64,000 nucleotides of DNA from positions 36,941,001-37,005,000 of the forward strand of contig NC_088931.1 of assembly GCF_038396675.1 (NCBI RefSeq). The letters run 5' to 3'. This document shows, in pieces, positions 1 to 64,000 of this stretch (within the stretch, counting starts at the first letter, position 1; every line of letters begins with the position of its first letter). The translations under genes were made by a program, and so were the position numbers. This DNA comes from Hydra vulgaris (taxonomy: Eukaryota > Cnidaria > Hydrozoa > Anthoathecata > Hydridae). The notes beneath the pieces are model-generated. The model did no database searches, was not told where the DNA came from, and worked only from the letters and a program-made list of their open reading frames with translations.

Positions 1-429
1 AACCTAAATTTCTAGCTTATTTATCATAAACTAACTACAACTTGTAAAATCAAACAAATATCTCACTTGTAGTACAATGAAAATGATTACTTGATTTTAA
101 ATCTGATATAAAACTTTATGACACTCACAACTGAAAATGTAACTCACACACATACGTATAGATACAAAAATAAAAAAAAGAATAACATCATAATACTATT
201 ATGATATGGCTCATGTCTTTATCAAAATACAATAATATTACAATTACTATTATTAGTAGTAACTATATATTAAAATTTTACACAATCAAAATTATTAATA
301 GATATTTTATTATAGAATTTATAGAAATGGCGCAGTAATTCATAAGAGTTGAAACTGAAATTACATTGAATTTCAGTTTTAACAGCCAAAAAAGTAAACA
401 AGGATTAAAAACAATTCATAAGATCTGAG
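1..429. other. AT-rich stretch, no gene seen
   Basis: No coding signal, tandem repeat or element end could be recognised. The right part probably includes the 3' tail of the minus-strand LINE fragment that begins at 430. Confidence 0.5.
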
Positions 430-715
430 ATTTGAGGTTTAAATTTAAAGTATTTATAAATGTTGTTTTTAAATCGATTTACGTTTGGAGACTCTATGAT
501 TTCTTGTGTTAGTACATTCCAGTCATTTACAATTCTATTAGTATAAAAATTTTGTCTGATTGTGTTATTGACTCCTTATGCATTTTTAATTTATGACCTC
601 TTGCTTGACAATTAGTATTAAAATATTCAATTCGGTTAAGCAAATTTAGTTCGTCAATTTGTTTTACTAATTTGAACATTTTGATTAATTCACCTTGTTT
701 TATTTTATACTATAA
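430..715 (-). pseudogene. LINE reverse transcriptase C-terminal fragment (CR1-like)
   Basis: Read on the minus strand, the sequence encodes a decayed version of the C-terminal tail seen in CR1-type non-LTR retrotransposons: a G-E-L-I-K-M-F-K motif, then, after a frameshift, N-R-I-V-N-D-W-N-V-L followed by S-P-N-V-N-R-F-K-N. The better preserved copies at 44,920-45,543 and 58,481-60,083 carry the same order (R-G-D-L, then F-T-N-R-I/V, W-N-x-L-P, V-N-x-F-K). At least one frameshift separates the two halves, so it is dead. The upstream RT domain is absent. Confidence 0.7.
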
Positions 716-727
716 GTTTTATTTTAT

Positions 728-905
728 TTTATTCTGATTCACTCCCAACAAGGCTGTAAGCAGCCACTATTATTTTAAGAGTCACTGGAAAAAAATAGAA
801 CTATAGAGCAAGGAAACGGTTTACTTAAAAAATTTAAAGGTTGTATGAGTCAGGAACACAGGAAGATGGGAGAGAGTTACAAAGGGTTGAAGTGCGGGAA
901 AAAAA
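728..905 (-). repeat. 3' tail of a Jockey-like LINE family (copy 1 of 3)
   Basis: This stretch matches 12,935-13,165 (opposite orientation) and 13,290-13,460 (same orientation) at many positions, including the shared core CAACAAGGCTGNAAGCNNCCACTATT. In the 13.3-14.0 kb copy the same core lies at the 3' end of a LINE open frame, so this is interpreted as a solo LINE tail. Confidence 0.65.
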
Positions 906-1030
906 ACGACATATTTGCCTAATTACTAAATACTAGTATGTTTTATTTTAATGCAGTATATCACTGTTGAAAGGAGCTATCATCTCTAGTTCCATCTAAA
1001 ACTAATTAAATTAGTTATTACAATATTATT

Positions 1031-1679
1031 ATTATTGTAGGTATGTGCGAATATCCGGTATTTGCCGTAAAAAAAGTATTTCAAAGACTGTGACCAATTT
1101 TTTTAACTTGGCGAAGACACTATTTACGCCAAACCACATTGTGCCGCTATTTATGAACCAAATTAAATAAAAATTGGTAGTCGTTTAGTAAAATGGTAAG
1201 GCTATATACTCATATATTTTTTTTTTACTCTCATCAATAAAAAAATTCTTTATTTTACAATGTAATTTCTCAGTGTTTTTTAACGAGCAACTGCTCTGTA
1301 AGTTATGGTGGGTCCTTCTTGAAATTAAAGGGTCCTTTAGATAATTTATTTATCTGCTGATGTTCAAAATTTCAAGTAAATCTGTTGTGCGCATATTGTT
1401 TTTAAGAGTCATCAAGCACACCAGGTATTTCGGTGAAATTTAGGATTTCTCGTGTTTTATTATCATAAGTTATGCCGATCGCGGGATAATTTGTCACAGT
1501 TTTCTTAAGTAATTCTTGTACTTAAATTTTGTCACTTAAATGCTTGTAACTTTTTATAGAATCATCCAATTTTAATAAATTTTTCACCGTTGTATTACTA
1601 ATTAAAAGCTCTTTCTAAAGATATATAACACTTTAGTATATAAACATTTTAAAATTCTTACACACATACCTAATTATTG
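1031..1679. mobile_element. TIR element (non-autonomous DNA transposon, hAT-like ends)
   Basis: The left end TAGGTATGTGCG (1038-1049) and the right end CACACATACCTA (1661-1672) form a terminal inverted repeat of about 12 bp with one mismatch. ATTATTG directly flanks both sides (1031-1037 and 1673-1679), consistent with a 7-9 bp target duplication. No coding region is visible in the roughly 635 bp interior. TAGG-type ends and a duplication near 8 bp suggest hAT. The flanks are low-complexity ATT repeats, so a chance match of the duplication is possible. Confidence 0.5.
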
Positions 1680-1697
1680 TAGTAAATATTATTATTA

Positions 1698-1698
<1 letters not shown>

Positions 1699-1743
<45 letters not shown>
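1699..1743. repeat. (AAT)n microsatellite
   Basis: About 15 consecutive AAT/ATA trinucleotides. Confidence 0.9.
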
Positions 1744-1745
<2 letters not shown>

Positions 1746-1962
1746 TAAATTCAGGAACTAATAATAATAGCACTCTTACGAATAAGAACTATGGTGACAG
1801 TATTTCTAAAAGTAACTTTAATTATACAAAATAAAACCTCTTTTCTCTAAAAACTCTCTAAGTTCTTAATTCGTCTTACTTTAAAACGTCCGCAATCTTA
1901 TTTAAGCTATTTTATCTGATGAAATTTCACATTATTCAAAGCGCACAACTTACTCCAATGTA

Positions 1963-2027
1963 GGACAATCAACTCCGGAGTAAAATGTTCTATCGGACAG
2001 TTTACTCCGACGGACAGTTTTCTCCGT
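1963..2027. repeat. Short iterated motif GGACAGTTTACTCCG
   Basis: Three imperfect iterations: GGACAATCAACTCCG, GGACAGTTTACTCCG and GGACAGTTTTCTCCG, separated by about 10-25 bp. The surrounding sequence is GC-richer than its neighbours. Function unknown; it may be the end of an unrecognised element. Confidence 0.5.
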
Positions 2028-2039
2028 GACAGGCCATCG

Positions 2040-3300
2040 AATTCTTTTGCAATAGTAATTTGCGGAACAGTCACTTGGAAAAACACTTAAGAAACGCGTC
2101 ATAATCATGGCGTTAATTTTTGGCCAAAAATCTTTCAGCGCGAATAGTTCGCGTGACTATTAAAACTAAATGTCGTGTAGAATGGAGTATTTTTACGTTT
2201 GGTTCAGTCTACACTAAAATATGCAGTTAAGTAACCAAGGATCATGACTTAATTGGTCAAAAGTTGAATGTTTTAATGTCTTAATATGTTGAAATATGAG
2301 TTAAATTTTTTGTTCATGGAAGAATATATGTATTTTTACACGTTCTTCGTATTATTTTAATCATAATAAATAAGTCTTCAAAAAGATACTCGATAAACCA
2401 CTATGTTACCTCTTCTATACACACAGTTTTATATTTGAAAATGTTACTTGCATTAATATCTTTCTTTTTAGCTAAAGGTTTTGAAAGTAATTAAATGTAT
2501 CTTGAGATATCTTATTTTTTCTGGTAAAAATTGACATTTTTGATTTTCAAAACGTCTTAAAACCTAAAGTAATCAATTAACTTTAAAATCTGTAACTAAA
2601 TATGGGCCTAACACACGAAGGACCATTTGCGGAATTTTTTTATAAACAAAGTAAAAGATAGATATGAGTTTATCTTTGATGTTTCTATGTGACTTTTTGA
2701 CTTATTTTCAGAAAATTGGCAGCCATTTTAAAAAAATATTTTTTTAGTATTTGAATAAAAAACAAACAAACTATATTTTAACTTTATCTTGAATGTTAAA
2801 ATGTGAATGTTATACAATTTTTTATTCATTTGTCACTTAAAATTTATATAATTTTCTTAAAAATTTTATAGTTGATAAAATATGTTTCGAAAAAAAATAT
2901 TTATTAGTAGGTATAAATAGTATATATATATAAAACAGTATGAAAAAATGTTTACAAACATCTTAACTTGCAGCGTGTGACTACACATCAGTGTTGTTCA
3001 TGTTTAACCGAGAAATGGATTCAGATCCTTTTATGAAATAAGTTTATGTTTATTCTACATTATTGTGTTATTAGAATATTTAAACACACTAATTATTACT
3101 TTTTATTTTATTTGGTTGAGGTAAGCAGGCTTTGTGTGAAAAAAAAATGCTTGAAAGTTTTTATCTTTTTATTATTAGATCTTCATAATTGTTTATATTA
3201 ATTATTATTTTTACTTTTATAGTTTTGTTTTGTTTTCTGTTTTATTTCGTATTCGTGAATTTCAAAGTCACGTTCATTCAAATTTTGAAATTGTCTGGAT
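2040..3300. other. AT-rich stretch, no gene seen
   Basis: No open frame with recognisable protein similarity on either strand and no clear repeat apart from low-complexity AT. Confidence 0.5.
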
Positions 3301-3310
3301 TTTATTCTGC

Positions 3311-3571
3311 ATTTATTTTGTATACTTGTATTGTAACTTATTTATTTTGTATACTTGTATTGTAACTTATTTGTTTTGTATACTTGTATTGTAACTTATT
3401 TATTTTGTATACTTGTATTGTAACTTATTTATTTTGTATACATGTATTGTAACTTATTTATTTTGTATACTTGTATTGTAACTTATTTATTTTGTATACT
3501 TGTATTGTAACTTATTTATTTTGTATACTTGTATTGTAACTTATTTATTTTGTATACTTGTATTGTAACTT
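3311..3571. repeat. 29-bp minisatellite, 9 copies
   Basis: Nine head-to-tail units with an exact 29-bp period. The conserved part of the unit is TTTTGTATACTTGTATTGT, followed by AACTTATTTA. Marker GTATAC positions fall at 3320, 3349, 3378, 3407, 3436, 3465, 3494, 3523 and 3552. Only scattered single-base changes occur (a G in copy 3, CATG in copy 5), so the array is young. Confidence 0.95.
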
Positions 3572-3814
3572 CATTAAATATTTTAATGAAAAATAAATTT
3601 TTTACTTGGTTACATATTATTAACTTATTATTAAGTTATTATTAAATCAATAAACATTTTTATTATTGACGTTTATTATTGATTTCAATAGTTTTATTAT
3701 TGAAAGACCTCCAGAAATGTAAAGACTGGTACTACTGTGAATAAAATATTTAAACAGCTTCAAAAAAGTATTTTAGGAATTAAAATTATACAATAAAAAT
3801 TTTAGGAATTAAAA

Positions 3815-3864
3815 TATATAATGTAACATATTCAAACGACTCTTTGAATATGTTACATTATATA
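3815..3864. repeat. Perfect hairpin, 22-bp stem, 6-nt loop
   Basis: The left arm 3815-3836 (core AATGTAACATATTCAAA) is perfectly complementary to 3843-3864, with loop CGACTC. Could be a fold-back element core; no gene is adjacent. Confidence 0.9.
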
Positions 3865-4039
3865 AGTAATAAACTGAAGTGTTCACAAATTTTCTATTTT
3901 TAAAGATTTAAATGTTTTATATTAATAATTTTTCATACAAATGTTGATATATATCTTTAAAAACTGTGTTTCTCTTATTTATATTCATTAATATCCATTT
4001 ATATGTTGCATGTTCAAAAACAAAAACAATTTGTAGTTT

Positions 4040-4190
4040 GTTTTTCAAAGTTGATAAACATCTGATACATGGTATCAGATATACTTTGTAGGAAGTTACA
4101 GGGGCGTGCTGGCTCAAAAAAGCCTATGCGGGATTTTTCGAAAAAGGCCCATTTACGCGGGATTTTACCACATGCTTGATTTAAAGCCCC
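4040..4190. repeat. Interspersed repeat 'A', copy 1
   Basis: Contains a short palindrome TCTGATACATGGTATCAGAT, then GGAAGTTACAGGGGCGTGCTGGC and AGCCTATGCGGGA. The same three blocks occur in inverse order and orientation at 27,540-27,720. The right side runs into a (TA)n array. Confidence 0.65.
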
Positions 4191-4202
4191 CTATAGATAT
4201 GC

Positions 4203-5246
<1,044 letters not shown>

Positions 5247-6271
5247 TTGAAAATCGTAAGATTTATAAATTTAAAATGTATACACTTCAACAAGTTATTT
5301 GTTGATTGTGGGTGGCAATTTTATTATTACATTATTATATACTTTAATGTATATCGTGAATATGATATAATAAACATGCTAACTATTATGTTTATAGTTA
5401 CTTCAAAGAAATATATACAGAATCATGAAGTTAGTCATAATTCAGAGATGCAAAATAGTTTAAAACGTTTGATGGTAGCCTACAGGAATGGTGGTGGAAG
5501 TGTCCGTATGAAACAGCTATATGCATTCTCGAGATCAACATTTTAAGAAATACGTTCTGTAATATACAGTAATATTGTGACAGAGATGCGTGACAGATTT
5601 AGTAATAAAGGATGTGAAGATTTAAATATATCGTGTTCAATAGTATGTCCAAACATGCTACTAAATAAAACTGACCAAGAAATTAATGCACACAATTTCA
5701 ACACATATATTTCAAAATTCCCTTCGTTGAACAGGATTGATTGTGTCACTCTTGCCCAAGAACTAAAAATACTTCGATTATATTTGAAAGATCTTGGCTT
5801 ACGTCGAATTGCTTCTATGAATGACGACAATGAAAATGAATATAGCGAAACTGAAGCCTCAGATAGTGAATATGATGGAGTAACAGAGAATGACTATTAC
5901 CAAACAGGAGCTCATAGAGAAAAAAGTGACCTTGTACACAGATGCCTTATATGCACGTATAGGTAAGTTGTTTCATTTTTATGATGTGCTTAATTGTTTA
6001 TTTAATGATTGTTATTTTTGCACTCTTCAGGTATATTCTATTACGGAGGGCGTTAGGTGGATCTTTAGCAATGAAGAAAATATTTCTTATATACCACCAC
6101 ATTTTAACTCTTAGTGTTGATATTAATGAGTGTGAGAGAGTGTTTTCCGGGCAAAAACATGTAAAACTATTTTTCTGCAATGCTGACATACTAGAGGAAA
6201 TCCCGCTAGATGAGATTATAAATACATTTGCTGCAGGAAGTCGTGAACGATCGCGCCTTCTACTTGGATAG
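5247..6271 (+). pseudogene. hAT transposase gene remnant (dimerisation domain), one intron, one stop
   Basis: A single frame runs from 5247 to 5962, interrupted only by a TAA at 5544-5546. At 5963 a good donor (GTAAGT) and at 6029-6030 an acceptor (CACTCTTCAG) delimit a 68-bp intron. Splicing completes an AGG codon and joins the frame exactly to 6031-6271, which ends at TAG. The second exon encodes C-E-R-V-F-S-G-x-K-x-V-K, then I-P-L-D-E-I-I-N-T-F-A and a basic R-E-R-S-R-L-L. This order resembles the C-terminal hAT dimerisation region of ZMYM1-type transposases. The first exon (M-R-D-R-F around residue 110 and an acidic stretch before the intron) fits the preceding region more loosely. No BED finger or DDE region was found. 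The single stop makes it a pseudogene unless read through or edited. Function beyond hAT ancestry is unknown. Confidence 0.55.
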
Positions 6272-6528
6272 TTTTTATATTTTCATGTGTATTGCAGCAT
6301 ATGTAAATATCAATATAACTTTTATAATAAAATATTTCTTCATTCTTTTTCAAGTTGCTTAGGGCGCAATGTTGAGTTATTGTTTTACTCACTTCACTTT
6401 TATTTACTGGAGAGAACTCAATTGAGCATCGTGGTGAACGGACGCGTTTTTCTTTGAAGCGATTTAAAATTAAAAAAAAGTTTCGTGGATATTATTTTTA
6501 CGAAATATTATTTATCTATTGGCTAAAT

Positions 6529-7152
6529 CGGATGAGTTTGTTTTCATTGTTATGATGAGGGAAATGATGAATCTACAAGAAGAAACGATTTTTTTTTTTT
6601 TCGTGAAGCTATTTCAAGCCTGAATCAAAAGTTTGATAATTTTCAAACAAGTTTTCAAGATGCTCGTCGCGAACTAGACGATATAAAATCAGGATTGGAT
6701 TTTGTTGGTGGCGTATGCGAAGACAAAGTTAAAGCAGTAGGAGAAAAAATAAATAAGATTTGTGAAGATTTAACGAAGAAAAAGATTGGGATATAACAAA
6801 AGAAATAAGAAAGAAACTTTTTAACGTACAACTTGGAATAGAGAAAGATATTAAGATTGAACGAGCCCATCGAGTGGGACTTGCTAAAGTAGAACGAGCT
6901 CAAACAATTGTTTTAAAGCTTCGTGATTATGAAGATAAAAAGGTAATTTTAGAAAAAGCAATGAAATTAAAAGGGAGCAATATCTTTATAAATAAAGATT
7001 ATAGTTTTACGACTCGAAAAATACGAAAATAACTTTTTGAGCAGGCCAAGCTTCATCGACAAAACGGTCATTACGCTAAAGTCGTGTACAATAAACTTAT
7101 TGTTCATAAATTTAAAGAAAACATCCACAAAGTAATTGTTAATTCGAAATGA
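6529..7152 (+). pseudogene. LINE ORF1-like protein (coiled coil plus nucleic-acid binding)
   Basis: The first part (to about 6796) encodes a helical, charged stretch with S-L-N-Q-K-F-D-N-F-Q and L-D-D-I-K, typical of a coiled coil. After a frameshift, the second part encodes I-E-R-A-H-R-V-G, I-V-L-K-L-R-D-Y-E-D-K, L-K-G-S-N-I-F-I-N-K-D-Y-S and a C-terminal K-V-V-Y-N-K-L-I-V-H. This matches the ERAHR...FxNYKDK...LKG..IFIN.D order found in L1-type ORF1 proteins of many invertebrate LINEs. A frameshift near 6790 and a stop at 7030 disable it. It would bind the element RNA in the retrotransposition particle. Confidence 0.7.
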
Positions 7153-7320
7153 AGAAATTGACCACAGCGCAGCTGATTGTTCGACGCACAGAAACGAGTA
7201 AGATTTTTTTTTGAAGTTTTGATTTAATTCATTGTTTTTATCTATGGATATTTTATTTGATCCTTTTAATTATTAGTTTAAATTGGCTAAGCGTTTTAAA
7301 AATTTAAAATCTTTAGAGGG

Positions 7321-8573
7321 AAAATTCTCTTGAATTAAGGTCTACTTTTAATTTGCCATCTTATAAACTTATTAGTCAAACAAGAGGAGGTGGAAAAAAA
7401 GGTGGAGGGTTAGGGCTTTATGTCTCAAAAAAGCATGATTTTAAAGTAAAAAACATACTATGCTTCTCAAACGATAATTATGAAAGCCTTTTCATTGAAA
7501 TTATAAATAAAAAAATTCAAAGTATTTTAATTGGATGCGTTTATCGTCCACCAAGTGGTAAAATCAAATCATTTCAAACTTTTATCAAAAATACAATTGA
7601 AAAAATAAATAAAGAAAATAAAACTTTATACGTTATTGGAGACAAGAATCTTGATGCTTTAACTTATATAATGTCTCCGAAAATAAAATTATTTTTTGAT
7701 ATGCTTCTTAAATTTAATGTCTTGTCAGCAATTAATAAGCCAACACGAGTGTCAAAAAGCTCGGCAACGGCAATAGACAATATTTTAATTAATAATTACC
7801 TGGAAATGGAATTAGAAACCGGGATTTTTATAACTGATATTAGCGATCACTTTCCAATATTTATTAAAGTAAGAAATTTAAAAGCCATGTCTGATTGTGA
7901 ACCAAAAGTTATAAATTTGAAAAAACGCAATCTCAAAACAAGCAATACTAACGAGTTATCAATTAGACTAAGACAAGAAACGTGGTCCAACGTGTACAGA
8001 TGTCATGACACTAACGAAGCTTTTGATAATTTTTTAGATATATACCTAGATTGCTTTAATGAAACCTGTCCTCAAGAGAACAAACAAATTAAGACAAAAG
8101 CAGTTGCCAATCCGTGGATCGATAAATCACTGATAAAATGCTCAAAAAAGAAGCAAAAACTATATAATAAATTAAAAAAAAATAAAAACACTGAAAATGA
8201 GATAAATTACAAAAATTATAAATATTTTGACCAAAATCTTATTAAAAAGGCTAAAAATAAATACTACAGTAATCAAATCATTAAACGCAAATTCGATAAT
8301 AAGAAAACGTGGTCCATCATTAATGAGATAATGGGAAGGAAAAAAATAAATTCAACTTCTTTACCAAAAAGAATTAATATTAACAACACTGACATATTCT
8401 GTAAAAAACAAATCTCGAAAGAATTTAACAAATATTTTATAAATATTGGTCCTAATCTCGCCAATAAAATAAGTCCAACATCTGATTCTTTTAAAAACTA
8501 CCTAAAACCCGCAAATAACGTTATCATGTATGATAATGAATTTAACTATAAAGAATTCGAAGAAGCCTTTTAA
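7321..8573 (+). pseudogene. LINE ORF2, endonuclease domain (APE-type)
   Basis: The open frame 7353-8573 encodes the second half of an apurinic-type endonuclease: G-G-G-L-G-L-Y-V, then I-G-C-V-Y-R-P-P-S, Y-V-I-G-D-K-N-L-D, F-D-M-L-L-K-F-N-V, P-T-R-V-S-K-S-S-A-T-A-I-D-N-I, and T-D-I-S-D-H-F-P-I-F. The catalytic D-x-N (GDKNLD) and the SDH motif are present, though the usual F of G-D-F-N is replaced by K. The N-terminal endonuclease residues lie upstream of 7353 in broken sequence. The following lysine-rich linker (K-x-T-W-S-I-I-N-E-I-M-G) is the usual region between endonuclease and RT. The frame ends just before the RT domain. Confidence 0.8.
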
Positions 8574-9877
8574 AAAAAAAGAAAGCACCAGGGTTTGATG
8601 AAATAACTAGCGATTTAGCTATCTTCAATAAAATCAGTCTAAGCAGACCTCTGATCCATATACTTAAGCTCTCAATAACATCGGGGATTCTCCCTGATGC
8701 ACTTAAATTAGCAAAAGTAATTCTTATTTTTTAATGCAATGAACATTCGGACATAACCAATTATAGACCTAGATCAATACTTTCTGTATTTTTAAAAATT
8801 TTTGAACGTGTAATTTATAATTGAATCTATAATCACGTCACTAAAAACAAATTATTTTACCTAAACCAGTTTGGATTTCAAAAAAACCTCTCAACAGAGC
8901 ATGCAATCATTGAATTAGTTAATTAAATAACTGATGGTTTTAAACAAAACAAATTTACTCTAATAGTATTTATTGACTTCCTATTAGTATAATTAATAAA
9001 ACTTACAATTGGATTCAAAGTTATCTTACCAATAGAAAACAATACGTGTGTAATATACAATCTGGAGTTTTAAATGTTTTATGTGAGTCCCCCAAGGATC
9101 TATCCTTGGTCCACTCCTATTTTTAATTTATATAAATGATTTTTGCAATGCATCTTTAAAACTTAATTCAGTCATGTTTGCTGATGATACAAATATATTT
9201 CTTACTAACAATGATATCAAAAAATTATACTTAGATATGAATATTGAACTAAATAAAGTAAATAAATGGTTTAGGGCTAACAAACTCTCACTTAACTCAG
9301 AAAAAACAAACTATATACTATTCCATAAAAAAACACAAGAAGAAAACCTTCCTCTAAAGTTCCCTGACCTTATCTTAAATGATAACTTAATTAAAAAACA
9401 AGCCAATATTAGATTCTTAGGAGTTTTGTTGATGATAATTTATCCTGGCTTCCTCAAATAAGGTATATTCAATCTAAAATCACTAATATAATTGGTATGA
9501 TGTATTGAGTTCGCTCATATATCAATAAACAAAGTCTCAAACTAATATATTTTGGACTAATTCATTGCTTCATCAGCTATGCAAACATAACATGGGCGAG
9601 TATGCAACCATCAAAACTTAAAAAAATTTATAGTCTACAAAAACATGCTAGCAGAATCATTTACTCTAAAAATAAGCGTGAACACGCCAAACCTATAATG
9701 AAAGATATGAAAATGATGGATGTTTATGAAATAAATATCTATCAGCATTTAATTTTTATGTATCGATTCAATAATAATTTCTCTCTTGAAAACTTTAATA
9801 ACAAGTTCGATATAAACATAAATGAAAACTATTATCTAAGAGCAAATATTAGTAATTTGAGAATCATTTGTGCTTAA
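8574..9877 (+). pseudogene. LINE ORF2, reverse transcriptase domain with internal deletion
   Basis: Fragments in two or more frames give the RT blocks in order: K-A-P-G-F-D-E-I-T (about 8585), D-I-T-N-Y-R-P-R-S-I-L-S-V-F (8750), N-Q-F-G-F-Q-K-N-L-S-T-E-H-A-I (8865), V-F-I-D-F (8970), then directly N-W-I-Q-S-Y (9005), Q-G-S-I-L-G-P-L-L-F (9100), M-F-A-D-D-T (9174) and W-F-R-A-N-K-L-S-L-N-S-E-K-T (9270). The S-K-A-F-D-T-V segment that should follow F-I-D-F is missing, so roughly 40 codons are deleted near 8980. The C-terminal region (9602-9877) carries L-Q-K-H-A-S-R-I-I. Several frameshifts and stops; not functional. Confidence 0.8.
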
Positions 9878-10273
9878 AGGGATCACCAAGTAATTTTAAT
9901 TATTTTAGTATTTATTTTATTTGATCTTTTTTTGATTTACTGATTAGCGCAGCAGTTTTATGCCCATTAGGGTTTTTTAATATCTATATTCTATTGAAAA
10001 TGTATAAAGGGGCTCTATGAAATGATTGCGATGACGTATTGTCATTTTCATCTTCTTTGAGCCCCTGTCTGTTTAACTCTTTATTTTATAAAGATCATTG
10101 TAAAAAAGGAAAGTTTTTATTTTTTATTGTATATACAAAAACGGTGCTTGTTGACAAGATTTTACTGTCTTCTTTGTTTCTACGGACATTTTTTTTTTCT
10201 TTCTTGTATATATATGTTGATTATTTATTGTTAAACAGCAAAATAAATAGACAAAAAAAAAAAAAAAAAAAAA
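9878..10273 (+). other. LINE 3' UTR with conserved hairpin and poly(A) tail
   Basis: GGGGCTC (10,009-10,015) pairs with GAGCCCC (10,059-10,065). Inside it ATGAAATGA pairs imperfectly with TCATTTTCAT. The element ends in an A-run at about 10,253-10,273. 3' hairpins of this kind serve as the RT recognition site in several LINE clades; that role here is inferred. Confidence 0.65.
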
Positions 10274-10279
10274 CTTCGC

Positions 10280-10744
10280 TGTTCTTAAAGAATTCCTGAA
10301 ATAAACGAATGAATCCGGAATACTTTCAAATAGAAATAAAATGTAGCGTTAAATTATTCTTAAATATAGAAATTTGTTAAACTACCTTTAAAATAGGAAT
10401 AGAACATACAATAAGTGCAACTGTATTTAAAAACACACAAGTTATTTATATTTCAAAACGTTACAAAAATACAAAACATAACTTCGCTTTTAATTTTTGT
10501 TTATGAAAAAACAATTGATCATACTGATTTAATTAAAATTTTATCAATATAACTACTTTTCCTAAATGATTTAAAATTGAATACAACTATTTCTCATTAT
10601 AATTATTGGTTAACTCAAAGCATTTTATCAATATTACGACTGGTATATTAGGCCCTTTAAGTGACGTAACAAACTGCTACTTTTATCAATATCGACTTTG
10701 TTTTAAGGCAAAAGTTACAAATTGTAGCATTTTAGTATGGAAAA
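10280..10744. other. No gene recognised
   Basis: AT-rich sequence between the LINE tail and repeat B. No open frame with recognisable content. Confidence 0.5.
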
Positions 10745-10749
10745 TACTA

Positions 10750-10830
10750 TACTAGCGCTTGGGTTCGCAGACGTTAACTTAACTCCAAAGTAGATCGATG
10801 TTTTCGCTAACCGTATTTTTTTATTTTGCC
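10750..10830 (+). repeat. Interspersed repeat 'B', copy 1
   Basis: The core GCAGACGTTAAC(T/A)TAACTCC followed by AAAGTAGATCGATGTTTTCG matches the minus strand of 27,365-27,425 with few changes. Both copies begin near a GCGCT. Probably the terminal part of a transposon family. Confidence 0.65.
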
Positions 10831-10913
10831 GCATTGACAAGTTTTTATTATATTTTGGTGTTTTAATAAGTAAAACAAAGGTGGCATGACTCATACTGTT
10901 CGCGTTTATGACA

Positions 10914-10917
<4 letters not shown>

Positions 10918-10984
<67 letters not shown>
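10918..10984. repeat. (TA)n microsatellite
   Basis: About 33 AT repeats followed by a short TATG-rich stretch. Confidence 0.95.
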
Positions 10985-10988
<4 letters not shown>

Positions 10989-11029
10989 TATGTATGTATA
11001 TATTTATCTTTTTTTTTTTTTTGAGTAAT

Positions 11030-11660
11030 GTTAAATGTTTGGAGTAGCTTTTTTTTTAATTTTTCTGAGTCCAGATGAACAAATCCACAAACTGTTTCAT
11101 GGTATAGTTTTAAAGCACACAGTAACGATAACTTCTGCCCTGCTCTATTATTTTGGCTATGAAAATAACTAGCTTGTCTAGTGTTATGTTGATGTAACTC
11201 ATAATCTTTTAAATAGAACTGCTTAAAAATATTTTAAGTTGATGTAACATTGTGAATTAAACATAGTGATTTAAAAATTAGTTAATTATTTTTACTGATC
11301 CAACCAAGCAACTTTAACATTTCTGTTTTGTGAGTTGACCAGTCAGATTTTAATATGATTCGCATTGCTTTGTTTTGTAGTTTTTCTAAGGTGTTTAAGT
11401 TATTGTTTATATGAAGAAAAATAGAAGCACAGTATTCATGTAGGGGGCAATTTTAGTTAGAAAGATTATCTTTTTAGCCCATTGAGTTAAATATTTGCTT
11501 ATTCTACCGAGATGTCCAGTTTTCCTTGCAACTTTATTGGAGATATGTTTTATATGTTTAGTAAAGTTAGGTTGGTAATCAATAATAATCCCTAAATATT
11601 TCTTGCAATCACCAAATTCAATGACTACATAATCCAATATCACTTTAATCACTTTTTTCT
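11030..11660 (-). pseudogene. LINE RT C-terminal fragment
   Basis: The minus-strand frame 11,407-11,652 encodes K-Y-L-G-I-I-I-D-Y-Q-P-N-F-T-K-H-I-K-H-I-S-N-K-V, the 'FLGV-D...W..HI' block after the RT palm. It continues downstream with L-E-K-L-Q-N-K-A-M-R-I-I-L-K and then H-N-T-R-Q-A-S-Y-F at about 11,180. This order is typical of LINE C-termini with an HNTR motif. Frameshifts separate the pieces and the RT palm is missing. Confidence 0.7.
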
Positions 11661-12930
11661 TGATTATATTTTAATTATCTAGACTTAGCATCTTACTAAT
11701 CAATTTGTGCATGGTTATTCAACAATAGTTATATCTTAATTAGCAAGAGGTATAAAAAATTGCTTCATTAGGAGATCTACCTTTAGCATCACTAAATATC
11801 AAAAAATGGTATTCAAGAATAATATAGTTTTTCAATTTTTCAGATAAGATTTGCAACTTACTTAATGTGAGTGTTAATGTGTTATTTTTAATACAAAGTA
11901 ATGCTAATAAATATGAAGCATTTTATTTTAAAACTATTGTAAAGGAAAGTTGTTATGTTTTGGAAATTGAAAACTAATATGTTAAAACCTTTTTTCTTTT
12001 TAGTGATTTGGAGCTAAGCTACCTTACATTGTACTTTTATATATGATTTTAATAGTTAAACCTCTGTAAGATGTTTATTTTTTAAATCATAAACTAACTG
12101 GTCAGGTATAAAAACCTACAAATTAAAAGAGACAGATTTACGAAATCAATAAAATTTTAAGGTAATACTTATTTTTATTTAAAGATGTTTCTGAATTAAC
12201 ATGTTATAAAGTCTTCATCATTAAAAGTTATTTAAATCTTAAGAAATGAATGCAATTTTCTCTACTGTAACTAAAAGTTATTGAAACATTACTAGATTGT
12301 ACAAAAAGTTTATCAAATTAGTTTAAATAGTTTAAATAGCTAACTGAATGTTGAGTCATATTTCGAAAAAGAACGATAACTACTTTTAATTTATTTTTTA
12401 AAACCATACCGTTAAATAGTACTATTAGATTTAGTTATTGTTAGAATAGTATTGTAATACTGTGATGTGATAATCATGATAGTTAGGAATATAAATGTAT
12501 CAGATTAAGAACATAAACATAAAATATAAGCCATTTTATATGGTTCTGACTGCTTCTTAAAGCTTCTGTTTAAATAAAGCATAATTCAGTTTAATAGAAA
12601 AAATCAAAGTTTGATAATACCATTTTGTTTTCGAGATAAGAACCTTGCTAATTGAGAAGTAACTAGTTTATCATTTTAAAGAAAAAAAGGCATTAAGGTT
12701 GTATTTGATGCAAAAAAATTATTTTTAGTTTTGAAACTTTAAAGATTTAAATAAACAAGGTGAAAAATTTTCTTTACATTTAAACATTAGGCATAAAATA
12801 TTAAAAACATGATACATTAAAAACGTGCATTTTTTAAAGAAGTTATTTTTTTTTTAAATAATCTAGGGGCCTATTCCTATTTAGATCTTGTTTATCGTTT
12901 GACTCTTTTTTCACCAAAGTCTCATTCGTT
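11661..12930. other. No gene recognised
   Basis: Long AT-rich stretch, no coding signal on either strand, no clear repeat. Confidence 0.5.
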
Positions 12931-12934
12931 TACT

Positions 12935-13165
12935 ATATCTGTCCCTTCATTCTCTAAATACTTTTATTTGTCTAGTTTTTTTCCTCGCACTTTAACTCTT
13001 TGAAACTCTCTCCCCTTCATGTTTTCCTGTCTCATACAACCTACAACTTTTCAAGTCTTCTGTCAACCGTTCCTTCCTCTATAACTGTATTCTTTTTTTC
13101 TCTAGTAGCTCTCAACTTAATAGTGGTCGCTTGTAGCCTTGTTAGGAGTGAATCAGAACAAAATT
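12935..13165 (+). repeat. 3' tail of the Jockey-like LINE family (copy 2, plus orientation)
   Basis: Reverse-complement match to 728-905 and to 13,290-13,460, including CTCTTTGAAACTCTCTCCC, TGTCTCATACAACCTAC and AATAGTGGTCGCTTGTAGCC. Ends in an A-run at about 13,166. Lies head-to-head with copy 3, only about 130 bp away. Confidence 0.7.
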
Positions 13166-13279
13166 AAAAAAAAAAAAACAGGGAAAATTGCTATGTTAAA
13201 CAATGTTCACCTTTAGCATCTCTAAATATTAAATTAAAAATAATATAATTTTTTAAATCTCTATAAAACTTTTTTTTTA

Positions 13280-13990
13280 TAACATCTTCACTTCCAACAA
13301 GGCTGCAAGCAACCACTATTAGAGTTAAAAGTTATGGGAAAAAAAAGATAAAGTTTATAGAACAAGATAATAATTAACAGATTACTTAAAAGATTGCAAA
13401 TTATATGAATCAGGAAAACAAGATGAAGGGAAACATGAGAATGAATTTTAGAAGATGGCAAAAGAGACGCTAACTCTTTAGAGGAGTGCCCATTATAGTA
13501 TTTATAGAAAAGAGAAAGAGACAACGTTACGACTATGTAATAATGGTTGAAGATTGGCTGCAAGAGCAGGTCCAACTATGTTTACAATGCGTTTTTGCAC
13601 CTTGTCTAAAAGAAAAAGGATATCATTGGAAGGTCTGCCCCAGATATGGCAACAGTATTCCAAACAAGGACGGATTTTGCAATCAATATGATAAATGGTT
13701 TCCAAGAAAGATCAAAAATAATAGTTAATCCAACAAGATTAAGGGTAGATAAAGTTAATTCTACAAAATAAAGGGTAGATGACTCATCAATTACATTACC
13801 GTTCATAAATATAAGAAGATCTAGATGATTTTGATAACGATTAGCTGAAAAAAATTTGAGTCTTATCTGAGCTAAGGTTCACCAGCCACTGAGTGCCCCA
13901 TGATGTAGCAGAAGTAAGGTCTTTTTCAAGCTCAAATGCCCCCTCCAAGTAATCAGAGAGTATTGGATTCTTATCAAGACAAGAATACAA
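13280..13990 (-). pseudogene. Jockey-like LINE, RT C-terminus (copy 3)
   Basis: Minus-strand pieces in order give W-L-V-N-L-S-S-D-K-T (about 13,870), M-N-G-N-V-I-D-E-S-S-T-L (13,800), D-L-S-W-K-P-F-I (13,710), R-P-C-L-E-Y-C-C-H-I-W-G (13,670), L-L-D-K-V-Q-K-R-I-V-N-I-V-G (13,610) and F-Y-K-Y-Y-N-G-H-S-S-K-E-L (13,500), ending with the tail shared by copies 1 and 2. The same C-terminus occurs at 40,780-41,220, so the two belong to one family. Frame changes between pieces show decay. Confidence 0.75.
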
Positions 13991-14502
13991 GAACTAATAT
14001 TTTTATACCCTTTATAACTCACTTTAAGTTAGTAATCATTTCAAATATTTACAAAAACAAAAGGTATTCGCTTAAGTTTTTTTAAAAACTAGTTTTTGTT
14101 TATTTTATAGAGCAAAGCTAATAAATTTTAAAAGAGTTAACCAAAAAGGTATTTTGTAGTACTACAAGATATTGTAACCCATTCTTGTAAATCAGCATTA
14201 CAGCTTTATTATAAAGCTATTTTGCATTTATTTATTTTTTAATTAAAAAGGCTAGAAAAAAGTTTTGTTTACTTTTTTTGGGAAAGCACTGATAACATCT
14301 TTTGCTATTTACTTGTTACAGTTGACAATTCTTCTTTGTGATGTACTAAAAATAAATGCTTATTTGCCAAATTAAAAAAATGCAAATACAAACAAAAAAT
14401 GATGACAGTTAGCAGAAAAAATGTTTACCTATTGTACAAAGAAGAAATTTTAACAAGAACTACATTTCAAATTTAAAGAATCAACATATCCGTATCACTT
14501 TA
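13991..14502. other. No gene recognised
   Basis: AT-rich. Includes the 14-bp palindrome TTGTAGTACTACAA near 14,155. Otherwise nothing supported. Confidence 0.5.
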
Positions 14503-14541
14503 TCTGCTCTGAATTTAGCCTGGAGGTAAATTCAGAGCAGA
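14503..14541. repeat. Perfect hairpin, 15-bp stem, 9-nt loop
   Basis: TCTGCTCTGAATTTA (14,503-14,517) and its exact reverse complement (14,527-14,541) flank GCCTGGAGG. Confidence 0.9.
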
Positions 14542-14544
14542 CAT

Positions 14545-15175
14545 AATCAGGGACAAGATGTGGCTAATCTAGATCTAAATAAATTTTGTAAAAATACAAA
14601 TTAGGTCTAAAACTCATAGGCAGCCTTATGGTTGTTGTGATCTCATTGAAAGATTAAGAGCAATGTCTGTCGCCTTTCAAGCAAAAATCTCCTGACTAAC
14701 CAAATAAGCAAAATCAGTGATCTTAAAGCACAGATCCTTTTAGCAGCCTCACAAAATCTTGCTAAAAGCCATGCAAATTTTTTTAGCTTAAACCACAAAA
14801 TGAATTACCATGTGACTTGTTACACAAAAATTGAACATTTTATTAATAAATGTGGTGTTAAATCTAAGAAGCTTCACAAGTGTGGGTCACTTAAGACATT
14901 TGATGTTTTCATAGCAAGAGTCAAAATCTGGGGGTTACAAAGAAGCAAAACATTTTAGCGTTGTTATTTATGAATCCATCATCTCCATATTAGTTATGCA
15001 CATTTTGGATGTGATACCACCATAAAATTTTTCTTTCTTCTGGACATTTCCAGAATAAGGCTTTATGCATTAAATATCATACAAAGTGAAAAAATGAAGT
15101 ATTGGACAAATTTTTGTACAAAAAATTAACTATATATTTGTGAAAAATTAATTTCCTAGTAGTAATTATCTTAGC
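14545..15175. other. Unrecognised, GC slightly higher than flanks
   Basis: Short plus-strand frames are present but I could not relate them to a family. Possibly an unrecognised transposon remnant beside the Tc1/mariner. Confidence 0.3.
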
Positions 15176-15179
15176 ATTT

Positions 15180-16120
15180 CATCAATACTGTGTGAAATTT
15201 AAAGTTTTAGAAAATTGAAAAAATATTTTTTGTATATTTTTCAATGTTGCTGTGTTGGCATTTACAAGCCTTTACTTAAACATTAGCCGACATAGAGTTA
15301 TCCAGAGGACTAAGGTCTGATGACTTTTCCAGATTTCTTTTGACGAGAAATTCATGTGCTTGGACAACCATTTCTGCATTGTATTAACTGTGTGACACAG
15401 AGTTCCATCTTGAACATAGACTATGTTTGTCAAGTCTGGGAAGTTTTTTTAGACCCATTGAAGAACTTTTTTTTTTAGGTTTTTTTCCAAGTACTGATTT
15501 GCCTTTATATTAAACCCTTTTCTTAAAAGACAGGTGGCATTTTAAGTCCTTTAAATGCAGCAAGACAAACATAACTTGAGAATAATTTTTATTTTAGAAA
15601 TGGTTGATGTGTTCAGTTACATTATCTACCATGACTGTAGTTGCCCACTTGTCATTTCTGCTATTTCTTGCTTGATCTGTTGTGAGACATTTTTCATATG
15701 TGAAAAGAGAAACAGGCATCTTTTTTTTTTTAATTTCCATTAAAAAAATGTCAAACGTTAAGACTCAGACTTAGTAGTCAATCACTTTGAAGAAATGTAT
15801 ATGTTTTATTCAACAGTATAGCACCAATAAAACAATATTGTTTTTTTAACTGTAAAACCACTGACATTGAGCTCTTGAGCCATCCCTCTCATGGACCTGA
15901 TTAGGTATGTCTTAACGAGAGGTTTGATGTTATTAATAAGTTTTTTTATTGCAACGGAAGGATTTCTTCTATATCCTGATTCTTTCAATCTTTTTTTTTA
16001 ATAGAAATTACACTCTTAACACAGCAAATGTTTTTTATTTCCGGTACTGCTAAATCTGCTTGGAGAGCTGCAAGGACCTCTTCTCTTTTATCCTCTAATG
16101 AAAAAAATGTTTAAATATCT
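15180..16120 (-). pseudogene. Tc1/mariner-type transposase remnant
   Basis: Minus-strand pieces in order: N-P-S-V-A-I-K-K-L-I, R-S-M-R-G-M-A-Q-E-L-N-V-S (15,806-15,988; second half of the paired helix-turn-helix, matching the 'RSMRKMAKELNVS' type), then W-A-T-T-V-M-V-D-N-V (about 15,630) and, after decay, V-V-Q-A-H-E-F-L-V-K-R-N-L (15,350) with S-S-D-L-S-P-L-D-N-S-M (15,310), which corresponds to the 'SPDLNPLDY' block holding a catalytic Asp. The 'FTDEK' first catalytic region and the 'QQDGAPAH' region are lost. Many stops. Terminal inverted repeats were not found. Confidence 0.65.
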
Positions 16121-16317
16121 TCAATTTATGGAATGGGAAACGAAGCACAAAATTTTTACCTTTTTAGCAAAAAAAAAATTGAAAAATTAGTTAAAATTTG
16201 CCAAACCTATGTGCGATTAATATCAAGTATAAAATTTTAAATCTCACATGGTATATACCAAGCTATAAAACTGCATTGTGCAGAAAAATAAACACAAAAA
16301 TACTAATTGCTTTCATT

Positions 16318-18586
16318 CAGTGGTGGGATTCAAATATTTTAGGAACCATCGTTTTTCGATGCATGATGCATCCAAGTACTACAGATTTGCAATTGTATGT
16401 ATATGGATATAAACAAAATAAAAATAAAACAAAGACAACTCATACACATATTTATTTCAAGTAATTCCAAGTAATAGCAGCTTGATTTTTATTACAGATA
16501 TTCAAATTTTTTTGTTTTACACAATTGCCACCAGAATGATTTTGTCTTAATTTTACAGATTATTGGGGATCCCAGTCTTCTAGTGGTAGACCCAACAAAT
16601 CATTAAATTGTTTACATTTCATTAAATTGTTCTAAGTAGTCATTAAATTGTTCACATTTTCAACAAAAAACCTACTCCTTTTACTTGAATAGATAATATT
16701 CATTTTTGAAAAGCCTCTTTCAGCTTCTGCTGAACTGACAGCTATGGTATTCACAATGCTTTCGGCCTTTCTAATATTTGGTTGTATGGCGTGGTTATCA
16801 TCATTCTGTATTGCACTTTCAAAAAAGCTTGTAAAATCATTAAATCAATTTTGTAGGAGAAAATTTCCTGAAACATGCGAAGTTTTTCTTCTGCCTTTAT
16901 CCATGGTATAGTGAACCTTTCAATATTCCATGATATAGGTTCTACCAAGTTTATGAGATCATGCACTACTGCAAAACTTTGCATTACTGCAGAAAAATTC
17001 ATGCAGAACAGGATAATTCCTCCACATTTCTCGTGCTGCTCTCAAACTACACGCAGCCCATCTTGGCTCTAAAACTCTGCCTATTTTCAAGATCTCCTGT
17101 CCCAGCTGCTGAGAAATACTGTACTGCTGCATTTGATTTTTGTTTGGCTGATGAAAGATTGAATATATCTTATCCATAAAGATTTTGAAGTGATAAACTT
17201 GTTTTATTTCCTTTATGTCATCATTCAAAACAAGTTGCAGCTGATGGTTTAAGCAATGCCAAAGTATAATGCTTGGAAAATTTTTCATCAGCCTAACACC
17301 CACACCTGAAGATTGTTCAAGCATCACGCTGGCCCCATCTACGCAAAAATCAATGAGATTTTTTTTCAAAAAATCCATACCAAAACCAACATACCAAAAA
17401 AAACTATTCAACGTTTCTACGAAGCACCTGTGATAGATTATCAGAACAGGCTTACTTGATATTATAGAAGCTTCACCAACAATGACTCATATTTTACGGC
17501 CTTCTTCCATAATCTTTGAAAATATTTGACCTCTAATGTCCTTTACTGTGTGAAATTTTACTGCAGTTTTGCGGGAATGAACCTTATTGCTAAGCTTTAC
17601 ACTGTGTTGAACTGATGTACTTCTCATTAGCTTTATCAATTTTTTTGGTAATGGTATAATGTTTACAGGCATCAACTTGATTTATACAAATTGTATGAGC
17701 CTTGGATGTAAAATGTTCATTTATTTTCTTTCTGAGGGAAGCTTGCTGGGTTGTTTTGCTCTTCCCTAATGCTAATACTTGACACTTTTTCCATTCTATT
17801 AAAATATGTACGCCTTTCATATTCAGAGAATTAAATTTTCCACAATGCAAGCAACCAAGTTTTTTGCCCTGCATAATTAATCCATTATATTTTTGTTTAA
17901 ATGATACTGCTTCACACTCCAGCAGTCTGGAAGTTGTTGTTCTTGCTGAACAGCGTTGGGAGCTTAGGTGGTACTCATTTATTCCTGTAGCATAGTATCC
18001 TGAGATGAATCAGCAGTTTTTTCTTGTGGCACTGCATTAGGAACTATTATGGCATCTGTTTCTTCTTCTATCATAGCATCATGCAGGGATGCATTATCAG
18101 TAGCTGAAGACAAAGCAGCCTCATCCAGAGTAATTTCTTACTTTCTGTACAAAGTGGAACATGCTCTTATGTCTCTTCATTTTCAGGATTTATTCTAATA
18201 AATAACCAAAGATACAACATGTATCAATTCAAGACTTTTTTACATTGTGGCGATCATAATGTCTATTGAACGTTATCTAACATTGTTGGCTTTGGACCTC
18301 ATATTAATTTAAACTATTATTTATAACATAATAACTTACTTTATTAAAGTTGTTTTCAATATTTCGATGTAATACGGTGTAATATCCAATATTTGTAATT
18401 TTAATTGTGTTTTGTCTTCGTCAGGGGAGCCATTTTTGATGTATGACAACTCCGAGTAATTAAATATTGCGAAAGCGCTATATTTCGTTACGTTTTCCAA
18501 GGATTTAGTAACCGGTTCGCAGAGTATGTTCCTGTCCAAGAACCGGTTCTTGCAAACCGGTGTGAACCAGCTGAATCCCACCACTA
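16318..18586 (-). mobile_element. hAT element with 15-bp TIRs and KIAA1586-like transposase
   Basis: The left end CAGTGGTGGGATTCA (16,318-16,332) and the right end TGAATCCCACCACTA (18,572-18,586) are inverted repeats with one mismatch. Flanking octamers CTTTCATT and TTTTCATC share TTTCAT, a partly decayed 8-bp target duplication. Both the CAG..CTG-type termini and the duplication length fit hAT. The interior carries a minus-strand transposase remnant, so the element is a decayed autonomous copy of about 2.27 kb. Confidence 0.8.
16600..18150 (-). pseudogene. hAT transposase, KIAA1586/ZBED-like
   Basis: The N-terminal piece 17,590-17,874 has L-G-C-L-H-C-G-K and later H-F-T-S-K-A-H, a C2H2-type finger preceded by S-L-R-K-K-I, as in KIAA1586-like proteins. 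The middle piece 16,959-17,411 has F-C-V-D-G-A-S-V-M-L (an hAT catalytic-Asp region), L-W-H-C-L-N-H-Q-L-Q-L, F-M-D-K-I-Y-S, and L-K-I-G-R-V-L-E-P-R-W-A-A-C-S (the conserved R-W motif). Below 16,950 lies a further piece with F-T-I-P-W-I. The segment between the two N-terminal blocks (about 17,420-17,580) is frameshifted, and the dimerisation domain at the C-terminus is not clearly preserved. Not functional. Confidence 0.75.
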
Positions 18587-18872
18587 TTTTCATCTTACCA
18601 TAGAATGAAAAGGGAATAACTAGGGTTTGAGTTTTAATCACCAGGATTATACTTTTTTACTCTTAGCTAAAAATTATAATCTTAAATTTGCATATTTGAA
18701 TATGGAAACCATTTTTTAATGTTAGCAATAAACAAAATTATTCTTACCATAGATTTTTTTTTTCTTTCCTAAACTATTAGTTAATGATCAATAGAGTAAA
18801 CTTCAGATCTTGAAAATTAATAAACTAAAACCGTTTTGCAACAGTATCTAACTCACTGTTTATCTAACACCA
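18587..18872. other. No gene recognised
   Basis: Short AT-rich spacer between the hAT element and the fold-back element. Confidence 0.5.
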
Positions 18873-19566
18873 TATTTTCATTATAATACAAATCTAAATG
18901 ATACTCTTCTGAATGTGAAGATACCTATGTGTTTATATTATAATATTTGTTTTAATTGCATACTCTCCTTTGCATAAAGAAGATTCTGGTGATACAGCAA
19001 TATAAAAACAAAAGTTCACAGTAAATTTCTTTTAATTAACAAGACTTAATTTTTTTCTGTTAAATATCTCTTTATATTTCCTAACATTATTTCATCTTAG
19101 TGTGGATATCACGATATAAAATTAGAATATTAAATATGATATAAAACTATATACCGTAAATTCGCCTAAGTTCGGTCACTTAAGCTTCGAACATTTATTT
19201 ATCACGCATAAATAAAAAAATTTCAATTTTTTTTCCTGTAACATACAAAAAAATATATTGATAATTATCCACACTAAAATGAAATAATGTTGGTAGAAAA
19301 AAATTATAAAGATTTTGTTAATTAAAAGAAGTTTGCTGTGAATTTTTGTTTTTATAGTGCTGTATCACCAATTATTAATTAATCTGTAGCTGTAAGTTTT
19401 TTTTAGCTTGCCTGAAAAAGCAGTTTGAAAATATCTTCTTAATCTGGTCAATGAATCTTCTTTATGAAAAGGAGAGTAAGCAATTAAAACAAATATTATA
19501 ATATATACACATAGGTATCTTCACATTCAGAAGAGTATCATTAGATTTGTATTATAATGAAAAAAT
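18873..19566. mobile_element. Fold-back (long inverted repeat) element
   Basis: The outer arm 18,873-19,111 pairs in inverted orientation with 19,258-19,566. Shared blocks include CATTATAATACAAATCTAA, ACTCTTCTGAATGTGAAGA, TACTCTCCTTT, GTGATACAGCA and TATTTCATCTTAGTGTGGAT. The right arm contains an extra block of about 85 bp (about 19,365-19,450) missing from the left. The central spacer has no coding content. This architecture is that of a fold-back or long-TIR MITE. The target duplication was not identified. Confidence 0.8.
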
Positions 19567-19820
19567 TATTTACATAAAGTTCTTAACTTGCTTCACTTAC
19601 TTTGTCACTAACACATGAATGTTCAGATGAAACAATGTTTTTAAATATATGTGGCTATGAAAATAATTGTTTTTTTTAGGCATTGTTTATTCTATTCCAT
19701 TGTCTGTCATACTTTTTTATTTCGTTTGGGAAAGATGTTTCAATGAAGAGTCAAGATTAATGTATAATTGAAGTCTAAAATTAAATAGATATTATATAAT
19801 AGAAAAAGGAAGGTTACTAA

Positions 19821-20013
19821 CAGGGCCGCCGAGAGCCGTCACGCTGCCTGGGACAGCAACCCTGATTGGTACCCTTATTTATCAAAATTTCCCGATAGTA
19901 TAGATGAAGGAACCTTTTTTTTTTCATGTACCTTTTTCTTTCGGCGCCCCTTAGATATCTGCCGCACGGGACAAACTGTCTTTTTCATCCCCTTCCCGCT
20001 CTAGGCGGCTCTG
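19821..20013. mobile_element. hAT MITE, 193 bp, exact 8-bp target duplication
   Basis: Begins CAGGGCCGCCGAGAGC and ends GCTCTAGGCGGCTCTG, an imperfect TIR of about 16 bp with CAG..CTG termini. The octamer GTTACTAA occurs exactly on both sides (19,813-19,820 and 20,014-20,021). The interior is GC-rich with no frame. The 8-bp duplication and end sequence are diagnostic of the hAT superfamily; the perfect duplication indicates a recent insertion. Confidence 0.92.
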
Positions 20014-20181
20014 GTTACTAATATTCTGTAAAACTAGCATTCAGGAAAATTTAACTGAAAATCAAAAGGAAAGAAAAATAAGTATGTAAATTGAAGTCAA
20101 TTACTAATTATAACAAATTTATATACTAATTAAATTAGTATATGGACTTGTTCTAATTAGTAATACACATACTTATTTTTT

Positions 20182-20253
20182 ATATTATTTATTATATATG
20201 TGTTTGTTCTGATTATTAGAATAAAAAGCAAACACATATATAATAAATAATAT
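20182..20253. repeat. Perfect hairpin, 25-bp stem, 22-nt loop
   Basis: The left arm 20,182-20,206 (ends TATATATGTGTTTG) is exactly complementary to 20,229-20,253. Confidence 0.9.
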
Positions 20254-20308
20254 CTTTGTTTATTGCACAACAGATTTTGTGATGACTATGACTACAAAAC
20301 CATTTTCT

Positions 20309-20369
20309 GTATGAAGTTTTTTTGTATGAAGTTTTTTTGGATGAAGTTTTTTTGGATGAAGTTTTTTTG
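20309..20369. repeat. 15-bp tandem repeat, 4 copies
   Basis: The unit (G)TATGAAGTTTTTTT, changing to GGATGAAGTTTTTTT in the last two copies, repeats with an exact 15-bp period. Confidence 0.9.
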
Positions 20370-20795
20370 TTAAGTGACACAAAAAAAAAGAGTCATTTAT
20401 GTTTGGGAAAATATTTAGACAGAATAAAAAAATTAAGATCTTCAGGTTTTTTATAAATTGTAAATTTTTGTGTCCGGATAAACTAACCTTTCATTTAGAT
20501 CTTCGTTTACATATATATAAAGCTAACAGCATTAGGTGTTAATAATTATTAATAATTTATATAACAAACCATTAGTTTCTTACCATGTTGTAGCAATCTT
20601 GACATTTCCAAAATTTATCTTTGTTTTCAAAAGAAATATGGTTGATTTTTTCGCATTCCTTATGAAACCATGGTTACAAGTATAACATTGAACATTTGCC
20701 AACAAATAAAAATGAGCCTTTTTAATATAGCTAATTTTTTACCTAACTGGTATGCTAATGCTGGTCTCTATTATTCATTCCACGCACTCCATATT

Positions 20796-20912
<117 letters not shown>

Positions 20913-20921
20913 TTAGGCCAC

Positions 20922-20937
20922 TGCGAATCGATTCGCA
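20922..20937. repeat. 16-bp perfect palindrome
   Basis: TGCGAATCGATTCGCA, followed within 25 bp by further GATTCG motifs (20,954 and 20,971). Possibly the end of an unrecognised element next to the TA array. Confidence 0.7.
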
Positions 20938-21331
20938 AATCAAGTGTCGTTTTGATTCGAAAAAAAAGATTCGGGTTTTTTGAATCACTATTTATTTCGT
21001 GAATGTTATTAATTTTCAGATATCCAACTCTTTAGATGCTATAAAAATTTTTATTTATATCACCCATGGTAAAGTAATTGTAGTCGAAAGTAATTGTAAT
21101 ACTGCTTCCAAACAACCCCTAAAAATTATTCTGGGTAAAAAAAGAAATTTTATGTAGACTTTTTTTAAAAAAGATGCTCAAATTTGGATTTCCTACTATA
21201 TAAAGTTTTAACCACTCTCAATTTGAGGGGGCTGTAAACTTTGCAGAGTCATAAAAAGTGAACACTAAGAGGTTATTACATGAGATTTGAAATGTTTTGA
21301 TGAATTTAAATTTAGTTAAGAATAGTAAAGA

Positions 21332-21380
21332 CTGGGAGCAATAAGTTGGTAAAAATATTTTACCAACTCCTTGCTCCCAG
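21332..21380. repeat. Hairpin with two-part stem
   Basis: CTGGGAGCAA (21,332-21,341) pairs with TTGCTCCCAG (21,371-21,380). Inside it GTTGGTAAAA pairs with TTTTACCAAC around a short loop. Confidence 0.85.
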
Positions 21381-21670
21381 CAATGAGTTAGTAACATATT
21401 TTCAATTGAGGGCTGGGTGGGCCAAAAATTAGAGGTTCCAATCATTACAATTCTTTGCAAAATATTCTTATTCAAGATAAGCATGAACATACAAAAGTTT
21501 AAAGTTTGCACAATGTCTGTAAGTGCCAAAAGTCAAACATGTAATATAAAACCTTCCAAATATTGTTCTATCTGACGGAATCCAAATTATCCTGCAAGAA
21601 CAGTACAGTTTTAATTTAAGTTCCTTTGGAGAGCATCTGCAGCTTCCATTATAATTTTTACTACCAGAGA

Positions 21671-21737
21671 CGTGGTGGGAATCGAACTCGGAACTTCTCA
21701 CTTATGAAGCGAGCGCTCTACCACTACACCACTATCG
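21671..21737 (-). repeat. tRNA-like sequence, probable SINE head (anticodon CAT)
   Basis: On the minus strand, TGTAGTGGTAGAGC reads as a D-arm/A box, CTCGC-TTCATAA-GTGAG as a five-pair anticodon arm with a 7-nt loop and anticodon CAT (Met), and GAGTTCGATTCC as a T-loop/B box. The T stem pairs poorly and the acceptor ends do not pair well, so a functional tRNA is unlikely. A tRNA-derived SINE with an internal Pol III promoter fits better. The downstream body would lie toward 21,230. Confidence 0.55.
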
Positions 21738-21784
21738 CATATGTTTATCGCATATTTGTAAGTGGAAAAGAAATTATTAAATGT

Positions 21785-23165
21785 TTTATTAAGCAAAAAA
21801 GGGCTTTCTTTGATCAAACCAAATATCTTCTACCGGACACCTGTTTTGTGATAAGATAAATTCAATAGACGCTATTGAAAACAAACCACAATCAATACCA
21901 CCATTTTGTTGCTGTACTGAGAGCACTTTTACTGTTATCTTATCTTTTTTGTACTTAAAAAGGGCACATATTTGTTTTTGTATTTCAAGGCTTAAACACT
22001 TATCAAAGTTACTTTCAAGTACATTTATTTCACCTTATGTACAACCATATGTACTGATGGCAAGCCAATGGTAATCCCCATTATATATAATTTATACAAA
22101 TGGTAAAGAACCAAGAACATCAAACTATAATAATTGTCCCAATATGGGATCTTGAAGTCCATTTGCATATGGGTTAGCTTTCTTTAACATATCTTGGAAA
22201 TATTTGATAACTGTATCGGATAACATTCGATTTTTTGAAATGTCTTCAAAATCTTCTTGTGAAAGTAAAGAATAATTTCTTTCAAAACCGATTTTCCTGA
22301 ACAGTCATTTTTCAAAAAATGTTTCATTGTAAGAGAATTTGTTTGAAAAGTTTCTTCACCAGTTATTTGATCTTCAGCAATAATTGATTCCTATACTGGT
22401 GCTTCCTGAGAGTTGCTTTCAACATTTATTGTAGAGGCTACCATCAACTTATCCTTTTTTTCCCCGCACGATTTGAATGAAAAAAATTTTTAACAACAGG
22501 TAAATGTACATAATTATGCATACCATAACCTGAACTTAATGGTAGACCTTTCTTGCTTGATAAAGCTTTTTGACTATATTTCAACGTGTTTCATCTAGAT
22601 CACATAGTTCTTCTAATGATTTATTAAAATCAAATGTTAAATTTGTTATGCTTATTAACACTTCGCGGACTACAGAGGCCGTAGAGTTTCTTTTCCTTGT
22701 ACTATCTTGATATGGATTTGTTGATGTTGTACTGCAAATAGTGTCATTAATTAAGTTGAAACTAGCATGCTTTACATGATTACGTTTGAGTATATACACA
22801 AAATCATTGGTGAATGTTTCAATATTTAAAAATGGAGAACTTCTATATAAAGATGATATAAACTCCCATCCCCATGTTAGTAGGTACTTTCTAAAAGTTA
22901 TAAAAAAGTGTTTGTGTAGATAAGAAGATTTGAACCACCATTACATGAACATTTTGGCATGTTCTTCTCATCACAAGGTAAAGTGAATAAGGTAATTTTT
23001 GTTTGCAATAGAAAAGCTATTGACAACAAATACTCCAAGATCTTTATTTAGATCAGTATTGTTAGCCAAATTTTGAAATGTTTAATAATATGATGAGGCT
23101 TATTTATCAAGAATTCAGGTACATTAGAACTGTATTGTTTAAATGGACAATCCATTTAATCTGAA
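21785..23165 (-). pseudogene. SWIM-like zinc finger plus Ulp1 (C48) protease gene remnant, Mutator-like
   Basis: Minus strand. About 22,990-22,830 encodes K-C-S-C-N (SWIM-like CxC) followed by W-G-W-E-F-I-S-S-L-Y-R-S-S-P-F, the tryptophan-rich stretch that follows SWIM fingers in Mutator-type proteins. 22,799-22,581 is a Ser/Thr/Arg-rich linker. From about 22,260 comes a cysteine-protease domain: N-R-M-L-S-D-T-V-I-K-Y-F-Q, then D-Y-H-W-L-A-I-S-T (catalytic His, about 22,070), G-E-I-N-V-L-E-S (the position of the catalytic Asp/Asn region) and V-Q-Q-Q-N-G-G-I-D-C-G-L-F-S-I-A (catalytic Cys, about 21,885). The His and Cys order is that of Ulp1/SENP-type C48 peptidases. Several stops and frameshifts interrupt it. 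I could not see a MULE DDE domain upstream, because a (TA)n array begins at 23,199. Assignment to a Mutator-like element is inferred from the SWIM finger. Confidence 0.65.
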
Positions 23166-23196
23166 TATCTTAAAAAATAAGTAAAAATAAATAAAT

Positions 23197-23297
<101 letters not shown>

Positions 23298-23661
23298 GGG
23301 AGACCGGGACACGTTGGCCCACGAGGTTGCTTAGCCCATTCGAGTTTATTCAAAGTTTAGACGCTTTAACAAGGTGGGAATCTAAGTGAAGGTTGGTAGT
23401 AATTCAATCCTTTTTTAAAAAAAAAATCATATTTATTGGACTATATTTAAGTGTGTGGGGCCGTTTTAACAATTTTTGATACATCAAAGTAAATTTTGAA
23501 AAACTTTTTTAACGTGTTTATACTCAGTGACGTTTGACAGTACAGCATTATTCAAGTGCCATATTTAAAGCTTATAATGTAAGGATTATTTTAGTATATA
23601 ATGTTCCACAAAATTAGTTGATGGTTTAAGGAGAAAGTTGTTCATACTCTGAACATGACAA

Positions 23662-23702
23662 TGGGGCAGATTGGCCCGATGCAACCGGGCCAATCTGCCC
23701 CA
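23662..23702. repeat. Subterminal hairpin of pogo element 1 (left)
   Basis: TGGGGCAGATTGGCCCG (23,662-23,678) and its exact reverse complement (23,686-23,702) around ATGCAAC. GATTGGCCC resembles GTTGGCCC of the TIR, so it may be an internal transposase binding site (inference). Confidence 0.85.
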
Positions 23703-24290
23703 TTTATAAAATAGTTCGGGTAATTTGTGACGGAAAAACTGTTTTTGTTATAAAAATATTAAAACTTGTAAAACATGTTAGATCAGAAATAAGCCTCATA
23801 AACAAATAGGCTTTTTTTTTTATACATTTTTTTGGGTTTTATACGTCGATAATAAGAAAATATCACTCGTATACATAATATTTAAATTTGGATAAATAAT
23901 CTTATTATAAAATGTAATTTTAACTTAGATTTACGGATGTCTAAACTTAAATATTGTATTGCATTGTATATATTTATATATTATTATTATATATATTATT
24001 TAACTTATAATATAACTTATATATGTAAGTTTAATTGACATTTAAACTTTTACATACTAGTTATACTTACATATATAAATTTAATATGACATGAGTTATG
24101 TAAACTATTAATGATTAAAAGTAAATAAGTATTTAGTATTTTAAAAATGAAAAATATAAAATGTAATTTTTTAAATATATAAGTATACAGGTATATAAAT
24201 AATTAAATAAAAAAGAAATAGTTAAATATAAAACATGTAATAAAGTAATGTACTTTCGGTTTTTGCATTTTTTTTAGACCTACCTAAAAA

Positions 24291-26284
24291 TGGTACGTAA
24301 TTATCTTTGCAAGTCACAACCTGGAAAAATGGTCGAAATAAACAATGTTATTGGCAGTGATACAAATTACAAAATATAAAAGATTAATTAGAGCAGTTAG
24401 CAGAGAATTTAATATACCACGTAAGACTCTAGGAAGGTATTACTTATCCAAAAGGTTGCCATCTACATCTAATGCTTAGGTTCAAACTGAAGTAGAACTT
24501 GATTGCCAAGTGAATCAAATTCTAACAATGATTACACACTTGAGTTTGATGTTACTGCAACAGTACATAAGCCTAATGCAGAACATACGCCTGATAATGC
24601 AGCTGTAGGGAGAGATTTACTATCACTTAAATTAGATAATAAAAACCCTGGCACAAGTTTGACTATGCCAAAAGATTTCAAGTATTTCTATTTTCTCCAA
24701 CTAATTTGAATATAGTTTAGTTCTTTAATTTATTTAAACATTTAATAAGATACTTTAATAGAAAACACTGCTTTAATATATTTAAAATTTTGAATTTTTT
24801 TAGAGACTGAGACAGATACCTAATATGATTTTATTGTTTATGTTCAATGGTAATATATATTTTATATTTCTTTAGGTATTTGAACCTGAGCAGGAAGTTT
24901 TGCTTGAAGAATACCTAATGAAAGCAAGTGATATTTATTTTGGTCATTCTCCTAAAGAAGTTTGGCGATTGCTTATACATATGCTGTTGCTTGTACCAGA
25001 AAAATTCTTCACTCATGGATAGAACTTCAATCTGCTGGTAGTGATTGGTTTTCCGGATTCTTAAAAAGGCATCCAAAGCTTTTTATTCGCTCTCCTCAAA
25101 CAACAATTTTAGCTCGGTGCACAAGTTTTAATAAACATAATTTAAATTTTCTTATTGACAACTTAAGCAATGTTTTGACTAGGTTAAAATTAAGTGCTTC
25201 AGACATTTGGAACATTGATGAGACTGGAATCACAACAGTGCAGCGGCTTGATTGTGTTGTCGCACATAGAGGCTTTCGCCAGATAGTTCGAATAACATCA
25301 ACAGAAAGAGGAGCATTAGTGGATATGGCTTTGGCGGTTAGTGCTATTGGCAATAGCATACCTCCATAGTTTATCTTTCCCAGAGTTAATTTTAAATCTC
25401 GCTTTATTCGTGATGGACCAATAGGATGTGACGGATCAGTACATTCTTCAGGATGGATGACAGAGACAAATTTTCTTAAATGTATCAAACATCTTTCTAT
25501 CCATTCACGTTGTTCCAATGATTGACAATCAGAGCTCTTATCTTGATACAGCAGTACTTGATTTTTGAAAAAGAAAATGGTATCACACTTTTATCTTTTC
25601 CAGCACACTGTAGTCATAAATTACAATCATTAGATAGAAGTGTTTATGCTCCTTTTAAAAAGTTTGTGAACTCAGCATGTGATGCATGGGTTACTGTAAA
25701 CAAACGACCTATGACTATCTATGACAGACCTGGTATAGTAAAAACAGCACTTCCTAATGCTATAACTCAAAGGAACATAATTAGTGGTTTCCAAGCAACA
25801 GGTATTTGTCCATTTAACAGAGATTTTTTTTTTACTCCAAACACTTCACTTATACCGTCTCCTGAAGAAGTGAGGTCTTTTGAAAAAGCTCAGCCTAGAA
25901 AAAACAATGTAAATAAGGTCAGAAATCGGATCCGAATTTCTGCTATATTAACTGATACACCAGTTAAAAAAGCAACAGGAACAGAAAGAAGCAAAAGAAA
26001 AAAAATAAAAGGACCCAAAAAATAAAAAACTATTTTCTATCAAAGAAGCCGGTCCAAGTAACACTAAAACAGGCAAGATTTTTGCCAGTCAACCTGTAAA
26101 AGAAAAACGCAACAGGAAAAATAAAGATGATAATGAGGAAGATGTCTTGTGTCTTAGTTGCTTCAAACTGTTCTCAAACAGCCTTCCAGGTGCTGTGTGG
26201 ATACAGTGTTCAAGCTATCAGTGTTGGGCCCATGTGAGTCGTGTAAAAAAAGATGCAAAGGGGTTAGATTATAAATGTTTATAA
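24291..26284 (+). pseudogene. pogo/Tigger transposase (DDE_1) with C-terminal Cys-rich finger
   Basis: Starts at M-V-R-N (24,291), as does the better copy at 33,463. It continues through a broken psq helix-turn-helix (I-P-R-K-T-L-G-R-Y-Y about 24,417) and a CENP-B-type helix region ending W-F-S-G-F-L-K-R-H-P-K-L (about 25,050). The catalytic core begins at I-W-N-I-D-E-T-G-I-T-T-V (25,205; first Asp), with F-I-R-D-G-P-I-G-C-D-G-S (25,405). The second-Asp block is frameshifted at about 25,520. L-S-F-P-A-H-C-S-H-K-L-Q-S-L-D (25,585) holds the third Asp, and G-F-Q-A-T-G-I-C-P-F-N follows (25,785). The tail has C-L-S-C-F (26,150) and W-I-Q-C-S-S-Y-Q-C-W-A-H (26,200), a PHD-like finger. Stops at 25,370 and elsewhere disable it. 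Confidence 0.8.
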
Positions 26285-26540
26285 TGTTGTTAAATAAAAT
26301 GTTGTTGTTGTATTGTGTTTTACTTCATTTTTTTGTAGTTTATTGTTTTAAAGTTGTTTCAATTTTATTTAATTAAGTTAAAAAGTTGTTTGTTTTATCA
26401 ACTAATCATCAGTTGTTTGTTTCATCAACCAATCAATTTTTTTGTTTCATCAAATTGTAAAATTGTTTTTGCTCAATGAGCATTTTCCTACCTCAAAGTC
26501 TGCCATAAGTTGTATGTGGGCCAACCTGTCCCAATCCTTC

Positions 26541-26574
26541 GGCCAACCTACCCCGATAACGGGGTAGTTTGGCC
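26541..26574. repeat. Subterminal hairpin of pogo element 1 (right)
   Basis: GGCCAACCTACCCCG pairs with CGGGGTAGTTTGGCC (one mismatch) around ATAA. GGCCAAC resembles the TIR, as does GGGCCAACCTGTCCC at 26,517. Confidence 0.85.
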
Positions 26575-26760
26575 CACCCGATATGACTTAATAAAAACAG
26601 TTTTAAATGTGTTGAAAAGCTATTATGAACTTTTAATGTTTTTTCCGGATAGTCTAGGGAAAAGTCAATTTTTTTCCAAAAAAAAATAAATTAAAAAATA
26701 AAAAGCTTAAAAGTTACACATCAAGGAAAAAAAAGCGGGCCAACGTGCCCCGGTTTCCCC

Positions 26761-26850
26761 TATGTATGAATGCATGTATGTATGTATGTATGTATGTATG
26801 TATGTATGTATGTATGTATGTATGTATGTATGTATGTATGTATGTATGAT
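26761..26850. repeat. (TATG)n microsatellite
   Basis: About 20 TATG tetranucleotides directly abutting the right end of pogo element 1, followed by a TA/TAC-rich stretch to about 26,930. Confidence 0.95.
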
Positions 26851-26956
26851 GTATGTATGTATAAATATAGATATACATATATATATACATATACATATAT
26901 ACATATATATACATATATTGCATATATACTACAATAAAAATTTTTAAAATACTTAC

Positions 26957-27259
26957 TTCTCAAATTTATCTGCAAAAAACTCTTCTATTAAAAGAGTAAG
27001 CATTCCAGTAATTGATGAATTTTGTTCATGGACTTCTAAATTAAAAAATATGTTATTAACTATATAATATATTTATTACATTTACTTTATTTATAACATT
27101 GTTATAAACAAAATAAATAAACTCAAAATAAATTCTGCATTTATTAAACTGAAAATGTTTGTATATTACATTACCTTTTATATTTCCGCTTTCATCATCA
27201 GGGCTTATTTCATCAGAACTGCTGAGATTCAAATTTTCGCCATATATAGATAAACCCAT
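26957..27259 (-). CDS. Hypothetical gene start, two exons
   Basis: ATG at 27,257-27,259 opens an 85-nt exon (27,175-27,259) rich in Ser, Asp and Glu (S-S-S-D-E-I-S-P-D-D-E-S), ending at AAAG|GTAATG. A 79-nt exon (26,957-27,035) follows after an acceptor TTTAG. It continues the frame as E-V-H-E-Q-N-S-S-I-T-G-M-L and ends at GAA|GTAAGT. No later exon is visible; microsatellites and pogo element 1 occupy the downstream side. The upstream side is repeat B (27,365-27,425), so this may be the first part of a transposon-encoded gene. I do not recognise the protein; splice signals and open phase are the only evidence. Confidence 0.3.
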
Positions 27260-27364
27260 AATCTTTTTTTTTTTTGCTTTAATAATCCTTAGTTTTTAAT
27301 ACCATGTTTCCTCGTGCAATTATTTGCTGTTTCAAATTAACTCGAAAAAATAAAAAAGTTAACG

Positions 27365-27430
27365 GCCGCCGAAAAAATTGACCTACTTTGGAGTTATGTT
27401 AACGTCTGCTTACCTAGCGCTTGAAGTTAA
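27365..27430 (-). repeat. Interspersed repeat 'B', copy 2
   Basis: The minus strand matches 10,750-10,830 (shared GCAGACGTTAACATAACTCC then AAAGTAGGTC). It lies about 100-170 bp upstream of the hypothetical ATG at 27,259. Confidence 0.65.
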
Positions 27431-27559
27431 ACGCTTTAAATCGACGATTTGCTAAAGAATTTAACTTGTGGAATAAAATAATAAAACAAAGATATATTAT
27501 TTGTTAATCATTTTTAGAATGTAGTAAAAGCAAAAAAATGAGAATGTAGTAAAAGCCCT

Positions 27560-27720
27560 TCTAGGATAAATATCGATCGGCCCATGCGGGATTCCCGCAT
27601 AGCCTCTGGGGCCAGCATACTACTGGGAAGTTATAGTTATCTGATACAAGGTTTCAGATTATTAAAAACCTTGTGTTAAGCTTTTTAATAATCTGATACT
27701 TTGTATCAGTTAACTATAAC
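27560..27720. repeat. Interspersed repeat 'A', copy 2, with 39-bp imperfect hairpin
   Basis: GTTATAGTTATCTGATACAA (from 27,630) pairs with TTGTATCAGTTAACTATAAC (to 27,720), and the inner AGATTATTAAAAA pairs with TTTTTAATAATCT. Next to it, ATGCGGGATTCCCGCAT (27,585-27,601) is a second palindrome and GGGGCCAGCATAC is the reverse of the GTGCTGGC block at 4,100. Together these define the same family as copy 1. Confidence 0.7.
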
Positions 27721-29221
27721 GTTAAGGATATTTGTGTTAAGGTTATCTAAGTAAAGCCATGATCTAAGCAGGGATGCGGAGTCCCAAAAGGACTCCGGAT
27801 TTATATGTCACAAAAAGATTACTTCAAGTATTGTGAATTTCAAAATAGGTATCACAGATGTAATGACTTGTAAGACTGCTCAGTTTTATGGCTTTTAATT
27901 AAAATTTTGTGCAGGCCAACGTCAAAAAGCATGTACAAGCAACAAATTTTTTAGCTTCATCTTATTTCTGAAAATCCTTTTGCATTTTGATTATATCTCA
28001 AAGTTTTTTCAGAAGTTATATTTGTTCAAATTAGTTAATTTTTTTTTTTAGACTTTGATTTTATTTATATAACTCAAGATATTTTCATAGAACCTTCTTT
28101 AAAAAGATAAGATATTCAAAATATGAAAATAATTTATTTCTATTAGTTTTTATAAATATTACCTGTTATAAAAATATCAATAAGATGACACCTTTCTTAA
28201 TGTTATGCTTTTTATTTTTTTTAATAAATTAAGCTGTAGATGTATATAATAGTTCTATTGGTTAAAGGTTAAGTTATTATATTGGTTTAAGAATAAGTTA
28301 TTTTAATGGTTTAAGATTAAGTTAAGGTTAGCTATTTAATCCACAACATATCTAAAGCTAGGCTGTTTAACAAGTTATGCAAATTACAGTGTGTGTAGAT
28401 TTATGAAATAGAATTTACAAATTGAATGAATATAGAAAATGTATTATAAATTGATAGGTCAGTAGTAGTTTTGTTTTTTTGTTTTTTAGGTATTGGCAGG
28501 CTGTACTTGACGACTTACTTTCCTGCAACGAAATCAAAAGAAACTTCAACTACGAACCAATTTAAAATAATTTTTATAGCGACATTTTTTAAGAAAAATT
28601 TTCCCTATGTTTTATTTTACTTATATTTCATAATTTATTTTAATTATTTTTGGAGATTTTGGTGTTTTACAAAGTTTTAAGTTTAAAAAATTATTTTACA
28701 TATAGATTTTTAGTTTTTTAATAATTTACTTTTATTCAGAAGTACAATTATAATTAGAGTGTCCAATTTTTGTAATATTTTTTCTAATATCAATTTGATA
28801 TTATGTTATCAATGTGAAAGTATAATGTCTAGATATAATTAAAAAAATGGTTGGACCGATAGAAACCACTTGCAAAAACTTTTAATATTGATTGGTCAAT
28901 CAAAATTTAATTGTTATTTTCACATGGTTTATACTAACTATGACTGTAAGTGTGAAAACACGCGCAAACTGGCAATCGGGAGATTTTTGAACAAAAATTC
29001 ACGCCGCGAATAAATGTATTTAACTTTGCTTTATGAACTAAAAATGTTTAATTAAGTATGTAACGAAGTGTTAATTATTTATTGATATTCTTAAGTGTCA
29101 AATGCATATACAAACTTATATAAATAAATAACGGTACTCATAATATATACTTTTTAAATGGCATTCTGCGAATTTATATAATATAAATAACATGAACAAC
29201 ACTGACATTTAAGCAACTAAA
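27721..29221. other. No gene recognised
   Basis: AT-rich. Runs of GGTTAAG(A/G)TTAAG near 28,260-28,330 are weakly repetitive. A 69-codon frame at 28,471 has no recognisable content and a biased hydrophobic composition from T-rich DNA. Confidence 0.5.
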
Positions 29222-29532
29222 TCATATGTGTTTGATCATGAAGATCCGCCTTTAATGAATAATAAATTTGTAATCTGTCAACGTTGCAAAAAAAATCCTA
29301 TAGAAAATAGTAAACGAAAAATCAAATAATCTGGCGATTCAACGAGCATCATAACTTGGCATTTAAAATATGCCCATAAAATATTTGGACCATTAAATAG
29401 CAATAGCAATATCAAAAGGCGAGAATCAGATGTGCTTCACGATTTAGATGTGGAAGAATATAAAAAAATGAAAGCGGACAACAACAACTGTATTAATAAA
29501 AGGTTTACATCAAGGTGGCACATCTATAAATA
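29222..29532 (+). pseudogene. BED-type zinc finger exon (hAT or ZBED-like)
   Basis: The frame reads V-F-D-H-E-D-P-P, then V-I-C-Q-R-C-K-K (Cys pair), S-G-D-S-T-S-I-I-T-W-H-L-K-Y-A-H (His pair in the H-x4-H spacing), followed by V-L-H-D-L-D-V-E-E-Y-K-K-M. This is the C-x2-C...H-x4-H layout of BED fingers that open many hAT transposases. One in-frame TAA lies between the Cys and His pairs (about 29,327). No transposase body follows within the next kilobase. Confidence 0.6.
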
Positions 29533-30542
29533 ATCTTAACTTTTTCGATTTTTTACATATATACATTTTAGATTATTAAAAATTTCAAAAGGATATCTAA
29601 TTTTGTAAAAAAAAATTCTAACTGCCTAATTTAACGCATTAATTTAAAGACCTTAAGAGTCATTTTTGAGAACCAAGTCTCTGGTTAATCAAGGCTTATA
29701 TTAGCATGTTATAAGTTTTTAAGAAAGAAAATCTTTGTTTTTTTACTGTAAATACAGTCAAACTGATTTAAAACTCAATCTTAGTCTAAAAATCATGTCT
29801 CAAACCCTCACTCGCTTTAAAAGCAGTAAAATTTATGCTAATTTTGAGAAGCAAAAGATTAACGTGCTAACGAGCTATTGACTTATAGTTTTTTAAAAAT
29901 GTTTTATACACCTGTATACTTTCAATAAATTAAAAGACTTCAATGGTTTTGCTTTAATGAAGATATCTTTAATTTAAAAAAACTTTTAACAGAAAAAAAA
30001 CTGCTATTAAATTCGTAGCTAATTAATAAATCAAGTTATCCAATTTTGGTTAGTCTCTGTTTGTTGTTTAAAACTTGAAGTTTGTTTTTTTGTGAACCCT
30101 GAATTCAAGTATCTTACTTACTTTAGCTATAAAAATGTAGACTTACGATTTAAATTAAAATATTTAATACTTTTGAAAAATAACATAGTTACCTTAATTT
30201 TTTTTATTAGTGTACATATTATTCTAATATTTATAATACCATTTCTATAATATATTTTTAATATTATGTATAATTAAAGATTACACATATATAATGTAAT
30301 AGTCCGCTACTTTTTATGACACAATTAATAAAAAATCCCGCATAGTGGTTACTTATAGTTCAACATCTAAGTTGTGGAAAGCGTAAGAACATTTTTGGAC
30401 ATTTACGTGGGTTTATGATTTCTATAAATTTACAAATTTTCTTAATAAATTGGTACCAAAATGTCTAATAATTAATATCATTTATTAGTATGTTCAGAGG
30501 TTTTTAACGATAATTATAACGGATTGTTATGTAATACGAATT
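29533..30542. other. No gene recognised
   Basis: AT-rich, many A-runs, no open frame of note. Confidence 0.5.
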
Positions 30543-32993
30543 TACATGAAATTTGTAAAGTGCAGAGTTTGAATCGAAGTAATAGAAGAGTTAAAGTCGA
30601 AATTTAATAAAACAATCGTTTGATAACGTGACTGAACATAATAATGTTGATTATACGGAATGCTGTTTATTTTCTGAAGGTTCATGTAGGAAACATTGAA
30701 GATCAAAACTAACTGGGTTATTTAAATGCGACGAATTAACACAAATGTTTGGTGATGGTTTTACCGAAAAACATAACTGAGTTGCGACTACATATAGAAC
30801 TAAGTAATGAACAAATGAGTATAATAATGAATAACTGAGTCGCGAATACATATAGAACTAAGTAATGAACAAGTTATATGTGCTTTTTGCAAACATAAGT
30901 ATGGCAGATACTGGTACGTACCAAAGCAATGCTTGCATCCATGCCATAAAGTTTCTCCAACAAATAAGGGAAGAGACAAACAAAAAGATCTACAAAAAGC
31001 AACAAGAGACCAGTATGAAAATATTAATAAATGTTTTCCTGGTTCTTTTCAGTATCTGGTCAACTGTGCAGAATTTACAGAGACAGTATGTTTCTAAATA
31101 ATGACTGAATAGAGAATGATCCTACTTACGCACTTGATTTAGTGTCTCCAGAAAGCTCTTTTTCTTCAAAAAATGTAAACGAATTCTTAGCAACAAGCGC
31201 TCTAGATATAAGCCCTGTGAAATAGCATATTAGAAAAACACATGTCAATAAGACACCAACTTCTACAATCAACTACCATAAAAGAAAGCTTAATGAAGCT
31301 GTAGATAACTTCAAAAAATCTATTCTGAAAAAGTAGCACCAGGACAAGGAGGCCAATTTTTGTAGAATATGGAAGACTCAACGCAATCGTTATTAGTTAT
31401 TCCAGATAATTTGATACTGCTACATGAAGCTTATCAAAACACTCTAACATTAGGCCAAAAAGTACTTATTTTATTCACAATACCACCACTACTAAATTAT
31501 TCAAAAGAATATCTCATGAAAACTTTTAAATGTAACAAATAAGACTATTTAAATTAACAGCACTTGATTTATAGTTTTATTATTCTCGAAAAAGTAGTTA
31601 ACTTTTTTTTTAAATTACGCAATTGGTTTGGCCAGGAAGCAAAAAAAGGAAACAGGAGCACTAACATTTAAGCAAAACAAGAAGTTAACTCGTCAAAAAT
31701 TGAATATGGACTTTGCAAAACACTTCCTAAATTATATATTTACATCAGGACTTATTCAAGGTATTGCTTATGGAACAAGCAAAATTACTTTAACCGATAT
31801 ACATCAACAGTTACATTATTTACATACAACTTATTTTTTTGGCATGCCAAGTTCAAGTATTTGACATTAAATACAATGTGTTTGATGATTTCTGATAACA
31901 CTTATGTCTTGTTTTCAAGAATGAGTCTTTAAAATATCAATCAAGTATTCTAAATATTGACTTAATTTATTTTAAATATTCATTTTCATTCTGTAGGTAC
32001 TCCCTAAAGCTGTTCCAACAATGGCAAAGTGGCAAACCATAAACTCGTATCAAAACTATTGTAAATCAATAAACTAATCTGTTTTATCAGATTCATTGCT
32101 CTGGAAAATTCTTAAATCAATTAAACAAAGCCAAAGGCATTCACTCACAGGCCTTGATGATATGACATGTGAAGGCATAAATTGGTTTAAAACTCTAATG
32201 AGTTGTGTTGCCATAGCGTCCACAGATGCAAACACAATAAAAGATATAGAAAAAATGTTTAGAAAAAGCAAAGCGATATTTAAAGACTACGTATGGTTTC
32301 CATTGCATAGAAAAGTTAAATATTGCTTCACTCTGTATCAGCTGTGCTGTGTGTAATTCTAAAAATAACGACTTTATACGACCAAACACTTGCTCTTCCC
32401 ATCCGGAAAAGTATCATGACTGCGCGTTACTCGCAGAATGTTTAGAGGTGATTAAAAATATAATCCAGAATCTACCCGAAAATGAAGAGAAAGAAGAACT
32501 TAAATACAATACTCTCAAAATTATTGAATCTATATATTCTTTGATGAAGCATATTTGTCGATACCTACTACAAAACAAAGCCAAAAAGTATGCTATGAGC
32601 CAAATTAACAAACAGACCGGCTTGTGGTTAAGTGATTGGTCTCAAAAAATACTTCCTATTGAGTTCAGAGAAGGACAGAAAGCCTATTTTGGTAAGAAAG
32701 GTATGTCAATGCATATCGACTACTTTTTTCACAAAAATGATGCTGGTGAATTAAAGAAAAGAGTATATCACACAATAATACAAAAAGTGGTTTGGATGCA
32801 AAAGACACTTTGTGTGGCTGACCATGCAGTTGACCAGTTTACTCAAGATGTTCCAAGTGTGAAACAGATTTACAAAAAAAGTGATAATGCTGCTAAAAAT
32901 ATAACTACTGTAATTATTGCTAAAAAACAAGCCTTGCAACTTAATTGCATATTAGCTGGAGGGGGTATTAATGTAGGCTCTTGTAATGTATGA
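30543..32993 (+). pseudogene. Member of an uncharacterised multi-copy invertebrate gene family, broken
   Basis: Pieces in order on the plus strand: a Cys/His-rich segment C-A-F-C-K-H-K-Y and P-K-Q-C-L-H-P-C-H-K-V-S (30,877-30,950); L-D-L-V-S-P-E-S-S-F (31,131); A-L-D-I-S-P-V-K (31,197); F-T-I-P-P-L-L-N-Y-S-K-E-Y-L (31,475); G-L-I-Q-G-I-A-Y-G-T-S-K-I-T-L (31,750); after an acceptor TCTGTAG at 31,997, V-L-P-K-A-V-P-T-M; S-Q-R-H-S-L-T-G-L-D-D-M-T (32,132); then 32,349-32,993 with D-C-A-L-L-A-E-C-L, D-W-S-Q-K-I-L-P-I-E-F-R-E-G-Q and Y-F-G-K-K-G-M-S-M-H-I-D. I know this block order ('AYGT', 'SQRKSLxGLD', 'DWAMKFLPxxYRExQxxWFGKRGxSWH') from large repeated families in cnidarians and other invertebrates, but no function is established to my knowledge. 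Stops and a frameshift near 32,340 break it. Confidence 0.5.
30774..30872. repeat. 58-bp tandem duplication
   Basis: TAACTGAGT(T/C)GCGA(C/A)TACAT followed by ATAGAACTAAGTAATGAACA occurs twice with a 58-bp period. It falls inside the broken gene at 30,543-32,993. Confidence 0.85.
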
Positions 32994-33005
32994 TGATATA
33001 TATTT

Positions 33006-33463
33006 TTATCCACAAGTGAATTTTATAAATTCAGGTGTTCGTAGAGACAACTCTGGTTGTCTTTTCATAAAACCTTGCAACCAATCAATGCCTGCAATTT
33101 TATTTTTGATCCATGATGATGGGCATATCTTATTGTTTTTTAAAGCAAATTCATATGCCAATAATCGCGTTGACCTAGTTGAAAGGCCATAGTTCATTTT
33201 TGATGCAATTAGTATATAACTTGATAAACTTTTTTCATCTTCTGCTGTAAAAACTTGTCTATTGTTGTAGTTAGGCTTGAAAGCTTCATTTGGATTAAGC
33301 CTCTTTTTACGACAATATCTTTTTAAAGTCATTCTATCTATGTTAAACTGACGTGCTACAACATTCAGTTGTGTTCCTTCTAAAACTTTATTAACAGCTA
33401 CTTTCATTGTTTCACTTGGTATAGCAACTTTATTTGTTTTTTTAATTCTATTTCTAACCATTT
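33006..33463 (-). pseudogene. pogo/Tigger transposase N-terminus
   Basis: Start ATG at 33,461-33,463, directly after a likely acceptor TTTTTTTACAG. The frame stays open to 33,006. M-V-R-N-R-I-K-K opens a psq-type helix-turn-helix (V-N-K-V-L-E-G-T-Q-L-N-V-V-A-R-Q-F-N-I, then T-L-K-R-Y-C). It is followed by a CENP-B-type helix region (S-T-R-L-L-A-Y-E-F-A, W-L-Q-G-F-M-K-R-Q-P-E-L-S-L-R). These are DNA-binding modules of pogo transposases. The DDE core is absent because the element is truncated at F-T-C-G. The same start, M-V-R-N, occurs in pogo element 1. No internal stop, so an orphan DNA-binding protein could in principle still be made. Confidence 0.8.
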
Positions 33464-33734
33464 TAAGATCTGTAAAAAAATATATCAATAAAAACATATG
33501 TTTTTAATAAATGCTAATATTTAACATAATAATATTATGTTAAATATTTTTTAATTATTATGTTAAATATTATTCTTTTGATATTATAAAATAATAGTAT
33601 TATTATTACTAGCTTATAACATAAGTAGATTTAAAAAATGAAATGCTAAAAGCTATTGTTTGTTTATATATAGTTTTTTTTTAAATTATAAATACAATTC
33701 CATTCGTTTAACTGTATTGCTTATAAACAAAAAC

Positions 33735-33825
33735 ATGGGGCACTTCGTCTTCTATGGGGCACTTTGATCCTCCGATCAATGGGCCCCGCATAGTCAAAGA
33801 TCAATGTACCCCAATAGGTATAGGT
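33735..33825. repeat. Subterminal iterated motifs of pogo element 2
   Basis: ATGGGGCACTTCGTC, ATGGGGCACTTTGATCC, GATCAATGGGCCCCGC and GATCAATGTACCCCA alternate in both orientations and match parts of the TIR at 34,150-34,187. Such arrays could be multiple transposase binding sites (inference). Confidence 0.75.
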
Positions 33826-34193
33826 AACATATTGATAGCAATATCTACTGTATAAATTGCAGCCAAATAAAAATTATATATTATATTATACACCTAACAC
33901 TTACAAATTTAAAATAAAATTGTTGTTAACCCATACAGACATCTAAATAAAATTATATTTGAATTATAGTACGATTTAAAAAAATCACTTTTTATGACGA
34001 AAAACAATATTTTCTTTATTTTTTTTGACGCTGATAACCTTATGAAAAAATATTACGAATAATCAATTAGGGAAGCATAATGGTTAATTAAATTGCAACC
34101 TCACTTCTAGTAAGGCAAAAATGAACGAGTAAAAGCCAAAAGATCATACTGCCCCGGCGATCAATGCGCCCCCATCTCCCCTACACTTACAGT

Positions 34194-35231
34194 AAATTTG
34201 TTCGAAAAATTGCTATTAAAGTTGAAGCAATTGCAGTAGAAGCCATGTCTGATGCTGCACTTGAAATTATAAAAACATCCCAACATACTACTGATGAATT
34301 CAATTTAATAAATACCAGTGTTTCTTGTGATGGTACTTGGCAAGGTCGAGGTTTTTCCTCATACAACGGTGTTTATACTGCAATATCAATGAGTACAGGA
34401 AAAGTTTTGGATTGTGAAGTATTATCCAAATATTGCAAACAATGTTTTTTGATTGTAAAGAAAAAAAATACAGACCCTGATGCATATAAAATGCTAAATA
34501 ATATTCATTTTTGTAACCTCAACTATATTGGCCCATCCACCGGTATGGAGGTTGCTGGAGCAAAATCAATTTTTGAACGATCTATTGAAAAATATAAACT
34601 TCGCTATACTGAATTTTGTGGTGACGGAGATAGTAAGGCATTTTCATCTGTTGAAAGAGTCTATGGTGATACAATAGTTTCAAAATTAGAATGTGTTGGT
34701 CATGTGCAAAAAAGAGTTGGCACACGATTAAGAAAATTGAAAAAAGGAAAGGTGTCTAGGTGGTAAAATCAACCTTCTCTCTATAAACCTGGCCCTGGTT
34801 TGCCACGTGATATTATTGAGTTACTAAAGCCAATTTATAAAGAACTTAGCTCTAATGAATTACTTGCAAAATGAATGCTTGGAAAAACTCAGAACCAAAA
34901 TGAGAGTCTTAACATGATGATATGGGAACGAGTACCAAAAACTAAATTCTGTTCATTGTTACATTTGAAATTTGCAACATATGATGCTATTGCAAACTTT
35001 AATATTCGAAGAAAAGCATCAGTGATGACTTATGAAAAACTCAATATGATTCCAGGAACATTTATGATAGATGGCTGCAATAGAGAAAATAAAATACGCT
35101 TGTATCAATCGTCATACAAAAATAAATCCAATGTTAAGTTGCGTAGAAAAACAATCAGGGGCAATAAAAAGAACAAAAATGATAAGGAAAAGCAAAAACA
35201 AGGAACTCTTTATGCTGCTGGTAGCTTTTAA
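34194..35231 (+). pseudogene. Mutator-like transposase
   Basis: One frame with only two stops (34,764 and 34,872). V-S-C-D-G-T-W-Q-G-R-G-F-S-S-Y-N-G-V (34,321) carries the first catalytic Asp, S-T-G-K-V-L-D-C-E-V-L-S follows, then G-P-S-T-G-M-E-V-A-G-A, Y-T-E-F-C-G-D-G-D-S-K-A-F (34,609; second Asp region) and K-L-E-C-V-G-H-V-Q-K-R-V-G-T-R-L-R. After the first stop, N-Q-N-E-S-L-N-M-M-I-W-E-R-V-P-K-T (34,888) corresponds to the final catalytic Glu region. The C-terminus is basic and ends T-L-Y-A-A-G-S-F. The block around the usual 'DKAIDKLQNYYG' between K-V-S-R-W and the second half is deleted. It is of the Mutator type found in many cnidarians and insects. Confidence 0.8.
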
Positions 35232-35680
35232 ACATTTTGCTTTAAAATTTACAGACATTGTTTATTTTAAAAATATTTTTTTGCATTTTTTTCTCTTTTT
35301 TAATTTTTAAGTGTTTTTTTGCTAACTTCTATTTTTCAATCTCCCGTCACAGTTATTTCATTTTCTAGTAATCAGTTTTTAATCAAATTTTCAGCAATGA
35401 TGTGTTTTTATATGATGTATGCAATCTGCCAAAAGTTAATTATAAAACATTTCAGAGTTTGAGATATTACTGTTTCAGCACTAAAAATTGGCTTATTTAA
35501 AAATTTTCATAATCCTTGTAGTGCTACATGGAAACTAATAGTCAGATTTAAAAACTTTTGGCAGATTGCATAGATCAAACTGTTTTTTATCATTGGGCCG
35601 AGTTTTACTTTGAATACTCTATTAGAATCTGAGATATTTTTGACAGTGCGACGTGCATATTTTCCTATATCCGCCATTCT

Positions 35681-35708
35681 AGGTGGTTGTCACACAACAT
35701 AACCACCT
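35681..35708. repeat. Small inverted repeat AGGTGGTT/AACCACCT
   Basis: Perfect 8-bp arms around a 12-nt loop in the 3' region of Mutator-like element 1. AGGTGGT also matches the element's terminal motif. Confidence 0.7.
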
Positions 35709-35821
35709 GTAATTTTATAAATCGATTTAGTATAATAAGATCTTTCATAGGCTTAATTTTAATTTTGACAATAAGATTTCACTTTCAAGATAATTTTGAA
35801 GGGGGTATACCACCTTAAGAA

Positions 35822-35978
35822 AATCTGATATTCAACGTGTCAAGCTATCTGAGAAAAAGCCAACTAGCTCAGTAAAACAAAGAAAACTTCTTGTAGTCAG
35901 AAAAGGTTTTAATGATAAAAATGAACTCGAGGAAGGAGAGACATATGCTTGTAGCGCATTTCAGCTTTTGGAGTGATT
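35822..35978 (+). pseudogene. C-terminal remnant of a second Mutator-like transposase
   Basis: An open stretch encodes K-S-D-I-Q-R-V-K-L-S, K-Q-R-K-L-L-V-V-R-K-G-F and E-E-G-E-T-Y-A-C-S-A-F before a stop. The basic region ending in G-x-x-Y-A-x-x-x-F parallels the C-terminus of the Mutator transposase at 35,231. It begins immediately to the right of the terminal repeat of element 1. Interpreted as the host element into which element 1 inserted. Confidence 0.4.
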
Positions 35979-36740
35979 TTTTTCGGTTTTCCTTGACTTT
36001 AATTTTTTACGATGTTTGTGGTCTCTCAACAAGGATAACTTTTGATTGGACAAAGCTAATCAGCTGAAATTTTATATGATGTTACCTAGTTCTATTTAGA
36101 GTATTCTGAGCAAGCACGTTTTAAAATTTTATAAAAACAAGGCTAGCAATGACTTTCACATAAAAATATTTTTTTAAATAAAATTTAAAATACATTTAAT
36201 GACGCCATCATTAAATTTTTAAGCAACTAGTGTTAATTGTTTTGTTTTTAATGGTTTTAATTAGTGTTAATTGTTTTGTTTTTAATAATAAAAATAAAGC
36301 ATTAAAATAAAACATTTTTAATTATAAGTGTTTTAACCCTGCTACCACCTTAATCCTATTTACTATTGTTTAAAGGTAGTTTCTAAAATATCATTAAAAC
36401 CATCGACGCGTTTTTATTTTTTTATTTATTTACAATTTAGTGTATTCAACCCTGAGCGTCTGTAATTTAAGTCAGGTAAAAAATCTTAGATGAGCGTTTT
36501 AACGCGTCGCAACACGCGCAAGTATGAAAACACATTTACAGAAAAACGTTAATTTGCTTTTATAACTTATTAAAGAAATAATTCATACATTTATAAATAA
36601 ATATATATTAAAAAAAATCATTTATAAGAAAAATGTAAACCTAGGTTGGCTACACAAAACAATTATTTAAAATGTCGTAACACTTGATTAAATTTGACCA
36701 TTCTAAAAACATATACAATAAATATACAAGAGCGTTGTAA
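35979..36740. other. Intergenic, no gene recognised
   Basis: AT-rich, downstream of HSPA4. A repeat TTAGTGTTAATTGTTTTGTTTTT occurs in part at about 36,227 and 36,262. Confidence 0.5.
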
Positions 36741-36752
36741 TATCTATAAAGT

Positions 36753-36766
36753 TTTATTTTTTTATT
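36753..36766 (-). terminator. Candidate poly(A) signals of HSPA4
   Basis: Two AATAAA hexamers on the minus strand (36,753-36,758 and 36,761-36,766), about 30-40 nt past the stop codon at 36,795. The usual distance suggests a very short 3' UTR. Confidence 0.45.
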
Positions 36767-36794
36767 TAACAACAAAATTAAAAATTCAATCGGA

Positions 36795-44072
<7,278 letters not shown>

Positions 44073-44103
44073 TTACTATTATGAGCTTTAGTCTTGCCTT
44101 GTT

Positions 44104-44115
44104 TTAATATAAAAA
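44104..44115 (-). promoter_or_regulatory. HSPA4: TATA-like box of HSPA4
   Basis: Minus strand TTTTTATATTAA about 70-80 nt upstream of the ATG, placing a start site near 44,080 if functional. It lies between the heat-shock element and the coding start, as in classical heat-shock promoters. Confidence 0.5.
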
Positions 44116-44142
44116 CGAAAGAACTTTGTAAACCAGAATCTC

Positions 44143-44155
44143 GAAATTTCTGGAA
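44143..44155. promoter_or_regulatory. HSPA4: Heat-shock element (three perfect alternating units)
   Basis: GAA-AT-TTC-TG-GAA: three inverted nGAAn pentamers with exact 5-bp spacing, the consensus for HSF1 trimers. It is about 107-119 bp upstream of the HSPA4 ATG and about 30 bp upstream of the TATA-like box. A further GAA at 44,136 is out of register. Confidence 0.75.
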
Positions 44156-44159
44156 GCAA

Positions 44160-44630
44160 TGAACTGGGCTGGTCAACAAAACTAAATAGATATTTACTGG
44201 CTCTTATTTACGAGACCCACTTAACTTGAAAGCATGTGCATCAAAGTTATTTTAATGACCAGATGAGTTTATATAATCTCTTAATTTTACGATATAAGGA
44301 AAAATCTAGAAAGTTTTAAAGCTTTGATATAATACAGTTTTTGATAAATTTAGCATAAATTTGTCTTTCCAACGTTATTAAAACTAATCCGAATAACTTC
44401 TAAAAAAGACTTCAGTAAAAGAATGAGTTTCCATCTTTATGCTTCACTAGTAACGACCATAACAACTAGAGCTGATTTTTTTTTGTTTATTTAATCGAGA
44501 TATGCACATGATTTTAGCGAGCAATTTTGATCTTTATTACATTTTTTGATTAAGTTGTTATTTGATAACAGTTTATATGATAAATAAACATAAAATAAAT
44601 TTAGATTAATAGTATCATTTTAGGATACGA
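44160..44630. other. HSPA4 upstream region, no gene
   Basis: AT-rich. A weak further heat-shock-like half-site ATCTAGAAAGTTT near 44,304. Otherwise nothing supported. Confidence 0.45.
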
Positions 44631-44919
44631 ATATATATATATATATATAGTAATAGTAATAGTAATATATTTAAATAAGTCTTCGTAGATAAAATGACAA
44701 ATAATTAAAAAAAAAAAAAAAAAAACCAACAAATTATACAAAAACTTATGGTTTGTGAAATATAAACTTTAAGTAAAAAAAAAAAAAGCAATTATTATTC
44801 ATAGCAAGTAGGTTGATGTCAAATTGGGAAAAAAGATTGCTTTCATTTAATTAAAGTTTACATCTATGACAAATAGTGTCTAAAAAGCCAATAATTGTAG
44901 CTGCTAAAGCATGAATTAA

Positions 44920-45990
44920 TTAATAAACGTGCAGCTCATCTTCAGTAAAAGATATACTGTTTGCAGCTGGAGAAAAAAAATACTTGTCAATTCTATTTTT
45001 AAATGCGTTAACTGACGGAACCTTTTTGCATGCTGACGGCAAGTTATTCCAATCATTGACAATACGATTGGATGTAAACTGTTGGGTTAAGTCGCCACGT
45101 CTCCTGCGAGTTTCCAAAGTAATAGAATTGAGCCGATGACAGCTTTCAGCGTAAAGTAACCCTATCAAATCATGAGGTACTTTTTTTGCTTTGTACTGAA
45201 TTTTTTCGATTTCTTTGATGTCACCTTTTAAGTAAGGACACCATACCGGAATAGCGAATTCCAGGTGCGGCCTAACATACGTAGTGTATAATTTACTCCA
45301 AACTTTCATATCTCTTGATCTAAATGTTTTTTTTAATTGGCCAAGTATCATATTCGCTTTACGTGTTGCAACCTGTATGTGTTGATTCCATTTTAGATCA
45401 TTAGATATGAAGATACCCAGGTCCCTCTCAATTTCCGTTGCCTCAAGAGTAAGTGATGTATTTCCATCATTCATTACATATTCATGATTACTATTTCCAT
45501 AACCAAGGCGCATAACTTTACATTTTGGAACATTTAACTCCATCAGCCATTTCTTTGACCATTCTGTGACAATTTTTAAATCATTTTGTAGGATCAGGCG
45601 ATCAGCAACGTGAAACTCAGGTCTTATTTCTTGTAACAGTTTAGCATCGTCAGCATAGATTTTATGAACTGATTTTAAATTATCCGTTAAGTCGTTTATA
45701 TAAATGATAAATAATGTTGGACCAAGTACAGACCCTTGAGGAACTCCGCTTAGAACATCGACCCAGTCGCTAGAGTGTTCACCTAAAACAGTTCGCTGTT
45801 GATTACTCTTGTTGATAAGTCTGTAATAATTAAATCCAAAATGTTTTTTGCTTTACCATTAGATGTTTCGAATGTTGAGAAATCAACTAATTGTTCTAGA
45901 TTATGATTAGCCAAAGTATCAAGAAAAACACTTGCCGCACTATTTTGACCGCTTAATAATTCGATCCTGTCATCATCGTGCCATTTGATA
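44920..45990 (-). pseudogene. CR1-like LINE, endonuclease remnant joined to RT C-terminal half
   Basis: Minus strand. Upstream (about 45,960-45,830): [13 protein letters not shown] and N-I-L-D-L-I-I-T, an endonuclease segment. Then, across a deletion, V-L-S-G-V-P-Q-G-S-V-L-G-P (45,750), F-I-I-Y-I-N-D-L, K-I-Y-A-D-D-A-K-L-L (45,650; catalytic YADD), W-S-K-K-W-L-M-E-L-N (45,550). The open frame 45,543-44,920 continues with R-D-L-G-I-F-I-S-N-D-L-K-W, Y-V-R-P-H-L-E-F-A-I-P-V-W, R-R-R-G-D-L and N-R-I-V-N-D-W-N-N-L-P. The C-terminal part is intact for 207 codons; the RT front half is deleted. Confidence 0.85.
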
Positions 45991-46002
45991 TCCGGAAAGT
46001 TG

Positions 46003-46142
<140 letters not shown>

Positions 46143-46162
46143 CTTTTTTTTTTTTTTTTTCC

Positions 46163-46657
<495 letters not shown>

Positions 46658-46689
46658 AAAACTGAAGAGTCTTTTACAAGGAATGAGAT

Positions 46690-47540
46690 CACGTCTTTTA
46701 CATGATTTCAGCAAGTAAATCATTTTCAAAACTCATTAGCTTGAATGTTTTAACTTAGTCAACAGATAATGCAGATTGTTAATCGCTATTTTCTTTTTAT
46801 AGCTTTCAGTTTACTAAAAGTCCTTTCACAGCTTACTTGAGTAAACCAGTAAAAAGCTTCCTTGAGTAAACTTGCAATGTGTATCTGCGATAAATTCTAG
46901 AATAGCAAAGCCGATAACTTTTACAGGCTGTTATGATTGCGCATTCAATTTCTGTATCAATCGAGACTGCAATCACTTCATAACCTTCATCAGCATGACC
47001 TTCATAACTTATCTCAGCAAAGTCTTTATGCAGTGTTTTCGCAAAGCATTTAAAATTTCGAATGAATGACAATAAACCTGTTAGTAAAGCTATAGCATTA
47101 AGACCAGTGGGTTCAGCAACTCGACTTAATGATTTAACAGATAACCCTTTTTCTGAAATTTCCTTGAATCCTCTAGGATCAAATCAGACAATCTCTGATA
47201 AGCGGATTATTTGAGCAAAACGGCTCAGTAATGCTAGAAATTATTTGATGTTAGAAATATTAGAAATTATTTGTAAATCTTAAAAACTTTAACTCAAAAA
47301 AGTGTTTGTGGATTTGAAGGTCTAGTATATTCACCTTTCCTTTTTCAGCGCAAAATGACGCTCTTTTACATCCTCTTTGACAACAAAGTGCAAAATAATA
47401 GACTCTTTATCAGCAACAGATGTATCTTGCGTGCTATCCATGTGAACATAAAACTTCTTGCCTGCAACATTACTGACAATTTTTTGAATTTGTTTATTCA
47501 GAACTAAGGAATTTATATTAAATATTAAATACAAAAAAAA
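46690..47540 (-). pseudogene. hAT-type transposase remnant (ZMYM1-like)
   Basis: Minus strand. 47,534-47,331 encodes V-S-N-V-A-G-K-K-F-Y-V-H-M-D-S-T-Q-D-T-S-V-A-D, the 'DSTQDxSxxDQ' block of ZMYM1-like transposases (first catalytic Asp region). 46,860-46,700 encodes Q-V-S-C-E-R-T-F-S-K-L-K-A-I-K (dimerisation domain) followed, in another frame, by F-E-N-D-L. The region between (47,072-46,870) has A-D-E-G-Y and E-C-A-I-I without clear assignment. Several stops; about two thirds of the protein is missing. Confidence 0.65.
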
Positions 47541-47639
47541 ATTTACAAATTTTTAATGAAGTAATACGACACCAGGCACTACTATACTGACACCTTAAAG
47601 ATACGCGCTGTGTCTATTACTTGTTCTTTTTCCATTAAT

Positions 47640-48460
47640 GAGATCTTTGAAGGCATTTACCAAGACTGCTTAGGCTGCATTTGACAAAAGTGCGTTCCAT
47701 GCTTTTACCACACGATTAGTAAAGAAATGCTTTCTCTTTTTGCAATTTTTTGCTACTTGCTTATTCAATCGTTGATTGTTCCCTCGTAGGCAGTAATTCA
47801 ATATTGATGGCGCATTCACCTGTCGTACGGCGAATTCTATTTTTTTGATACCGTGAACAATTTTAAATTTCTGAATCAAATCACCTCGATTTCTTCTTTC
47901 TTTAAGAGTTGTAAGTCTAAAGGATACGGTGCCTTTCCTCAAATGACTTGTTCTTGATTTATGTGATTATTCTTGTTGCTCTTTGTTAAATATACTCTTG
48001 CCTACATATACCTTGTTGTAGATATGGAGACCAGGCTTAAATAGAAAACTCAAGATGTGGTCTGACATATATGGTGTAAAAGACTTTCCACAAGAAAAGG
48101 CCTCTGCTTATAAAAACTTTTTTGAGAAAGCCTAACACGCAATTGGCTCTTGCTGCTGCCGCTTTTACTTGATATTTCACTGAGAATCAATGAGAAATTC
48201 TACTTGATATTTCAGTGAGAATCAATGAGAAATTCTACTTGATATTTCACTGAGAATCAATGAGAAATTCTACTTGATATTTCTCATTGATTTCACGGTT
48301 TGCAATATTAGTGTGGATGACGTCTATGGCATAACCTAGGGAAATTGCGTTTATTAATATGTCTCATGCTTCAAATAAATTAGTAGCACAACCTCGCTTT
48401 GGAAGAAAACCGAGCTAATCTTTGGTGATTAAGTTATTTTTTATGCAATGCTTCGATAGG
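47640..48460 (-). pseudogene. CR1-like LINE fragment, internally deleted
   Basis: Minus strand. K-N-N-L-I-T-K-D-x-L-G-F-L-P-K-R-G-C-A-T-N-L-F-E-A (about 48,440), then D-V-I-H-T and a jump to A-R-A-N-C-V-L-G-F-L-K-K-V-F (48,140), Y-V-R-P-H-L-E-F-S-I (48,060), R-A-T-R-I-I-T (47,980), R-R-N-R-G-D-L-I-Q-K-F-K (47,895) and F-F-T-N-R-V-V-K-A-W-N-A-L (47,710). The deletion removes the RT catalytic core and is filled partly by the 35-bp tandem repeat at 48,168-48,290. Confidence 0.8.
48168..48290. repeat. 35-bp tandem repeat, 3.4 copies
   Basis: The unit CTTGATATTTCACTGAGAAT then CAATGAGAAATTCTA starts at 48,168, 48,203, 48,238 and 48,273 (partial). Confidence 0.9.
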
Positions 48461-48474
48461 ATATTATGTCATTA

Positions 48475-48620
48475 TATTTTGAATTATGGAGAAAGTTAAA
48501 TGTCACACCGATTTTTAAAAAAAGGAGCAAACAAAAAAAACTAATTACTGGCCTGTATCTTTCACATCTTTCTTTGCAAAGTGATGGAGAATTTCGTTCA
48601 TAATAATCACATTAGAGACA
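48475..48620 (+). pseudogene. LINE RT fragment, inverted relative to its neighbour
   Basis: Plus strand: L-N-V-T-P-I-F-K-K, then N-Y-W-P-V-S-F-T-S-F-F-A-K and an M-E-N-F-V-like continuation. This RT block normally lies just before the N-N-L-I-T...G-F block that occurs in the minus strand at 48,440, so the two are adjacent pieces of one LINE in opposite orientation. Confidence 0.7.
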
Positions 48621-49404
48621 AGACAAAAGTAATGTCTTCTTTAGGCTCCTGTCATTAATTTTAATTTTAAATTTATATAGGTAGTAACATTTCCTCAATG
48701 GCAAAATATAATGTTCAAAAAAAAAATCATTCCAATGTTCTCTGAATGGCAAAGGTTGTTTTCCCAAATATTATATAACAGCCAGTTCCAGAATTTCAAT
48801 ATTTTTCGGTGCTTGCTGTTTTTGGGTAGCTATCATATTCCCTTTCATTAACTACCCAATATCATTTGAACATCTTGTACTAAAAAGTGTTAATACCATA
48901 CCATACTATTAGTATTTTATGCCTCTGTTCAACAATTATTTAATACACATGTTAAAAACTGTATGTATGACATTCACTGCAAATGCCTTACAAACATTGC
49001 AATAAAGACCTTTTACTCGCCAGTTTCTATTCTTGCAGTTATCAATTGACATTTAACAGTTATTGTCAGCAAGGCGTCGTTGATGAACGCAATTTGTATC
49101 AAAAGGTAAATTCTATATCTGTTCAAAACTGGGCTATATTGTATTACTTCGTATTAATTCCAGTCTTTTTTCTAATGGTTCTATGTTAACAATCTCAATA
49201 GCTGATACCGTTTTGTGACCATCTTTTTAAAATTAAACGGATTGTAGGCTATGAAGAGCAGATGACGCTTTATATTTAACTATCTTAACAATCTCAATAG
49301 CGGGTATCATTTCGTTTTGCTTCTACTTAACAATCTCATTCTGATACCATTCAACAATTGTAACTGTTAGGAGTAGATGCTGCAATATTACGGAATGATC
49401 CGCG
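48621..49404. other. No gene recognised
   Basis: AT-rich. AACAATCTCAATAGC(T/G)G(A/G)TA recurs near 49,189 and 49,287 with a third partial copy near 49,330. Confidence 0.5.
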
Positions 49405-51006
49405 TTAAGGTAAGACCCCTCAAAAAATTATTTATTCAAAATATCTTTTTAACAAAAAACCAAGTATATCCTGAGAAACATATATATAATAGGATTTTAA
49501 ATAATCCAAAATAAATTTATTAGTTGCTATGGTTACCGAGTAAAATGGCAGACATATAAAAATGTTTAGGCCATTCTCAGTAACCAAAAGCATATAGAAT
49601 ATGATTTTTTGACATATAATTAACAACATAATAATCTACAAACTGAACTAAAATTGTTCTAAAAAACAATGTATTTAAGCTATGCTAAGTTTTTTCAAAA
49701 TGACGTATTTAAAAAAATACATTTTTGTAAACTAAATCAAAAACTCCCAACAGTATTGCAAAGCTTTTAGTTCCAATTGTAAAAATAGATAGAATAAACA
49801 TTTGGTGAAAATTTTATGCAAATCTAACATACGGTTAATGAGATAGGATGGTCGGGAGGTTAGAAATTGACAATTTGAGAAAAAAGCATTTAAATATTAC
49901 TAAATATTCATTGTGAACCAGTTACTTCCATGCCAGAAGCTGAGCCACAATAATTTTATTTACATACATGTGATGACTTTCAACCTTCAAATGCAAAAGG
50001 ATTATTTTCTTTAAGTTTTAATTTTAGACTACGTGCTTTGCATGACTGACTCATTGGCTCGTAATCAAGAATTTTACCTGTGTCTATTGATATTGCTGTA
50101 ACAAACCCATTTAATAAAGAAAACCCACTATGTTGCCAGCTACCATCAGCTGATAATGCAGTGTCAACAATATTTGAAGAAGATTGGCAAATTTCATTAA
50201 CAGCATCAATCATTGTTTCTTTTGTGACAATATTAGCCCAATCAGAGACAGATTTATTTATTTTGTTGTAATCATTTTTAAATTTTGTTGTAATCATAGG
50301 TTTAGGAATGTTCATTAAAGATGTAAATTTTTCTAATCCTGAAATGTCATGACCACATGACGAATTGAATAAACTATTCTATTATTTACATTCAAAATTT
50401 TTTCCCAGGACATGTCTTTGAAGTATAAAATTCAATTTTTTCATTGCAGTTAGAGCAGCAAAAAAACATTTTTTTACAACAAAGTTGATTAATTACACCA
50501 GTTAAAATTTCAATACCAACAGTTCAATAACCAAAAGTTTTATCTTTATTATGCTAAGTTGTCTCAATTTTTTCAATTTTTTTTTGAGGATATCGATAAA
50601 TTTAATGAAGTTTTACAAGAAATATGGTCATTTTTATAACTAATAACAGGAGCAACTGATAGAGTTGAATCGATTGGCAAAGTTTTAGTGTATCTATTTA
50701 AATGAAATTTTCTGGATTATATACTTTGAGTACTTTGTTTGACTCGATTTACCCACTGTTAAAAAAGTTTATTAAATAACAAAACAAAAACAAAAAAATA
50801 GCTTGCAATTCTGATTAAAAGCCTGTTGCTATGCGTGTTGCTCGGCAGATCAAATTTACCCAGCCGAATAGATTTATATCTCCAGAAGTAAATCTTACTT
50901 TTAGAAATGGTTTTCAATTTTTAGTTCAGCGATAAATTTCGTGTCAGAATTACACAAAATATTTTTTTTGGTTTTTTAATGATTTTTGAGGGGTCTTACA
51001 CCTTAA
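49405..51006 (-). mobile_element. Mutator-like element 2, with TIRs
   Basis: The left end TTAAGGTAAGACCCCTCAAA (49,405) and the right end TTTGAGGGGTCTTACACCTT followed by AA (51,006) are inverted repeats differing by a 2-bp indel. No 9-bp target duplication could be found. The interior has a decayed Mutator transposase on the minus strand. Length about 1.6 kb, so internally deleted. Confidence 0.8.
49895..50480 (-). pseudogene. Mutator-like transposase fragment
   Basis: Minus strand, in order: a Cys-rich piece F-C-C-S-N-C-N-E-K and T-S-K-T-C-P (about 50,440), R-H-V-G-H-D-I-S-G-L-E-K-F-T-S-L-M-N-I-P-K-P-M (to 50,290), then the frame 50,315-49,980 with A-L-S-A-D-G-S-W-Q-H-S-G-F-S-L-L-N-G-F (first catalytic Asp) and D-T-G-K-I-L-D-Y-E-P-M-S. 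After a stop, G-S-A-S-G-M-E-V-T-G follows at about 49,920. The second half of the catalytic domain is deleted. Same superfamily as 34,194-35,231, but clearly a different family. Confidence 0.8.
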
Positions 51007-51543
51007 CATTCTTTGTCACTAATTCTTGAGATTCATTTCACAAGCTGCTTTGTTAAGAAATGGTGTTATTAACATAAAACTTGCAAACTTGTCTATTTTA
51101 TTTTTTCGGTACTTATCTTTTTTGTCCCACAATTAAAGACTTGAACTGGGCTTTGCGTCACTTGTCTATTCTGAAACAAATAGAAAACAAAATATAAGTT
51201 GGATATTTATTTAGAAGCAAGGCATATTTTAGTGAATTTATACTAAGTGACAGAACTTTTTTTTATCTTTTATTTTTTTTCTTTTTTTATTTTACACTTA
51301 TTGTTTATCTTCATGCAAAATAAAAAAAAGAAAAAAATACAAATGAGTATATCATTAAAAATTAAAAATAAAGATTGCAAAAACTCAAACAAGACGATTA
51401 GGTCTTGTCGCAAAGAACCGCAAATTTGAAACTAAACTTTTGAATATTAAGCTTATTTTGAGTATTTATGGTGTTTGAGGTGTTTGAAATAATGTAAAAA
51501 TTGAGTTTTTTTTAGTAAGTTTTAAGAAGATGATTCCAATGAA
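51007..51543. other. No gene recognised
   Basis: AT- and A-rich. The 60-codon frame at 51,247 is low complexity (F/L/K-rich). Confidence 0.5.
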
Positions 51544-51545
51544 TA

Positions 51546-52143
51546 TGGGGGGGAGTGGGGAGAAGTGGGACGCGGGAGAAGTGGGACAGCCTAAAATTTC
51601 TAATTAGGAATGGTGCCTAAATACTGTTATTTAATGTAACAATTAAATTTCTTCCCCTCTATTTAGCAGAAACTGCTTTGTTTCCCTGCGTGCACTAGAA
51701 GCCCTAATTATGAAATGTACATTAAAAAAGTGTTTACATTGGGGTGAAGTAGGACAGAAAAAAGAAATATTAATGCTCCGCTTCTTCCCGTCGCCATTTG
51801 ATTATTTTGATTGGAGAAAGTTCTTGAACATTTTTATGTCAATCAAGTGATTTTAAGATATTATCAGTTTCTATTTAATAATTTGTATTAAAATCTTGTT
51901 TTAAATCAGTTTGTCCCACTTCTACTCACACTTGTCCCACTTTACCCCGATGGCACGGTTTTCTAAAAGCAAAAATTTATATACTTAGTTAAAATTGGCA
52001 GGAAACCTTAGAGGATTGAGTCGGTGCTTAAAAAGAAGGTTTATTCATGAAAACTTGTTTGGTTCAGTTTATACATCAAATAAAAAAGATATTGCAATTA
52101 CCTTAAAAAAAATTTACGTGTCCCACTTCTCCCCACTCTCCCC
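51546..52143. mobile_element. pogo-type MITE with G-rich TIRs
   Basis: The left end GGGGGGGAGTGGGGAGAAGT then GGGAC and the right end (reverse-complemented) GGGGAGAGTGGGGAGAAGTG then GGACAC are inverted repeats over about 25 bp. TA flanks both sides (51,544-51,545 and 52,144-52,145). Inside, GAAGTGGGACA repeats at 51,581, GTGAAGTAGGACAG lies at 51,743 and the inverted TTGTCCCACTT motif occurs twice near 51,910-51,945. No transposase remains. The end style matches the two pogo elements of this window. Confidence 0.82.
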
Positions 52144-52145
52144 TA

Positions 52146-53032
52146 AGTTCGTGTCCATAGTTTTTAGTTTCTTTTTATACTTTTAATTAATAGAGGTATG
52201 GAATCTTCGTCAGATTTTCATGTTTTTTGAATATAAATTTCATCGTTTTTTACAGTTGGTGCATTTCATTTTTCAAGTTTTGATTTTCTTCTTGTATATT
52301 AGACATTTTGGTATTCAGATATTCTACTTTGTGCTTAAACAATTTTAATATTATATTCCTGTGTAAATAAATAGGCTCCTTGAATAGCGTTATTGTAATT
52401 TATGTCATTTTTAATTTTCTTTTTTTTTCTTTAAAAATCTCTTTTTTTTTTTAAAAAAAAATCTCTGTCAGAACTGAACTAAACGGTCAGTTCAAAGTTT
52501 ACCCAATATTTCTTCAGCCATTTTAAATTCATTGTTTTTATTATACATTTTAATTCATCAACTGATAAATACTCATTTGTTATCAAAATAGTTATTTTCA
52601 TCTGTTCTTCGTTTTTTAACTTTGTAAAATGTAATTTATGAAGACATCAAAACTACTAAATATATCCATTAAACTAGAACTAAAAATATCCATTAAAATA
52701 AGTCTAGTTGAAAATGTTTTAAACTGTTCTAATAAATAAAGATTTTTAATCACTGAATTATATGTTTAAAAAAGGTTAATTAATTTGCTAATATCAATAA
52801 TTTTTTTAAAGAAGTTATTAAAAGGCAATGACAAAAATAAAAATATATATTTTCACGTGCTAATCTTGATTTAAAGATTTCCACAAGACTGCGTGATTAA
52901 GAAAGAAGTCTAAACATTGACTTTTCGTCAAGTAAAATACATGTTAAAAAATGCCCTGTTTGTAGAAGTCATCTAAATATACGACTTCCTACAAATATAA
53001 ACTTTATGCGGTAAATTTTGATAATCTTATAA
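52146..53032. other. No gene recognised
   Basis: AT-rich with T-runs. No coding signal. Confidence 0.5.
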
Positions 53033-53328
53033 CTAAAGTCGGTAATCCTGCAGTTAAGCGGCCTAAAATAACTTTATTTTTTCGCTTGTTGCGCTTTCGT
53101 GTGATGACTTGCTCAAAGTAGTGACTTTTTAATATAAACAAAAGGAATATTTATTGGCTTCAGTACATACATCGACTATCTTATAGCCTGTTGCTACAAG
53201 GAAGTGCTGCTACATTATTATTTCACTTAATATTTCTAATGTTTAAAAAGCATCCTCTGACGAGAGCGCAACAAGCGAAAAAATAAAATTATTTTAGGCT
53301 GCTTAACTGCAGGATTACTCTAAAGTCG
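53033..53328. mobile_element. MITE with 59-bp TIRs and 9-bp target duplication (Mutator-like)
   Basis: The element 53,042-53,319 starts GTAATCCTGCAGTTAAGC and ends GCTTAACTGCAGGATTAC(T). The inverted repeat extends about 59 bp to GTTGCGCT(T/C)TCGT with about 3 mismatches. CTAAAGTCG flanks both sides exactly (53,033-53,041 and 53,320-53,328). Long TIRs plus a 9-bp duplication are typical of Mutator-like MITEs. The perfect duplication implies recent movement. Confidence 0.88.
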
Positions 53329-54112
53329 ACCACTTTATTTATTTCTATTTTTTTTATTTTTTTTTTTGTATAATAGTATGTGATGACATTTAGGTTAATC
53401 TGTAAATGTTTTAAAATTTCTACTGCCAGGTTTTTTGTGGTTCCAAATTCAAACAACAGCTTTACTAGACCACATTTTACATTTTTCCAAATCCCAAAGG
53501 ACTAATTACTTTTTAATTGAAACAAATATGAAATATTTCAATTTAAATATTTGAAATATTCTTTGTTTCAAAAATTATTTTATTTTCTTTCTCCAATATC
53601 TTTATATACAAAGTAAATTTTTTTATTCTTCAATAAACGTTTCTTGAAATTAAATGTTATGAAATATTAATGTAGAAAATAAAATAAAGATGTTTAAATT
53701 TCATGCGCTGTTTTAAATTCTACGCATTTTACGAATGCATACGCTATCAAGGTTAAAAAATTCTATATCAAGGCAGACCCGCTAGTCGCCGTCATTAGCC
53801 GCTACCCGTCGCCGAAATTTGATTTTTTTTAGCCAGCCATAAAAGTATCTTTACCCAACTATGAAAATAAGCAGTGACATATCCAGCAGCATAACTAACT
53901 AAATAGTCAATTATTTATATCATGTTATCGTTAAATTAGTTATAATATCCCATTTTTTCGTTATTGTTATTTATTTGGCAATGCGGTAAATCCCGAGTAA
54001 TAGTTTTAATGTATCACTTGCAGTCCGAACATATACATATATATAAAGTTGATAAAGTTAATACTTTACTATCATATAGTTATAATATACAAGCTATTGG
54101 TTTCGGACTGCA

Positions 54113-54228
<116 letters not shown>

Positions 54229-54319
54229 GGTGTGTGAAATTAGAAATGAAGATATCTAACCCAACTAAAGGTCAATATTTTTTACAACACTAGCCCGTTA
54301 GCCATCTGAACCATACTGT

Positions 54320-56175
54320 TATTAAACATGGGAGGAGTTTTGAGCAACCGATTAATTCAAAAATTACCAATTGGGTTCAAACTGTGAAACAAAATAAGCC
54401 GGCTCAAAGTCAATTTAAATCATTAGTATATTTAGATCTTAACCATTTAGCTCAGTTGAAAGACCTGGATTTAAAAACTTTTGTTTAAAAAATACATCAT
54501 TTTAACTTCCTTTATCCGACTGCATATCTAGGTTTGCTCTTCAAAACCTTTTTACTTCGGTTAAACATAAAGTCTTAGATGTTCTCTCGTCCTGTGTAAG
54601 TGGAACTTTGATGATGGATGCTTAGACTAACAGACACAACTTTTTACCATATTTTGGAATTTGTTTAAGCGTTGTACATGATTGGAGATTTAAAGTTTTC
54701 ACATTAGCTGTTCAACCAGTACAATCCTTCTGAACACCTTTATCGGTCTGTTAAAACTGTTCTAAAAAAGTTTCTTTCTCAAGAGAAAATCTTTTTGTTT
54801 TTTAATACAACTGATGGTGCTGTTAATATAAAAAGACTATCTAATCTTTTAGGTCATGAACGTATAACATGATATATGCTATCAAAGGAAATTTAAACTC
54901 TGAAAGACGAGGAATTATTTAAAGAACTCATTTTGAGCAGCTAATTGCTGATGAAGAGCATTTCTGGATTTCAAAAAGAAAACTCAAAATAGAAGCATTT
55001 ATACACAAACCAAATTACCTAATTGTCAATGCACAGTTCTTTAAAAGATTTGTCCCAACCAGATGATATAGTACTCTTCAAATGATTGAATCTATTTTAG
55101 ATCTAAATATTTATATTGACACTGTGTTAAAAAAAATTGGAAAGTATGATTTATGTTTTCTTCCAGAAGATTTGGAACTTTTGCACAAATTGCAAAATTT
55201 TTTATCTCCATTTTGAAAACTAACTTTACTTGTTAGCGAGGCGTCACCAAACTTGTCTCGTCTTCCACTCATGGTCACTAAGATTAAAATTTCCTGCATT
55301 GCTCAAGTGATAGGTTCTTTAGCTGTGAAGCAATATAAAAAGTTAGTCGAACAATCCTTTAAAAAACGGCTGACTATTACTTGTTCGGTTGAAGTAGCCT
55401 GTTGCTTTTATCTAGCAGTTCTCAATTTTATGTTGATAAAAATGTGAAACTTTGTTAAAAAACAGCTACAATGTACGAACGAATTACAAACAAAAACCTC
55501 AATATTTGGTTCAAACATTTTACCAAAAGAACATTCAGCAGAATCTATGAATATAAAGAGTACTTTATCTGCATCAGCTGTCGAGATAAATCAAAGCAGT
55601 AAAGGTGCCAGTGCATCACAAGATTTAAAAAACCTTCTTTAATACACGAGATAGCAAAATCATCACCGAGCTCGGAAGGATTGCCAGATAACAGTATTGG
55701 ATCGCAAGCGGAAATCAAACTTTATTTTAACATTCATGACGAATGACTAGCTTTGCAGTTTTGGAAGAAAAATGCTAAAATGTTTCTAATTTTAACATCC
55801 ATAGCAAAGGAATAAACTATTTTTATCTTCATCTTTGTTCTAAGATTTTTTACAAAGGAAAAGAGCAAAATAAATTATTATGGTCAAGATAAAAGTATAG
55901 AAGATTCTATTTATGGATAATAAATAATGACCTTTTTTTCTATAAAATTTTTAGTACTATAACCATTAATCAATATTATATGAGAATCTGGTAAAAATAA
56001 GTCATATTTTTCTTGAAGTTCATGTTCATTATCATAAAAACTTTTATTGCTTTAGGTTTATCTTGCATTGAGCATTGAAAGTGTATCCGTAGAATGCTTA
56101 TTTAGTACAACTGGTATCATACTGAATGGAACGTGATCATCCTTGGCTCTATATCGAATGAATGCAGTTTTTTTA
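54320..56175 (+). pseudogene. hAT transposase (ZBED-like), broken
   Basis: Plus-strand pieces in order: H-G-R-S-F-E-Q-P-I (about 54,330), S-G-T-L-M-M-D-A, then T-N-R-H-N-F-L-P-Y-F-G-I (54,603-54,660; 'DGWTDRxxxxYxGI' block with the first catalytic Asp), V-H-D-W-R-F-K-V-F (54,675), F-F-N-T-T-D-G-A-V-N-I (54,805; second Asp region), T-L-Q-M-I-E-S-I-L-D-L (55,075), K-Y-D-L-C-F-L-P-E-D (55,143), L-S-R-L-P-L (55,255), and at 56,066 S-I-E-S-V-S-V-E-C-L-F-S-T-T-G-I-I-L-N-G, then S-S-L-A-L-Y-R-M-N (dimerisation domain; the usual 'ERxFSxxG' with S-S-L-x-P-Y-R). Many stops and frameshifts. Family resembles ZBED-type vertebrate and invertebrate hAT elements. Confidence 0.75.
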
Positions 56176-56574
56176 TCCATGGTAATTATCTTATTGATGG
56201 TCTATGGTCTGTATTGTGTATTTTTTAAATTAAGAGATTTTTTAATAGACATCTTGATATGAATTTACTTTTTAAAAGACAATGCTTGCTTTTTGCATTA
56301 CTTTACATTATATTCATAGTTAAGATTACGCAACTAAATTTTAAAAAAGTGTTGTTTTTTTGTTAAAGACTTATTAGTTAATTTTAAATTGTATTAACAG
56401 AAGTTAAAAAATAACTAACGTTTCTTATTATGATATGATATGAAGTGAGCTAGCAAGTCATGAAAATTAGTCAGCTAGCCAGCCACAAAAGTATTGGATA
56501 GCCAGCTATGAAACCATTTTAGCCAGCCATGAGTGTAAAATTTCATGGCTCGGAGGTCTAAACTATTTGCAAGA

Positions 56575-56858
56575 ATGATACAATCATCCAATGCGTTTAT
56601 ACGAACTGCTTCTGTGACTACTGAGAAGTAAATCTTATTTAATGAAAATTCCAAAAAGATAATTTATTGTTGACTTTATCAAAGACAAGTACAAAAACAA
56701 CCCTGAGTAAAGGCAACTTTGTAAGATAAAATTCGTCAATTACTGGGAGATTTCTAAAAAAGTTCATTATTTTTGATATATTTGTTTACGAGTTTGTGAT
56801 TTATTTATTAATTTGTTACTTCTTGTTTAAATACTTTTCCTTTTAATCGGTATCTAGA
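56575..56858. other. No gene recognised
   Basis: AT-rich spacer between the hAT element and the G-run. Confidence 0.5.
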
Positions 56859-56859
56859 T

Positions 56860-57180
56860 CAGTAGCGGGTTGTAGGGAAGGGGGGGGGGGCAAGGGTTAG
56901 TAGCCCTTCCCCCTCCTCTTTGGGACTTTTTTTCAGAAATATTCTTTTGCAAATTGATTATTATACTGAATTTGACTATTATAATGACCAATGAAATTGA
57001 CTGTTATATGTAATCATACGATATGAACTTTATTATTAGACTAAAGTACAAAAAATTATAAAAGAAAGGTACTTGAAAATAAATGAAAATAGCGGGAGAA
57101 GTGGGGGGGCTTAGAGGCAATAATCCCGGGTCCCACAATTTTAGGGGTCCCGAAATAGTTTTGAGGACCTTTTTTTTAAA
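56860..57180. repeat. G-rich transposon-end-like sequence
   Basis: CAGTAGCGGGTTGTAGGGAA followed by a 10-G run, then GGGTTAGTAGCCCTTCCCCC. A second block at 57,092-57,170 has GGGAGAAGTGGGGGGGCTTA and TCCCGGGTCCCACAATTTTA then GGGGTCCCGAAA. CAGTAGCGG starts and G/C blocks of this kind occur at ends of ZMYM1-type hAT elements. No transposase is present. Confidence 0.4.
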
Positions 57181-57439
57181 TTCAGTCATTTTTTACGCTG
57201 TGGCACACAAAAAAGGCACATGTATATAATAAATAATAAAATTAATATAAAAAAATAGTTATATATATTTAAATTTAAGGTCTTTGTGAACGGGAAATGT
57301 CTAATTTTAATTTAAAATAGATATATCGCCAAAAAGAACAAGTTCTTTAACTTTTATTAAGTAACAATAAATTTTTTAAAGGCTTGAGAAAATTTCTTTA
57401 GAACTCCATGAATACCGATAATTTACTGGTTCTAAATAA
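57181..57439. other. No gene recognised
   Basis: AT-rich spacer. Confidence 0.4.
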
Positions 57440-58480
57440 CCGTATTTTGTCTTTTACTTTTGAGATCTTTTAATTTTGAATATAATAAATGTAAAATTAG
57501 TTAAATTAAAACTTCTTCAATTAAATGAACATAAATCTCCAGGACTAGGCATGGTAAAATCAATATTACAAAAACGGAGTGTAACTTTTGCTTTACCGTT
57601 CGCTATGATTTTTTATAAATTACTCTCAAATGAAAGAGTACAATATGGATTTATACGAGGGAAGACTTGCTTAACAAATTTAATTGAAACAATGAACTTT
57701 TTAAGTAAATTGTTATCGGAAAACATTACATTGTTAATGAAATTGAATACATATGGTATATCCAGTGTAATATGCAACTGGATTAGTGATTTCTTTAGCA
57801 AATAGACATCAAAGATTGATATAAGGCAAGGAAGCATCAAACTGGGAATTACAAGCGGTGTTATATTATGTTTCAACTATTTATTGAAGGTTTTAAAAAA
57901 TTCAAAATTTTTTGCACTCAACGTCAAGTTAATCGGAAAGTAGTTAATTTTGATAACCTTTAATTGTTTCAAAATGAAGATAACCAATTCGTCAAATGGT
58001 CTGAGCTCTGGCAATTAAAATTTAATGCTGAGAAATGTAATATTATCCACTTTGGAAAAAACAATTGCTATATTTATAAACTAGGTGACAAAATAATAAC
58101 AGCCTCTGATACCGAAAATAATTCTGGAATTAGAAAATTTATCAAATCTCAAATGGAAAAATTACATAAAATATTGTATATCAAAAGCTTAATGATTCTT
58201 TTGGGATGTTGAAAGAAACATTTCTATGCGTTAACGGAAAATGTTCAAGATATTGTATGTAACATTTGTACCGCAAGTTCAAGACCTCGTCTTGAACTTG
58301 CGATACAAACATGGTATCTATACCTTAAGAATAATATTGATGCACTTGATAAAGTTCAACGTTATGCAACTAAATGGGTACCGCAAATTCGAAAACAAAG
58401 TTACAAAACAAGAACTAAAATACTTGGATTAAGCACACCGGGAAAAAGGATCAGAAGAGAAATTTTAAAAAACTGTAATT
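57440..58480 (+). pseudogene. CR1-like LINE RT, copy A (heavily decayed)
   Basis: Pieces in order: L-N-E-H-K-S-P-G-L-G (57,520), Q-Y-G-F-I-R-G-K-T-C-L-T-N-L-I-E-T (57,640), L-N-T-Y-G-I-S-S-V-I-C-N-W-I (57,740), G-I-T-S-G-V-I-L (57,845), W-Q-L-K-F-N-A-E-K-C-N-I-I-H-F-G-K (58,008), Y-V-T-F-V-P-Q (58,256). The catalytic D-F-x-K-A-F-D block and the YADD block are missing or unreadable. It is a more decayed relative of copy B, which directly follows in the same orientation. Confidence 0.75.
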
Positions 58481-60083
58481 TTTGTCACACACCACCAAGT
58501 TTTACCAGAATTCGGATCGAGATGTGGGGGTAAATATTCAGATTTTGACGAGAGTGCAATTAATTACAGTGACGTAGTAACTAGATTAAGCAAATTATCC
58601 ATTGAGAAATCATGTGGAGTTGATCAATTGAGTACTATCATTTTAAAAAATTGCGCTGAAGGACTAGCAATGCCAATCACATTGATATTTATGTCTTCGA
58701 TTGATAAGAGCGAACTACCTAAGCAATGGAAATTTGCGAACATTACCCCAATCTTTAAGAACAAAGGCAGTAAGCTAGAAGCGAATAATTATCGACCAGT
58801 ATCACTGACTTCTGTGCCGTGTAAAATTCTGGAGAGCATAATAAAAGACTCACTTTTGGCACATTTTACGAACAATAAATTTTTATCGAAGTGTCAACAT
58901 GGATTTGTTAAATCTAGATCATGCACGACAAATCTGATGGAAACTGTGGATTATTTAACAGAAAATATCGCACTGAATCGTCCGGTAGATGTGGTTTATT
59001 TAGACTTTGCGAAAGCTTTCGACACAGTGCCACACAAAAGACTCGTTTTAAAATTAAAAGCGTATGGAATTACAGGAAAGCTGCTAAAGTGGTTAGAGGA
59101 ATTTTTAAAAGATAGAAAGCAACGCGTAGTCAACGGTGATACTGTTTCGAGCTGGCGCGATATCTACAGCGGAGTTCCCCAGGGATCGGTAATTGGCCCG
59201 ATATTGTTTGTTTTGTTCATAAATGACCTGCCGGATAGAATACAAAATGCAGCCAAGCTCTATGCAGATGACACCAAAATAATGATCGATGTGAACTCAA
59301 TAGAGAAAATAAACAGTCTTCAACGAGGTATAAACAGTGCTTGGGACTGGTCTAAAGAATGGTTAGTGAAATTCAATAAAGAAAAATGCGAAATAATACA
59401 TTATGGAAGTAACAATCCAAAACACGATTATTCTATGGATAATGTTGTCCTAGGACAAACTACTATTCAAAAAGATCTAGGCGTATTATTCTCAGCAAAC
59501 ATGAAATGGAGACAATAAATTTTATCTTGCAGCTCGAAGGCAAATAAAATGCTGGGAATGATTAAAAACACATTTGTGAAACTGGATGTGCAGACTCTTA
59601 AAGTCTTATACGTGACGTTTGTTCGCCCAATAATCGAATTCGCGGTTCCAGTGCGATCCCCTCAGCTTAAAGGAGAAATAGAACTGCTCGAGAAAGTTCA
59701 ACACAGGGCTACGAGACTCAATCCGACTCTGGCAAAAATGAAATACGAGGAAAGACTGGAGATTCTTGGCCTCAGCTCATTATGTGAACGCAGACTTCGT
59801 GGAGATTTGATCCAGACTTATAAGTTATTAAATAAGATTGAAAATGTGGACTTTTTAAACGGTTTCAAGCCTAATGATTTTCAATTATCTAGAGGAAACG
59901 GTGTCAGGTTTGAACGCGAAAAAACAGTGCATCTTAAGACACTCATTCTTTACTAACAGAATAACAAAACCATGGAATAAACTACCTAAAGATGTAGTTA
60001 ATGCAAAATCAGTAAACAGTTTTAAAGCACAATTAGACAATTGGCTCCTTTTAAATAAAATTAATACTGACACGGCTGTCTAA
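58481..60083 (+). pseudogene. CR1-like LINE reverse transcriptase, copy B (near-intact)
   Basis: A continuous frame from about 58,490 to a stop at 59,516 holds the full RT domain: S-C-G-V-D-Q-L-S (58,613), W-K-F-A-N-I-T-P-I-F-K (58,730), N-N-Y-R-P-V-S-L-T-S (58,785), Q-H-G-F-V-K-S-R-S-C (58,893), V-V-Y-L-D-F-A-K-A-F-D-T-V-P (58,993; first catalytic Asp), Y-S-G-V-P-Q-G-S-V-I-G-P (59,165), L-Y-A-D-D-T-K-I (59,260; catalytic Asp pair). After the stop, the C-terminal part 59,549-59,940 (Y-V-T-F-V-R-P-I-I-E-F-A, V-Q-H-R-A-T-R, R-R-L-R-G-D-L) and, one frameshift later, F-F-T-N-R-I-T-K-P-W-N-K-L-P (59,943-60,083) complete the protein. Only one stop and one frameshift inactivate the RT. The endonuclease is absent, so the copy is 5'-truncated. 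Confidence 0.9.
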
Positions 60084-60420
60084 GTGTGTTATTAATGCAC
60101 ACACTCGTCGTCTTTGGGCGGCTACAGCATCTACTACTACCTCTTTACAAACAGAGTTGCACCAATGTGAAATAAACTACATGACTTCATCAATTTCATC
60201 AAGTAAACTACCTGATTTCAATGACATCAATTTTATCAAGTGAACATAAAACTCGCATTGATAAATATTTTAAGTTACATCAGTTGAAATTTGTATAACA
60301 TTTAATTTACCTAGTCTTTACAATGTATATGCTGTCATGCATGTACATTGTAAAACTACGAGTACCATTAATTCTACTCGTAGTTTTCGAACTGTTGTAG
60401 CTTTATAGGCTACAGCATTA
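60084..60420 (+). other. LINE copy B 3' UTR with three consecutive hairpins
   Basis: GTGTGTTATTAATGCACACAC (imperfect) right after the stop. Then hairpin 1 at 60,317-60,354 (15-bp arms, one mismatch), hairpin 2 at 60,353-60,387 (AAAACTACGAGTA/TACTCGTAGTTTT, perfect 13 bp, 10-nt loop), hairpin 3 at 60,396-60,414 (TGTAGC/GCTACA). They may be RT-recognition structures of the LINE RNA (inference). Confidence 0.65.
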
Positions 60421-60769
60421 TAAGTGAATTAATGTAATAGAAATAATAAAAAAACCTTTTTTCATATGCAAATAAAAAAGAAGTTATTTAATATTTGGAG
60501 ACAGCTTGTTCAATTTAAAACCATTTGAAACTTTGAGTAATCCAAAGCTTATGTTATGTTGTTGCCAGTGAGTAATAAATGAAGTGTATAAATTATTATT
60601 TATTAAACAAACTTCTTTAATAAATCTTTAACAATTTTGAAAAAACTGAAAAAATGGATATAGGAAGATAGTTGCTAACATTAGTTGGTTCTTATTTTTT
60701 AAATATTGGTACAACTTGCACTATTTTTATTTTTAAGACACCTAAAAGACGTTTAAAAACGTCTTTTTT
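60421..60769. other. No gene recognised
   Basis: AT-rich spacer. Confidence 0.4.
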
Positions 60770-60959
60770 ACGTCCTGTGCCCACTGGATTGTAAAAGCAA
60801 TCATAGGTATATCTTTTAAAAAATCAAATGAACTTGTAATAATGTTCCCCCCATTAATGACATTACGTCCTGTGCCCACTGGATTGTAAAATCAATCATA
60901 GGTATATCTTTTAAAAAATCAAATGAACTTGTAATAATGTTCCCCCCATTAATGACAAT
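60770..60959. repeat. 95-bp tandem duplication
   Basis: Two head-to-tail copies starting at about 60,770 and 60,865 (ACGTCCTGTGCCCACTGGAT ... CCCCCCATTAATGACA), almost identical apart from AAAAGCAATC versus AAAATCAATC. Recent duplication. Confidence 0.92.
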
Positions 60960-61950
60960 TCTTTATTAACATTATCAGAGAAAAAAATTTGGAAATGATC
61001 AAATGTCAGATTATTTTATTAGCGATTTGTTGAAACTGCCGGTGGTTACAACGTTTTCATTCAAAAGTTTTGTTGATTTATTAATTTTAGTCAACTTATT
61101 ATTTCGCGTCATTTTCGAATCAATCATTGAAATAAGCAAAGAAAAATATTTATTCATTTGCGAAAACGGATATTAAATTAACTGATTGTACTAAATTGTT
61201 TGTAAATGTTTGGAAGTGATTGTTGAGCAAATAATTCAAAATGTATGCAGGCTTTTCTGGTTAAAAAAAAATTACGGTAGAAAAAAAAAAAGCTCCAAAA
61301 TAAAAAATAGCCAATCACAGTGATCGTTAAACTTGTTTACGTTTTTTAGTCATTTTATTATTATGATGAAACTAAAACTTGAGATATATGTATTAATGAT
61401 GTAATAAAAAAATAAGTTTATTCTAATAGAAATTAGAGATTTATTCTAAATCTCTAATTTCTTTTGAACAATAACTATTAAAAAATATTTTCTCGAAAAT
61501 TGTTCAAGCTAAAGTTATTTTAATGGAGTTTGTTGTTTGAGTCAAATTTACTTAAGTAACTTATTTAAATAAAGAAATTGAAGGTGTTTAAGTAAACCAT
61601 GCAAGATATAAATTAGTTCCAGTTTACTTGATATAAACTACGCTTTACATTTTGCTATTTCTTTTAAAAGTTGTAAAAATAATGAAGATGGAATAATTAA
61701 TTAGGATAGTTCCCTAAAATTGCATCCACTTTTTGGTGTAGCGTTTTGAAATTAAGCGCAATTTATGAATCCCTGCTGTTAACTAGAAGAGCTTTGCCCT
61801 AAAGAAATTTATATTAACTTAAATATCGTAAACAAAAAGTAAACAAAATCTTTTACGTAAAGCTAAAAAAAAAGTTAGAAGTAACTGTCAAAAAAATGTA
61901 CTAAATCGCGAGTTTTTGTTTTTTTCGATTTTCATTTTGGATTTTTTCAT
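60960..61950. other. No gene recognised
   Basis: AT-rich. AGAAATTAGAGATTTATTCT then AAATCTCTAATTTCT (about 61,429-61,463) is a further hairpin. Otherwise nothing. Confidence 0.5.
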
Positions 61951-61985
61951 TTAATCTTATTACATTGTCAATGTAATAAGATTAA
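61951..61985. repeat. 35-bp perfect palindrome
   Basis: TTAATCTTATTACATTG and its exact reverse complement around a single T. Confidence 0.92.
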
Positions 61986-62004
61986 TTGAAAATTGACAAA
62001 ACAC

Positions 62005-62051
62005 GACAATGTGTCTTTTTTTGTCACAATGACAAAAAAAGACACATTGTC
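62005..62051. repeat. Perfect hairpin, 21-bp stem, 5-nt loop
   Basis: GACAATGTGTC followed by TTTTTTTGTC (62,005-62,025) pairs exactly with 62,031-62,051. The outer sequences (AAAACAC and GTGTTTT) extend pairing across a small bulge. Confidence 0.92.
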
Positions 62052-62079
62052 ATGTGTTTTTTTTTGTCATTGTGGAACA

Positions 62080-63587
62080 TATGTTGTATCTTATTTGTTG
62101 AGATATCTATTAGTGAGGTATCTGTACTCTTTAACATAAATATAAAAGGAACTAAAAATAGTTATTTTTTGTAATTTATTCTATTCATCCAAAATTAAAA
62201 TAGAATTGAAAATTCTAAAATAATGGAGAAAGCAATTTAACAACATTTTAAATTCTTAAATTCTAAAAGGAAAATGGCAAAAACATTTGATATAAATAAA
62301 ATAGACGTTAAATTCCTTTTTAAAAGCAAGGGCACTATCCCCAAAGAAAAGATATCACGCATTAGCCATTGGACGGATTACATTAACTTTTTTATATTTG
62401 TATTAGCAATATTTTATTAAATGTACCTTTAAGGGAGAGGGTAAACATAAAGAATGTTTAATAAGCTTATTTTCGACATATCGGATCTACGACAAAACTT
62501 AAAGGTTCTTAACGGTTATCAACTTATTGGGTTTCTCGACAATAAGTTATTAATATTTAAAGGTTCTTGTACATTGTTCAAATGTTTGTAAATAGTCCAA
62601 AGAGTTTCAAAAAATTTAAGTCTTTATAAGATTTTTAAAAAATTAGAACTTCAATCAAATATAAAAAAAGACATGCATGAATTTCGCGACTAGTTAAATA
62701 AAAGCTAAATAAGTAAAGCAAAAAAAGATATTATTTATATTTATCCTGGCCATTTTATAACCTTATTTTTCAGAATTATGAGTTTTTTAACTTGTCAACC
62801 TGGATCGATAAGAATTTATTTTGGAGCTGACTAAAAATATTGTCTTTAAGGCTGGTTTATATGGTCTGGTTTGTTTGTAACATTGCACAAGTAGATTATC
62901 AATATCATGTAGTGAAACTAAGATTTTCTTGCAAACTTACGTTTTGTTCCTTATCAGCAGTTTATAACGTTTTCAATAATTTAAGGTTTAATGGGGGTTA
63001 TAATTATAAATAACAATTTGAGACAGTAAAAAAAAAGTTAAACAAAAAAATATTAGTTTTTGAAAATAAAATAAAACTGTTCATCGTGTTGGATAAAAGT
63101 AAACTAAAGTTGGAAATAATGTTTATATTGTGTATGCTTGCCCACATCGCTCAATCTCTTCATAAAATCAACTCGCCGTTTTGCACTGTGTCATCATAAA
63201 ATAAAGAAGCAGTTTAGAAATTTACTTTTTTTACTGTTATGAAATTAAATTTTTTTTTTAAAAAAAGCGTATACTCGATAAAATGAATTCTTTTAAAAAG
63301 TTGTGACGTATATAATTTAAAAATCATATGGTCTGTAATTTTTACATTCCAGCTGATACCACGGAATGATTGAAATTCAAAAAATGATAACTTGGTCAAT
63401 TTTACTTACACAAATAAAAAATATAAACTTGACAAATAATTTCTTGAGTGTGCGTTAAGAGGTTATATTTGCGTGAATTCAAGTTTATTAAGATAAGTTT
63501 GAATAAAGAACACTTTGAAAAATATGCTAAAAATTTTGACAAAAATCGTGGAAGAAGTTTGAAAACTAACAAAATTAATTTGTAGTC
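62080..63587. other. Upstream region of the VGLL4-like gene
   Basis: AT-rich, no transposon recognised. It should contain the promoter and 5' UTR, but no TATA box or other element stands out enough to call. Confidence 0.45.
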
Positions 63588-63880
63588 ATGAGAAGAGAAT
63601 CGCCACTAGATGTTTTATCTCGAGCAGCATCTATCGTTCAAAATGAAGAAAAAGCAGGTATCTAGAACTTTAAGCAAGTTTTTTGGTATATATATATACC
63701 AAAAAACTTGTTTTTTGAGAATATATTATGTTTAGTCGACGAGATATTTCTTATTTAATAAGTTTTTTTCTTTATTAAAGGTATTAATATGAGGAACCAA
63801 TTAAAAACAGGACAGTTACCAAAAGGAATAGTTTTTTCCGATGGTATGGAAGTTCCGACAAAAGAAATATATCGTAAAAG
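63588..63880 (+). CDS. VGLL4: Vestigial-like 4 (VGLL4)-like gene, first two coding exons
   Basis: Exon 1 is 63,588-63,657 (ATG at 63,588, after TTGTAGTC) and ends GCAG|GTATCT. Exon 2 is 63,781-63,880, after acceptor TTTATTAAAG, and ends AAAAG|GTACTT. The phase is consistent (170 nt, open). Exon 1 encodes S-P-L-D-V-L-S-R-A-A-S-I-V-Q-N-E-E-K. The P-L-D-V-L-S-R-A-A-S-(I/L)-V stretch plus following acidic/Lys residues is the characteristic N-terminus of animal VGLL4 proteins. Exon 2 (L-P-K-G-I-V-F-S-D-G, E-I-Y-R-K-R) is less diagnostic. VGLL4 is a nuclear cofactor that binds TEAD through C-terminal Tondu domains and antagonises YAP/Yorkie. Those domains would be beyond the window's right edge, so the identification rests on the N-terminus only. 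Confidence 0.7.
63675..63708. repeat. 34-bp perfect palindrome in VGLL4 intron 1
   Basis: CAAGTTTTTTGGTATAT and its exact reverse complement with no loop, 18 bp after the donor of exon 1. A 123-bp intron with such a palindrome could form a strong RNA hairpin. Confidence 0.92.
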
Positions 63881-63949
63881 GTACTTCATCTGATTTTAAT
63901 ACTAAATTTAAAAATACCTTATGTTTTTAAAGTATCTGCAATGTATTTT

Positions 63950-63972
63950 GTGTGTGTGTGTGTGTGTGTGTG
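63950..63972. repeat. (GT)n microsatellite
   Basis: About 11 GT repeats. Confidence 0.9.
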
Positions 63973-64000
63973 AATAAAATATAATATCAAATTTATTAAA

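Follow-up and report, generated by a model that had tools for sequence, protein, structure and literature searches.

Plant KI-MULEs (Kaonashi elements) are Mutator-like elements (MULEs) that carry an Ulp1-like protease. A 2010 study (PMC2836005) cites plant MULEs with Ulp1, as well as hydra MuDR-type transposons with Ulp1 (Bao and Jurka 2008, as cited there). According to a figure legend in that study, Ulp1 and PHD domains of Ginger1 and Mutator transposases were aligned, and a hydra Ginger1 with both domains is listed; SWIM is not mentioned. In PMC6446971, MULE groups are tabulated, many of them with SWIM fingers, the target duplications, where given, are mostly 9 bp, and the cnidarian element MuDR-6_HM carries an OTU gene. 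PMC12220107 places MULE-MuDR among the putatively active elements of Hydra AEP and not among the more highly expressed ones. Our literature search, which covered few subscription papers and is weak evidence of absence, returned nothing joining Ulp1, SWIM and a transposase in Hydra. At the same scope, mostly without subscription papers, it returned no Zisupton with Ulp1, no Ulp1-protease transposon with a SWIM zinc finger, nothing joining three of MULE transposase, Ulp1, PHD finger and SWIM domain, no ZSWIM-Mutator domestication and no ALS2CR8-transposase link.

The window, the whole stretch of DNA analysed here, spans 64 kb (C12:36941001-37005000) and has a G+C content of 23-35% in 2-kb steps; searches of its own genome covered 911.5 Mb on 15 contigs. 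It very probably holds a dead Hydra Mutator-like element lacking its DDE exon, from a family with the order CARF-like motif, MULE DDE, SWIM, Ulp1 and PHD. This kind of element is already known, and the window adds one more dead copy. The first-pass annotation had proposed a new case of a mobile element with such a protease, which was not borne out because hydra Mutator elements with Ulp1 had been published by 2010 (PMC2836005). Compared by description and not letter by letter, the hydra MuDR elements with Ulp1, as cited there, share the combination of Mutator transposase and Ulp1 with the family studied here, whereas the window copy has no DDE exon.

All minus-strand motifs noted in the first pass were present, spread over broken frames. 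A CxC motif (CSC) with a W-rich segment lay at ~22.96-22.83 kb, the histidine motif YHWLAIST at ~22.07 kb, and the cysteine motif (GGIDCGLF; QQQNGGIDCGLF) at ~21.90 kb. The extent first given, 21785-23165, fell short of the whole remnant, to which exons at 27036-26956 and 20727-20395 and a 3' tail reaching at least to 18588 were added (Table 1). The minus-strand exons were colinear in the window (27036-26956, 23294-21405, 20727-20395). The flank of the upstream exon (27231-26929) showed 89% DNA identity to positions 1-296 of a sibling copy, L036, over 303 columns. Among the smaller inserts of the 3' tail, one at ~18870-19265 was missing from the siblings. The siblings continue beyond 18588 through a nested repeat, and the 3' end of the element presumably lies past that point.

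Table 1 Features of the element copy, of its inserts and of the N-terminal frame in two paralogues. Positions are those of the window unless a locus is named.
Feature	Position	Strand	Evidence
Conserved upstream MULE-family exon (NSSITGMLTLLIEEFFADKFEK)	26956..27036	-	tblastn matches in 16 fetched loci, which are 13 distinct places
Presumed pogo/Tigger-like transposon beside simple repeats, splitting the MULE remnant; ends approximate	23297..26742	+	Inverted ends
Main exon plus flank, frame-broken: SWIM-like finger (decayed) followed by Ulp1/C48	21753..23294	-	L049, 85.3% DNA identity, 1637 columns
SWIM-like segment (CxC, W-rich stretch) that has lost the third ligand	22830..22984	-	Alignment with L049 CSCNDWFRSSYLCKHF
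Ulp1/C48 catalytic domain remnant	21789..22280	-	Four best other genome matches, 87-90% amino acid identity; C48 in L049, E 0.00062
Short tRNA-like insert within the remnant, absent from L049/L050	21660..21750	-	blastn gap from 21753 to 21652; letters
Remnant resuming beyond the short insert	21405..21652	-	L049, 91% (126 columns) and 78% (156 columns)
Remnant of the PHD finger exon (WFHKECEKINHISFENKDKFWKCQDCY)	20395..20727	-	L050, 85.5% over 346 columns; tblastn E 3.8e-20 and 1.2e-16
Colinear 3' tail, broken by smaller inserts	18588..20395	-	Matches to the C8 copy and sibling copies
N-terminal CARF-like frame	L049 5617-5916; L050 717-959	-; +	Pfam

The window copy is a pseudogene: it has no DDE exon, is broken by stops and frameshifts, and is split by a pogo-like element. 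Aligned with the paralogue on contig C5 (L049), its main exon was 91.8% identical across 1379 gap-free columns, and 8 of the 13 gaps were not multiples of three, with some 5' intron included in the aligned stretch. At the third zinc ligand of the finger, the window copy does not have Cys (YLHKHFF vs YLCKHFF in L049). The C48 catalytic triad is His-Asp-Cys, and its Asp was lost (VLES vs VLDS). In profile searches the two domains named in the first pass fared differently. C48 was recovered below threshold from the window fragments (E 0.018, 15.3 bits against a cut-off of 20.7) and from the read-through (E 0.017), while neither the fragments nor the read-through gave a Pfam SWIM match. YopJ-type and other weak Pfam matches scored like C48 on the fragments, and a sequence search of the PDB gave a single match, yeast Ulp1 (1euv), at E 0.068. 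Chance likeness was excluded because the stretch is 85.3% identical at the DNA level, over 1637 columns, to L049, in which the SWIM pattern and C48 occur. The best match to the MULE exon in the 64-kb window had an E of 0.79, and MULE-type probes from three other loci (L010, L005, L017) matched nothing there. A match to the next exon at 8115 (E 0.013, opposite strand) was taken as chance.

To place the remnant among its relatives, its Ulp1 piece was searched against its own genome, and the best 150 of 592 candidates were scored, on all 15 contigs; with only the best candidates scored, the counts are lower bounds and an absent match is not proof of absence. Leaving the window itself aside, the four best matches were 87-90% identical over 158-161 residues. 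The one on C5 sits in a stop-free open frame of 555 aa (L049), and several of the nearest matches contain stops. The layout of the family was read from L049 (C5), L050 together with L052 (C8), and L051 (C7). On the coding strand, the paralogues carry a CARF/ALS2CR8-like N-terminal motif, MULE DDE, SWIM, Ulp1 and PHD in that order, over several open frames. Part of the likeness between L049 and L050 may be due to segmental duplication, since each lies within ~60 kb of a contig end.

The N-terminal frame matched PF15299 (ALS2CR8/CARF) barely over the cut-off (E 1.2e-6, 29.1 bits against 28.9), and the MULE frame of L049 matched both PF10551 (8.4e-11) and PF21056, the ZSWIM1-3 RNaseH-like profile (3.2e-13), over their cut-offs. 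Near-identical MULE exons occur in L050 and L051, and Pfam also recognized MULE DDE in L017 (2.6e-19). A Zisupton/KDZ identity had been considered and was abandoned once MULE cores were found. Between the MULE frame and the 555-aa frame, the family layout has a short exon, NSSITGMLTLLIEEFF. In the 555-aa frame the SWIM pattern CSCNDWFRSSYLCKHF was recognized by eye, with no Pfam SWIM match in L049, and C48 reached 20.1 bits (E 0.00062), just below the cut-off of 20.7. The PHD frame of L050 was over the cut-off (E 1.2e-6). SWIM and Ulp1 belong to a single transposon gene, as first proposed, both in this 555-aa frame and in three relatives (L021, L023, L024) whose SWIM and C48 were each over the cut-off in one frame (C48 E 4.9e-6, 2.3e-6 and 4.5e-6, respectively).

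The L050 MULE exon was likewise searched, with the best 150 of 565 candidates scored. Counting up to 4, 6 and 10 kb upstream of Ulp1, 67, 69 and 71 of the 150 scored Ulp1 matches had a same-strand MULE match, at a median distance of ~2.0 kb, and other placements (downstream or on the opposite strand) numbered 0, 0 and 1 of 150 at these distances. The MULE DDE sought in the paralogues is thus present, and in L049, L050 and L051, the three nearest full paralogues fetched, the MULE exon lies ~2 kb upstream. Paralogues without a transposase were also looked for as a sign of a host protease family and were not found; yet among the 20 nearest scored Ulp1 matches (window included), the 6 kb upstream contain a scored MULE match in only 6. 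Two long C48 frames in the genome (L001 and L002), which are presumably host SENP genes, would favor reading the remnant as a decayed host SUMO-protease (SENP-like) gene. However, the 150 scored matches over all 15 contigs and their linkage to MULE argue against such a gene, and L001 and L002 fall across the 100/99 branch of the Ulp1 tree (described below) from the remnant's lineage, making this reading extremely unlikely.

Two near copies bear on a further possibility, that a MULE-Ulp1 gene was domesticated by the host and later died. L034 passes from the N-terminal exon to the SWIM-Ulp1 exon and skips the DDE exons, and L030 jumps from the N-terminal exon into the SWIM-Ulp1 exon with part of SWIM cut. 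Such copies, keeping the N-terminal exon and Ulp1, would suit a domesticated gene, but copies are many, several of the nearest carry stops, and nothing pointed to one conserved locus. Domestication is therefore highly improbable, and L030 and L034 are DDE-less deletion derivatives.

Of 365 inverted repeats surrounding the window copy, the 25 longest all proved to be AT microsatellites. Four relatives at different places (L019, L023, L024, L026) were 94-96% alike across almost the full length of their 9-kb loci and showed no terminal inverted repeats (TIRs) within them; because the likeness runs nearly throughout, their ends lie outside these loci. Neither a TIR nor a target duplication of the remnant's own family was seen within any of the loci examined.

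A TIR-bounded, MULE-like element with Ulp1 does exist in this genome. In L010, a 967-aa frame with C48 (3.8e-16) lies inside 126-bp inverted repeats that are 98.4% alike, with a 9-bp target duplication, TAAAATCTA. L012 has ends of the L010 type, a shorter interior and a 9-bp duplication, CAAAAAAGT, on both sides. The L010 frame matched almost the whole MULE profile at E 0.017 and SWIM at 0.01, both below the cut-off. The core of L010 was 42-52% identical to L003-L008; these loci had been considered as close kin of the remnant, which was rejected in favor of a separate lineage, the one to which L010 belongs. C48 was strong in L007 (2.5e-18). We describe this lineage as MULE-like and not as a second MULE family because Pfam recognized neither MULE nor SWIM in the frames tried of L003, L005 and L007. 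The L010 lineage is probably MULE, judged by its weak profile match together with its long TIRs and 9-bp duplication.

Two other loci, L020 and L027, are Ginger1-like, with integrase-type frames, Ulp1 and TIRs. L020 matched rve_3 at E 0.001 (below the cut-off), Ulp1 at 2.9e-7 and PHD at 7.1e-5 (just below the cut-off), and its Ginger1-like assignment also rests on the letters of its frames. The inverted ends of L020 read CCGGTGTCACAGGAAATTTTGCTGC, and at the ends as taken there was no target duplication of 3-10 bp. Like the remnant's family, hydra Ginger1 has Ulp1 and PHD towards the C-terminus, and the Ulp1 domains of L020 and L027 are 32-34% identical to that of the remnant. In contrast to the MULE core and SWIM of the remnant's family, the core of Ginger1 is of the integrase type. 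An integrase probe from L020 matched only L020, L027 and L022 (called Ginger1 from a 30% integrase match alone); the window and L049-L051 gave no match. Some of the distant Ulp1 matches in the genome may be Ginger1 and not MULE.

To compare the Ulp1 domains, we built a tree of 19 rows, with seven from the remnant's lineage, three from Ginger1, five from the MULE-like lineage, L001 and L002, L011, and L016. A 100/99 branch separated the remnant's lineage and Ginger1 from the MULE-like lineage, L001/L002, L011 and L016, and neither the remnant's lineage nor Ginger1 formed a clade within their side. In a 12-row tree, which drops the window, L024, L027, L004, L006, L011 and L016, a single clade of both Ulp1-bearing lineages was rejected (p-AU 0.00026) and a clade of the remnant's lineage alone was not rejected (p 0.205). 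These trees have few rows from one genome, long branches that drew a tool warning, and groups tested after BLAST and a first tree had been inspected. New in detail is the placement, in these trees, of the remnant's Ulp1 with Ginger1 and apart from the second lineage. The same-side placement, the shared PHD and Ulp1 domains, and the hydra Ginger1 with both domains in print (PMC2836005) would fit a remnant that belongs to Ginger1 itself. Nevertheless, the conserved SWIM segment, the MULE exon ~2 kb upstream in L049-L051 and the silent integrase probe make a Ginger1 identity very unlikely.

For a MULE remnant, the plain reading of the trees would be that Ulp1 was gained at least twice, with one gain common to Ginger1 through module exchange and the direction of exchange left open. 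The first-pass suggestion of an independent case stands narrowly, in that the two Ulp1-bearing lineages, the second only probably MULE, are not one Ulp1 clade. We tentatively entertain, as somewhat less than an even chance, a broader scenario in which an Ulp1(+PHD) module moved between superfamilies. The Ulp1 of the remnant's MULE lineage would then share its origin with Ginger1 and have been gained apart from the second MULE-like lineage, protease capture by cut-and-paste elements would be a recurrent, modular process within a single animal genome, and the MULE lineage would also be a candidate source of vertebrate CARF and ZSWIM1/3. ZSWIM1/ZSWIM3 and CARF (ALS2CR8) are vertebrate host genes; in L049 the MULE exon matches the profile of the former, PF21056, and the N-terminal exon that of the latter, PF15299, hinting that these genes may derive from such MULEs.

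If a copy were functional, its MULE core would excise the element and insert it at another place, and the SWIM finger, by analogy with its family, would bind DNA. The Ulp1 domain may remove SUMO or a similar tag, either from the transposase or from factors of repair or silencing at the site, and the PHD finger may read histone tails and thereby steer or hold the complex. The window copy would yield no such protein. SUMO-protease-type domains, apparently of more than one origin, occur within a single Hydra genome in a MULE lineage, in a second, MULE-like lineage and in Ginger1, which suggests repeated gain of a protease by DNA transposons. TIR-bounded elements such as L010 make the role of these proteases in transposition testable.

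Other repeats lie within the remnant. The element that splits it has near-matching inverted ends, GGGGAGACCGGGACACGTTGGCCC and GGGGAAACCGGGGCACGTTGGCCC, and a DDE_1 match (E 0.0023, below its cut-off) in an ORF at 25522-26025; we take it to be pogo/Tigger-like. Its interior at 23320-24900 is a many-copy repeat in its own right, and it has a Cys-rich C-terminal ORF at 26009-26284 with no Pfam match at E 0.01. ARAGORN called no tRNA in the tRNA-like insert at 21660-21750, which may be a SINE. Another repeat, at 16316-18588, lies within the 3' tail and has an ORF at 17590-18009 with no Pfam match at E 0.01. On the minus strand it starts with GGTGGGATTCAGCTGGTTC, and several sibling copies run into it.
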